Source: Muricea muricata
Taxonomy: Eukaryota; Cnidaria; Anthozoa; Malacalcyonacea; Plexauridae
DNA: 64,000 nucleotides
NCBI GenBank assembly: GCA_963855995.1
Contig: OY979716.1
Span: 42,106,854-42,170,853, forward strand
Reading direction: 5' to 3'
Made by a program: the position numbers and the translations under genes. Shown here one piece after another: positions 1 through 64,000 of the stretch (position 1 is its first letter; each line of letters begins with the position of its first letter). The notes beneath the pieces are model-generated. The model was not told the DNA's origin and did not search any database. It was given only the letters and a program-made list of their open reading frames with translations.

Positions 1-489
1 GAATTTTGACTCAATAAATTTAGCTTGTCATGACAATTACCAATAAGTATGCGTAGATACGTCCAACCAGTCCTTTTCTGCTGCTTTCCATGCTTTGGGG
101 TGATCTATAGGTGGCCTTGAGATAAGGAACCGCGGCTAATAACAACTTTCTTTACACCGATGTAAATATTGTAAGTGCATCATCTGACGAACTTCTGTTA
201 ACGATATACGTTCAAGACTTCTCGCTAGTCGGAGTGCTTCAGCACCGTAGTTGATCTTTATTAAACTGTATATGCTACTTGGGCGATCAGTTGTTATCAT
301 GATATAATAAAAACAATGTTGTATCTGATCTAATATTAGAACTTTAAAAATTTTTATTTAAAACTATAACATCTAACTGAATTTTCGACCGCTTTCTGTG
401 GCCTTCTTCAGAGTGATAAAACATATACATAAACTCAGTTCAAGTCAGAATTAAATACTGGTAATGTGTCATTACACTGGTAATGTGTC

Positions 490-490
<1 letters not shown>
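1..490. other. Non-coding flank, no gene seen
   Basis: AT-rich sequence with no supportable coding exon. A 19-bp direct tandem duplication (GGTAATGTGTCATTACACT, around 460-490) abuts the following TA microsatellite. Nothing else was recognised. Confidence 0.6.
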
Positions 491-835
<345 letters not shown>

Positions 836-1364
836 ATAATAGAAACAATAACCATAGTATTAATTAATATATGAATGTCAAAATTAATTAATAAATTTCA
901 GTAATAGTGAATAGAAATCAATCATGAGCACACCACATCCCCCCACCAACACCAACCCCCTCCCCCACCCCTTTAGCCTACCTCCCATTAATCAATCATC
1001 AATGCTTATTATTAATACACAAATAATTAAAAGCAACATACTTATTAAAATATTTCACTATAGTATACAATACTGAAATGAATTTGCTTCAAATTTCTTA
1101 ACTTACTCTAATGCTCTAAGCTCTCCAGATTCAGACTGCCACACCGCAGTCACGTTTTGGAATCAGCAACTCACTCAACAGATCCCTTCCTTTTTTGCCT
1201 TGGCTAAAATGATTCCAAGGCTTTGTTTGCGATAAAACAGAAGCCACCTTCGTCACACAACTTTTCCGAACAGCTTCGACGTCACACAACTTTTGCTCTC
1301 GAAACAAAGAGCTAAGGTCGTAGTGAATTTGCATATTCTTATGTTGATATAAATTAGAATTTTG
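836..1364. other. Non-coding, C-rich patch
   Basis: AT-rich spacer with a pyrimidine-rich patch of CCCC runs at about 930-975. No exon, tRNA or transposon terminus was recognised. Confidence 0.5.
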
Positions 1365-1919
1365 CACCGATGCAACCGGTGCCAGTGCCAGCAATCTGCA
1401 TGCAAGGCACCGGTCAGCAGACAAAATCTACTGTGAAAAACAATACATTTTGTGACGTTTCATACGATTTCACGCGAAAAAGGACCCGGGATCGGTGCCA
1501 TAACGGGTGCCTTTCCAATCGTATGTGACGTATAGGTGCCTCTGCCATCTACTGTGACGTTTGCAGTGCCTAAAATGCTCTTTGTCAAAATGCCGACAAA
1601 TCATTTTGTCCAGACATACTTCATGATCAAATGTCGCAAAACAACAAAATGTTGATTTTCGAAATGCATCAGCGTACTGTTGTGTAAATTGTTCATTTGG
1701 CATTTTTAACTGGGAATCAGCGTTGTTAACATTAGTTTTGTAGCAAATTTAAGCAAATAATGCAAATTGTAACGTTAGAAGCTTTAATGGGACAAAATCT
1801 GCTTAAATTAATGGTCAATTGAGTCGAACATGTCATTTTATACATCAAATTAGAATTCAACTTTGGGACAATTTGACCGGTGCCTATGCACCGGTGGCAC
1901 CGGTTTGGATCCGCCGCTG
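1365..1919. repeat. ACCGGTGCC-rich repeat with hAT-like right terminus
   Basis: The block is locally GC-rich, with the palindromic ACCGGT motif recurring near 1375, 1409, 1875 and 1890-1902. It ends in GGATCCGCCGCTG (1907-1919), the reverse complement of CAGCGGCGGATCC. That closely resembles the CAGGGGCGGATCC terminus of the hAT-ended element at 2648. No matching left terminus or target duplication could be found, so only one end of a non-autonomous element is supported. Confidence 0.4.
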
Positions 1920-1980
1920 CTTACAGTTACAGGTAAGACTTGTATTTACAAGATATAACTGGCAATTGATCTCATCATAA

Positions 1981-2647
1981 ATGGGAGTAACAATCGAGCA
2001 ATACCGTGCCCAAATTGGTGCACATCATAACATACAAATCAAACAGAATTCTACTTGCCTCAAAGGCAACATTTGTCTTACAATGTTGATGTTTATACTT
2101 CAGTTTATATTAACACTTATTATAATAACAATATTGGTACGAATATTATACCTGAGCATCATTATATTTTGAAAACTTTTGAAAACAAAAATTTGAAACA
2201 ACTAACAATGCTGTTTACTGAAATATTAAGTCATGTCATTGTGTTCCACTGTTGTTGAGAATGGCAAATGATGTCGAAGAAAATCCTGGGCCCAAAGTAC
2301 ATGATGTGGTTGACCCAAGCAAAACAATATGTGCTGATTCTAGCCAAGGCAATACAAGCAAATTTAGAGAAAATGCTGGCAAACAATGTGTTGCCATGTG
2401 TTTACTGCAGTTCTACATAATCAACTAAAAAATATTGACGAATGGGATTCATCATTCTTGAATGGCATATTGTGTGCTGGAAGTAGCCTTTATAGTTGTA
2501 TAAGCACTTCTATTAATAAACCCTTCTTGCTCTTAAATTATTTGCCTGAAATGGTCTAAATTTTTGATAAGATCTATTATTTGCATCATAGTAACCCATT
2601 TGCTGGTGATTTGTATTTGACAACTGACAATTTACCTCACTATTCAT
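1981..2647 (+). pseudogene. Helitron-type N-terminal protein fragment with 2A-like motif (part 1)
   Basis: The reading starts MGVTIEQYRAQIGAHHN at 1981 and needs frame changes (frame 1, then 3, then 2) before DVEENPGP at 2270-2293, a 2A-like ribosome-skipping consensus. Directly upstream of the motif is a hydrophobic VPLLLRMA. Downstream, the segment GKQCVAM and, after another frame change, LCAGSSLYSCISTSINKPF resemble the cysteine-peptidase-like N-terminal region seen in invertebrate Helitron polyproteins (recognised by eye). Stops at 2426 and 2557 confirm decay. The coding trace runs without a gap to HYS at 2647, where the hAT-ended element is inserted. It resumes at 5063. Confidence 0.6.
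2270..2293 (+). other. 2A-like motif DVEENPGP
   Basis: The codons read D-V-E-E-N-P-G-P, matching the D(V/I)ExNPGP consensus. In functional 2A peptides the ribosome skips the bond between the last Gly and Pro. The preceding Leu-rich residues fit the helical part of known 2A sequences. It probably separated a short leader from the Helitron polyprotein in the intact ancestor. This copy lies in a frame-shifted relic, so present activity is unlikely. Confidence 0.75.
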
Positions 2648-5062
2648 CAGGGGCGGATCCAGGGGGTATCGAGCGTATCTGCTGATACAGTCAGATTTTT
2701 CAGATATAGTATATGGTTATGTCATTGTATATATTTACAACGTCTGACATCTGTGTTATATAGTACTAAACATTCGTAATAACTTGCACCAATATGACAT
2801 TAAACTGTCCTTTTTTGCTACAAACAATAATATGTGGGAAATAGTTTCCAACATTCTGTTTACAGACTGAAAATTGCCGATTATCTGCATGCAAATTGCT
2901 AGGAAAACCCAGCTTTGATATCAAATGACTGCTTTACCGACAGTCCACCAAGAACTCGCCGAAGATTCAGTTGTATTTTTGGAAAATCTTCGTATAAAAT
3001 GGCGTCCGCGATCAGCCAATTAGTTGATACGGTCCGCGGTTCGATGTTACTAAATATAGTAACTTTTGGATACACTGAAGTGTATCCAGCCAATCAAATG
3101 GCTGGATCTTGTGACTTCGAATACACTCTGATGCAGTGGCTTTGATTTTTTGCACAATCATGTATCAACCATGGTATCAATGAAGGCTGGCCGAGAATTC
3201 GGGAAAAGCTCGGAAAATCAGGAGTCGTATATATCACCCTTGTTCTTCTTGTTCGAGATGGCGTCTAGTTCAAACTTCAACAATGTGCTAAGCAGCTTAC
3301 TGCTATTTCCCGTCAATTAAACTCAGGAGAGGATGCTTTGAGCGAATTACATCTGTTAAAAGAACATTGGGATTGCGGCCGTGTTTTGGCCGAACCTTGT
3401 GTTGAGCAGCAGTGCCAACAGAGAGAAATTGCAAAGTTCGAATTCTCAAACCTGTAATTTCCTAAGAGCCAGAAATATCGTTCAGGACATTTTCGAATCG
3501 GTAATTATGTAAATTTCTTGTTATTTCTATGTAAATGTTATGAATATTCAAATCAAACAAGATTTCACAGCGTTGTGGTTGTATTCAAACATGAATTGAT
3601 CAGCCCCAAGGCTGTACCGTATCAACCTGTATGACAGGTTGATTAAGAAATATGTTTATTTTATATTGCTGAATTGTGTGAAAGATTTTAATTGTAATTT
3701 ACAAAATACAGGTTATACAGCCTCAAATAATTGCATAGATAATCATAGTAAAACATTCTGTGATAAATTAATAATGATTGATTTAAATTAATGGCAAAAA
3801 GACCACTGATTTATTTGATAATTTTGTCCAAAGGTCATATTTAGCAAGTAAAAAATTAGCAGTTTGCTGTATTAAGACTTCACAAGCACAAATTAGAGTT
3901 TTTATTCATGAGATTATTACAGCAGTTGGGATTCTCTGAGCATCCTAATTGTTCCTGGTCATTACTCATTAGCAAATACTTTTACACTCACTGCTATATA
4001 ACTTACCAGTAGTTAAATTTATATTATAGCCAAACCAACATTTCTTTTGAAAGCAATGTTTCAACACAGCATCGCAATGTTGTTTGCACAAGAACAACTG
4101 TTTTCAATGTAGTTCAGTATACAATCAATATAGCACCTTGGCTGATGGGAACTGCCTCTACAATGCTTGCTCCATGGCACTTACCGAGATTCATATGTGT
4201 CAGCTGTTTTATGATGCCTATCAAGTATTGAGTTGTATGAAAGTGCTCAATACTATGGCAGTCATCCAACAATTAAATTGATGCATGAAAAAGGAGCATT
4301 CACTTCAATTAGAAATGCTTTTGCTATCTGTTTGTCTGATTCTGCCCTTTCCATTTTTGAATCACAAGGCCTTGTTGCAGCAGCTATTGAAGAAGCACAG
4401 CTTAATGCAGAGAATTTTACTTTTTCATTTATGATTTTTCATCTATTTGAGTCATACTACCCTGCCAGCAAAGATTCGTCACCAAGAGAGGAGTGGGATT
4501 CTTTGGAAAAAATGTTTAATTGCACTGTGGTAAAGTGAGCCAATGATTAAATTTTAATTATTTTGATGCATCGAATGTAGTGAAAAGAAATCATTTTTGG
4601 TCATTCCACACAAAGTTTTAGACACAAAGTTTTGTAGCGTTTCCATGTCTGTAAGTTTCGGCTCAAACTGTTAAAGTCTGCACAGAAAGTTGATTGTAGT
4701 TTTCAAATTTAAAAAAAGCATTGGCAGGCTTACATTATCCGGTTAGACTTGTCACTCGTGAAAAATCCAACACTCACCACGCCCAAAGGGTTTGGCATGC
4801 TGAGTAAATGAGTTGTATATGGAATTTAATGCCTAACATAAGAAAGTAGTGTGAATAAATAACTAATTTTGCTATCTTTTTGGACATTTTGGCAGTCGAT
4901 TTTTGTTTAAAATTGACACGCCAAAACACAGGAAATAGCATTTGCGCAGTTCTAGTTTTCAAAATTTTCTGGGGGAGCATGCCTCCAGACCCCCCTAGAG
5001 GCTCGTGGCTATGCCACTCGTATTTTTGAATACAGTCAGATTTTATGCTAGATCCGCCCCTG
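2648..5062. mobile_element. hAT-ended element inserted in the Helitron relic
   Basis: The left end CAGGGGCGGATCCAGGGG (2648) and the right end GATCCGCCCCTG (5051-5062) are inverted repeats of hAT type. Further inward both ends share a CAGTCAGATTTT-like stretch. The 8-bp target duplication CTATTCAT flanks it exactly at 2640-2647 and 5063-5070. Joining the flanks restores the Helitron reading frame (HYS then LENALNNLFF), which confirms the boundaries. No hAT transposase was recognised inside. The cargo includes an OTU-like fragment at 4084-4538. It is probably non-autonomous, about 2.4 kb. Confidence 0.85.
4084..4538 (+). pseudogene. OTU-like cysteine protease fragment
   Basis: Residues ADGNCLYNACSMAL (about 4140-4182) match the N-terminal catalytic block of OTU peptidases, (A/G)DGNCL(F/Y), in which Asp and Cys are catalytic. 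The trace then changes frame near 4235 and continues as ESAQYYGSHPTIKLM, ending at 4538. I see no C-terminal His block with confidence. It sits inside the hAT-ended element, so it is either cargo or the remnant of an older element. OTU domains occur in several cnidarian transposon proteins and vertnin-like proteins. The exact parent is not determined. Confidence 0.55.
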
Positions 5063-5814
5063 CTATTCATTGGAGAATGCCCTCAATAATCTGTTTTTCG
5101 ATTCTCAATTAAATTTTCGATATTGTCTTTTGAACACTGTTGCAATTTTGAAAACTTCTGTCAAAAATTTTAAAATTTTTGATCCTCATTCCCTAGAGAT
5201 TTATATGGCATAGAACACCCACATGGGAAATGTGTATTAGTTTCTGTTTAAGGTATAAATAATGTTATGATTTATTCCCACTGTACCACAAGGTAATGTC
5301 ACACCTTTTGAGGTCAAGGGCGTAAGTGTTCAATTAAAAAATTCTGAGATAACCCATCAAAGTACCTCTAATTTGTGCGAAAGTACAGCTGCAAAACAAA
5401 AAAAATTCACATGAAACATAAAAATAGAAACAAACTAGAATTTTGGAAAATGACAGAAACTATCAAAAAAGAAAACGAGCTACAGGAAGCGAGAATGACA
5501 AGCACACTAGACTAGAAAATGATAAAAAGTATCAGAGAGAAAAATTAGCAATGGAAACTGAAAAGAAGAAACAAACTAGACTGGAAAATGCCAGAAAATA
5601 TAAGAAAAGAAAACAAGCAGAAAAAACTGTTACTGAAAGCCAAGTTCAAATTGAACAAAGTAGGAGCAACAACATTGTCAATCAGCAGGATTATTTGAAA
5701 GAATTTGACATTAAGGTTACAGGATACACTAGGCACGTGTTTCTGGAGATTAACCATTACTCGTCCGCCTTTTATTTAATTTCTCTCAAATTGTCACCAA
5801 ATGTAGCCAAATAG
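5063..5814 (+). pseudogene. Helitron-type protein fragment (part 2) with Lys-rich repeat
   Basis: This continues the relic interrupted at 2647. LENALNNLFF and KNFKIFDPHSLEIYGIEHPH lead to GKCVLVSV (to about 5250), the second half of the peptidase-like domain. After stops, 5443-5730 encodes a repeated basic module of about 20-24 residues, (R)LENDKKYQREK or (R)LENARKYKKRK. This is typical of the linker found before the Helitron Rep/helicase region in invertebrates. Homology stops near 5730 and no Rep or helicase follows here, so the element is truncated. Confidence 0.55.
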
Positions 5815-6217
5815 TTGAAGAAAAACTTAGTCTCATAAAATAGAGTAAGACAATTTATTTCCTAAGATATCGCTACATACTTAAATTTCAGCTATACTTG
5901 TTCTGCTCTAAGCAACTTGTAAGGGGTTGCTTAGAAAAACCAGTTTATTTCATGACACGAGTTTTTTACTGAACAATTTAAAACAAAGGCTAAAAACTTT
6001 GTAAACAAAGGCTTTCAAAGTTTGGGCCAACACACTTTTGTAGGCATTGCACACACCTACATTGTGTTGCAAATTTGAAAACAATTGGATGAAACACGCA
6101 CTTAACATTGATTTTTAAACGCTTCGCTACCCTTCAAAACGAATGTGTCGGAAAATTTACTTTAAAATTTTGCAGGGTTTTCTGAAATGATACATTGCTT
6201 GATTAATCAAATTATTG
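5815..6217. other. Non-coding spacer
   Basis: AT-rich sequence without recognisable exons or termini, between the Helitron relic and the promoter-like block of the next gene copy. Confidence 0.5.
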
Positions 6218-6252
6218 TTAAAGATGATATCCAGTCGAATCTGAGCATGCGC
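6218..6252 (+). promoter_or_regulatory. Shared upstream block with NRF1-like GCATGCGC
   Basis: The block begins TTAAAGATGATATCCAGTCG and ends TCTGAGCATGCGC. A near-identical copy lies on the minus strand at 24172-24206. The ATCTGAGCATGCGC part is also present at 38807-38820, upstream of the related gene at 38923. GCATGCGC resembles half of the NRF1 consensus (TGCGCATGCGCA). It lies about 130 bp before the ATG at 6383 (110 bp in the relative), so a promoter role is plausible but inferred. Confidence 0.4.
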
Positions 6253-6382
6253 AAATTATGTTTATATGCGGGCCACGCAGCAAAACAAATAATGACTCTC
6301 ATTACATGAAGTATTTAGTGTGCTGACATTTGATTCTGTTGTCACTTCGCGTGAGGAGCGAGCGCGAAGGTACTGTTGAATC

Positions 6383-7915
6383 ATGACGGACCAACAAGAT
6401 GAAGGTATCTTAGAAAATGTTCCAGAAGGTTCAACAGTTAGTTTAAATCCTGCTGCCAGGAAGCGCAAAAAGTATGAAGTGAGATGGGGAAAATCGAGGG
6501 TAAATTTATACGAGCAATTCGTTCCATGGACGTAATTAAAAAGCGAGCAAAATTTTGACACCCACAAACAGCTTGCAGAGTTTCTGATTAACTTTTATTT
6601 GTTGGGACGAAATGCTGTTGTTAAGTAGTATGTAAAAAGTTCTGGTGCTTTTTATTATACTGTATATGCTATGGCCGTAATAACCATACTTTGTTTCATA
6701 TTTTTGCTTATTTAGCGACGCGGAAACACAGACAGACAAAGATCCTTTATGTGCAGAATCACCAATAAAACCGATAGAGCCATGTAAGTATCAATTTTTT
6801 CAACTTGTGTAGCAGTTCTTTGAATGTCGAATATAGTGTATTTTTGAATGCTTTCTTCCTTTAATAGTGATGATGTCCACTCCTATAAAGTCAACCCATG
6901 ACCCAAATGAATCTGAGACAGAGGAAACTCATGGTCAAACAGATAAGCCATCCAGGAAGCAGCGACGTCTTGTAGAATCTACAATTTCCGCATCTACGCA
7001 GTCACTGTATATTATATATCATACATTTACATATTCAGTTTTTTTCTTGTAACTAGGGTGGAAGGGCAATAGGTATGTGACAAAGAACCTAAAAGCTAAA
7101 GAAAGCCCAATATTGAATTATTCCTCTAAATATAATGTTCTTATCCGTGTAGTCTGAGTTCAAAACTGTAAATTTGTGTTCTGTTCTCAGATTGGATGCA
7201 AGTCAAGATGTTGAGAGAACACTGACAGGCACAGAGTTTCCGTACAATAGAATGATGACAGTGAGGAATTGAATATTAATGAACAAAGTATGGTGTAAAT
7301 ATTTAACTGAATTAAAGTTGCTTAATATTTGTTTATTGGAATACCCATTTTATATTTTTGCTATGCTTTCAAGTTTCCATTTTCAGTCTGAACATTCTTT
7401 TTATTACTGGTACTGTATGTAACCAAATCGTTATTGGTAATTTTGTTAAACTGCTGAAGAAATGCCATTTTTCCAAAACCAGACATTTTATACACATTAT
7501 GTACATTAAATGGTATCTCTACAAAACTGATGTCACCATTTAGCACATAAATATGCTATTTTATGTTTTTAGTGATCAATTGATCTGTGGTAATTATTCA
7601 AGTTTGCTTATTCTTTTAATTTTTTAGGACAAATGTTGATGAATTAAGAAAGATTTCTTTGGAGGAGGAAGTGTTTGACACATTTTTGTGTGAAGAAGAA
7701 GAAGAAGCAGAAGATCCAGATCTCACAGACGACCCACCACCAACTGCTAATGTACCTGCAGATGTTCCTCATTTGCAACTTGTACAAATGGAAAAGTGTA
7801 TCGCGTTTACAGATCGCATACTTGAACTGTTGAAAATGGTGCATGGTGTTAATTGTAATAGATCAGATTGTTGTCGGCAATGGGAGTACATCAAAACATA
7901 TGTTGTTAGCTGTCT
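6383..7915 (+). pseudogene. Truncated copy A of candidate DDE transposase gene
   Basis: Exon 1 starts MTDQQDEGILENVPEGSTVS and contains ARKRKKYEVRWGKSRVNLYEQF. An in-frame stop at 6533-6535 precedes FDTHKQLAEFLINF. Later exons are at 6716-6783, 6868 to about 7006, and 7628-7915, the last with EEVFDTFLC, an acidic stretch, and MEKCIAFTDRILELLKMVHGV with a Cys pair. Exon order and content follow the gene at 38923-42754 (KRRKKYTAERDKTKVSLFEHF; DDVFDTTLAGSDEA; MEKCITFCFKILHLLQAIHG). The copy ends abruptly at about 7915, at the first GGAATTCC-type repeat, so the CACTA-like element probably truncated it. The catalytic half is missing. Confidence 0.7.
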
Positions 7916-7924
7916 TCCCTTACG

Positions 7925-8215
7925 AAAAATTCCTATAGGATCTTATAAGAATTCCTATAGGAAATTCAAATTCCTATGAGAATTCCTACAGGACATAAAC
8001 ATTCCTATTAGAATTCCTATAGGACATAAACATTCCTATTAGAGTTCCTATAGGACATAAACATTCGTATAAGAATTCCTATAGGACACAAAAATTCTTA
8101 AGTACTTCTATTGGAATTCCTATAGGATATAAATATGCTATAAGAATTCCTGTATGACCTAATTCTTGTATTCGAATTCCTATAGGATATAAATTTTCAG
8201 ACTTATAAACTAAGA
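7925..8215. repeat. Left sub-terminal GGAATTCC-type repeat array
   Basis: At least eight imperfect copies of a roughly 31-bp unit of the form GAATTCCTATAGGACATAAA, containing the palindromes CCTATAGG and GAATTC. The core is shared with the array at 18195-18545, but the spacer sequence differs (CATAAACATT here). Confidence 0.85.
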
Positions 8216-8681
8216 GAATTCCTAATACCATACCTATTTATGCATGAATTTTTATGTTGTAGAAATTTGTAAGTGGTAGATACAGAAAACGTTAACTCAG
8301 TAGAACAGAATACAGTCAAAGTCTAGTTCACCATTTAGATATTATAAGAAAAGTACCAATATGATAAGCCCTTTTTTGCAATATTAAGATGTGTTATGCA
8401 GTTGTAGGAAGTAAACTGCTTTTCACGTAGCTAGGATTTTTTATATAATGTGAACGAGGAGTAGAATTCATGAGTTATAGCAATTTAATTATAGCTATAG
8501 CTGGTTTTTCAAGTATATCCTTTGTGCATGTATTTTCTAAATTGTTTTCTCCTATAATTAAATTAAGTTGCTACTAAAAGTTTGTCAGCCTTTTTGAGCT
8601 GTCATATTCAGCACTGCCTTTCGCAAAGTGCTTGGATTTATTCATTACACTATAATTACATCTATTTACATCCTAATAATA
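8216..8681. other. 3' flank of the TNP2-like gene
   Basis: Non-coding AT-rich sequence between the left repeat array and the stop codon of the minus-strand transposase. This is the probable 3' UTR and element arm. No further feature was recognised. Confidence 0.5.
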
Positions 8682-11600
8682 TCAATTGTCATTTATGTGA
8701 TAAGGAAGTGGGCAAAAGTATTTTTTACCTTCCAACTTCAGTAAAATACATTTCTTCCTAATTTGACTAGGATAAATTGCTATTTGTACAGTAGCATGTT
8801 CTACCTCTGTCAAGAAAAAGCTTTCTACGTTAAAGTCAGAGTCTCTGTATAGTGGTCTACCACGCACAATCTTTGGTTGAACCAACACAACATTGTAACT
8901 ACTGCAATTGCAGTATTGGAGTTGTTCTGTAGTGCATAAACACCCTGGCTTCATTATTAAAAGACCTAGAATAATGCCATATGCATACTGGCCATGCTCA
9001 AATGTTATATTTCTGTTGATATGTCTCTTTGCTCTAACATACTCTATACTTGAGTACATCTTCTTATGTGCAACAAATCGCTAAAACATCAAACCACTGC
9101 GTTTTTTCACTTCCACTCCAATCAAATCTTGCACAGCAAGCACTTGTGATGCAGTGAGCTGGACGGCTCTTTCTTTGCCAACACCTCGAACATCTTCTGA
9201 AAGACACACATCATTGTCAAAAGGCTTAGCATCTCTTAGCTTTTGGAACAGTTGGTAAACAGCAGGGCTGCTTTGTTCGTTGATACATTGCTTGGCGAGT
9301 ACAGGAATCCTTTTGGTAGTCACGTATGTCTCTACAATCTGCCTTGGAATGTGTTGCGTACCGTGAAACATCTTTTGCAAGGTGTGATTGTTGGACTCAA
9401 ACATGAATGCTGCAGTGGACCAAAGAGGGCCACAATCTCGAACTGACTGTGCAAGATGGATTAACTGATGGACATTGAATGTACAATATGTCAAGCCATA
9501 CAATTCCTCAACTTCAATAACAAATTTTGTTAAAGAAGCTTCCGCAGAATTGATAGCATCTTCCGTGATGCAATCGCCAAGGAGAGAGTACACACCATAC
9601 ACGAACAAGAAAAAATGCTTCAGATATGTTAAAGGGAGTATGCCATGGAGAATAACTAGACTATAGAAGATAAAGGCCCTCCACTCTGATGCTTTCCAGT
9701 GATTTCTATCACCACCAATTGACCTTGGTGCACGGCTCATTTCCCCAGGAACTTCAATTAAATGTAGTCGGGCATTAATCTCTTGTTCACTTCTGCCAAT
9801 GTAGAAACGGTTTTCATGCTGTCGACTGTCCATCCATAGATTGACAAATTGACGCGTTACACCCAAACAGACACAATGCATGAAGTCAACAGCAACCCCT
9901 GCAATTAAAAATGGGTTTTTCAAGATTTAAAAGTGCTCATTACCAAAGTGAAGTAATCATGTGACCAAACATGAAATCTAAAAGAGTGGATGGATGAAAC
10001 TGTATTTATACAGCTTAAACCTAAAAAAGGGTTACTCGAGCTTTACGCCAGATGGGCGATGACGCATTCATCACACTAACTAAATTGATGTTCACACTCA
10101 TATTTGTTCCCATATATTGTATGTACGTTTCCAATTTTTTTTTTCAACACTATGGGGTCAATTAATTCAGAAAAGCCAGGGGTATGCGGGTTAATCACCC
10201 GTGAGGAAGGTTTGCAGAATGGGCAGTCAGTGAGGAAGGTTTAATGTCAACACACTACATAATGAATCCTAAACACTAACATAAGAATACAAAAAAAATA
10301 ATAGACGATGATCTATTCCTGTAGTCGTGCCTTCTTTCTGAGGAAATTAGTGATCAGGCTTCATTCCCATCTTCAGTTTAGAAAGCCCAACTTTACAACA
10401 TTTTGAGGAAAGTTCATGCAGACTTTGAAAATTTTGCCTGGAGGAAAGTTGAACGCTTTTTGCAACTCTGAATTAATTATAATTATAATCTTCGAATATT
10501 AGTACATTCTTACCTCGTACTTGGTCAAAGGAGGGAAGAATTCCAACTACAGATGGCCCTTTGACATCCTCGCCTTTTTGGATTGCTCGAAGACCATACT
10601 CAACTTGCTTTTGAGCTGTGCGCACCTTCGGAAGGCCTCTGTACGGGTAATATCTGGTTGGGGGACCACCATTATTAATGGTTTCACCAGGAAACTCACA
10701 CCAGTCACATCCATGCTTACCATTGAACTGTTTACAGTTTTTCACAATGGCTCTAGCTGGTGAATCAGCACTGAAAATGTGTGCATAAACCTTTATTGGC
10801 TGTCTTTCACCTTCAAATGCAAACCCGACTGTCTCAAGCAACTTGCACTCTTCAATAAATGGCTTAAGAAAGGTATTCATAGCAGGTTTCTTAGTTCCAA
10901 ACCAGAGGCCATGCAAAAGAATGTGTTTTTCTCGTAAATGAGGAGGCAGTTTGTTAATTGCACTCTGTATTGGCCAAATCGAGTAATTGGAAGATTCGAA
11001 GACAGGAATACCATCTGTGTTCCAGGTTAATGATAAATCATTGCTAGAAAAATTATAGCTCTCCACTAACTTGCTATATAGCTCTGCAGATGTTATGTCT
11101 GAGATGATACCTGGATTTCGGTTCGTAGTGGCATGGTTTTTTAAATATTGTTTCAATTTGTCCTCACCAAGCAAGTCTTCAATTTGACGTTTCATTGGTA
11201 GATATAAGAAATAATTACCGTTCTTGGTACACTCATCAGCGTTAAATATTTCCCTGCAAGATTCACAATTTCTTTCCACTCTGCTTTCCCCAAGGTAAAA
11301 GAAACATGATGGGCAATAGAAGTGAATCTAAAAAATAAAAAAGTAATTAACAAAAGATTTAAGAAAAGACAGTGACACAATACCATATAGATTGGACAGT
11401 GAGAAATTCCTTCTGTTTATGGCACCTAAAAAGAGCCAGATGCCTATTTGCTGGCAATCTAAAGTCCATTTGCACATACTTAAATAAATATATAAAGTTA
11501 CTTCTAAACCTCATTAATAATTCATGAGAAAAACACAAAGGAAATCATAGCCGTGACTAGAGTCTATACATGAGATAAAACACATGTCGATTTTCACAAA

Positions 11601-11704
11601 TCTTTTACTTCGATTTTCTCGGCTTGTACAACATCTATATTGAAAATTCTTTTATATACAAACAGACCAGATGGGTATAAAATGAATCGATTTAGAAGTC
11701 ATTT

Positions 11705-11797
11705 AAAACACTCGCAATTCGCGCTTTATCAGATATACAACGCTCGGCTTCGCCTCGCGTTGTATATCTGATAAAGCACTCCTGCGCGTGTTTTAAA
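11705..11797. repeat. Palindromic hairpin in intron 3 of the transposase
   Basis: AAAACACTCGCAATTCGCG and CGCGTGTTTT frame TTTATCAGATATACAACGC and its reverse complement around a GC-rich loop (CTCGGCTTCGCCTCG). This perfect 19-bp stem core fits a small foldback element. It lies just before the MITE at 11809. Confidence 0.8.
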
Positions 11798-11808
11798 TAT
11801 TACATATA

Positions 11809-12161
11809 CAGGGTGTACCAAAAAAACTGCAAACTATTGAAAATAATCTATTGTTAGAATTTTAATGGCCGAGCAATAAATTAAACCCATGAGTGCATAA
11901 ATTATTGACATATTAAGTAAGTATTATGCATAACGAAGTGGTGTCATCTTTGCAAAATTATTTTCCTTTAGAGTTTACAAAGCTGCTTTAAATTCCCAAG
12001 GGCAGAAAATTAAAAAGATATTTTAATTTCTTAATACATCAATACTTAATACATGCACCCTGTCAATATTTTGCACTATTTACCTTTAGATTAGTGCTCG
12101 GCCATTGAAATTCTAACAATAGATTATTTTTAATACTTTGCGGTTTTTTTGGTACACCCTG
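11809..12161. mobile_element. Tc1/mariner-type MITE (353 bp)
   Basis: Terminal inverted repeats of about 70 bp begin CAGGGTGTACCAAAAAAACT and are flanked by TA on both sides (11807-11808 and 12162-12163). No coding capacity. The TA duplication and the CAGGGTGT end place it with mariner-type non-autonomous elements. It is in an intron of the minus-strand transposase. Confidence 0.85.
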
Positions 12162-12980
12162 TATACCAGAATGTTTTGTTGTTTAATTTCTAACACTAAA
12201 AAATTAACCTGTTGAGCAATGAAATAGCTAGTATTGCCAGTCAATAGGCAACAACATTAAGACCAATTTAGCCTGTACAGTATATATTACATGTCCAATG
12301 AAATTTGAGATAAATATTTATTGTATACTATATAGTTACATGTATTACCTGAAATAAACCACAACCAAGTGCTTTGAAGAATTTATATTTTGTGCCTGGT
12401 ATTGAATGTGGTAACAGGACATTCAACAAAACCAATAGATCTTGTAGTGCCTCATGTGTGAGATGATGTCGGATTACATATGCCATGACAAGAAGGAGAC
12501 ATTGTGCTGTAGTAACATTGGATCCTTGGTAAATAGGGGTTTCATTCACCAAGCTTGCTTGCTAATTAAGTAAAAAAATACAATTAGAACATTTTACAGT
12601 CAGGTACTTAAAGGCATCAGTGCAGAGTTGTGCTCATTTCTATGTGATCTGAAGGCTGTTTTAAGAAAGTGTATGGTTTTTAGCAATAAAACCTGAATAT
12701 TTAGCTAACGTAAACACAGTAGTTTGCTGACCACACCATTATGCACTCGTAAATAATATTGGGTTAGTTCAAAAAACAATTTCACACCACATTTTCAAAC
12801 AATTTCACACCACAGCTAAGCACTTTATATGCCGGTACCGGTAACAAAAATTACAGTTACCATTGAGCAATCATAGAAAATACAAAAAAATGGACACTGT
12901 AGATAGAAATAATTTTTATATGATGTTTTGACTATCTTGCAGTCATCATCAGTCAGCCTCTAAACAACTTATATATATAT

Positions 12981-13388
12981 ACAAATAAGACACAAAGACT
13001 TAGCAAGTTGTGTAAGGCATATTCATTACTATTTAGTTTCATACTACACTTAGTGTAGCACTCTTCAGACAAATAGCCTATGTTATTTGTCTGAAGAGTG
13101 CTACACTAAGTGTAGTACGAAACTAAATAGTAATGAATATGCCTTACACAACTTGCTAAGTCTTTGTGTCTTATTTGTTGATTATGCTCTGGAAATCCAT
13201 TGAGCACTTTATAATTGGTTTTTATAACCCAACACAAATTATTGTTATATATATTGTTATATTGTCATATATATTGTTATATATATATATTGTTATTTGT
13301 CTGAAGAGTGCTACACTAAGTGTAGTACGAAACTAAATAGTAATGAATATGCCTTACACAACTTGCTAAGTCTTTGTGTCTTATTTGT
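12981..13388. repeat. 95-bp unit present three times (one inverted, two direct)
   Basis: A unit starting ACAAATAAGACACAAAGACT (12981-13075) is followed after 8 bp by its reverse complement (13084-13178), and again in that second orientation at 13294-13388. Copies differ at only a few positions. The AT-rich spacer at 13179-13293 has TATATTGTTATA motifs. It looks like a foldback element with one arm duplicated, in intron 2 of the transposase. Confidence 0.9.
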
Positions 13389-14236
13389 GCAGGCAGACAT
13401 TACATAACCTGTGCAAAAAAAAGCTGGATTGCACTTTCTAAAAAGGATCCTTCAAGGACCAGATCAGACAAGTTTATCTCCATATAAACACAATACAGAA
13501 AATATTATAGAAATATACTGGTATACATGCTGTAATCCTAATCATTCCTATTCTGGCAAACATTTATATAATATAACGACCGTAATTCATCAGTAAGTTG
13601 ACAATGAGGGTTTATAAATTGTTCGACAATGAGATTAATAGCTAGGGACATAACAAATATCCCCCGGGCACAGCACTAGTAGCATTTACCCCAGTCACAG
13701 GTGCATTGCAATGGTATATATTTCCATACATACCTGCAGATCATCATGGCTTTCAGCAGATTGTCGGTGATTTATTTCAGTTGTTGCTTCATCAAATATC
13801 ATATTTTCAAGACCCTCCCTCTCAAGTTCATAGGTCTCTGTTTCACTTAATTCAGGATCAGAAGCATGGTTATCCTGTTAAAATTGATATGAATTAATAC
13901 AGTTATCCAGTTTCATGAAAGTTATATATAGTGTCATTATAGGCACTGGGTCAGTGAACAGTGTTCACAGAAGAAAATTTTACAATAAGAACACTTATGC
14001 ACCTTTATGTGGGTATCGTATTAGTGTCTTACCTGTAAATCATGGTCATCTAAATACACTTGTTCATTATCTAGAGGCAAGGGATGAGTGTTGTTTTCAA
14101 AATCCTCATAATTGTCCACAGAATCGCCAATATCAACTTCCACTAAACGCCGTTTACGTCTATCATGCAAAGTAGATTTCGGAACGGCAATACTAGCGTT
14201 TACTTCGTATTGTTTGTATGGGCCCCTACGAGGCAT

Positions 14237-14554
14237 TTTAAAGTTTTAAATTAAGGCTTTAACCATACAAATATTTATTCCCAAGAGCAAAAGAGTTGAC
14301 AAATTAATATTGGTTCGAGCGAGCAATATTTCTGATTGAATATTGCCATGGAAACGCATGGTTTGTGACCAATCAGAGTCTTTAAATATGACCTCATTCA
14401 CATTTCCCAGCATTCCAGGCGTTTGAGACACTGTTGACCTCACATTTGACATTTAATACTTCAGCGTCTTTCCATTTGTTTGTGGCATTGTGGTCAACAC
14501 AAATTCTCGCAGTAAAAAAGCGCAATCGTAAAGCAAAACCTTTACCACATGACG
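14237..14554. promoter_or_regulatory. 318-bp divergent promoter region between TNP2-like and BEN genes
   Basis: The start codons of the minus-strand transposase (14236) and the plus-strand BEN gene (14555) face away from each other across 318 bp. The spacer contains CCAATCAGAG (14371), a CCAAT-box-like motif, and no transposon terminus. Divergent transcription from one shared control region is inferred from layout only. Confidence 0.5.
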
Positions 14555-15762
14555 ATGAAATTTGCTTTGTACGAGTTTTGTGAAGACAACAGCTGCGATG
14601 TGGGTGAAAGTCATTGGATGGTGGGCGAGAATGACTCTTCCTTCAACAACAACGATTGGGTTACGAAGAAGGAAATCCTTGTACGTTAGCCAGTACAGCC
14701 GAAGGACTATTCAAAATGGGCAAACAAACATGGAAAGTTCCCGCTGGATTTAGGATGTTCTACTAAAACCTATGCTGCTCGAGTCCTAAAATTTCATGGT
14801 AAGCTTGACTTATAACTATATAATATAGTTTAAATTAGTTTACGGCGCTTATTCAGTTAGTGCATATTCTGTTGCGTTTTTAAAACGCAGTTGTATAAAA
14901 TCTGCCAAAGGTAAATATTATTAGGTTTAATAAATTATTTTTATGTTAATAAGCAATAAGATATATAAGTTATCGATATATACAATTATTTGTTTGAATG
15001 GCGGAAAATTCTACAACAGCTACAGATGTATTGTTGCCCATGCTGTGCAAAGATGTGATTTATTACTACCGGTTGGATTTATTTAAATTTGGCGCGCACA
15101 CTAATGCCTGTCAGCTTTAATAAAAGCTTGCATAATAATTTTATAATAAAGGCTAAAAGCAGTTACTAGACTTAACACATTGACATGTTTATGAAATATA
15201 CTGGAAGGCATAAATTTAAAGGTACATGAATTGGGAAGGAATTTTAAGGCAAGAATCCTGACAATTATATATATATATATATGTAATTATATATATATGA
15301 CTTGTAAGTGTATTGAAAAAGGACTATATGACAAGGAATTTGCACCCACTATTACCTCACACCTTAAGCCACCACTATGCTTCCCCTGTAAACCTAATTA
15401 ATTCAACTTTTTTCTTATGTTTGAATGCATTTTTCAACCAACAGATGATTATGATTGCCTTTGTGATTTGATGAAAAATTATTTAATCACCGGTACAACA
15501 AAGACACCTTCAAGGGGAAGGGGCCAACGAAATGGCAAGAAGAATGATCGCTGTGGTGATAGAGACGATGAATCATTTGAACCGGTAGGCTTCTTATTAT
15601 CTATATAATTTAAATATTAATTTCATTAATAATGTATAGTTCAGGTATACATTTTTTGTTAATATTGATTTTACCCATTTCATACTGTATATATTTCATC
15701 TGCTCTTGCTTATCTTCTGCCCAAGTTATTCTGTGTTAAAATATTTTGTTCTAGATTAAAAC

Positions 15763-15993
<231 letters not shown>

Positions 15994-17343
15994 CATCATC
16001 TATATGCATGTGTTTTCCTGTCGTAATATAGCCTGTGAAGAAACCAAAAACTGTGAAAAAGAAGTTAACAAATTCATCAATGTCACATGAACACATTACC
16101 ATGTTGAAGGAAAAAATGAGGAGCACACAGTCGAAGGATCTTTTTGAGGTATCAGTGTTATCAATGACTAGATCCATTTTTCTACCCTCGCTTTCATGTA
16201 GTAAACTGGCCAACGTAGGCAAGTCTGAAATGCTAATGAAATTACCTTTATTATTTTGATAAAGGGCAATTCATCACAATCTTCTGATGAAGAAGAATCT
16301 GGCCTATCTGGATCAGATTCAGAGATGAGCAGAATGAGAAAAGAAATTGAAGCAAAAGATAGACAGATCAATTCGTTGAAAAGACAAGTTAGTAATGTAA
16401 AAGGTAAAATTTTGTCTCACATGTATTTTTAAAAATTAATATTAATTTGATACCTTAATTTGTGCTAGACATAAATAGGATTTTTGTCCAAATTGCAGAT
16501 TTGCAAAACTTACAAGACATTGTCATCCAACTAAAGCATTCAGTAGAAAAACTAAACCAACTGACTTCAGTTGGGTTCAAATGCAAAGAGCAGAGGATTG
16601 ATGGCCCTGATATTTCTTCAAAACGTCCGTCCTCGCCAGTCGTTACTATTGTAAAGCCAGCTTCCAGTTCTGACGGTGAACCTGACAGTGTAAGTAACTA
16701 AATACATTTAATTATTAGCATATAATAGCATTAAGTCAGTTCAAAACTGTTAGAACTTTTGTGTTTTTTGTTAAAATCTAACCAACTCTAAATTGCATAG
16801 ACTGTCTTTTACACACTAGACTAAAACTGAAAATTCATTGTTCAAAGGCTTGGACCTTGATGCATTTTTATTGGCACCACTGTTACTGAAATCATTTGGA
16901 CTTATGATTTCTATCTCATATTTAGATAATGCTTTGTCCAGGTGTTGAAATAAACAGGGGGCAAAAGAAAGTTTTAAGTGGTAAGCTCTCTGCCAAAGAT
17001 TTTGTTTATGCTGCACTACCAATGATTTGGTCAAGAGAAGTGCTGTGTACCCACTCAGTCACTGGTCGTAAGTCCAATGCCCACAAAGAAAGAGAAGCAA
17101 AGCCCCAACTTGATGCTGAAAAAGTGAATAGTCTATGCAGTAAGTATCGAAATATTTCAATCATCATTCATTTATCTTTGCGATTTACTACACAGTGTAC
17201 CGTTTTATTACCAAAACTCTATTTGGAATTTTATATGGTCAAAGTCATTTTTCTAATTTTCAGTTTACTTACAAGCAAATATTCATACAGATTGTCAGTT
17301 ACTTAATTACTTGAAACTCAAGATTCGAGCTTTTAAAAAACAA

Positions 17344-17522
17344 GACAACAATTTTGCGGTGATATTTCGACTCTATTTCAAAGGCATTGTCAAACCAGAA
17401 TAAGCTATTTACAAATGTGCTACCATATTATATACAAAGAAACAGCACATTTGTAAAATAGCTTATTCTGGTTTGACAATGACTTTGAAATAGAGTCGAA
17501 ATATCACCGCAAAATTGTTGTC
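17344..17522. mobile_element. Foldback MITE in last BEN intron
   Basis: GACAACAATTTTGCGGTGAT starts an inverted repeat of about 80 bp that returns as its complement ending at 17522, around a short loop (ACCATATTATATACAAAGAA). Arms differ at two or three positions. ACAAG on both sides may be a short duplication, but this is not certain. No coding capacity. Confidence 0.85.
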
Positions 17523-18194
17523 TACAAGATGTTTTTCGGAGTATGTTTTTTCTTATATTTTATTAAATTGTCTGCTGGTAATGGTTTTTGAATTACTTGA
17601 CCTGTCCAATTGTGATACTGTATTTGCCAGGCATAATCTACTAATTTTTAGTTTTCACACATAATACCCTACAAAATAACATGGTTATGCCATGAACCCA
17701 CATGCTATTTAACTCTGAAATGACTGCACATTTTGATTGTAGGACCACTGATAAATTGTCTGTTTTCTGCCACCTGTCACTTACAAATTTGAAACAGTTG
17801 GACAATTTGCAAATAATTGCCATGTGTATAATATATTATATTAAATGCTTTTTTCCATCTATCAGATTATGTGGCACAGAAATTTGGGATTACTCAAAAG
17901 GAAGTAAGAAACTTGATGACAACAAAGATCAACAACATCATCAAGTGTTGCAAGCAGCAAAAAGTTGTTGAACAAAATAATGAATAAGTATTTGAAACAA
18001 TATCAGCAGCAGGTTGAAAGTTTATTCATTGAATTTATTTAATTGTAAAGTTTATTACATTTATTATTTTCTTAATCTTATTAATGATATTAAGTCATCT
18101 TGTTATCAGCTAGTATTTGTAAAAAAATGAGCAATATTAAATCATTGTTAAAGTTAAAAAAGATCTCATTTATATTTTTACTGTTGCTTATCTT

Positions 18195-18545
18195 ATGTTG
18201 AAATTCCTTTAGGAGTATTTATCTATAGGATTGTTTAGGAATTCCTTAGAATTCTTTAGAAATTCCTTTAGGATTCTATAGGAATTCCTTTAGGATTCTA
18301 TAGGAATTCCTAACAAACATTCTATTAAAATTCTACATCCCATAGGAATTCGTTTAGGATTCTTTAGGAATTCCTTTAGGATTCTATAGGAATTCCTCCT
18401 AGGGATCTATAGGAATTCCTTTAGGATTCTATAGGAATTCCTTTTGGAAATCCTTTTCAAATTCCTATTGGAAAAGTCCGAAAATCTGATACAATATCCT
18501 ATAGGAATTCCTGGATGAATTCCTATACAAATTCTTAAAGGAATT
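18195..18545. repeat. Right sub-terminal GGAATTCC-type repeat array
   Basis: A dozen or so imperfect copies of a roughly 22-bp unit, TTTAGGATTCTATAGGAATTCC, with the self-complementary core TATAGGAATTCCTATA present in places. It shares its core with 7925-8215, but unit length and spacers differ, as sub-terminal repeats at the two ends of a CACTA element may. Confidence 0.85.
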
Positions 18546-18547
18546 CT

Positions 18548-18800
18548 ACGGTGGCCCACAACTGCAAACGCAACACAATATTTACTGAACATGACAACAT
18601 ATTTTGTGAAACGCGACAGTCAGTTCACTAAACACAACAACAAATTCATCAAAACACACCGCTAAATTTTCGATGAAAACACAACAACAAGTTTATCAAA
18701 ACACAACAATAAATTCATTAAAACACAACACAATATTTGCAAAACACAACAAAAAATTTTTCAAATACTTGTATACTTCATGTATAATAACTTAATTGGA
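18548..18800. repeat. AACACAACAA-rich repeat with GGTGGCCCACAACTGC start
   Basis: Just after the right array comes CTACGGTGGCCCACAACTGC, then degenerate repeats of AACACAACAACAAATTCATC. It is probably a separate non-autonomous repeat. No coding potential was seen. Confidence 0.55.
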
Positions 18801-18909
18801 TCAGGATGTAGCTTATGCACGTGTCGCGGAATGTTGGAAACTTCAATCGCTTGTTGTTTTTACAGTCTGTTGAGAAGAAATAAATATTTTATTGTGATTT
18901 TATATTAGC

Positions 18910-21900
18910 ATGTTTTGTTCCGGATGTGGCAGTCGCGTAGAAGTAACAAACAAATTTTGTCCTTCTTGTGGACACAAGACGGTGGAAAAAAGCGAAGCTT
19001 CTTGCCAGAAAAACTCCAAAAAAGATATAAAATGTCTTAGTTTTGAGCAGTTTGCTGCAAAAAAGAGGCAGGAAAGGTCAACACATTTCAGAACTTCGAC
19101 CAAGACTAAAGTAAAGATGAAAGATGCAGAACCTTTTGCTTTAATAAACATTGGATTAATGAAATACATCAGCGCTGATACAACAACTCCAGTTCGTGGA
19201 AAATCGTTGCCATTAAAAGTGAACAAAGATGCCCCGTATGCGGAAGTTTTTTCTCTGGCGGTGACGAAGCGGGAGGCATATGACAAATCATTTAATAATA
19301 AATTGAGTTGGAACCTAGTATATCCTGACGGACAACTTTGTGTAACGCTTCCTGGTCAAGCAGAGCAAGAATTCACTGTGAGGAAATATAAAGAAGACTT
19401 AGGAAAGCCATATAACAGAATTACGTTATATTTATGCCCTGAAGAATCCGATCTCGATCATCTCGAGTCTTGGGAAGACAATAGTAGTGGTAACGATCGG
19501 TCTGATCAGTTCGACCAAAATGTCAGGTAATTTAAATATCTGGATAAACTAGTAAAGGCTTATAGCTATTTGTAATTACTCAATGCTACAATTGTGTCAT
19601 TTGTGTGTGATATTGGGCCATTTCTGTGTGGTATAGGCAACCCCCCCCCCCCCCTACGACAAGAGGTCAATGTCTTGTTAAAATTTCAACTCAAGGAATT
19701 TGCAAAAATGCAATAAAAAAGAGTATCGAAGAGGGAAAAACAATATCCAGTGGGGGTTATTAAGATATCTAATAGCCAAAATGGTAATGAAACTTTTTAG
19801 AGGATCGTTCAGGGGGGGGCTGTCCACTGTCCATATTACATGGATGGACAATTGCCTAACAGTCTTTGACCCTTGGGTCTCAGGGTGCAATTCAGTAGGC
19901 TTGTGTTGCTCTAACAGGTGGTCATGCTGCCATGTTGGGAGGTAGGGGACTAAATTAAACTATGTGCACATTGCACAAAGTGTCACAGCCAAAGTGGAAA
20001 CAAAATTAACTAAGTATGAAAATTCTCATTAGAGAGTTTTCAGTTTTCATCCAGAGACAAGGTTTAATAGTACATGCACCCAGTCACCCACTCCAAGGCA
20101 TATTAACGAAAACCAGCTGTGTACATAACTCCAGACATGCAGAACATTCAACATTCAGAAATTATTCAGTTACTGCCTCTGCCATGCATGAATGTATCAT
20201 TTAAATTCATACTATATGTATGTGCTTGCTAACATGATATTTTATATATGGTTCTGGCATAATGATTATAATGAATAATATGCTGAGGGAATAATCATTC
20301 CTCTCATGACTGCTAGTTGTTTTTTAACACATAAATTATGTTCTCAGACAATTTGGTCAGGTGCAAGTTGCCTTCATTTTCCATCCACCTTAAGCCCCTT
20401 AAGGTATTTTGTCCTATGACAATGTTAATTACACTTAATTTATATTATTAGGAAAAAGAAACAAAAAGAAAAATGTACTGGAGAGCATCAACTACAAAGC
20501 ATGTAAGTATACTGAATATAATTCTTTGCATATACATTAATTAATAAATAAACTAATACCTACAACAAACTAATAAATACAATTAATAGATAAAAAAGCA
20601 GTAAACTGATAAATGCAATCCAGATGAGGATGCATGAGCCTTAGATTTCTGTTTTAGCAGCATGTGGTAATAACAGCATTAGGAAATTTGTATATGAGAT
20701 TCATATCTGGAATTTAATATAGGTATGATTGCATGTTTATATAACAAATAAAAATATAAAACAAGTGTCATGAAGTATGGTAATGGTATTTTTGCTCTGC
20801 ATGCCTTTTGTATGATTGCTTTCCTGTACTTGACAGATAATCTTATTTTAATTGCTATAGTGATGATGGTAAACATTGCAATGAAACTATTAGTTCAGAT
20901 TTCAGAGATCAACTTGTTAACACCAGTTCTAGTGATGGTGTTTTGCTGAGTGATTGTGGTAAACTTGATAGTACTGCTAGTTCCAGTAATGATGTTTTGC
21001 TGAATAATGATGCTTCCTCATCTAATACAATATGGCTTCCTGGGAATGATGACTTGCTTTATGCGTCGTTGGTTTTTGATGAGCAGATGACTTGGAGTGA
21101 TTCAGAAAATGAAAGTTTACAAGACAATACAGTGGATATTGAAGTAACTAGTACAAATAAAGATAAACCATTACAAGACATACTTTTAGATTTAAATACT
21201 AAAATTAACCATACTGAAATATCTAAGTTTAATATAAGCAGAGGTCATCTTTGGGAAGGAGCTGTAAGAGGTCTTAAGAGAAAGTCATTTTCTCCAGCAA
21301 ACAAAATCTCTGTTAAATTCACAGATGATGTTGGAATTGCTGAAGGAGCTGTTGATTCTGGGGGCCCAATGAGGGAATTCTTTACTCTCGTTATTGACTG
21401 GATGGTTAGTTCTCAGTTGTTCTGTGGTAATGAAAGACAAAAGTATTTGTCTATTAATGCCAACTACCTTAGTAATGACTATTACTTTCATGCTAGTCAG
21501 CTAATAGCAATCTCAATAGTACATGGTGGTCCAGGCCCTAGGTGTTTTAGTCGATCTTTCTATCATGCGTTGACGAACGGAGTGCTGTCAACTTCTGTAG
21601 ATGTGGAAGATATTTATGATTTTGAATTACAAGGCTCTCTCAGTTCTTTTGTAAATTCTACAACAGTTGAAGAAGCTCAAAAGTTGATATCAAATAGCAA
21701 CTTAGAAACCATTTTTGATCTAGCTGGAACCCTTGAAGTTCTTAAAACAAAGGAAGATGTTCTTAATGTTGCTAAGAAAACTGCTCATTGGTTTTTGTTA
21801 GAAAGGGTTCAAGCCTCCCTAGAACGCTTCAAAGCAGGTCTTGGTGTCCTTGGTGTTTTTGATGCTATGTGCGTGAATCGTGAGCAGTTTAAAGATATAT

Positions 21901-22298
21901 TTTGTTATTCAAGTACTGATTTTAGTGCTGACACGTTCGGTTCTATCTTTTCTATCATGCGAAGTGAAAAAGGTTCTAACAAATGTGCACTGGAAAGTTT
22001 GGTTTTGTCTCATTGGAACGACTTCTTACAGGATGTTGAGGAGGAAGTAATTGCTGGGATAAGTTTCTCTGACATTCTTTTCTTTGTCTGTGGTTGTAAA
22101 GAACTCCCACCTTTGGGTTTGTCTTTAGAGTTGTGTTTTCTACATCTGCCAGAAAAGGATGGTTCGCTTTCTAAATTCCCAAAGGCAAATACCTGTGCAT
22201 GTGAGTTACACTTGCCTGTAGTCCATACCACATATGACAACTTCAAGAAAGATGTAATATTTGCATTTCTTAACACTAAAGGCTTTGGCTATGCATAA
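18910..22298 (+). CDS. Zinc-ribbon / HECT-type E3 ubiquitin ligase, 701 aa
   Basis: Three exons, 18910-19526, 20452-20502 and 20861-22298, join in phase through GT-AG sites to give 701 residues with no lesion. The N-terminus MFCSGCGSRVEVTNKFCPSC is a two-CxxC zinc ribbon. Residues about 95-180 (TPVRGKSLPLKV to NRITLYLCPEE) form a conserved, possibly ubiquitin-like module seen in cnidarian G2E3-like proteins. A Ser/Asp-rich linker follows. The C-terminal 350 residues form a HECT domain: ISVKFTDDVGIAEGAVDSGG PMREFF, the N-lobe signature, and near the end FPKANTCACELHLP, where the Cys after Thr is the expected catalytic thioester residue, then a short tail. Such proteins pass ubiquitin from an E2 to a substrate; the substrate here is unknown. 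Intron 1 has a poly-C run (19628-19643). Of all genes in the window this is the one most likely to be expressed. Confidence 0.9.
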
Positions 22299-22750
22299 TT
22301 ACGAAATTAAGATGTACAGTATAGTCAGTATTATAAATTGTGTTGCTTGTATGTTTGGGATTTTTTATTGAAATTATGCAGATGTATTTAGCAGGGCAAA
22401 AAAGACCTTCCAGCCCACGGCAACAGACAAGTGAGTTACGCTTATACATTAAATTAACCGATTCGTTTCTTTTTTTACGGAAAAATATTGGGAGATATAT
22501 AGAGTATAACACAACGTTCTCTGTTGTGTATTGATTAGACTTTTAATTTAGAGAACATTTTTAACATTACATTTTACTCATGCTATTAGTGATTAGAAAG
22601 AAGATTTGCTGCTTCAGTCACTCAGAACTGGTGTCTATTTTAGCCTAGCAATCTGCGCATATAGTTTACATATAATTATCAAGTTCTTCTATAATATTTT
22701 GACTATGTAAGCCAGTCAACAAGTTTGTAACTAGTTTAAATTTAAATTGT
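22299..22750. other. 3' flank of HECT gene
   Basis: AT-rich intergenic sequence. No exon or element terminus was recognised. Confidence 0.5.
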
Positions 22751-22754
22751 TTAT

Positions 22755-23834
22755 TTAAAAAGATTTTGTTCTACGTAATTCGCACTCATCACAGACGTAG
22801 CATTGGCATGACTTCACTTTTTGCATTGACAATTGGGGTGGGATTTTGTGATGGACGAGACGACTTCGCATCTTGGACAGGTGTCATTTTTTACCAATGC
22901 TATTGCAAAATATTTTACTAGTGGCACACCATGGTATTGCGGATTCAAATTTTCTGATGGCGACCATTTTACGGAACGAGATAATAGCTGACTGGCGCCG
23001 TCCTACAATAGGCTTCCCTTTGGAGTCTATTCTTCTTCAGTTATTATAATTATTGTTATTTTCAATCTTTTGATGTATAAAAAAAGATTTCGTTTTTGCT
23101 TGCGTGTGTACGGTCGTAAATCAGAGGAGACGCTATAGCATAGAAGGAATAAAAAGTCACGGTACTCGACTGCGTCTTGTGCCGTATTTTTGTTCTTCTC
23201 ACACTCTATATGACATAATCTGTCATCTATTACAGTATACACACGAAACAAAACCAAATGTATTTGTTAAATTATAACATATAATGATGATCATATAAAT
23301 CCACCTTTATACATTTGATCGTACTATTACAGCATGACAAACTACAGTATTTCCTTGTCCTCGTGTCCTTGGACAATGCATGCAAGTGAATGTAAAATGC
23401 ACTGTTGTAAAACGAATTCAGCACTTTAAATATTAACTAAATATTACAAGCAAGTAAAAAAATAATTGTAAAGTTTATACCAAAGAGGATGAAGATGAAG
23501 AAAAATCCCCATCTAGTAAGCTGGTTCTGTTTAGACAGGCTTTCATTTTTTGCCCATGGCACGCAGAAGAACATGAACGTCCAGCATTCTTGCACGGACA
23601 TGCATTACGCCCCCTTTCTCGTAAACACATAAACTTGCCAGCTTTACATTTACAAACCGTAGTATTTTCGTTATTAAACGGGTTTTCAGATGCTTGTAAA
23701 AAGTCGCTTTCATCGTGTTGCTTTACTGTAAACGAGGCATCCATACCGGCGATACAGCGAGTTTGAAAGCAATCTTCTTCCCATATTGTTTTTAATATAA
23801 CCACAATAAAACCCGGGACATTGTATAAATACAC
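22755..23834 (-). CDS. Cys-rich minus-strand gene fragment (CXC-like), unrecognised
   Basis: A minus-strand exon ending at 23481 (followed by a GTATAA donor) encodes CKCKAGKFMCLRERGRNACP and then CKNAGRSCSSACHG. The spacing of nine Cys residues recalls tesmin/CXC zinc domains, preceded by MDASFTVKQHDESDF and followed by a poly-Ser tail. Further along the same strand, 22755-22900 has CPRCEVV, CQCKK and CQCYVCDECELRR, another Cys cluster with a stop or frame change between. The exon start and overall gene model are unclear. A role in DNA binding can only be guessed. Confidence 0.35.
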
Positions 23835-23934
23835 ACAGGATATGGCCCATCTTTATCATTGTACGAAAGTGTCGCACAATTCACAAAAAGTGTAAATCAA
23901 TCATAAATCGAATTTCCTTATTGCCACACAGCCA

Positions 23935-24027
23935 CCAATATAGCCCATTATCGTGTGAATTTATCGTTGTGTGTTCCCACCCATATAGCCCATTATTGTG
24001 TGAATTTATCGTTGTGTGCTCTCACCC
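23935..24027. repeat. Two-copy tandem repeat, 45-bp unit
   Basis: ATATAGCCCATTATCGTGTG with its following 25 bp is repeated once in tandem with a few substitutions. It is upstream of the Cys-rich minus-strand exon. Confidence 0.9.
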
Positions 24028-24171
24028 TTTACTTCACTTATTGGTATTTCGGCAAGGAAGCAAGGAGTGAAGTTTGCCATTTTACATTTTTAAGTTTGTG
24101 GTAAAGTTGTGCAATACTTCGTGTACGCACATACATAATGGTTCTAAACAGTAAAATATAAACAAAGATCG

Positions 24172-24206
24172 CACATGCTCAGATTCAAATGGATATCATC
24201 TTTAAC
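24172..24206 (-). promoter_or_regulatory. Second copy of the TTAAAGATGATATCC block
   Basis: Read on the minus strand it gives TTAAAGATGATATCCATTTG and ends AATCTGAGCATGTGC, matching 6218-6252 at about 31 of 35 positions. It lies between the divergent Cys-rich gene (minus, 23834) and the exon starting at 24330 (plus). It could be a shared promoter element or a fragment of a dispersed repeat. Confidence 0.45.
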
Positions 24207-24329
24207 CAATCACAACACGACTGGAAAATAAACAATGCTATTTTTGTCGCTTCTGCTCGCCACTATCGTTTTCATGTCTTGTTTTGTTGATGCGTGGGCT
24301 TATAAATATACAATAACTTTCTGAAAGCC

Positions 24330-24478
24330 ATGCCACCTGAACGCAAAGCAAAATCTCAGCATGAGATGGAAAATAAAATTGATACCGCCACAAAAAAGCG
24401 ACAAAAGACAGTGAGCAAGAGTCCTACAAAAGAAGTTGATTACAAACAAATATTACTGGATACGATGAGAAATGAAGG
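24330..24478 (+). CDS. First exon of an unrecognised gene
   Basis: MPPERKAKSQHEMENKIDTA begins a basic, Lys-rich 49-residue reading that ends DTMRNEG at a GTAAGT donor. A possible next exon at 24652 (YDGTNFISQLEIGVEDRLKK) is in phase but ends in TGA at once. Another frame at 24705-24770 reads EVNLQEWCDIASIVDGDT. No family was recognised. It may be a decayed transposon gene. Confidence 0.35.
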
Positions 24479-25218
24479 GTAAGTTGTTTGCTTTCTTGGT
24501 TATGTTTGATCACTTCCAGTTCTGCTTCCAGCAATCAAGCTCGACTTCAACCTCATGGTTCCATACGATGATTTGTAGTCGATGTGCAGAAGTTTAATTT
24601 ACAGTATGCTTGGACATATGCACAGTATGCTTGTATTTCGTTATACAGTTATGATGGCACAAATTTTATAAGCCAACTTGAAATTGGTGTCGAGGATCGG
24701 CTTAAGAAGTGAGGTAAACCTCCAAGAGTGGTGCGATATTGCTTCTATTGTAGATGGGGACACACACTAGTTGTAAGTATATTTTATTGCTCAAGTGTGG
24801 TTGCATAAATACATTGAATACATAGTATTTACAACATGAGCGGTCGTGTTGTATCAACTTATCAAACTCTCTAGTTTTCTGAATCTATCAGTGAAGGAAT
24901 TTTCAAAATACATTTTGTACAAAACGAGAAAATCAAAGTTGAATTCTTCAAAAATGAGCAACAGTCTGTATCATAGTATACAGATTTTCTTCATGCTTAT
25001 GATTTCCTTTGTGTTTACTTCATGTGTTTGGTACGTTATTATACTGATCTTTTAATCTTTACTAGAAAAGGAAAATTGGTCCTGAAAACAGTGAATACAG
25101 TTTTCCTCCTGAAGTGCTAAGCTTTCTTAGAAGCATAGCACCTGGTGATATCAAGGGAGAGATAAGAGATGTGATTTATTGAATATTGTAACTTGTTTTT
25201 ATTTTGAACAGATACTGT
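24479..25218. other. No supportable gene
   Basis: AT-rich sequence following the unrecognised first exon. Only the doubtful exons mentioned there were seen. Confidence 0.4.
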
Positions 25219-25322
25219 AAACCTCCAAATATAAGCGATGTACAAGTTCGCAAGCATTTTTTGATGGGCTAATACACCAAGGGGAGGGGGGTTATACATG
25301 GGGGGGCTTATAGTTGGAGGTA
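25219..25322. mobile_element. Short MITE with ACCTCCAA ends
   Basis: ACCTCCAAATATAAGC (from 25221) and GCTTATAGTTGGAGGT (25306-25321) are terminal inverted repeats enclosing a G-rich interior (GGGGAGGGGGG). About 100 bp, non-coding. Confidence 0.7.
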
Positions 25323-25327
25323 CACGA

Positions 25328-26050
25328 TATTATTAAAGTCAGAAGGTCATGGTCTAATAGAAAGAGAACTGACCTGACACACTGTACAGAAACAAAGCAC
25401 AGATATATTAGTAAAATATTACTATACAGTAAGGCAACATGACTCATTTGTGTTTATTGCAGTTTTTTATATACAAACAATTGCTGTCTCTGTCGTAACA
25501 TTAGCATATATGACACATTTCAAAATGTCTTGATCAAATGTTTAGTGTTGATTATTTACAATATATTGCATTTACCGTAAGTAATGACATAAAGATTTTA
25601 AACTGGTATTTTAACATGTTTTGATTTTTAGGATGCATACATTGTTCAGATGAATGTCTTTTGCAAAGTGTTAAAACTTCCCATGCTGTAACAATATTTT
25701 TTGGTTCAAGTATGCACATGCCTGCCGAGGTGCATAACTATATTTTAGTAAGAAGCCAAAGGGCAATATTGCATGCATACAATTTTGCTTTATTGCTGAT
25801 CAGTAGTTTCTTTGTGGGGAGGATATCAAAAAAATCTGTTAGGAAGCCTTGCCATTCCTCAAGCTATTGCTTTTCTTATGTTTCATTACCATCATGCAGT
25901 CAATCTCAGTGTGAGTAAACCTCAACTGTGGTTTTACAATTCACTGAAGTCATACATGTAGGACAATCCAAATTTTAGGTAATTTGAAATTGAATTAATG
26001 TTTATGGACACATGTGAGGTCCCTTCATTATCAAACTTCTTAAGCCTATG
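25328..26050. other. No supportable gene
   Basis: AT-rich sequence. The open stretch around 25661-25918 shows no family resemblance or good exon context. Confidence 0.45.
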
Positions 26051-26059
26051 AGTACACGC

Positions 26060-26480
26060 GTAAAAATGCACAAGTTGTTACAAATCTGCAAACAAGTTGT
26101 AACAAGTCTGTTCACAGGTTGTCAACAAGTTGTGTTTGCACTGCTTATTCCTTGTTTGTTGTAACAAGCTTGGCACAAGTTGCTTAAAAACTTGTAACAA
26201 GCCTGATGACATTATCAGACTTGTTACAAGGTTGTTCTAACAAGTCTGATACAGTCATGGTATAACAAGAATGTTACAAGGTTGACAACACAAGGTTGTA
26301 GCAATATTGTTGTATCATGATTGTAACAGCCTTGCTGGAACAACCTTGTAACAAGTCTGATAATATCAACAAGTTGTTAACAACTTGTTCCAAACTTGTT
26401 GACAACTTGTAACAAGCCATGCGAACACAACTTGTTGACGGCTTGTTTACAAACTTGCTACAAGTTGTGAGATTTTTACA
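26060..26480. repeat. ACAAGTTGT palindromic repeat array
   Basis: About 420 bp made of degenerate copies of ACAAGTTGTAACAAGCCTG. ACAAGTTGT is nearly self-complementary, so the array has many overlapping inverted and direct repeats (AACAAGTTGT, ACAACTTGT, ACAAGGTTGT). Similar motifs recur at 27780-27930, within the intron of the neighbouring Mutator-like gene. Confidence 0.85.
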
Positions 26481-26703
26481 TGTGTAGAGTGAACAAATGA
26501 TATGAAATGGCATGTATTTGCTACGAAACATATGGCTAACACATACAGTGGTGAACATTTCAACTTCGAACTTTCGTGCTCTTCACCACAATGATAATGA
26601 CTCAAGTTAGAGTTGATCACACACTTAAATCTACAGCATCACATGATAACCAAAAATATAAAAAGTGTAAATGTTTTCCAATATAAACATATTGCCTTTG
26701 ATT

Positions 26704-28220
26704 TTACCAGTTCAGATTATGGTCCACAGGAGGGACATAATCACAAAGTGTAAAACAGTTATTTCTTTCCCTTGCATGTCTTCTTCTGTCCAGCTTTTTT
26801 AGTTCCTTTTGCTTTGCTTGGAGCTTCAGGTTTTCCTGTGCTGGATGAATAGAATGCCTGTGACTGGTATGGTATCCCTTCCTTGTGAAGAAATGCATCA
26901 GCTTTTTTTGCCTTCTTTCGCTTGTATCTCTTTCTTTGTAATCTGCACCATAAATTCGTTTCCTATCGATCTCCCTCCATGCTCTTTTTATGCTGCTGGT
27001 CACTTCCACACCAATTTTAGGAAGGAGCTGTGAGTAGGTTATTTCTATCCGACAGTTGAATATTAACACCCCAAGGTTGACACTTAAGGTATTTTTGATT
27101 TGCAAGGTAAACTGGTCTTTTGGTGCAAATCCCCAAATGACATGGTGCAAACTTTCATTGGCATTTTGGGTTGCACATCTTTCACATCCACCAAGAAAGC
27201 TTTCATCTCCTAACTTGTCAAAAACTGGCTTGATAACATCGACAACTGCTGGTGGAAGAGGGTCCTTAATGTACCTGTGGCTTTTTGTCTTACATGCCAA
27301 ATCTCTTTGATAACTACAACATGACGAAGGACCTACTGGGCAGCAGTCATGTTGAGGGTTTTGCTCTGTGCTGGAGTAGTGCAACAGTATTGCTTTGGTT
27401 GCCTTTGACATTGCCTTTGCATCACCTTTGTTCTGGCGAATGCAAAGTCCATAGAAGCTTTGAATTGTGTCAATTCTGGCAATTGTTAGTCGCCCTGCTC
27501 CTCCAAGTCCTTTGCCATCTGCCAATTTTTTCCCTAAATTAAATAATAAAAAGGGAAAAGATTTTTTTTAGATAAAGTTACGCTTTACTGTTGTTCCAAT
27601 TGAAGTGTTCTCCGGATAATGATCCCATGCATTTCATCGAGTCATTGGTCAGTACCTTCTCAAGTTGAAATCTAATTGGCTAATGACAAGAAAGTGATCA
27701 ATTTTCTATCAAATGAATTCATCAACTTGAGGAAAGGTATTGAAAATTTGAAAAACTCTTGAATTTGAATAACAGAAACAATGTGCTACCACATTGTTCA
27801 TAGTTGTGAACAATATTGTTGATGCTGAACAATAGTGTTGACAAATATGAACAATGTAAGCAACAAACCATTTTATCAAGCTTGTTTTCAGCCTAATGCA
27901 ACAAGTTGTTGGCTATGTATGAGTGTATCAAATGTTGTTTTTTCAAAGAAAATACACTGCCCAACTTGTGATGTTTTTCAGTAAGAATTATTTATACCTT
28001 TGTAATCTCGAACAAGCAACCTTAGGTTTGAGCCCATCCTCTTTGTTACATGGGGAATACAATCAACCTTGGGTATGTAAACAGTAGGACCATAAAGTTG
28101 CTCTATGCATATGCGAGTGTATGAACTGCTGTCGCCATCGCCAACAAATGGAATGTATCGAATATTGTGTCGTTCGATTGACCGGGAGTAGAGTTTTGAC
28201 ACTCCAGCAGCTTCCATTGA
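26704..28220 (-). CDS. Mutator-like transposase-domain gene, C-terminal two exons
   Basis: Exon 28220-27998 encodes SMEAAGVSKLYSRSIERHNI then FVGDGDSSSYTRI, with a likely catalytic Asp in GDGD, and DCIPHVTKRMGSNLRLLV. After an intron in phase, exon 27533-26704 gives GKKLADGKGLGGAGRLT, CPVGPSSCCSYQRD, RCATQNANESLHHVIWGFAP (a candidate acidic residue in the ANESLHH block) and a basic tail ending NLNW. Order and motifs agree with the Mutator-like transposase domain common in cnidarian genomes. N-terminal exons were not found in the 3.7 kb upstream, so the gene is probably partial. No frame lesion occurs in what is present. The nearest repeats are the ACAAGTTGT array downstream and similar motifs in the intron. 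Confidence 0.75.
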
Positions 28221-31200
28221 CTATATCGAATTGGAAAGAGTAATAAAAAGTTAATTATAATAAGTATTAAAAATTGAAATAGTACCTTGCTAAATCACTA
28301 ATACAATGTGGACTGTCATTGCATTCAGGGGTTTTGCCATTAGAAGCTTATTTTTTATCTTGTTTGTGGGAATCAAAATGTACCAGCTCGCAACATCATC
28401 GAAAAACAAATTGTCTGAGAATCGGCACGATAAATGATGTAATTTTTCATAGAATCTGGCCCTTTTGGCTTATTCTTATATCATTGTATTTGTGTGAGTT
28501 GTGCTCTTATTTGGGAATATTATATCATGATCTACCCCCTGTTCATATTAATTTGTATTTATTGGTGTCATTGCAAACATGTTACCAGTACTATAAGGTT
28601 TTCACAAGGTTCACGTAGTGCAAATGTAATGTCTATATGCTTTGAAACAGCTCGGGAATTACATGCACTATTTTTCAGGTGCCAAATGATGTATCTGACT
28701 CTACATGCATGGTGTCCATAGAATGCATTATAGCTTGACCAGTTATATTCAGAGTAATTGATACTGGGGACATGTATTGTTATTGTAGTTCACGGTATTA
28801 TATGAATAAAATAAAATAAATTGCATTGTGTCTATATGTATGCAGAGGTGTATGTACCTTGATAGTATTTGTGTATTAATAAGTTAGTTAATCTAGTTGA
28901 ATCATACAGATGAGGGTGATGTCTAAGTGTTTTAAGAAATTTACACTGTTAGTGGGTTTACCTTTGTAATGAGTACAGAATGAAATTGGATGAATGTCTG
29001 ATAAAACAAAAATATGTTTGTTTTTCAAACAAGTATAAAGAAAACATATTAAGTAAACGAACACAGCTTTGATTTTTCATAACATTCACCACCTATTTGA
29101 ATAAAAACGTATCCTCAACACAGTAGTGGATTCATTTATAGTACAACCCTTATTGAACTCTTCTTTAATTGATAGTACAACCAACATGAAATTCTTAATT
29201 AATAACAGCATAAATACTACACTAAACCAAAAGCTTACCATACAATATAGTACAATATCACAGATTTATTTCAAAATCAGTAAAAAATCATATCATTAGA
29301 TATACATAGTGTAAATTTTCAGTGCACATGTTGTCCATCATTAATACAATTGCATCTGAAGACCTACAAGAAGTATGTCAAGAGTGAAGATACAAGTACA
29401 ATATATTTTGAACAGGGTTGCAGGCTACACTCCCAATGAGATGAAAAATACCTTCCATCTGTATCCCAGAAAAAACAAATATATATGTATGTACACACTT
29501 TTGGGAAGCTCACACCATCGAGCCACAGCTTCCCCTTTGTCAGGCAACATTATCCAGTGTACTGAGCCTATTTAGACCACAGTGGGAGGTACTCCAGCTT
29601 AATGGGATAACCTGCAGCAAAGGTTATGGACCATTAGTTACACATGGCAGTGTCAAAATTATACCTCCTGAATTGCTTTTCATCCCCAAAAACGGGAAGT
29701 TGCCCGCATGCGGGAAGGACATTGTTGTTTTTATGTATATTTTCGCCACGTTAGAACGTCGTCACAACTGAAGAAAAAAAACAACATTTTAAGTACATTT
29801 AACAACCGGACGACCCACGAAAATTGTGAGTCCTTTAAGTCCTTTTGTTTATAGATTGACATTTTATTTCATTAGTGTTGGATTAATTGTAAAATATGTA
29901 TATTTGTATATTTTTATAGTTGACTTTATTTGTATTATTCAAGTATCCTTTAAAGTAAAGTACAAAAATCAAGTGTGTGTCCGTGGTGAGCCCTCGAAAA
30001 CAAAGTAACACTCCGCAGACGAGAGTGCGAAACACCTCCTATGCATAATACAATACATAACTAAGATGCTGCCCTTCTTCGTGAATAAACAAGATTGAAT
30101 ATTTGCATATTAAAAAGCAGAGTAAACAACCAGAGTCAGATAACAATGTGACTTGCATTCATAACACCACTTACCCCTCCCTCCTCATCCTAGGGGGTGG
30201 TGGGTGTCCTTCACATTAGAAAAGATCGATTAATATATCATGTATACCCATGCTATGCAGGTGGCATGAGCATCATAGCTGACTGACCTCCCTTTATTGT
30301 GCATGTTTCCAAATTGAATGTTTTCAAGCAAGTGTAATTAACCCAATGTAAAGAAAAATTATGATTACAAGCAACTAGGATACCAAGCACATCTCGATTT
30401 GAACGTGTCTTGGTTGTCGAAGACTTGAATGTCTTCAACAATTGTTTTGAAGCTATGATTTTCTATACCAGCTATATTATTGCACATCTACACAATCCTA
30501 CACAAGTAAAGAACTATTATGTGGTCTATTAAATTCTACCACACAATATACAAATAAGTAGTTGTACTCAAGCCGCATGAAACAATGTCTTATGTTATTA
30601 CAGAATTTAGGTAGACAAATACACGCATCTATTCGTGAAAAGCTTTGTGAGTATGTAATCTTTGTTCCAAGATTATATTGATGAACATAAATGATATGAT
30701 GTCGATTATGCGATCATGTACTTTAAATAATAAACAAATTCAGTTATTTTAGCAAAATAAAAAGCAAAATACAATTGAGGTACACACCTTTTCGTAAATA
30801 TGTCCGTTTGTCTTGAATTGGCTTACTTTTTGCGAGTTTCTCTCTCACTAACGGTGGCAGAGTACATCGAATATTGTTTCATATTAAACTGCGACTTTGT
30901 GAGAGTACGCATTTCACCCCCAAATTCAACTGCTTATTTTACAGTGATACGAAAGTAATCAAGAAAAATAAAAAGATACAAATTTAAGTCATAATCACAG
31001 CTTTCTTTTAAATATCAAATCACCACATAATAACATAATAAAACAAAAAAGTTATAACTAGCCAAAAATGCCCAAATTTTCCTCAAAATAAACAACGCGC
31101 CACAAAGCCAGACAAGCTCACGTGAGGTGATAATTACTATAAATAGACAATAATTAGTTTTCCCGCCAAGTTTGTGTCCAAGCCAAAAGTTCAGACAGAG

Positions 31201-31900
31201 TTTAACGTGATAACTTGTTGATTCTTTTTCCCACAGCAGATTTATATGTTCGCTAAAAGAATATACAGAAAAAAAAAATTCGGTTTTTTCCATCTCACAG
31301 GGTATCCTGTAACCTTAAGAAAAATAGGTACGCGTAGCGTACATGTGGGTAGCCTCAACGAAGTATTAAGCCAAGGCACTCCAAATAATAATTGTACATT
31401 GCTAAGTATTGTGACCATGTTAAACACGCTGCATGATCGCTATTTTGCAGGTTATGCTTAAACCCAGACTAACTGCAATGTATGCCAAAGGACTTCTTTT
31501 TGAAATAGGTGCATGCTAGTCTAGATTCGGTACAAAAGACCTCCACATATGGTACAAGGAATTAAAACTTTTGTAGTTAAGCTAGGCCACGATGCATTAA
31601 TGCACTCCCCCGACAAAAGGTGCGCCAGTAAATATATACGTTGGACACAGTAAACGAACAATTACACGAGTATATTTAAATACACCAATTAGATCATATG
31701 AAGTACACTATGTAGAGAACGTATCTACAACATTGTAGCTAATATCAATTTTACGAGTGTGATTTACACATATACACTATTTTTTACGAGAGAGAGAACA
31801 TAGAGAAATGAAACTGAAACAAAATGGAAGAAGTAAACACAAAGATATAAACGACATGTTGGGCAATACAATATAAACAATTTAACACACAAGAAAGGAG
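28221..31900. other. 3.7 kb without recognisable gene
   Basis: AT-rich sequence with small A-rich repeats (AAATAAAATAAAATAAA near 28805). Scattered open stretches lack family resemblance and splice context. An exon of the Mutator-like gene could be hidden here but none was recognised. Confidence 0.45.
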
Positions 31901-31924
31901 CAAGGTTCCAGGACAGCGGCACAC

Positions 31925-33630
31925 ATTAACTGGTTTCTGTTTCGGAATGGCCACCACGTCAGCCTTTTTCCAAGAGGCGGGGAGGCAACCTTCACGATAT
32001 GAACAATTGATAATGTCAGTTATTGGTCCAGCCAGCAAGTCCGCGCTCTCTTTCAAAAGCCAGGACAGAATACCGTCTGGACCTTGAGCCTTTTTAGGAT
32101 TTAATTTAGAAAGTTTAAGATAGAGTCTCTCGTAACCGTAATTGGAGTTTCTATATTTCTGGTAATACTGTGAGAAAAGTTCGAGGGGGGAGATACAAAA
32201 TGCCGCATAGGTGATAAAAATGCTTTATTAATATCATTAGCTAGGCCCTTTATCGATATATCGGCAGGACTGGCATTAGATTTCAACGACTTTAATATCT
32301 CGGTATTTGTTGCCCTTCCTAGTTTCATTCCACTAAGCTTTTTAACCTCACTCCACCAAGTGGAAAGATTACATTGACAGAAATGATGGATGCTGGCAAG
32401 GTAAAACTTTGATCGACAAGACTTCCGTTCCCGATTAACTTGGTTTCTGAGACGTTTGAATTCCATCATATTTCCCACCCTAAGCGCTGTTTGCCTATTT
32501 TTAATAAGGTTACTTAATTTTACAGTTAACCAGGGAGGATTGTTTGAATGTATTGTTTTATGACGAAATGGGCAAATAAAATCCAAGCCGATCTTAACAA
32601 TAGATTCGAGAAGAGAAACTTTCCCTTCACATGATGGCATTTGATTGATAAGACTCGGAACATCTACCAGTTCGAGATAACGACGAATTGCAAGGCGAGC
32701 AGATGGACCTAAATCTCTTGTTTTCACTTTGACCTTTGACACTGCTGGGAGTTGGGGACGATCCTTAGCTTTAACTTCGATCGACATATGATCCGAGAGC
32801 CCAAAAGGTGAAATTCTGATGGGAGAGGCGTAAAAGGAACTAAGGTTGGTCAGAATTAGGTCATGAGTATTACTACCCCGCATTGTGAATTTAACAATCT
32901 GTTTAAGATTGTAACTTGAGCACAGACGTGTGATGTTCAATTTGTTGAAGTCTCCAAAAAGGATTAGGCCACTGTTGAGACAGTGCGACTCAATGTAGGA
33001 TAAACAATTTGATAAATAATCCAACATTGCTACGTCATCCGATCTTGGAGGGTGGTACACAACACCAACAACAAGATTACTAAATCCCCGCGGTAATCTC
33101 CTTAAGTGGAGATGAACCCATATTGCTTCAAAGGAAGTATCCGCAAGCTCATTTATTGCTGTATAATGTATAGAGTCTTTGATGTAAATACACACTCCCC
33201 CATGTAATTTGTTTATCCTGTCCCTACGAACGATGTTGTAACCACCAAGAGCGACAACATTATCGTGAATATGTGGCTGTAACCAGGTTTCAACAAAACA
33301 AATGAAATCATAATGGGTACATTGTATGACCTCAACCACTTCATCAATTTTTGGAACAAGCGACATCACGTTCGACAGCAGAAAGGAAGGGACATATGCT
33401 AATTTAGTTTTAGATTTGTTGTTTGGTTTCCTGTTAAGGGGGATTTGAATTAAATTGTTACGGTTACGTGGTAAATTATTCACTTTAAATTTACGACAAC
33501 AACTAAGTTTAGTTGGTTGAATGTGGAAATGAACATCTTGAAAGTAAGTTAAACCAGGGTAACCTGTACTCGTGCCCGGCAAGGTGGCGGTCTGGTTAGG
33601 GCTGAAACTAGGTTTAGATAATGTTTCCAC
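31925..33630 (-). pseudogene. Non-LTR retrotransposon ORF2: endonuclease and truncated RT
   Basis: The main frame (33630-32101) opens METLSKPSFSPNQTATLPG. It carries an apurinic-type EEP endonuclease: SNVMSLVPKIDEVVEV, CFVETWLQPHI (catalytic Glu), GGVCIYIKDSI, LILFGDFNKLN (Asp/Asn pair) and FGLSDHMSIEV (SDH motif). A basic linker follows (NPPWLTVKLSNLIKNRQTAL). A frame change near 32100 leads to KKAQGPDGILSWLLKESADL and SWKKADVVAIPKQKPVN, the first RT blocks. Similarity ends at about 31925, well before the YxDD box, so most of the RT and the 3' end are missing. L2/CR1-type affinity is likely. Confidence 0.8.
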
Positions 33631-33633
33631 GTA

Positions 33634-33969
33634 TTGTTCCGATCGTGTAATGCTGTTATCCGAAAAAACCTATTCTGGTTTTTTTTTCGAGAATTTACGT
33701 CCAAGAGACGGGTTTGGGCGAGATTCAATGGGCGACATTTGCCTAGATTGATGTTGTTTAGCCCGATGTTTATTTGTATATTCTTTAAGCTGACGTGCGA
33801 AGCTTATATCTCTCGAGGGATATTCATCATGGCGAGACATACAGCTAGACTTATACGCAAAAACCCTGCTTTGTTTACGGCGGAATTCATGTATTTGTTT
33901 ATTTATTCTTTCTGCTGCTTCAGATTGATCATTAGTGCATTTCCTCTTATTGTTGGAATTGAACGGTAA
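33634..33969. other. Spacer between LINE ORF1 and ORF2
   Basis: About 340 bp separates the end of the minus-strand ORF1 and the start of ORF2. An open frame on the opposite strand is not supported. Confidence 0.5.
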
Positions 33970-34833
33970 TTAATCATCATTTTCAACTTCTATTCGAACT
34001 TTGGTGTTTATCATATGGTTATTACTATACGGTTGTTGAATAACATTGTGATGACTATTTTCTTTTACATTCAAAAATTCTTTGTTTCCTGTGTGTCCGT
34101 TGATATAATCAAATTTATCAACAACAATCTTTTCTTTTGTATTAACTAAACCGTCGTGGTGTAAGTCAGATGTGTCATCATTGATACATTGAGATTTGTT
34201 AAGATCGCTGCTCTTTTCGTTTAAATAAACTAAACCATTCCTTAGCATAATATCATTTTGAGCATCACAAAATTCATTGTTTGTCATATGTTCACCGGTG
34301 TATTGAGATTTATCAAGATCAATCGCTTCGCTTGAATGAACCAAGCCGTCAAGGTGTGAATTTCTTGACATAACCTCGTCACGAAGGCGCTTCACATCGA
34401 GCTCCAAACACCTATTCCTCAACTTTTCTTCCTCTAGGTCAATTTCCAAACGCATTATTTTATTGATTATATCATCCACACTGTTAAACAAATCACTCTG
34501 GGAGGATAGTAATGATTGTACACAGTCCACTTGACTTTTTAAGATTTCTATTTCAAGCATCAAACGTTCCCTTCCCTCTTCGGAAGCACCACAACTACAC
34601 TTACGATTCACATCATGTTCGACACTGTCCGAGATGGGCGACGACATACAGCACTTAATTAAGTGTTCCTGTGCTTGTTCACCTATTTTACCCTTGAATG
34701 TAATTGTATTATGTTTACCTGGGTACCATATTATACTAAAGTCAGCGTTTGATGCATCAAATTTCTTAGAGCGACCTCCGAACGACCACCATTTCCCTTG
34801 CATACAAAAAGCAGATTTGATGAAAACTTGCAA
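33970..34833 (-). CDS. LINE ORF1-like coiled-coil protein, 287 aa
   Basis: Lies directly upstream of the minus-strand ORF2. MQVFIKSAFCMQGKWWSFGG is followed by RKCSCGASEEGRERL and a heptad-rich region at residues about 105-165 (MLEIEILKSQVDCVQSLLSS; MRLEIDLEEEKLRNRCLELD). The acidic/Asn-rich C-terminus has repeats such as DKSQYTGEHMTNNEF and DKFDYINGHTGNKEF. Coiled coils that trimerise and bind RNA are typical of LINE ORF1 proteins. I do not see an RRM or zinc knuckle. Uninterrupted. Confidence 0.55.
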   Translation of the reverse strand: MQVFIKSAFCMQGKWWSFGGRSKKFDASNADFSIIWYPGKHNTITFKGKIGEQAQEHLIKCCMSSPISDSVEHDVNRKCSCGASEEGRERLMLEIEILKSQVDCVQSLLSSQSDLFNSVDDIINKIMRLEIDLEEEKLRNRCLELDVKRLRDEVMSRNSHLDGLVHSSEAIDLDKSQYTGEHMTNNEFCDAQNDIMLRNGLVYLNEKSSDLNKSQCINDDTSDLHHDGLVNTKEKIVVDKFDYINGHTGNKEFLNVKENSHHNVIQQPYSNNHMINTKVRIEVENDD

Positions 34834-34849
34834 TAATGCATAATCTTTG

Positions 34850-35309
34850 CACCATTTAACTCTTGTTCCATCATAAGCAATACTCTTGGACTTAATTGAC
34901 TAAATTATAATGCTAGAATCTCAACTAGAAGTACAATTATTAACGTTTGTATAGGAGCTTTCAAAAACACTCCCTTCCGCCATATTGACGCTTTGCAATG
35001 TATGACACTTTGCAATTTATGTGGCTGTCTTTTACACTTTATGAAGTAAAAGTCGATAGCTTTGCCTTACTAAAGCAAAACCCTACGTGTACAGAAACTT
35101 ATTTGTCAGATATGGGTTCTCACCGGGATAAATTTATATTCAGAACGTCGTCAGTACGGGTTTCAACTTTGTGTTGCAACTCATTCTCTACAATCTACGC
35201 GTATATTTGGCGGATCTCAACAATTCAAGTGACACAAATCAATATTTGTAGCTGGTTAAAATCAATAATTTGCTGTGGCAAAGTCTACTAGCTTGCAAAC
35301 TGTGTAAAT
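34850..35309. other. Spacer between two opposed LINE remnants
   Basis: Includes the 5' side of the minus-strand LINE. No recognisable gene; its open frames are without support. Confidence 0.4.
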
Positions 35310-35459
35310 TTGGATTTTTTTGGTCTTGAAAATCTGAACTTGAGTCGTAAACAAGGGTTGATCATTTGCATAACAAATGCGATATCGGACACGCTTGAAA
35401 GATCACAACCATTGAAATTGCCATTCTGTTTTTCAATACAGTTTTTGCATTGTAAAATT

Positions 35460-37620
35460 AAAAGATCTGCTCGACCGAGTTCTTACTATGCAAACTCGAG
35501 TGCAACATGCCAACTTTTACTATGTGGAGGAGTATTGCTACAAATCCTGGCCTGTGCACAAATACAACAAAGGTTCCTAAGACCAAGTGTGCAATATGCA
35601 AAAAAAAAAACGGTGAGGAAAAACCAATATAGCGCGGTGTGTCAGATATGTAATGATCAACCCCACGTGAAATGCACGGAACTAGACTTGACAAAAGTAA
35701 AAAGGCAACAAACACGAAATCAGTTAATAGTAAAAAACTGGACATGTTCACGTTGTCTTCTCTCTATGCTTCCCTTTCACTCGGTGAGATCTATAGATAA
35801 GCCACATGAAGGCATCAATCAAAATGACCCGACTTTGCCTGAGGCAGCTAATGAATATTTAGAAGCACTCACAAGCCATCCAAACCAGCTTAGGCTGGTC
35901 CACATCAACACGCAGAGCATGGTTTCTTCATGTGATGAACTCGTTCTCCTGATAAGAGTACCCGTATGATGTTGTAGCTATGAGTGAAACATGGTTAAAG
36001 AACAATCCCCATCTTTGAATTATGCGACTATACCTGGTTATTCAAATATTTTCCCACACCGTGATGATATTCGTGGGAGAGGGGTTGGAGTGTACCTCAA
36101 AGATGCAATTGATTTTAAGACACGAACAGACATTGAAAATATTGAGCCAGAACTTGAGCACATTTGGCTAGAGATCCCCAGATGTAACAAACATAGTGTA
36201 AGTTGCTACTCGGTGTTATGTATCACTCAGAACGTATGCAGAACTTTGAAACTTGGATGGACAAGGCTAAAAATTTATTTAGTCAATTGAATACACTATG
36301 GGACGGTCTTAGGGTAATTACAGGTGATTTTAACGTGGATCGTCTTAAACCAAAGTGTCCTCACATCAAATGCTAGCAACAAACAACATTTAAACCTATT
36401 CAACTTGTGTCAAGTTACTTGTACCCAGGTACTAAAGGAGCTTACCACAATGAGAAATGACAGCTCAACGGGCCCAGATCAAATACCAGCAAAATATCTA
36501 AAACTAGTTGCTGAATATATAGCATCACCGTTAACGCACATCATCAACAGCTTCATCTCATGTCAAAAGTTCCAAGACGCTTGGAAGCAAGCCAGAGTTT
36601 CACTAATACCGAAAATATCCAATCCAACCAAAGCAGACCACTTTAGGCCGATTTCAATTCTACCAGTCGTATCTAAGATGTATGAAAAATTGGTGCTTTA
36701 TCAGTTATTAACCTATATCAACCAACTAAATGTACTAAACACCAATATATCTGGATTCCACAAAGGACATTCAACAACAACAGTTCTGTACGGATACAGG
36801 ATGATATAATAACAGCTATGAAAAAAGGAGAAGTGACATTTATTGCCTTTGTGGACTTTTCCAAGGCCTTTGATACTATCGACCATTTGATAGTACTTAT
36901 GAAAGCTCCATTCCACGGGTTTTTCCAGCTCATCTTTGAATTGGATACTTAGCTATCTAACCGAAAGATCACAATTGGTCCAAATCAACGACAAACACTC
37001 TTACTCAATAAAAATTAAGTTTGGAGTTCCTCAGGGGTCAATCCTTGGTCCCATTCTGTTTAACTTATATGTGAACGATCTTCAGAACAATCATGAGTGC
37101 TCCTGTTTTCAATATGCCGACAACACAACCTTGTACGACCATTGTTCACCCAAGGATCTTATAACCTGTGCAAATAGAATGGAAGCTACAATATCTCAAT
37201 TAGAAAGTTGGGCATCCGAGTCTAATTTGTTAATGAACAGAAACAAAACAAAGCAAATGTTACTTACAACATCGCAGATGTCAAAAGCACATAATCTTGG
37301 AGATTTTACTCCCACACTTTCTGTCGGAGGACAAGCGGTAGAAAAAGTAAAAACATTTAAGCTCTTGGGAACTTGGATTAATGAAAATCTAAAATGGTCT
37401 GACCATGTAAAGCCCAGCCACATGTTAAGAAACAGCTAGCCGAATGTTAAGTTCTTTCAAAACTTCAGTTCAATGACATAGTATGTTTCCCTCTTCTGAT
37501 ATATCATGTTTTCTATAATCTATATACTTTGAATTTTATATTATTAAATAGTTAGGATCCAGATGCAAAGCTACTCTGTAGATAAGCTGGAATAAATCAT
37601 TATTATTATTATTATTACTA
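35460..37620 (+). pseudogene. Second non-LTR retrotransposon ORF2 remnant, plus strand
   Basis: A Cys/His-rich PHD-like start (QICNDQPHVKCTELDLTKVK; NWTCSRCLL) is followed by LRLVHINTQSMVSS. After a frame change come AMSETWLKNN, GRGVGVYLKDAIDF and ITGDFNVD, the endonuclease motifs. An internal deletion near 36360 joins this to the RT: NDSSTGPDQIPAKYLKLV, QARVSLIPKISNPTKADHF, RPISILPVVSKMYEK. A frame break near 36795 precedes FIAFVDFSKAFDTIDHL and FGVPQGSILGPILFNLYVND. The catalytic box reads QYADN in place of YADD. The remnant ends in AATAAATCATTATTATTATT (37590-37620), a 3' tail of TTA repeats as seen in many LINEs. Not functional. Confidence 0.8.
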
Positions 37621-37626
37621 TTACTA

Positions 37627-38621
37627 TGAATTCTTGCAAACACCATATGGACAGTCTAATGTGCCAGACTGGTTTGATCAGAAACCAATCATCTTGGATG
37701 ATACACCAAGTCAGGGCAATAAAGTTGGGTCAACATTCACTGCCTATGGCATTAACTTGCAAAATGATGACATTGAGACTTCGACTGAAGGGAAAATGAT
37801 GAATGACAATATTGTCACTGTTTTATTTCGGCAAGTGTTTAATTGTGTAACTGAATCAGACATTAAAAGCAACACAGCCAGCTAGCAAGCTTGCAATATG
37901 ACCATGTTTAATCTTTATCACTCTGTTAGTGTTGTGCTATCAAGTTAACTGATACAATTTATGAAATTTTTTTTAGACAACAATCATGTCCATTTCCAAT
38001 CATCGATAGTCTGTTTTACTCAATCTTGAGTGGTGAGCAGGATGGAACAAGAAGCTTTTCAAGGTACTGTAGGATGGCTAAAATTTAACGTTCACATTGA
38101 GGGTGCATTGTGGCTATTACAGTTGTAGTTATATGTAATATTAAACATTTACAGGAGTGAAAGGTTTGAAGCTGCAGAAAAATATTTTAGGCCTGCACAC
38201 TATCAAAAGGATTTTGTCATCATACCTATTGCAAGAAGGTATAATCTTTTTTGTTGAAGTATTCTTTTTTACTTCATTTTTGTCATATCAGACAATTTCA
38301 CTGCTAAAACTTTAAATTAGCAGGTTGAAAGATATATACACATGATTCTCATTTGTCTAAAATTAAGCTCTATTCTTTTACAAATTAGTAAACACTGGCT
38401 TCTCATGGTGATGACTCCTTGGTATGTTATGTACAATAAAATTGAGGTATATTGAATTAAAAAAAAACCTATATATTTGTAATATCTAAGGTAAAGTGTA
38501 TATTCAAAATAATAGAGTATAATACTTGGGATTTGTTTTATGCTTCAAGGCACCTGTTAATACTTGACTCTTTAACTCATGATAAATCTATTCGAAAACA
38601 GGAATTCAATCTTGTGCCGAG
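37627..38621 (+). pseudogene. Ulp1/SENP-like (C48) cysteine protease, C-terminally incomplete
   Basis: Exons 37627-37885, 37977-38063, 38155-38238, 38389-38421 and 38550-38621 are all short; the last four join in phase through AG/GT sites. They encode FLQTPYGQSNVPDWFDQKPI, GKMMNDNIVTVLFRQVF, SCPFPIIDSLFYSILSGEQ, KDFVIIPIARSKHWLLMVMT and LLILDSLTHDKSI. The KHW (catalytic His) and LDSL (catalytic Asp) blocks and their spacing fit Ulp1/SENP peptidases, which cleave SUMO-like tags. The exons with the catalytic Gln and Cys were not found. The next gene starts 300 bp on, so the 3' part was probably lost. Ulp1 domains are frequent cargo of eukaryotic DNA transposons. The boundary between exons 1 and 2 is uncertain. 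Confidence 0.6.
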
Positions 38622-38806
38622 GTAAAACAAAATTTTATTTAATAATATATACTTATATTTTACCACAGTGATTGTGTTAAAGAAATAAGAAAAAGAAAGC
38701 ATTACATTAATTGTTTTCAAATACTTGATAGGTGTATGACAAGAATAAACTTGCACAAAAACATTCCAATTTAGCTTGCCATGCCTTAAAGATGCGGTAC
38801 AGTCCC

Positions 38807-38820
38807 ATCTGAGCATGCGC
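38807..38820 (+). promoter_or_regulatory. NRF1-like GCATGCGC upstream of gene copy B
   Basis: ATCTGAGCATGCGC ends 103 bp before the start at 38923. The same motif stands before copy A, at 6239-6252. It is an NRF1-like half site, inferred to be part of the family promoter. Confidence 0.4.
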
Positions 38821-38922
38821 TCCCTGGAGTCTCCAACAAAATATGTAAACAATGTACACTTGGCACCAGTAGCTTTTATAGCTTTTTCAACGCGGTCACT
38901 GCACTTTTCATGCAGCGCAAAA

Positions 38923-41900
38923 ATGATGAATAGCAGCGAAGCTTCTTCCTTATCTGCCAGTGGTACTGTTGTTTTGTCTGATCTAGCGGCCAAAAGACGT
39001 AAAAAATATACGGCAGAAAGAGACAAAACAAAAGTAAGTCTTTTTGAACACTTTGAAATTTGGAGAGATTTGCGAAAGGAACTAAATTTAAAGACAGACA
39101 AGGAATTGGCTGGTGTGCTGTTAGAAATTATTTTGGAAAAGATAACGCTTCAAAAAGGTACATTTACTTTACTATCTGTATGGTTAATTGTTGGTTATCA
39201 CATGTTGATAGGGTAAGGTTAATTCAATGATATTTTTGGCTAATAGCACCTTTCAAAGTCACCCATTAGAACAATAAATTATAGCTTTTTATATGTATTC
39301 ATGTTAATATAGTCTTTTAGTGTTTTTGTAATGATTTATTTGTAGTGAAATGTCCACTCAAACGGATTTTGAGCTACATGTAGACGAGCCAGTCATTGTT
39401 GACACAGAGGGAGCCCAACCTGTAACACCAATTCAGCATATCAGACCATGTGAGTGTGAATGGTTTTAATTTATACTGATATACTCGTATGCTTTCTTTG
39501 TCATAAAATGACAAGAATTATGATGACCCATCCCTTTTACTGTGGCCCTTTGTGAAAAGTTAATTCTATTCTCTGACATAATCTTTATTTCTCACAAAGA
39601 ATAAATATAAAAATCAACAGGTAACCATACTATTTGTTGTTGCATTGAATTTAAAAATATATCTTTGTATTTTGAAATAAAATAGTTGTGACTTCTACAC
39701 CACAAGGAGCAAGTCCATCCAAATTTAGGCGCTTAACACTGTTACAATGTGGAGAATCTCCAATCATGACTAGGTAAGTAGTTAAGGTTTACAGTATATA
39801 TATAATTATATATATTTCACATATATGGATGTTACTGACAAAATCCCCCCTCCTCCTCGCCTCAAAAAAAATTTGTGTACGTCCAGGTTGGGAAAGATGT
39901 CCTAAGTATGTTCAAAGGGGGTCACTCTTCTCTTATAATGTTTTGATTGTTATTTAATAAATACTGTTCTACTGTTTTAGTCCACGACCTGCCTCAGAAT
40001 TATTGGAAGAAACTTTGACTGCATCGGAAAGTGAAGATGAACTTGAAGATGATGATGCCCATGATACGAGTAGACCAACACCCAAGTAAGCCCACAGCTG
40101 TAATATCTTTCAGTGTAGATTTTAATAATTTGTTTTAGTTTGGTTCTGATAAACGTCTGATTAACATGTCAGTTGGACATCAACAAGAAATGGTCAGCAA
40201 ACCTTCATAACTAATATATAATTCTCACTAATATATTTTGTGAAATCCTATTTATCATGTTATTTATTTTAGTGAACAAATTGATGAATTGGACAAAGTA
40301 ACGGTTGAAGATGATGTTTTCGACACCACATTAGCTGGATCAGATGAAGCAGGTGATGTTAAAGAAGAACAAAATGAAAAAGATGTTACCTATATGGCAC
40401 CGCAAGATGCAATAGGAATGGAAAAGTGCATAACATTTTGCTTCAAAATCCTGCATCTTCTTCAAGCCATTCATGGGCTAGTGTGTAAGAGAAAAGAATG
40501 TGGAAGAGCGCTTGAGTATAGGCAAACCTTCTGTGGTACATGCTTGGTTGTGTCTTGGCAGTGTAGTGCTGGGCATTTTGGGGGGAGCTGGGCTTCTCAC
40601 CCTAAATGTGAAGGTGTTAGAGCTGGTAATCTGTTACTAGCGTCTTCTATTTGCCTGTCTGGGAATTCATTCAAAAAGGTCGGCCTTCTTTTCTATTTCT
40701 TTAAATCGGGTTTTATCTCCAAGAGCTTGTTCAACCAATATCAGCACCTTTACATTGCACCTGCTGTCAGCGAATACTGGGAGAATATGAAGGTTGACTT
40801 GTGGGAAGATCGAGATGGAAGAGAAGTCATCCTCAGTGGTGATGCCCGAAACGATTCTTCTGGTCATTGTGCTCAGTATTGCACTTATAGCCTTGGTGAT
40901 ATGGAAACAAAGACGATCTTGAACATGAACATAATTGATGTCAGGGAGGTGGAAGGTAGAAAAAGTAACAACATGGAGAGGTGTGTGTGCGTGTGCGTGT
41001 GCGTGTGTAAGGAATCCAATGCAAGCACAACTTTAATCTGTTTTGTAGAGAATGCACCAAAGTACAATGGCATTGTCCATCAACGTGATGTGTGGCATGG
41101 GGCCAAAAATGTCACTAAAAAGGTTATTGATGTAAGTATTTTTTAATATTGTAGAACTATACCTATTTAGATTTATTATAGTTAATCAAGTACTTACAGT
41201 AGCATGTTAATGTGGTTTTATCAGGTTTATATGAAAATAAATCAATTTATTGGCAGCAAAAGTGAAAGGAAATGATGATTTGGGTTTGTGGAGTGCTTCA
41301 GTAAGAAATCATTTTTGGTACAGTGCCCAGAACTCTGGTGGTAATGCTGACAAATTAAAGGTATATTCTCCACATGTACAATCATGTGTGAACAGTGCTG
41401 CCAGATTATGATTTAAAATGAACAACATACAAGTGCTGTATATATTTCAATACAGTACACCTGAAGAAGAACAACTAAATTTTGTTTTGCCCTTTGTTAG
41501 GCACAGAGCAAAGTCTTAATTTCCTTTTCTTTCAGGGAGTCAACAACCTTTGTGCTCTATATGCAATTTATCTGTATGTTTAGTATAAACTACTTCACCC
41601 ACTATTCCTGAATGCCTCTGTCCTGATCTTCCCTTTAGTTGTGAAAAGGTTATGGAACAAAAAGTACTATTTCTTGCGAAGTCCATACTTCAATTTCAAT
41701 ACCTAAATACTAGAATATTTGCTTTATTTTACAGGAAATCTGGATTACATTGCTTCATCATGTTGTTGATGAGCATGTTTGGGCTCTATACGGTGAAAAG
41801 ACAGATGGTAGATGTGCTCATGAACAACTTGATAAAGAGGAAAGGAAGAAGCCATGGTTGAAAAAGAACTCACCTGCACATGATGCACTGAAAAAAATCA

Positions 41901-42754
41901 TCATGGACAAATGCCCACTAAACACATTAAAATACTACACAAATTTTCGGTTGGTATATCCTTCTATAATGTGATCTAAATTGGCTCGGAGAAAGGAAAT
42001 TACTTGTTTTTTTTATAGTATGGAAGTTATTTCATCTATAAATTTTTATGTAGTTACACATAAATATTTGCTTTTATAAATGAAAGCCAAATTACAATAC
42101 TGTATTATGGAATATTACTGTCAAATATACACGCACCCTTAACTGTGTAACAAATCTCTCGTTTTCATAGATGCTCCCAATTTTTGGCTTTTGTTTTGGT
42201 TGTTTTATTTTTTATGTATAGGCACACTGGATTTTTAGAATCCTTCAACAACCATATTTTGATGTATTGCCCCAAACGGCACTCATACTCGTAAGTATTT
42301 TTCAACTACAAGTGCTATAAATATTTTGTTGGCAGATAATATAATCAAGTTTTTATAATGACTAGGTTTTTATTATCAAATGTTTTACCATTTTTTATTT
42401 CAAAGAATTATTGGATATAAGATGCGAAATGAACTGGCTGCTATTGATTTCAACGAGCATCGAGTACGTGAATTTGATAGAAAAGAGGATGGTTCACAAA
42501 AATACAGGGCATTGTACAGCAAGCAAACGAGACAGTGGCGGCCTGCACCAGTTCACAAACCCAAGGAGTACAAGTACATTCCAAACCTCATACTGAAGAT
42601 CTTTCAGAAACGAGCTTCTGTTCCTGGCCCTGTTGACCAGAGACTTGAAGTGTCTGATGATGATCCCCAAAAGATATCATCAACCATTGCTGTTGTACCC
42701 CGTCCATCAATGGAACAACTATTGAAAGAACACCAATCACGCTGTAGCACTTGA
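38923..42754 (+). CDS. Candidate DDE transposase gene, nine exons (copy B)
   Basis: Exons: 38923-39157, 39346-39449, 39686-39773, 39981-40085, 40273-41131, 41257-41360, 41735-41949, 42222-42290 and 42406-42754, all with AG/GT borders. I chose the start MMNSSEASSLSASG by alignment with copy A. The N-terminal part is basic then acidic, followed by a Cys cluster (CKRKECGRALEYRQTFCGTC; WQCSAGHFGGSW). The core has LSGDARNDSSGHCAQYCTYS, QRDVWHGAKNVTKKV and FLESFNNHILMYCPKR. These look like the Asp, Asp and Glu blocks of an RNase H-fold (DDE) transposase; this is inference. Relatives I recall have a TDAS segment between the first two, here SNASTT, next to a (TG)n run that inserts CVCVCVCVC. Activity is therefore doubtful. 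Ends HQSRCST. No stop interrupts the exons. Confidence 0.65.
40979..41009 (+). repeat. Coding (TG/CG)n microsatellite
   Basis: GTGTGTGTGCGTGTGCGTGT inside exon 5 of copy B is read as alternating Cys and Val. It replaces or expands sequence between MER and KESNAS. Confidence 0.9.
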
Positions 42755-43505
42755 GATTTGAGATTTTTGATACTAAAGATATAGAGAGAATAACACATGA
42801 GTGCATGGAAATACCAGATTTATTTAGAGTATTGAACATGATATCTCACAAGTGAGCGCTGCAAACGAGTGAGAAGTATCATGTTCAGCACGAGAAATAA
42901 ATCTGGTATTTCCAAGCACCCATGTATTTTTCAGTTTATTATATGTTACAGGTTTTCCACCAATATAAAATGTCCAGAAGCTATGATTGGTGATTGTTTG
43001 AAAAGCAATAATTTTCAAATGTGAAATTATCATAAATAATCTCACATGTGAAATTATCAGTTTTATCATTGACAAAATCTTTATAAAGCACTGTACTTTA
43101 TATAATAAATAAAAGTAATTTTTTAGGTGACAGTGGGAACACCTACAGTCTTGTCATGCTTTCCATGTAAAAAACAATTCTGATACTGCTGTTATAGAAA
43201 ATTAACCATTCCAAGTTCTTATCAATCTGATTTATTGAAATTGTGAATTAAGTAAATTATAAATTTCGGTATCAGAATGCTTTGCATAGCTTTGTGTGTA
43301 TTAAAATGGTGGAGCATGAAGAGTGTATTTCCAGTGCACATCACCATAGTATTGCAAAAATAACCCTCCATGAAAACAACAGTCATAACCTACTGGGACG
43401 ATACCCAACATAGAATCCATTAGGCGAAGGGTACCTATGGCGAATAATGGCTAGGACACAGCAACTAGGTATAACTCTTCTGTTGCCCTTGCCCAATCTC
43501 CCGTG
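42755..43505. other. Intergenic with a foldback at 42805-42916
   Basis: TGGAAATACCAGATTTATTT returns as its complement ending at 42914, with an inner GAACATGATA / TATCATGTTC pair around a GAGCGCTGCAAACGAG loop. This foldback is just downstream of gene copy B. The rest is AT-rich with nothing recognised. Confidence 0.7.
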
Positions 43506-43985
43506 CTACCATAAGACAAACTGTCTATACGCAGCATGTCGAAAATGTTCATTGTTTCGATGGTTGTCATAAACAAGAGCATCCTCTCTAAACCTCATAG
43601 CTATTTCTAGCGCATTTCCATCTAAAACTAGTTGGGAAAACAATGGTTGTATTGTGATACAAGACATTTGATTTGCACAGCAGCACTTGTTTTCTTCTTG
43701 TGTTGGCATATTTCTGCACATGTCACAATAGCACCAATTAGGTGTTTCATTGCCTGGTTGCCCTGGTTGTGGTTCTTGAGGTTCTTCCGGTTGTGATTCT
43801 TGTAGTTGGGGTTGTTCTGGTTGTGGGTGTATGATTGGCTGTCCTGGTTGAGATTGTCCTACTTGAGGTTGGCTAGCTACCACACCACCAATCTCTCCAT
43901 TTACTAGATCAGCAAATGTAGCTGGCTGTCGGCGCAACAATTCGATAGCAAGTTGACGAAGCATGTCCACTTCAAGGGAGTCCAC
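43506..43985 (-). CDS. P2X7 cytoplasmic-domain-like protein, 159 aa
   Basis: MDSLEVDMLRQLAIELLRRQ begins a helix-like segment, then a Pro/Gln-rich linker (QPEQPQLQESQPEEPQEPQP). The C-terminal half has WCYCDMCRNMPT, NKCCCANQMSC and FREDALVYDN, and ends EHFRHAAYRQFVLW. The Cys spacing and the final FRxAAYRxF(V/I)LW are the signature of the P2X7 intracellular (ballast) domain, found without the channel in many cnidarian proteins. In P2X7 this domain is a zinc-binding, nucleotide-binding cytosolic module. The function of the stand-alone version is unknown. Single exon, unbroken. An exon of basic and Gly-rich residues on the same strand (about 44760-44560) could belong upstream but is not in evident phase. 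Confidence 0.7.
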   Translation of the reverse strand: MDSLEVDMLRQLAIELLRRQPATFADLVNGEIGGVVASQPQVGQSQPGQPIIHPQPEQPQLQESQPEEPQEPQPGQPGNETPNWCYCDMCRNMPTQEENKCCCANQMSCITIQPLFSQLVLDGNALEIAMRFREDALVYDNHRNNEHFRHAAYRQFVLW

Positions 43986-45090
43986 TAAGTTCTAAACATG
44001 GTAATTTTTAAATATTAATTGTGCCTTTTTAGAACAAATGTTACAGGTATGGCATTATATTGCAGTAAAGGTAACACAAATTATTCCCATTTTCGTCACT
44101 GCTTATGTCATTAGACAAACAGTGTACAAAATTCTCACCCAAACCCTTCTGCCGCACACATACTACATGGATAATCTCTCGACCTTACCTGCTGATGTAT
44201 TAACATATTATATATTTGTGAAATACAAAACAACTGATACTCTGAAAATAGACAACATTTTAAACTGAAAGTGATTTTAACATTTCGACTGAACTATAGT
44301 CACAATTAGTCAAGTATAGTTACATATAGTCTTCATTCAATTAATTTGCTGATGAATATGCATATAGTTTAGTTGAAACATCAACATGAATTTTCTAAAT
44401 GTCTACTTTCAGAGCATTTAGTGTTTTGTTTTTTATCAATAATATCAGTTCCCATAATAACAGTATAACAGTTATCACAATAACATGCCATAAACAGTTA
44501 ATTTATTACATCATTATGCCATCTGTACCTGCAACTGATTTTCATGAGAAACCTGCCGTTCAGCAGTTAGGTTCAGCAACCAATCTACCTTTTCCTCCTG
44601 CACGCCGCACAGTTGGTCGCCTTCCTGCTGGACTTCTTTCTCTAACTTTACCTCGTGTGACACCACTGCCTCGTGCAGTCTTTCTGCCCCTTCCTCCTTT
44701 TTTTGCACTCTTTCCCCAACTTGATTCTCCTAACTCGTGTCTCTCCTCAGATCTTTTGTATACAAATACAAACAGATTAATATTGCATATAACATACTGC
44801 TTTAGTATAAACAAACATACTGCTTTAGTATAAATTACAACATGGTTACAATAATTATAACACAATTTCTGCACTTTGATATTAAACTATGGTATAGTTT
44901 ATGATCCTGTATGTACTGCATATCAATTATCATATAGTAATAATAATACAAAAATATATATTTGAAATATAAATAACAAAATAATGGCGGAATAGCCAGT
45001 TCAGCGTTTTTATTGGCCAGAAAATGCAATTGACTGGCCACAACCTGCATGATGAACAAGTGTAATGTGACATGTGTGTGGACACAAACT
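43986..45090. other. Spacer, possible exons unrecognised
   Basis: Contains a GC-richer stretch at 44560-44750. On the minus strand it reads KSAKKGGRGRKTARGSGVTR (basic); another minus frame is Glu/Gln-rich. No family was recognised. The remainder is AT-rich. Confidence 0.4.
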
Positions 45091-45339
45091 TCAAAAGTTG
45101 CGACTGGAGTGGTTCTACTGTTTATTCCCTATACTGTGACCATACTGTACAGGTAAAACTGCATAGACTTAATCAATATCATTAATGCACTTGAAAAGTA
45201 TTTTATGTTACGTGAGTTGTTGCATCCATAATAAATCATTTAACTCTCATTACTAATCCCTCAGATAGCTATATTTACAAAATTTATTGGCAACATACAG
45301 TTTTAGGATGGTTCTGAAATATAATGATATACTGACTAC

Positions 45340-45475
45340 CATTTTTACAGGACTTGGAACAATATGAATTTGACACTGAAAAGTACATACAAGGAAAATA
45401 CAAGTGGTTCACATCAGAGGAAGTTAAAATGGAAAGACTTGAAATAAAGAGGCATTGGGGTGCACTTTTTCAGAT
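45340..45475 (+). other. Possible exon of an unrecognised gene
   Basis: After an AG at about 45351, the reading DLEQYEFDTEKYIQGKYKWF, then TSEEVKMERLEIKRHWGALF, is open and unlike repeat translation. A preceding exon may be at 45080-45152 (CDTNFKSCDWSGSTVYSLYC, followed by GTAAAA). No family was recognised. Confidence 0.35.
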
Positions 45476-45483
45476 TCATAACT

Positions 45484-46390
45484 TCAGAAATGTCCATTAC
45501 TCTCAAATCTGATTACACTTGGCTGCATGTTTACTAAGGCAGCACAAACATTCACTATTGATGTGATATAACCTTTTAGTGACAAATGTATAACACCCCT
45601 TAAAATCCTATAACATTTTGGTTTTCTTATCATGCGTTCCATGTGCACCCTTGCTCTTGCATCTCTTCTCGTGGCTGTCGATGCGCGAGCAGACACCTTA
45701 TTCTCAGCCATAATTGGTGGTGCAATCAGGCGTACATCATGGAGAGCTAGCAGGTCTTGGATATTGAATCCTTTATTTGCCATCACACAATCGCCAGGTT
45801 GGAGTAGGTTAAGGAAACCACTTGCTTGCACAATTTCTTCGTCCCTTAGACCCTGTTCACATGATACTGATATGAAACTCTGCCGGTTAAAAATCATTAC
45901 GTTTTAAACTATTCACACGGTACCGGTAGAGTTATACTTGTTACAACTTCTGTTCATTTCATTATTGAAATTCGCACGCTAAAATGTTTTGCATAACCGT
46001 AATAAAACTCTTACGGTTAGGCATTCACACGTTAGTCTGATGGTTGAATTTTGTTCCCTCTTCAAACTCTTACGGTACGTATACCGTTTTCAAACTCTTA
46101 CGGTTAGGGTTTCACACAATTTCATATCGGCATTGTGTGAACGCAACCCCTAAACGTAAGAATTTCATCCCGTTTTCAAACTCTGCCGGTATCGTGTGAA
46201 CAGGGTCTAATACAGCCAGTGTACAATTTTGACAAAAAATTGAAATGACAAATGGGCAAAAGTGAAACCAATAACTTAAATGTGTTGTGTGATTTGTATC
46301 TAAATCTGTAAAATAAATCTTTTGTACCCCAAACGAAAAGCAACGACTTGCTTTTGACATTATCACATCCCAGGCTGGCAATAATGACAA
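45484..46390 (-). pseudogene. Harbinger-type (DDE_Tnp_4) transposase fragment
   Basis: Reading from 46330 down: HNTFKLLVSLLPICHFNF and LSKLYTGCI, then the MITE at 45849-46207, then RDEEIVQASGFLNLLQPGDC, VMANKGFNIQDLL, VRLIAPPIM and RVHMERMIRKPKCYRILRG. The GFLNLL-PGD-VMA(D/N)(K/R)GF block is the second catalytic region of DDE_Tnp_4 transposases; the usual Asp of VMADRGF is Asn here. HMER is the catalytic Glu region. With the MITE removed, only one frame change separates the halves. Only the C-terminal half of a transposase is present. Confidence 0.75.
45849..46207. mobile_element. 359-bp MITE, TA-flanked, in the Harbinger relic
   Basis: The ends GACCCTGTTCACATGATAC and GTATCGTGTGAACAGGGTC are near-perfect inverted repeats flanked by TA on both sides (45847-45848, 46208-46209). 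The interior repeats a CAAACTC(T/-)(G/A)CCGG-like motif and TTACGGTTAGG variants in both orientations. No coding capacity. It lies inside the transposase fragment. Confidence 0.85.
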
Positions 46391-46400
46391 GCCTACGCAT

Positions 46401-48052
46401 ATGAATGTGTCTGGAAGAGCAGGAACTGGTAAGACCTACTTGATTAAAGCTCTCAAGTATGTACTATGTGATCAGTGTATTCTGACAGCAACAACTGGAA
46501 TTGCTTCATTCAGCATTAATGGTGTAACCTTACATTCTGCTGCTCAACTTCCAATTCGTGAATTTAGAGATTTGCAAGGCAGTTCACTGCAGGATTTACA
46601 GCTAAGATTAAATGGTAAGAAATTTCTAATTGTTGATGAAATGTCAATGATTGGGCATAACATGTTGTCATGGCTTGATAACAGGTTACGATCTGGTACC
46701 GGACAATAAGATGTTCTATTTGGTGGTATGTCAATAATTTTGATGGGTGATTTTGGACAGTTACCCCGCCTGTTGGGGACAAGCAAAAATGCACTCCTGG
46801 TAATGGGTCTATTATTAGTGAACATGCTCACAATTTGTATCTCATGTTTGAAAATGTTGTCGTTTTAGATATGATTATGTGTCAAGCTGGGGAAAATCCA
46901 GAGGCAATTGCTTTTAGAGCACTGCTAATGCGAATGAGAGATGGTGAAATCACAGAAGCTGACTGGAATCTGCTGTTAGAATGTTCTACCAAAAATGTGT
47001 TAATGGATGAGTTCAATGATGCCATTCGATTGTTCTTTGACAAAAAAAGTGTTGCTGAGTATAATTATGATAGACTGCTGCAAAATGGGCAACCAGTGGC
47101 TAAAATTCATGCAAAGCATCGTGGTCACACAGCCAGTACAGCTACGTCTGATGAAACTGGTGGTTTGGAAGCAGTGCTGTTCATATCTAACAAAGCAGAA
47201 GTAATATTGACTTGCAACATTTGGGCTAAGTGGGTCTCTGCAATGGGTTCTTTGGGATAATCGAGCAGATTTGGTTTGCAGAAAATGTGGGTCCTCCAAA
47301 TCTGCCAATACCAGTGTTAGTACACTTTCCCTCTTACTCTGGTCCATCATTTTTAACTGCATGGTTCCTTGTGTATTCCAGTTCCATCTAAATTGTTTGA
47401 ATGGGTAGCTGATCACTGATCTCATAGTAAACTGGATATAGCTTCTATAGATATCAAAAGTGAAGCTTAATTTTACGTGCAAATTTCACTTCCGGGGACC
47501 ACAGAGCCCGTGTGATACAAATTTGTAAAGGAATACTTGGTGGGAAAAGAGCAAGAACGTACAATTTTGTAATATTTAAGCACTCTGCTATTATTTATCA
47601 ACATTGTTGCAGTAAACAAAGTTGTTTGTGACAAGTTTACATCACAAGTGGTCCCCAGAAGTGAATTTCGTATTGTATAATTAGGCTTCACTTTTGATAT
47701 CCACAGAAGCTATATCCAGTCTATCATGAGATCAGTGGTAGCTGACAGGAAACACTTGTCAAGGGAGCAAGTACCATAGAGGTTGACGAATGCCATGACT
47801 ATTCACAAATCACAGGGACAAATGCTAACACAAGCTGTTGTTGATTTAGGTAAATCAGAGAAAGTTGCTGGATGCACATTTGTTGCAACATCACGAGTAA
47901 GATCAATAACAGACATTGTGTTTGAACCCATGACGTTTGATCGTTCGAAAGCTATTGGAAAGAATAAAAATTTGAAAAAAGACTCGAGGCGGAAAAGCGT
48001 TTAAAGGTGCTAGCAGACCAAACTATGCAGAAACACAGCAGCAAGTAAAGAA
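46401..48052 (+). pseudogene. PIF1-type helicase of a Helitron, broken
   Basis: MNVSGRAGTGKTYLIKAL contains the Walker A motif. ILTATTGIASFSINGVTLHS is motif Ia, and FLIVDEMSMIGHNML is Walker B. A TAA at 46707 is followed in frame by DVLFGGMSIILMGDFGQLP (motif III), then a frame change. Helicase text continues as AGENPEAIAFRALLMRMRDG, EYNYDRLLQNGQPVAKIHAK and, from 47250, frame-changed SLGIIEQIW and PIPSKLFEWVADH. A foldback at 47414-47737 interrupts it. It resumes with RKHLSREQVP, then AMTIHKSQGQMLTQAVVDLG (motifs V-VI) and a charged tail, with one more frame change. Domains and the short tail match the C-terminal helicase of Helitron RepHel proteins. The upstream Rep domain is absent. It may be a different copy from the 2-6 kb fragment. 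Confidence 0.85.
47414..47737. mobile_element. 324-bp foldback element in the helicase, 9-bp target duplication
   Basis: Inverted ends CACTGATCTCAT / ATGAGATCAGTG extend inward for about 55 bp (CTGGATATAGCTTCT, GATATC, AAAAGTGAAGC). Flanks are GTAGCTGAT (47405-47413) and GTAGCTGAC (47738-47746), 8 of 9 identical. A 9-bp duplication suggests a Mutator-like origin. Removing it restores the helicase frame WVAD(R)KHLSREQV. Confidence 0.8.
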
Positions 48053-48950
48053 GGAAAGTTTGAGTTACAATGATTTCAAATGCAGTAGACTGGCAGTACT
48101 GGCACATTATTGACATTGTGGTGAACAATGATACTAGGCACATTTTTATGTGTTTTTGAGGTCCAAAATGTACCTGTTACTAGATACAATTTTAGAGATA
48201 CACTGTGATGGAATCTTAAATTAATGAAATTTCACTCATGAATAAGGTACATTTTGCAAAAGCACTTTAATTGTATTTCAGTCCATGCATTAAATCCCTG
48301 CAACAATAAAAACATCTATTACAGTCATTGTTTTATTATTGTATTTTTGAGGAAGATGCAGGCAAAACCTGTTGGCCGATACTATACACAGTAGTTATGT
48401 GTATGTGGTGGCTGTTCTTTAAAGTGAGTATATACAAGATGAATCGATATAAAATAACAGTAATAATATATGTGAATATGGTACAATTATAAAATACCTG
48501 ACCACCTATGCATCCATGACTGATTGGCTACATGACTACATTGTAAAATTAAAAAGGCCCACATTTGTCCAAGGTTGGAAATTTTGAATTAGCACATGAG
48601 TTGTAGTGCATTTAGGCAGAGAAATTATGTTTAATGAGGATAAAGGTTAGGCTAAGGTTGTTAAAATTATGGTTAATCAGAGTAAAGTTTAGGGTAAGGA
48701 GTTAGGGTAGCCATGTGCACGTAGCGATGTAGCCACTTGGCCATGCAGCCACGTAACAATATAGCCACTTAGCCACGTAGCGATGGAAGCACGTAGCCAA
48801 GTGGTGATCTACAAAGATTTTATACACTGGCCAGGTATTCTATAATTACTCCTAGAAACCGGTCCTACAATGCAGAACTAGCATAACGTAACATGGAAAA
48901 TTCGAAAATCCACTTAATTCACATTAAAGCTACTGCCAGTTATTTTCGCC
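48053..48950. other. Spacer with a GTAGCCAC minisatellite
   Basis: 48712-48806 holds about eight degenerate copies of ACGTAGCCAC or TGTAGCCACTT. Before it, GTTAGGCTAAGG and GTTAGGGTAG recall telomeric repeats, but only once or twice. No coding was recognised. A Helitron 3' end (hairpin and CTRR) was looked for after 48052 and not clearly found. Confidence 0.6.
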
Positions 48951-50835
48951 ATGTTTCGTTTCATGTATATTGCGTGTGTTCCCATTGTTACTGTAAATCA
49001 CACGCGACGCCTACGAATAATCTCCAAAACCACTGGTGGGAAAATTAAATTTTTAAAATCGAGAAATAAAGGTAAGTTAAAAAAAAAATTACAGGTAACT
49101 AGGTTTTTCAGATTAAAAACTAATTTAAAAGATTATTTATTCAATTTCCCTTAAAAAACTAAATTTAGTAAAGCAAAGAATGGTTGGTATATTCAAGCTG
49201 AAATTTTCGTACTACGTTCTGCTAAAATGGCATTTGTCTCTTTCAGCAAATAAAAGTTCATATAATTTGGAAAGGTACTGTAACATTGCACAATTTTGAC
49301 TTCTTAAGAAGTATTTTCAAATGATATTACTTTTTACACATGTTTTTCCTTTTTTGTACCACAGGATAATTGAAAAGAAAAGCAGAAAGTAAGTACTGAA
49401 AACAGGCGTATAAATTGTATCTAAAGTTAACTGGTTGATATTTGTTTTTCATTTATATATTGATATTTTGTTGTAGTGGATGAAGAGTTAATGAATGAAT
49501 TGAGTAAGGCAGCATAATTTTAATTGGAATACATATGGAAATGCATGTACTTAGTTGGGGAGGCAGAGGTACAAAAATATATGTTTACTTACCATACCCA
49601 GGGACAATTTCATTTTATGTTTATATTGTACCTTTAGGTCAAACAAATATATTTCTACATGTTGAACGAGATAAAATTTCTTGTGGGCTCCAGCCAACAC
49701 GTTTTTCCCGAAATTTTCTATAAAATTATATTACTGTCAAGAAAGGTGAAATTTCAGATTTATTTTTAGGAAAAACCACTTACGTTATCAAAAAGGTAAT
49801 AAAAAATTACATATAACACATTATTATGGTTACTTTTGTTTTTCACATTTTTGTTGAGTTATGAGCGTTAGAAAACTTATTTTCCGACTAGTGCCCAGGA
49901 AATTAGGGCCATTTTAGGACACTTTCCCATTTTGAAGCAGCAATAACTCAAAAACGGCTTGAAAAACAAGGGTGCCCGTAATGATGTCTTATATGTTGTT
50001 GTTTATAAGCTTTCTTATGATACAAGTTCTTTTCAAATGAACGGATTTGAAAGTGTACTATTTTTGACCACATAATAGTTTTATAATAAAACTGAAGAAA
50101 AACGTGTTGATCGAAGCCCACAAGATAAATCGGGCCAAACAACATTCAGAATTGTAATATTAGGCATCCAACGGACAATTTAAGAGCAAAATTGATTTGT
50201 TCCTCAAGAAGGTAGGTAAAATTACCTCTGCCTCCCTGACTAACTGTAGTTTCACCTCGTACAACTGTACAACGAAACAAAATGTGCATTACATTTCTGC
50301 TTCATTTTTTTGTTGTATTTATATTTGCATTGTATATGCAGATTATAATATGACTCCTTCTATTTTATAGTTGAAGTGAATGACGAAGACATTAATGGTA
50401 ATAAAAATTTTGCTGTATTCTCATATTACATAATTTCATGCAACAATTAAATTAAATTTCAATTCCCTATCTATTTTAGATTTAGAACAGATCAATGAAA
50501 ATGGTAAGACTTTTAGAACACATTTATTTAAGACAACAATTGATATTAATATCCAAATTTCTTTTTTTGATAAATCCAGAAGAGAATAATGGAGAAGGTA
50601 CAAGAAGTTATTATATTATGTGTTTTCTTAAGTTAATACTGGTAAACGAAATGATAATGAACATGGGAGAGTTATTTGAAAATCAATTTTATAGTGCATA
50701 TTCAAACCACACTACAGTACCTGGAATAACATTTGATATGACCAATGAAATACTCTTTCTACTTTAGAGCAAAGACAAGTTGAAGAAAATGATGAGAGAT
50801 TACAAAGTTTACCCCTCAGTGCTTCGTTTGTGTAA
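48951..50835 (+). CDS. Possible micro-exon gene, acidic product
   Basis: Exon 1 (48951-49071) encodes MFRFMYIACVPIVTVNHTRR (hydrophobic start, signal-like) then a basic stretch ending KSRNK at a GTAAGT. Downstream come five short stretches, each preceded by AG and the first four followed by GT: 49477-49503 (DEELMNEL), 50371-50397 (EVNDEDIN), 50480-50503 (LEQINEN), 50580-50597 (ENNGE) and 50768-50835 (QRQVEENDERLQSLPLSASF, then stop). All are phase 1 on both sides, so they can be spliced in any combination. Two further micro-exons (49247-49274, 49365-49388) fit each other but would bring a stop if joined to 49477. The product would be a short secreted-like acidic peptide. It rests on splice-site reading alone and could be partly coincidental. 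Confidence 0.4.
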
Positions 50836-51985
50836 CCCAGCTCAGATAAACTTGTAAATTATTAAAAAGTTATCTTAGTTGCCACACTATGCAACAAAAT
50901 TAGAGAGCAGATTATGCTGCCGATAATATCTCTTGAAAAAAGCAACCACACATAAGCACGACCGGCATAAGGAAGTGTTGTTTTAACAATTGATAGGCAG
51001 TGAGTTAAGGTTGCTTATTTTTTAAACTCTATACACAACCTGATCAATTTTCTGCTTTTAACATTCCATGTAGCATATGTAAGATTTGTCATTAATTACT
51101 GGAGAAGGGGCAGGGAACTAGTGGACAAGATGTGGGGAAGTTGACAGATATTTTTTGTGTATAAAAAGGGCATTTCCTTTCTACTGAACAAATATCTCCC
51201 TCCTTTTTATCCCCCATTGCTCCAGCCTCTCCAGTAATTTAATAATCGGTACCTAATTTCTTTTCACAAATTAATGAAGGTAATGAAAGGAGAAATGAGA
51301 ATAGAGGCAAATGTCTATGGAAGTTGTATAAAAATACAATAATCACAATCAGGTGCCAACATATAGCAGTTACTAATGTTTTCATTGTATAATTAATTCA
51401 ATGTTATTTCCAATCCGATCTAAATGATATACAGCTAAGAAGAGGTATTTTTAAATATTTCCTTGTTTATATATTAACATAGTAATTTAAAATTCGAACA
51501 GTGGTGATTGAAGTCCTGAAGGGAGGGGGGGGTCTAATCCCATTTCCCAGTCTATTTTTCTTCAAAATCCCATTCCCAGTCTATGTTTTTTTAAAAATCC
51601 CATTCTATGCCATTTTATTTTATTTTTGCAAACTAATTTAGTATTTTGTTTTATCTTAGTTATTTTAAGCACACTTTAGGTTTATTTAGTGAATTGTGTC
51701 ATAAAATAGAACTAACACTACATTGACAAAAGGATACTATGTCTACAACAGATGTCAGGGTTGATAGACCACGATGTTCAATGCTGCTTGTCTGCTATGG
51801 GCAATTCCAGTTAAACCAGTTATGATTGGATGCTGCATTGTCACTCCCAGTCTGAGATACGTCATCAACATGGGCTAAAACAGTACATAGCATGTATATC
51901 ACTATAAACCCCTAAATAAAGCTAATATATTCAAAAAGTAAAAACTACATGATATATATGTTTTAAGTAAAATTTAAAGTAAAAC
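50836..51985. other. Spacer with AATCCCATTCCCAG repeats
   Basis: AT-rich. 51508-51640 has TCCTGAAGGGAGGGGGGGG followed by degenerate copies of AATCCCATTCCCAGTCTATG. A related stretch is at 61720-61835. No gene was recognised. Confidence 0.5.
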
Positions 51986-53454
51986 TTAGTACCTTAAAAG
52001 ATCTACATCTGAAGGAAGTCTCATCCTGCTTGTTAGTCGTCTGACTCTACCAAGACGCGTGGGTTGTATTAAGTTTACTGCAGTGTGAAGAGATTGATTT
52101 AATGCAGATTCACTGTCATCGTTACTAGGATCACAGTTGCTGAAAGTATCCACTGGTTCAAAGTCTTCAAACGTTTCCTCTGTTTGTTCATAATGTGAAA
52201 GCTCATTATTGTCAAGATCTTCAGATGGATCACTGGTTGACGTGGTTAGAAGTTGCAAGTTCAGGGGATTCAAAGTTGTCTCAGTTTCATATAGGTTCAG
52301 TGGGAGTGTGCCTGCTCTGTCCTTTGAGTTGTCTTGTCGGACATTTTGCTGTCTCACCGACTTCCCATGCCTCTTTGCTCATGCTTTCATTTGGGCTTTT
52401 TCATTTCTGGTCACTTGTGAAGCAGGAGGCTTGGGTATGTGGATTCTTGGCAGCGAAACAGCACCAGTTGTAGGAAGCTTGTAATAAGAGCCGGGATGTG
52501 TGTAGTATGTTGCTGCCCACTTTGAGATACACTTTACTGCTTCTTCAATGGACGAACCATATATAAGGGCATACTCGTACAGACTGAATGTCTCTCTCTT
52601 GAAATGAATAAGCTACAGAGATTTTGAACACTTGGTTGAAAGAGTGCCTTCTGGGCCATTTGTGACAGATTTCTCACTTAGGGATTGACGTTCTTTAGCT
52701 TTCGCAGAACAGAACACTTTTACATACTGAAGTGTCTGGTTTACCATTTCAATAGCCTCTCTAATTGTATGATGCTAGCCCATTTCAGATTTGCCTTTTG
52801 GATGGATATTAAAGGCTAAAAGCAAGGTCTGTAAATTACTCAAGAAGTCAACAATACCATGCAGAGGTCGGTTGATCATCTTAACAGAGCCAGAGGCAGG
52901 ATCCGCAACATAGATGTTTCTGTTGAATTCTACACAAACTCCAACTGGCTGACACAGCTTTGAATGGGCCGCTGGCCCATCAACATCTCCTTTACCATTG
53001 CCTCCAGAAATCACTGAAACAATGTCATTGCCAAAACGTTTGATACAGTGATCTTCACAGTAAACTAAGCTTTTCCCCAACCAAGACACAGATTTTGCTT
53101 TCAGTGATACTGGTGACATATTTGAGCCAGTGGTTAATGGTCTTGTTACTTCCTGGGATAGATCGTGTATGTAGATTTTCGCATCTATACAAATTGCCAG
53201 CTTGTCTCCTGACAATGCTAAGGATGTAACATCTTGCCACTCATTAAAGTACTTCATCACCATGGTGGATGTTTCTAGAATTCCAACACCATCAAATTTG
53301 ATTGTCACAGTGTAAACGGTTTTTTCACAGTTTGATGCAGCAACAAGCATGTCGCCATTTCCTTGACATAAAGATGTAAACTGTAAGTGCTCATTTAGGG
53401 CCACAATTCCTACAATACCACACTTCTTGTGAACACTTTGTAGCTGTTCAAGGT
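51986..53454 (-). pseudogene. NHL-like repeat family pseudogene, 3' part
   Basis: Reading down from 53454: LQSVHKKCGIVGIVALNEHL, beta-propeller-like text (VAASNCEKTVYTVTIKF; LALSGDKLAICIDAKIYIHD) and an NHL-type blade, GNGKGDVDGPAAHSKLCQP then GVCVEFNRNIYVADPASGSV. After an in-frame TAG at 52775-52777 it continues REAIEMVNQTLQYVKVF, TNGPEGTLSTK, another stop, then ETFSLYEYALIYG, KWAATYYTHPGSYYKLP, a third stop, and SVRQQNVRQDNSKDRAGTLP to the end. It belongs to a long multi-domain cnidarian protein family that I recognise by eye but cannot name. The rest lies at 56559-57297, 58749-60215 and 60640-61175. Confidence 0.65.
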
Positions 53455-53767
53455 CATAGGCATAGAGTATGGGGGGGGGGGGGCTGAGGGGCTGGAGCCC
53501 CCCCAGAGATTTTACAAGGAAAGCTCATCCCCTGCGGAAATTTTATTGATCTTACTTGATCTTTTTCATTGATCTTAAGGAATATATAGCAGATATATGA
53601 ATATATGATTCAAACATATTCAAGAATTCGCAATTCTTGCAACCGCTTTCCACACTCTTCACGGCAGGTTTTCGAACAGGCTTAATTCGCTTAAATGAAG
53701 TATACCATCACCGCGGAGATACCGCTTTGGTTTTAGTGCCGTTCGCCGTTTATCGTCATGAAACTTC

Positions 53768-56074
53768 ATGAATAAACATTTCAGTATGCACAAATTTGTT
53801 ATCAGAAAACCAAAACCAACTAATCTTATTGATGAAGATGAACCATTTAACAATGATTCCGAAAACAGTGATTTACTGATAAGTTCAGATGTAGATTATG
53901 ACGCTGGTTTATTGTCGGTTGCAGTATCTAAGCCTGAGAAAGACTTTGGTACTGGCAGTAGCCAAACAACTGTACAACATGAAAACAATGTCAAGAGGAA
54001 ATGTGGAAGAACTTTTCAAGAAAGCTGGAAACAAAAGTTTAACTGGCTAATCTACGAGAATGAAAAACAGAGAGCGTTTTGTAGCACATGCAAAGCCGCG
54101 AGGGACGACAACATGCCATTACCTACTTCATCGAAACAGATGTCTTCAGCCAAGTGTTTTGTTGAGGATGGTTTTGGAAAGTGGAAAAAGGCGTTAGAAA
54201 AATTTCAGTCTCACGAAAAATCGGATTTTCATCGAGCTGCAGTTTTATTTCACATCTTCAAAAGGAAAACAATCGGTTTCACAATTGATTAGCAATGATC
54301 ATGCAAAACAAATGAAAGACAACAGGGTTGCGTTGGTTAAAATATTCACAAGTCTTCGATACCTTGGTCGCCAAGGACTACCAGTGAGAGGTAAGGTTGA
54401 AGAACAATCTAACTTAATGACTTTACTTGAAGAAAGGGCTGATGATGTTGTAGAACTTCAAAAATGGTTAAAGAGGAAGGAGAAATTTAAATGGTTATCA
54501 CCAGAAGTTACCAATGAGATCTTGAAAACTTTTAGCTATGCAATTTTGCAACAATTAATAGATGAAGTGATGACAATTAATGCACGATACTATGGTATTA
54601 TCCTTGATGAAACTTCTGATGTAGCCAATGAGGAACAGATAAGCATTTGCTTTCGAGTTGTCCATGAAAACTTTTTGATTGAAGAGCTATTTTTTGGATT
54701 TTATCAAACTTCGATTACTTCTAGTGATGTGATATATGCCATTGTCAAAGATGTTCTTATACGATTCCAGTTTTCCATTAATAAGTGCAGAGGACAGTGT
54801 TACGATGGTGCAGCAAATGTTTCCGGTCATGTCAGTGGTTTGCAGACAAAGATTCTTACAGACGAAAGTCGTGCAACATATGTCCACTGTCGTGCACATA
54901 ATCTCAACCTGGCAGTCCAAGATGCAATTAAAAACAACAAAGAAATTAGAGATATGCTCAACCTGATTAGAGAATTAATCGCATTCATTCATGCTTCTCC
55001 CAAACGTTTGGCTTGGTTTAGTCAATTCAACGAGAGTGATGGATTCAATGGTGCCAGAAAGTCACTTAGGCCATTTTGCCCTACTCGCTGGACAATGAGA
55101 TTAGTTTCTCTTGAAGCAATCTGCAGTAACTACATAGCTATTCTTAATTGGTTAAAAGATGAAGATGCAACAAAAAAGAATGACTCTGGTGCCAAAGCAG
55201 GTGGCTTTTTAAAGTCTCTGTCAAGCTTTAACACTTTCTTCCTGATTGAAGTTCTTAGGATGGTCTTCACCATTGTAGAAGGTGGAAGCTCTGATTTGCA
55301 AGGAAAACAGCTGTCGTTTAGCAAATCGGAAGAAGTAATTAAGTGCATGAAAGAATCTGTTTCAAATGCTAGGAATGAAGATAATTTTTCAAACATTTGG
55401 CATGCCAGCCAAAGTGTGCTAACTCTTACTGACTTGATCAAAAAGCCTAAGTTACCTAAGCAACAAAGAATTCCAAGAAGGTTAGACGATGGAGCTGGTG
55501 CTTCTTTTGTCCCTTCAACACCTCAAGAGTTTTACCGGGTTAAATACTTTACTATATTGGATAGTGTACTGGTGGGATTGACTGAAAGATTTGAGCCGGA
55601 TGAAACATCCCAACAACTTACTCGAGTTGAACACTTTCTACTTGGAAAAGAAGTAGAAGTCAATTATATCGTACAGCACTATCGAGAGGATATAAATGGT
55701 CCAAGGCTTAAATTGCTTAGGGACATGCTTTTTGACAAACCTGCTGCAAATAACGAAGTACTTGAAGATTTCCAGTCCATTGTTGCTTTTCTGTCTAAAA
55801 AAGCCACATTCAGATGTTATTACAGAAGTAAGTTCCCTCGTCAGAATCATACTTACACTACCTGTGTCAAGCTGCTCTGCAGAGAGGTCATTCTCGGGCC
55901 TGAAAACGCCTGAAAACTTATCTACGATCCAGAATGACACAAGAACGTTTAAACGCAATTGCATTGATGAATACACACAAGGATATTTTGAGCTATTTGG
56001 ATATTGATAATCTTGTTGACAATTTTATTTCTAAGTCAAGTGTACGAAAGAACACTTTCATGTTATTTAAATAG
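53768..56074 (+). pseudogene. hAT transposase, ZMYM1-like, with three frame shifts
   Basis: MNKHFSMHKFVIRKPKPTNL starts an acidic N-terminus. A TTF/BED-like zinc domain follows (FQESWKQKFNWLIY; AFCSTCKAARDDN; FQSHEKSDFHRAAV, with C-C-H-H). A one-base shift near 54265 leads into the DUF4371 region and RNase H core: YYGIILDETSDVANEEQISI (first Asp), INKCRGQCYDGAANVSGHVS (second Asp region), VHCRAHNLNLAVQDA, then RPFCPTRWTMR. A second shift near 55815 enters the hAT dimerisation block: LPVSSCSAERSFSGLK (catalytic Glu in AERSFS). A third near 55915 gives MTQERLNAIALMNTHKD and the stop at 56072-56074. The shifts are few and there are no other stops, so the copy was active not long ago. Confidence 0.9.
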
Positions 56075-56147
56075 ACTTCCAATGTCGAAATAAGCATAAG
56101 GTTATAGTACTAGTGGTAGTTATACCGTGATGGTACACAGTACACTT

Positions 56148-56310
56148 CAGTAGCGGCGCCAGCGCGATAAGTGAGGGGGACTTATTCATATATTCGTGTT
56201 CTGCACAATTAATTTCTTTTGAAATCGAATCGACTTCAAGAGAAATTAATTGTGCAGAACACGAATATATGAATATGTCCCCCTCACTCATCGCGCTGGC
56301 GCCGCTACTG
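56148..56310. mobile_element. 163-bp hAT-type MITE nested in the hAT element
   Basis: CAGTAGCGGCGCCAGCGCGA and its complement ending GGCGCCGCTACTG form inverted repeats of about 73 bp around a 17-bp loop, nearly a perfect hairpin. The 8-bp target duplication GTACACTT is exact (56140-56147, 56311-56318). The CAG...CTG ends and 8-bp TSD put it with hAT. It is 73 bp past the transposase stop, and so probably in the 3' UTR of its host element. Confidence 0.92.
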
Positions 56311-56558
56311 GTACACTTACTTTGAGTAACTTGTAAAAGAAATGCCATTTTGTTACAAAAATATATTATTATGCAAGACTTTCACTGGGATGGATAAATC
56401 GATTTAAGATTAAATTATGTAGTGACTTACAAGAGCGATTTCAGAGCCCCTAATTTTAAAAAAATTCTGCGAGGAATGCCCCCAGCCCTCCTAGTCCTAG
56501 GAATCATTAAGATGAGCCATTGAGCCCCCCCAGACAAAACCAAAACTCTACGCCTATG

Positions 56559-57297
56559 TTCAAGGTGACGCTGTATTTCGAACTGCAGATTCTTTAAGGT
56601 CAGAGTTGCATTACAATTTGGTTAATGTGCTACTTAATGTAGGCTACAGCTGCTGCTTTGCTTCTAAATTGGGTGGACTTGATTGTAGTTTTACCTAAAC
56701 AACAAGATGAAATAGCAGTGATACAATGACTGTCATATTAATTTATAAAGATCATTTAATGAGTAAAATGACAATATTATGCCTTTATTGTCTTAACTGT
56801 GAAGAGCTGTAGCCATAAAAAAATTGATTATTTTCCATTACTCACCTTCTATGTCAACAAATAGTATGCCCTTCTTTCCACAGACTAGTGCAGGACCATT
56901 GGTAAAGCAAAGGCTAAAGCCATTTGTTTCCAAATTTCTATGTAGAACTTTGCTGTCTGCTGGACTATGAAGCTGCACTTGCACTAGATCTGACATACTT
57001 GTTTTTGAATTCCAGTTGAGAAATATGAGGTTCCCAGTACCTGCTGGGCAAACTGCAAAGGGATGCTCATACAATCCTCTCTTATTTGTCTCATTCTGTA
57101 CCTGTCTGGAAGGATACTGATAGTTAAAAACATGTCTTTGATGGACTTTAGGTACTCTATCAATTTCGGCACAGTTAGTAGGGTAAGTGGTTCTGTTGCC
57201 ATTCTGACTCTGGAGTCAACATGCTTTCGAGAGCTCCAACTATCTCCATAGTAGATTCATTTCTCAGCATTCTGAGAGTTCCTAGCGTGCTTCTGTC
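56559..57297 (-). pseudogene. NHL-like repeat family pseudogene, middle part
   Basis: From 57297 down: DRSTLGTLRMLRNESTMEIV, ALESMLTPES, then a frame change to YEHPFAVCPAGTGNLIFLNW and LHRNLETNGFSLCFTNGPAL, ending CGKKGILFVDIE at a GTGAGT donor (exon end 56846). An intron follows, and a short exon from about 56632 (TLTLKNLQFEIQRHLE) runs into the hAT target duplication at 56566. The text is beta-propeller-like. The exon continues at 53454, beyond the hAT element. Confidence 0.6.
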
Positions 57298-58748
57298 CAT
57301 CCTCGCAAGCCAGGGTCTTTACCTACGCCCGGCGCTGTGACAAAGACCCTGGTTCAGGCTGGTCACGTCACTCTTTCAAAAGTCTTTCGCTCGTGTGGTG
57401 GGGAAAGTATCAAATTACATGCTTCCACATACAAGCGATACATTTCAAATGCAAGGAGCAAGATGTAATAGTTGCGAAAATAACTTGAATTTTCTGATCT
57501 AAAAGCATGAGTATTTCATTGACAGTTTAAGTGTTAAGTTGGGCTTGGGCAACTGGCATCGGCACGCGATCGTAAGTTTATATTTAGTCTGTCTTTTGTT
57601 GCCGTGTTTGTTTTAAAAGACATTAAAATGGCCTCTCACTGTTGCTTTATTCGTTTATGTCATATACATTCATGACCTCTGAATTATTTCAGTAAATTGC
57701 ACGTGTGTGCACCGATGCAAATATTTAGTGTACGCGCGGAGTGTATGCCCTACGCGTATCATGTCTATCATCAATAAAGATCAATATTGCCAAGGGCATA
57801 TAATTAGATGAGCCATGAGTGACTTTACAAAACTCTCAATGACCATGTAAAACTACCATGTTAAAACTACTTTGAAACTAATGGATTACTGATTTAAAAA
57901 GGGCGAGATACTGTATTACAGGGGAATTCTAGAGCATGAATAAATACGAAAATGGGAATGTCAAACACAGGCCCCATGGAGTGAAATATATTTCACCTTT
58001 TGCAACAGACATTTGCACCTAATATAATTTCTATATTATATTTATATATATAAGATAGTGGATAGTGGATAGAAGATGACTGGATCAACTAAAAAATTGT
58101 ATTGTTAAAAATACACGTATACACGAGCCTTTGACTTATCTTTGAAAAATTCTTGTTGGCTTTATAATAAAGTTGATAATATGGATGTATCTCCTCGCCC
58201 TGATATGTTTTTCATCACCTGGTCACCACGATGCACAGTTGACATTTGTTTACAAATTTTGCCGCCACTTGCGGTAATTCTTTCTATATATTTCCACAGA
58301 AATTTCGCAGTAATATAAATCCAGACTCTCAATAATAAATGCGCCTTTGGTATCAATTATCGTATACAGACTGCAAACGCTGTCAATACGACCCCAAAGC
58401 CAATATTACAGGATTATTTTCTCTTCGACACTTACATTGCGGCGATGCATAATCTTTTGAAATCTGATCCACGTTTGTGTTTCATGTGAAACTCGACACA
58501 CGCTTGAGCTTTGATGCATAGAAAATAATGACCCCGGCAGCAAAAGTACAATTTTTGATGAGCTTTCTTGGCAATTTGACCAACTTCTTACGAGAAATGC
58601 ATTCTTAAGCCACTCTACCACCCCTCCCCAATAAAATAAAGGTTGCTAATTAAAAGTATTCCAGATTTTGGGGTGTCACGTGACTAGCCTGAACCAGGGT
58701 CTTCATCGCAGCACCAGGCGTAGGTAAAGACCCTGGCTTGCGAGGATG
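57298..58748. mobile_element. Mutator-like non-autonomous element, 1.45 kb, 9-bp TSD
   Basis: Terminal inverted repeats of about 73 bp at roughly 90% identity begin CATCCTCGCAAGCCAGGGTC and contain CCTGGTTCAGGCT. The direct repeat GCTTCTGTC flanks both ends (57289-57297 and 58749-58757). A 9-bp TSD with long inverted ends is typical of Mutator-like elements. The interior shows no transposase. Deleting it with one TSD copy joins NWFLILGGDRS to TLGTLRMLRN in frame in the minus-strand pseudogene. Confidence 0.88.
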
Positions 58749-60215
58749 GCTTCTGTCTCCTCCTAGAATCAGAAACCAGTTACTCCCAGGCATTTATAAG
58801 TTTTGGCGAGATGAACAATGTCGGGAAACACAACCAGATACTCTAGGAACTGTATTGGCTTCTCAGCAACACGATCTGCCATTTTACGATTTCCTGATTC
58901 ACAATCAATGCTCCAGGTGAGGACAATGAATTTCACACACTGAACATGATTGTCTAAGCACCTCCTACAAGCCCTCAATGAAGGGCAATAGCTTATTTGT
59001 CATTCTTGCTTACATTTATCACAAACAGTTTTTGAGTCCAAGCATGTTTCACATACACAAGACATACAGCATTCACTATCAACCATAGTATCTGATGAGT
59101 TTTCGAGACACGCCTTACAACACTGCATATGCATTACTTCCTCAACAACATTTTCTTTTAAACTTTCACTGGTCTTGCTCTTTTTACTGCAATAAGATAC
59201 CCCCACTGCTAATGATGAGGTTTTAGCAGAATTAGTTAACAGAGTGACAACTGCCTCAGTTGCAATGTTTTCTTTCAAATACTTTGTAAGTTCAGGATCG
59301 TTTTCATTGTTAGCTTAACATAGTCTATCTTGATATTACCACTTGCTAGACCAACTACTGCTTTTTGTGTAAAGTCAAATTGTAGACCTGGCTGTAATGC
59401 AGTCCCATCATTTTCTGCATGGACACTTACAACTTTCAAGACATCACAGTCAATGACAACAGATTCCTTTCTTTCTATAATCTCATGGAATGTTTGCATA
59501 AGTGGATTAAGAAAACCTCTCTCTGTAGTGTAACCACTGCTGTGTTTGGTCAGAGTTCTGTCCGATAGACCACCTAGGTTTACTACCATGTTATCTGAGG
59601 TAAACACACCCCCTTGACCTGAACCATGCTACATTGGTCCTCGTATCATATTTACAGTGCTTTGACCTCCCAGCCACTTGAGAGTTTTGAAAATATCACT
59701 TCAGGATTCAAACTGTAATTGGTGGGTGTAACATATACCTGTAACACGTTTTTTTAAGGTATTTATAAAATATACCATCCTTTTGAATTTTTCCACTTGT
59801 AACAAGCTTATCCAGAGTGAAAGCCACCTCATCTGCATGTTCAACACTTATTGGAATCATGTTATATTTTGTGTAGTCTAGTTCAACATATTCAATATAC
59901 TCATCTTTACATTCCTCAATCACCAATCACCATCATCTATACGTAAATTAGAGTCATCATTATCATCATCATCAGAGTCAAGATAAAAACCATCAGGGTC
60001 TTCAACTTCCTCAACATCTTCGATTACACCAATATCTTCAACAAATCCAATATTTACAGTCACGTCTGAAACGGTTTTAATAGAATCAGTCTCCTCAAGT
60101 CCAAGTACAGACAGTACATCTTCATGCTGTTCAAAATTAATAAACTCATCAGTCATTCCAGTTATTGTTGCCTCATGATCACTTGTGTCACAACTAATTA
60201 TTGAAGATAATCTTA
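58749..60215 (-). pseudogene. NHL-like repeat family pseudogene, N-terminal long exon
   Basis: Reading down from about 60209 after an AG: CDTSDHEATITGMTDEF, an acidic stretch (FYLDSDDDDNDD), a frame change, IEECKDEYIEYVELDYTKYN, then LKWLGGQSTVNMIRGPM, NMVVNLGGLSDRTLTKHSSG, GFLNPLMQTFHEIIE and ENDGTALQPGLQFD. After another frame change come NIATEAVVTLLTNSAKTSSL, and a Cys-rich region with CCKACLEN, CCMSCVCETCLDSKTVCDKC and ACRRCLDNHVQCV (B-box or RING-like zinc pairs). It ends NWFLILGGDRS at the Mutator-like insertion. At least four lesions. In intact relatives this Cys-rich region precedes the NHL-type propeller. Confidence 0.6.
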
Positions 60216-60639
60216 AACAAAACAAAAAACACAAATGTTTCCATTGCTTTTATTGTCTTTATTCAAAATAAACTTATTTGGTGATTGTCTTATCACTAAA
60301 ACTGTTTATTGGAGTGGAAAAACTATAACTCTGTTCAAATATTTGTCACAGAATATGACTGCATGTACAAAAACAAAACAAAAATGATCAATAGATGTGT
60401 CAGTAGGATTATCCAGTTTCAGTCTAACATGATATGTAACACATCAAACAGTAACATATATCAACCTATATACACAAAGGTCAACAAGTCTTTACAATGA
60501 CTTACATTCTCTTTCTTCTCTTGTTCACTACACATGAGATTGTTGTGACTTCTTTGACTAATAAATATCACAGAAGAAAAGAACTTCTGCTTAAATAAAC
60601 AGAATAGTTTACTGTCTTTACTGTATGGGGTCTACTCAC

Positions 60640-61175
60640 TCATCATTTTCTGTAGGACTGTCTTGTGAGTCTTGTGGTTGAGCTACTGTGCCAATAGGTT
60701 CAGCATCATCGTTTGAATTCAACCTTTTTCTTTTAACAGCGGGTTCAAAGAACTCTTCAATCCTTTTGGTTTTTGAAGTGTCAGGCTTAATAGTACAAAA
60801 ATGAACACGATTGAAACACCTAATATGTCCTTCTGCAGATCTTTTACATCTATCGACTTTTGGTGTCTTTCCACAAAATAAGCAAACAATAGACTTCCCA
60901 TCCTCTGACAGTCTAGCATTATCAGTTTGTAGCAGTAATTCTTTCAAACGTTCAATGTTACATCCACCTTTATTAACTTTATTACTGTAATTTCTTGATC
61001 CCTTCTTCCCTTTTTTTGTTATAATTGTTTCAGTAGATTCTTCAAGGTCTCCATCGTTTTGAGGTTCTATTAGAAGACTTAAAAGACTGACCAGAACCAG
61101 CATTATCATTGGTCTCATTGGACTTTGAAGATTTCTTGTCTTTTTCCAGTTAAATATTAAGTGCACCTTTTTCAA
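60640..61175 (-). pseudogene. Probable first exon of the NHL-like family gene
   Basis: A Lys-rich start (KKGKKGSRNYSNKVNKGG) and a small C2HC-like zinc knot, CLFCGKTPKVDRCKRSAEGH then IRCFNRVHFC, followed by KRIEEFFEPAVKRKRLNSND. It ends SPTENDE at a GTGAGT donor on the minus strand. The next acidic exon begins 430 bp on. It is assigned to the same gene by position and strand only. The real start is not certain. Confidence 0.45.
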
Positions 61176-62002
61176 AGCTCACAATGTGTTGAATTACTCT
61201 AACACTGAGTGATTTACACTCGCTCTTGACAAACATGGCCAGTTGATCGTCGGTTCTAAGGACAAATGGTGCCTTTTTTTGGTTGACCTTGTTCAATAAA
61301 GTCAATGTAGAACATCTCTATAGGATAATCGGCAAAACCATGTTTCTTACTTGATTCCATTATTCCTGCCATATGGCAAATGGTTTTCAAAAGAACACTA
61401 GCGGAGATGTTGAGTGGAATGTCCAGTTTACAGTTTTCACAATGAATGGATATATTTTTTGAATTTATCTACTTTATCCCCACAATGATAGTTCGAGTAC
61501 TAGTGTTGACCGCCATCTTTGTCCGTCCAGTAAGTACTTAGAGTATGCATGACTTAGTGTACCTATTAGCACCGCTGGTCATTAAAATTGTGGTCTGCAG
61601 TCTGTGTGTATCTTAGAATACGTAGAAAGGTCTGGAAATGTTATTACTTTTAAAACATTAAACAGCTACATTTTCATTAAAAAATAACATTCATTTTTTA
61701 TGTATTTTTAGAATGGCAAAAAGCAAATCCCATTCCCATGTGGTGTTTTGTTTCCTAGTCCCAATGCCTCCAACCCCATTTTCCCAGCCCAAAATCAAGC
61801 CAATCCCATTCCCATTTTACCCCTTCAGGACCCTTGTAAGTTTTTTTTTTGCATTTTAGTCGCTGTGAATCAATGGCCCCAAAGAGGTAACTACCCATGA
61901 TGAATAATATAAGTAAAGCAATATATATTATATATAAAATTTACTAAATTACAGGTGAATTGGTTAAAGTTAAAAAAATGTCAAAATACTTTCTTTTTAC
62001 AG
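61176..62002. other. Spacer with AATCCCATTCCC repeat
   Basis: 61720-61835 has AATCCCATTCCCATGTGG and further copies, closing with CCCCTTCAGGACCCTTG. On the plus strand a mini-exon may exist at about 61860-61888 (RCESMAPKR between AG and GTAACT), before the zinc-knuckle exon. Nothing else was recognised. Confidence 0.45.
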
Positions 62003-62059
62003 GAATGAGATGCTTCAAATGTGGTCTTAGAGGCCACTTGGCCAGAAATTGCCAGTGCC
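62003..62059 (+). CDS. Zinc-knuckle (CCHC) exon
   Basis: Between AG (62001-62002) and a GTAAGT donor, the exon reads RCFKCGLRGHLARNCQC, a perfect CX2CX4HX4C knuckle. Such knuckles bind single-stranded nucleic acid in gag-like and RNA-processing proteins. The neighbouring exons are not clear, as an LTR starts within about 40 bp downstream. Confidence 0.5.
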
Positions 62060-62099
62060 GTAAGTGCCACCAATACAATGTATGCAATTCAATAACAGT

Positions 62100-62273
62100 A
62101 GTGTTTAACAAGTTTGCATATTTGCTGTGTTTGCCAAGTACCAAACAGATATATAAGTGAACTAACTCTTTATTTCGAAAAGCTCTTAGCCTTTTATACA
62201 AAATTTACATTACATAAAATAATTAACATACACCTAATGACAAAATAATTAACATAAACTTATAAACATAACA
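62100..62273 (-). mobile_element. 3' LTR of a Ty3/Gypsy element (approximate left border)
   Basis: On the minus strand a polypurine tract (AGGGGAGGAAG, 62284-62274) is followed by TGTTATG, the expected LTR start, at 62273. Inside are TATAAAAG (62198-62191) and an AATAAA signal (about 62173-62168). The end TTAAACA at 62100 is the best candidate, giving a short LTR of about 174 bp. The 5' LTR is outside the window, so length and target duplication cannot be checked. Confidence 0.6.
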
Positions 62274-62509
62274 CTTCCTCCCCTAACAAAACTAAGAATC
62301 CAATGTTCATTGTCTGTACTTCTATCAAGTATATAACTATAACTATACGTTGTTTTTTTTGTTGTTTTTTTTTAACTTAAATAATGTGTAAGGAATGTAA
62401 ACAAATTATACTTCTTCAATTAAACGTTTTGGTTTCGTACGAATACGAATTAGATACCTATGAGTACCTAAATGTTTTTCACTACCGTTTGTAGCATCAG
62501 GTTCTTTGG

Positions 62510-63996
62510 TTACCGTTGATGATAATTGTGGGGCTGGAGGTGGTGGTTAGTTTCCTGGGTTATAGGTAGAGTTGAACTCGGCTCACTGGGTTGTCCTTCG
62601 GTACTACTCTTTGTCACACCGACTTCTTCTGCCGCGGAGGGAATCGGTCTAACAGGTGGTGGTGACATTACATCGGGGAGTGGTGAAATAACATCAGCAA
62701 ACCTTGATCCAGCCAAGCTTCGTAATTGATCAACATGTCGTTTCCAAAACAGATCACCAACCTGAACTCGATACGTAATGGGACTTAATCTCATTTGAAT
62801 CACTCCTCTTATCCACGGGTCTTTCACCATAACCAGATCTCTTATCTCAAAATTACACAGGGAAGGTTGTGGTAGATGTTTCGATTTCCTCTCCATCTTA
62901 GCTGACAAACAGGGATGCAACATATCAAGTCTGGTTCGGAGTCTTCGACCCATCAAGATTTCAGCTGGGGTACAACCAGTAGCGGTATGTGGAGTCGTAC
63001 GATATCCCAACAGAAAACGTGCCAATTTTTCTCCAATGGATCCTTCTTCATTCTTACAAATCTTCATGGCATCCTTGAATGTTCTTACTGCACTTTCTGC
63101 TTCACCATTTGAAGCAGGATGATAGGGTGATGATAAACATTGTCGAATTTCAAAAAATCTTTCATTTCTTGCGCCACAAATTGTGGGCCATTGTCCGACA
63201 CAATCTCTTTGGGTAAACCATGAACTGAAAATAGGTAACGTAATGCTCGAACAGTTGCAGCAGTGGTAGTTGATGACATTAATAAGACTTCAATCCACTT
63301 AGACTTGGCATCGACCACTACCAAATACATTCCACCCTCAACTGGACCCACAAAGTTGAGATGAATTCTTTGCCACGGACGTACCGGCCAGATACACCGA
63401 TTACTCACTTTGAAGGGTGACTTGCAGCGGTTAGCTTGACAACTGGTGCAATCTCTGACCGTCTGTACAATATCTTGATCCAATGTTGACCACCACACAT
63501 GTAAATGTGCCAAAGATTTCATTCGCACTATTCCTGGATGATTTATGTGCAACTCCGTCAACACCTGCCTTTGATATCTAGTTGGGATCACCACTCTGGT
63601 TCCTCTCAGCAGGCAGCCTTCCTCTACAGTAAACTCCTCTTGCTTCGTAAAGTAAAATCGAAGTTCTTCAGGTAAACTTCCTTCATCTGGCCAACCATGC
63701 AACAGGAAATAAACCACACGAGACAAGATAGGATCTTTTTGCGTAGCTTCTCGGATCATACATACCGAAATCGGTACCCGTTCCAATTGGACTCGGTTTA
63801 CTTCTTCTGCTTCTGAAATCCACACATCTGGCTCATCCACAATTTTCCTCGGCAACCGGGACAATGCGTCAGCATTAGCATTGTTCTTAGAGGTTCGGTA
63901 TTCGATATCATATTGATATGCACCAAGTTGGATGGCCCACCTCTGCAGACGTGACACCGCCAAAACAGGAACACCGCGTTTCGGTCCCAGGATCAA
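62510..63996 (-). pseudogene. Ty3/Gypsy pol 3' part: RNase H end and integrase
   Basis: From 63996 downward come the end of RNase H (NANADALSRLP), an H2C2 zinc domain (HINHPGI and CTSCQ) and the integrase core. In the core the first acidic position of the usual (I/L)DF(A/V)GP motif is LNFVGP, with Asn for Asp. SDNGPQF holds the second Asp. A frame change near 63090 separates this from the last catalytic region and the C-terminal part (GYRTTPHTATGCTPAEIL, GDLFWKRHVDQLR), which ends in a Ser/Pro-rich tail. Gag, protease and most RT lie beyond the window edge. Inactive, as judged by the frame change and the substituted residue. Confidence 0.88.
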
Positions 63997-64000
63997 AGTC

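Follow-up and report, generated by a model that had tools for sequence, protein, structure and literature searches.

In the 64,000-nucleotide stretch of DNA analysed here (the window), a gene for a TNP2-type transposase and a gene for a BEN-domain protein diverge between two arrays of short palindromes, an arrangement that raises two questions: (i) whether both genes belong to a single mobile element; and (ii) what a BEN protein might do for such an element. An earlier note on this DNA had described a CACTA-like two-gene element at 7920..18548, and while the element itself (its genes, layout, left terminus and recurrence) was upheld, its limits had to be redrawn, and its right terminus proved to be lost. 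Judged from its sequence, the segment at 7917-18546 is a decayed copy of an EnSpm/CACTA-type (CMC) transposon with CCC termini and two genes, a transposase gene of five exons on the minus strand and a BEN gene of seven exons on the plus strand (Table 1). The left end is placed at 7917 because other copies share the terminal repeat from that position, and the right limit is the point, 18546, at which the match to the copy C4 stops; the right end of that copy is the inverted form of the left terminal repeat, with one difference. The window copy has kept its left terminus (CCCTTACGAAAA...) and is missing the right terminal repeat. When the genome was searched with the left repeat at up to three mismatches, 38 matches were returned, versus 1 for a reversed control. 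The termini take the form CCCTTACG..CGTAAGGG, and are not the CACTA or CAC..GTG termini of plant-type elements. Terminal repeats are present in other genomic copies, from which the earlier note had proposed to define the ends, and seven of the eight copies read at both ends are flanked by target-site duplications, of 2 bp in six and 3 bp in one, with none at the eighth; when one 3-bp copy at E1 is taken out, a Helitron reading frame (Helitron_like_N, 5.6e-33) stays open across the joined site. One premature in-frame stop interrupts each gene of the window copy; the stop in TNP2 exon 5 is absent from all four other copies checked, and that in BEN exon 1 from the one copy checked, and a family-C copy carries TNP2 stops of its own.

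Table 1. Features of the decayed element, in window coordinates
Feature	Position	Strand	Remarks
Left terminal inverted repeat CCCTTACGAAAAATTCCTATAGGA	7917..7940	+	same start in C4 and C3 copies
Left sub-terminal palindrome array	7931..8237	.	period ~31 bp; CCTATAGG and GAATTC
TNP2 exon 5	8682..9898	-	in-frame stop 9081-9083; DUF4218-like region below cut-off
TNP2 exon 4	10514..11327	-	Transposase_21 region; D, D, C(2)C motifs by eye
TNP2 exon 3	12349..12561	-	87% aa identity in C10 copy
TNP2 exon 2	13734..13874	-	98% in C4 copy
TNP2 exon 1	14033..14236	-	start codon at 14236
Intergenic region between start codons, 312 bp	14237..14548	.	presumed bidirectional promoter
BEN exon 1	14549..14798	+	N-terminal region conserved in families B, C; one in-frame stop
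BEN exon 2	15445..15584	+	
BEN exon 3	16031..16148	+	5' boundary approximate
BEN exon 4	16267..16402	+	boundaries approximate; coiled-coil-like by eye
BEN exon 5	16499..16688	+	3' boundary approximate; coiled-coil-like by eye
BEN exon 6	16926..17139	+	BEN domain first half; PF10523 alone 2.5e-7
BEN exon 7	17866..17989	+	BEN domain second half and stop codon
Right sub-terminal palindrome array	18190..18546	.	period ~22 bp; terminal repeat beyond it lost

Both gene assignments made previously are retained. The transposase gene of the window copy has canonical splice sites, and its product scores 27.1 bits against the Transposase_21 profile, slightly below the cut-off of 28.6 that is exceeded in family B (34.9 bits) and in the C10 copy (28.9 bits). 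The CMC signature, defined in the available text of its source as D..D..C(2)C..H(3-4)H..E (PMC12730594), can be followed by eye in three of the four rows of alignment A1 (window, C10 and family B), as the motifs WN(T/A)DGIP, S(A/S)DSPAR, CDWC, NVHQL(I/T)HL and FE(S/A)NNH; in the family-C row N replaces the first D, and the row ends before the last motifs. An AlphaFold model of the family-B transposase had a mean pLDDT of 31.5 and was left unused. For the BEN gene, joining exons 6 and 7 gives matches to the Pfam BEN profile at 3.8e-13 in the window, 1.7e-12 in family E and 3.7e-16 in family B, and the nearest relatives of the domain in the PDB are Insensitive, Elba1 and BEND6. At the site that corresponds in the alignment to Ser304 of Insensitive, a residue in contact with bases, four families have serine; Lys312 of that protein is unmatched by lysine in alignment A4 (which has A or P there), and an invariant lysine stands three positions further on. 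The two genes do face away from each other, with start codons separated by 312 bp rather than the 318 bp noted before, and the gene models of the window copy place BEN in a gene of its own, on the strand opposite to that of the transposase, rather than part of the same transcription unit as in En/Spm.

The survey of further copies covered one genome, a 453-Mb assembly. At 34 of 41 TNP2 loci of the clade (at least 150 bits) a BEN domain lies no more than 30 kb away, and at all 34 the genes are oriented head-to-head (one locus having an additional weak BEN match oriented otherwise), where chance alone would give about 1.2 pairs among all 99 loci; TNP2 identities among the linked pairs reach down to 38%. 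Terminal repeats flank 17 of 41 distinct divergent pairs on both sides, and a further 15 on one side. By Pfam, BEN is found within 30 kb of 13 of 57 Transposase_21 matches, always divergently, and the best 38 of those 57 have neither BEN within 30 kb nor a terminal-repeat match within 25 kb. No BEN partner was detected within 30 kb at 7 of the 41 clade loci, and 33 of 72 above-cut-off BEN matches have no TNP2 match within 30 kb. Seven families, by our labels, have a BEN gene, the letters having been read in five and the location given by Pfam only in two. Between the window and C10 copies, dN/dS is 0.09 for TNP2 (611 codons) and 0.22 for BEN (284 codons), with a dS of 0.88 for each, and both genes are under purifying selection; the same ratio for either copy against family B is saturated. 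Divergent linkage, enclosing terminal repeats, target-site duplications and purifying selection indicate that the transposase and BEN genes are mobilised together, and a two-gene transposon is strongly supported; copies with BEN independent of the transposase, which the earlier note had named as grounds for abandoning the idea, were looked for, and the opposite was found. Contig sets comprising prokaryotes and viruses, which are uninformative on animals, yielded no relatives outside the host genome.

The two window arrays have CCTATAGGAATTCC in common, in line with the common core of the earlier note, and their counts of CTATAG and GAATTC exceed chance: none of the 300 shuffled versions of each array (made with our own script, dinucleotides being approximately preserved) reached them. 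The proposal that GGAATTCC is the general palindrome target was rejected on counts across families: GGAATTCC is frequent in some arrays and rare or absent in others, with GAATTC occurring once in 458 bp in family A, absent from one array of family E and present once in the other, and missing from the family-F stretches that were read, whereas CTATAG occurs 4-10 times per array in ten arrays read from six families. CTATAG was counted 61 times in the twelve arrays examined, where 2.0 occurrences would be expected, and each of the 61 lies in one of the ten arrays of CTATAG type; a palindrome centred on CTATAG is the constant part of the six families. In the more distant family F, whose BEN gene was placed by Pfam at C1:34725115, the two stretches read, 171 and 176 bp long, contain ACATGT 9 and 10 times respectively, at spacings of 10-11 bp in 13 of 17 cases. 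Clear separation from shuffles was obtained only for these named motifs; a general excess of 8-bp palindromes is a weak test, since in seven of ten arrays the maximum of 500 shuffles equals or exceeds the observed count. The array palindrome (CCTATAGG, TCTATAGA or ACATGT) has broadly shifted in step with the gene clade, and the agreement is imperfect because one pair below 50% identity bears TCTATAGA-type ends and a TNP2 fragment of 50% lies beside an ACATGT-type end.

The reading that we consider probable is that the segment described above is what remains of a CCC-ended, two-gene CMC transposon, now dead, whose BEN protein coats both ends and helps the transposase to pair them, in the manner of TNPA. 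Such a role is plausible, given the family-specific palindromes, the nearness of the domain to Insensitive, Elba1 and BEND6, and the presence in one family of NACC1's ACATGT. A complete element has terminal inverted repeats beginning CCCTTACGAAAA and family-specific palindrome arrays inside both ends, with the TNP2 and BEN genes diverging out of a central intergenic region. The transposase would cut at the terminal repeat common to the families, while the BEN protein would bind the array palindromes and might assemble into larger complexes through its coiled-coil-like middle; by virtue of these two properties, BEN complexes would coat both ends and bring them together for the transposase, a step modelled on the supposed role of TNPA in plant En/Spm. 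According to the available parts of the sources, Insensitive is a multimerising protein whose BEN domain recognises CCAATTGG in dimeric form (PMC6317261), and ACATGT was selected by the BEN domain of NAC1 (PMC7764960). NAC1 is reported to need only the CATG core and to bind as a monomer (PMC7764960, PMC11472053), and dimer binding may therefore not hold for the ACATGT family. More tentatively, and with somewhat less than even credence, an entire lineage of CACTA-type transposons may recognise its ends via a BEN protein, with families having switched palindrome together with the BEN gene and one having reached NACC1's ACATGT; if so, animal gene regulators would have a natural supply of BEN DNA-binding domains in these elements.

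A different use of the arrays would be regulatory, with BEN acting from the ends on chromatin or transcription (by activation, insulation or counter-silencing) while TNP2 transposes alone. There are precedents, in that Insensitive is described as a chromatin boundary factor (PMC6317261) and plant TNPA as also controlling the promoter of its element (PMC1636069); however, the arrays lie at both ends and not in the 312-bp central region, from which CTATAG and GAATTC are both absent, and the first palindrome stands no more than about 25 bp from the terminus in several families. Both positions are compatible with regulation, and we regard this account as unlikely. Less likely still is that the transposase is itself the protein that binds the arrays, or that they function as hairpin-forming DNA, with BEN having another job: any dimeric protein could read palindromes, and the transposase too must distinguish its own ends, but the outer CCCTTACGAAAA is common across families while the palindromes vary, as expected for two separate readers, and the ACATGT of one family is a motif reported for a BEN domain. 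Host gene fragments are often carried by transposons, but that BEN is a captured passenger, or a neighbour by chance, is very improbable, being already contradicted by 34 divergent pairs out of 34 across such diverged transposases, by the pairs with both genes inside terminal repeats (which together rule out chance adjacency or an independent BEN gene) and by purifying selection on BEN.

The proposed end-binding BEN protein invites comparison with maize En/Spm (TNPA plus TNPD), in which a TNP2-type transposase is accompanied by a second protein and sub-terminal repeats lie inside both ends; the present elements share this anatomy, and differ in that the partner is a separate, divergent BEN gene and the termini are CCC rather than CACTA. 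In En/Spm the second protein binds the sub-terminal repeats and is required for excision, a part that BEN would play here. As far as the available text of the sources goes, tnpA and tnpD of En/Spm arise by splicing from a single transcription unit (PMC1636069), and CA..TG termini are found in most CMCT lineages (PMC12730594). Compared by features, the elements agree with SmTRC1 and other animal TRC/CACTA elements (PMC1636069) in Transposase_21, termini beginning CCC, 2-bp target-site duplications and introns. Tandem repeats likewise occupy a region close to one end of SmTRC1; it differs in having one open reading frame with alternative splicing, and the available text describes no BEN gene or two-end palindrome arrays. 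Fungal EnSpm/Plavaka elements with TET/JBP genes are likewise CMC-type transposons bearing an extra gene, but that gene, in the accessible part of the source, encodes a dioxygenase thought to counter silencing rather than an end-binding protein (PMC12730594). Among the titles and abstracts listed for BEN together with transposons (with thin coverage of subscription journals, and Repbase outside it), none describes a transposon with both genes; no second protein was found described for CCC-ended elements of the CACTA type, and BEN is a candidate for it. This candidate partner occurs together with its presumed binding sites in the same DNA, and the families would be matched sets of BEN protein and palindrome, so that the code by which BEN chooses DNA becomes testable. 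Palindromic targets are reported for Insensitive, Elba1 and NAC1 (PMC7764960, in part). The BEN domain is shared with Insensitive, Elba1, BEND6 and NACC1, which are host regulators, whereas BEN is here a transposon gene; should host BEN proteins descend from transposons of this kind, it would also become testable how one class of chromatin regulators originated.

In a Pfam search of the host genome, the best-scored candidates comprised at least 57 Transposase_21 matches and at least 93 BEN matches at E up to 1, of which 72 passed the cut-off; among the matches listed, 13 TNP2 (transposase) matches lay within 30 kb of a BEN match, divergently in all 13, and the 24-base terminal inverted repeat (up to three mismatches) lay within 25 kb of 13 TNP2 matches, 12 of which were BEN-linked. 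The 38 best-scoring TNP2 matches, which belong mostly to other clades, had neither a BEN match within 30 kb nor the 24-base terminus within 25 kb; one of them, C1:75837624, also scored 112 bits in a protein search with TNP2 exon 4 of the C10 copy, a relative on another contig. That search returned 124 matches, merged into 99 loci, and among the BEN matches listed a neighbor within 30 kb was found for 34 of the 41 clade loci at or above 150 bits (34 of 34 divergent), 4 of 11 at 80-150 bits and 3 of 11 at 55-80 bits (all divergent), and 3 of 36 below 55 bits (one divergent), with about 1.2 pairs expected under uniform chance. Five BEN matches of near-equal score (C1:23355749, C2:18415415, C2:20040659, C1:58078848 and C29:37713) share one set of in-frame stops and have no TNP2 match within 30 kb; they are another repeated BEN-bearing sequence.

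The placement of termini was consistent with this linkage. On contig C1, which holds all 100 of the 199 places of the terminal 12-mer that were listed, an exact inward 12-mer lay 0.5-5 kb 3' of 16 of 32 TNP2 matches at or above 150 bits and within 5 kb 5' of none (0/32), and 0.3-4 kb 3' of 10 of 62 BEN matches and 5' of one. For the 41 distinct divergent pairs (TNP2 at least 55 bits), raw counts gave terminal repeats on both sides of 17 (in three, of family B, the right end is an added 12-mer place), on one side of 15 (including the single copy E1, though its right end was read directly) and on neither side of nine; 14 of the 17 two-sided pairs carry the same pattern type at both ends. The TNP2-BEN pair is a unit, and the earlier note's proposal that the BEN gene belongs with the transposase is borne out by the clade loci and two-sided pairs.

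When the host genome was searched with the entire element, one copy that has both termini was recovered on C4, in pieces of 92-98% identity split by about 15 kb; incomplete copies lie on C1 and C3, and relatives reach about 80%. Alignment of the borders defined the left end, and at its right end the C4 copy carries the inverse of CCCTTACGAAAAATTCCTATAGG with one difference. Genome-wide, the 24-base terminus (up to three mismatches) occurs 38 times versus once for a reversed control, and its bare 12-mer 199 times versus 61. Of the eight copies for which both ends were read, seven have target-site duplications: 2 bp in C4 (AC), C10 (AT), B3 (TA), B4 (TA), E2 (TG) and F (CT), where a match by chance is expected at 1/16, and 3 bp in E1 (AAT), with none in B1. 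The E1 site is a Helitron-like gene (right flank Helitron_like_N, 5.6e-33, Pfam), and joining its flanks minus one AAT gives an in-frame read-through that removal of 1, 2 or 4 bases does not, the frame being open also when nothing is taken out, as for any multiple of three. The search for further copies that the earlier note had proposed supplied the ends, an inverted terminus and duplications of 2-3 bp. The insertion site of the window element may itself lie in another repeat or gene; neither the frame in its left flank nor the open reading frame that it resembles has a Pfam match at E <= 0.01.

Features of the window copy and its surroundings
Feature	Position	Strand	Remarks
Left-flank open frame	7659-7916		resembles part of ORF 40289-41146 by eye
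Left end	7917		CCCTTACGAAAAATTCCTATAGG
Left array	about 7931-8237		sub-terminal palindromes
TNP2 exon 1	14236-14033	-	canonical splice sites, exons 1-5
TNP2 exon 2	13874-13734	-	
TNP2 exon 3	12561-12349	-	
TNP2 exon 4	11327-10514	-	
TNP2 exon 5	9898-8682	-	
TNP2 intron 3 repeats	11481-12165		two adjoining, at many genomic places, 92-98% identity; second starts like ACAGGGTGTACCAAAAAAA, MITE-like by eye
Intron inverted repeats, one per gene	12981-13400; 17343-17523		match C4 copy in both orientations
BEN gene, seven exons	14549-17989	+	some boundaries of exons 3-5 approximate
BEN-gene intron repeat	15766-15990		pure (AT)112
Right array	about 18190-18546		sub-terminal palindromes
End of match	18546		right terminus absent
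Tandem AAACACAACAACAAATTCATCA repeat	18630-18765		directly outside lost right end
HECT-domain open frame	20943-22298		1.3e-14 (Pfam), adjoining element

The start codons of the two genes are 312 bp apart. Up to its stop, the TNP2 product of the window copy matches Transposase_21 at 2.8e-6 (27.1 bits, below the cut-off of 28.6) and DUF4218 below that family's own cut-off, and joined BEN exons 6 and 7 give a BEN domain at 3.8e-13 (all Pfam). Each gene of this copy has one in-frame stop, absent from TNP2 exon 5 in four of four other copies checked and from BEN exon 1 in the one checked; the family-C copy carries separate stops in TNP2. Comparison of the window copy with C10 by Nei-Gojobori counts (own script) covered 611 TNP2 codons (exons 3-5, as far as the stop) and 284 BEN codons (exons 2-7); dN/dS was 0.09 in the former and 0.22 in the latter, at a dS of 0.88 in each gene. 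Across linked pairs, TNP2 identity to the query spans 38-100%; for family B the identity is 42-54% across the two large exons of TNP2 and 34-48% across the four BEN exons with a match, BEN exons 3-5 giving none.

Palindromes were counted in twelve arrays from seven families (C and A at one end only; F as 171 + 176 bp including short flanks). CTATAG occurs 4-10 times per array in ten arrays (window family, C10, C, B, A and E), a count reached in each by 0 of 300 shuffles. GAATTC counts are high in four families (window, C10, C and B) and low in A (1) and E (0 and 1), which does not support the palindrome named in the earlier note as a general target; the array palindrome of family E is TTCTATAGAA. 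CTATAG is absent from family F, which carries ACATGT 9 and 10 times, spaced by 10-11 bp in 13 of 17 intervals. With the terminus plus first palindrome as the pattern, 67 genomic matches were of the ACATGT type and 42 of the TCTATAGA type, versus 0 for each control. Typing was possible for 32 of the 41 divergent pairs and is rough, because the 24-base patterns include the terminus and allow up to three mismatches (the CCTATAGG pattern also catches family B, whose first repeat differs): all 27 typed pairs with TNP2 identity of at least 50% are of CCTATAGG or TCTATAGA type, and the five pairs below 50% divide into four of ACATGT type and one of TCTATAGA type. A single TNP2 fragment of 50% identity adjoins an ACATGT-type end. 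At least 12 of 22 ACATGT-type ends, among the letters listed, share the same two differences (…CCACATGAAA); neither TNP2 (at least 55 bits) nor BEN is matched on their expected side, and they are perhaps a non-autonomous family.

The transposon BEN domain matches Insensitive, BEND6 and Elba1 in a sequence search of the PDB, the match to Insensitive in the profile search being by construction, because the profile contains an Insensitive row. Passages of PMC7764960 assign a base contact to Ser304 of Insensitive and backbone contacts to Thr300 and Lys312; with residue numbers set on the alignment by eye, Ser occupies the first position in each of the four transposon BEN domains aligned, Thr or Ser the second, and Ala or Pro the third, three residues after which comes an invariant Lys. 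According to parts of PMC6317261, Insensitive reads CCAATTGG as a dimer, multimerizes and could bridge distant sites; NAC1, in the same portions of PMC7764960, reads ACATGT, for which a CATG core suffices, and binds as a monomer (also in part of PMC11472053).

The site of the transposase would be the outer CCCTTACGAAAA, common across families, and the family-specific palindromes would need a different reader. Since palindromes are what BEN domains read, the obvious candidate for this is the BEN protein; N-terminal of its BEN domain lies, by eye, a coiled-coil-like stretch. Neither CTATAG nor GAATTC occurs between the two start codons, which favors, without proving, a role bound at the ends over one at the promoter. 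No transposon with BEN as a second gene was described in the literature titles and abstracts searched. The transposase belongs with EnSpm/CACTA by its domain, its catalytic signature (by eye) and its target-site duplication. It also belongs with the animal TRC elements, by its CCC terminus and 2-bp duplication, whereas the CACTA/CAC..GTG terminus of plant-type EnSpm/CACTA is not found in this element. The BEN protein and transposase would act together much as TNPA and transposase do in plants; however, TNPA arises from the transposase's own transcription unit, and the second protein of this element is not TNPA.
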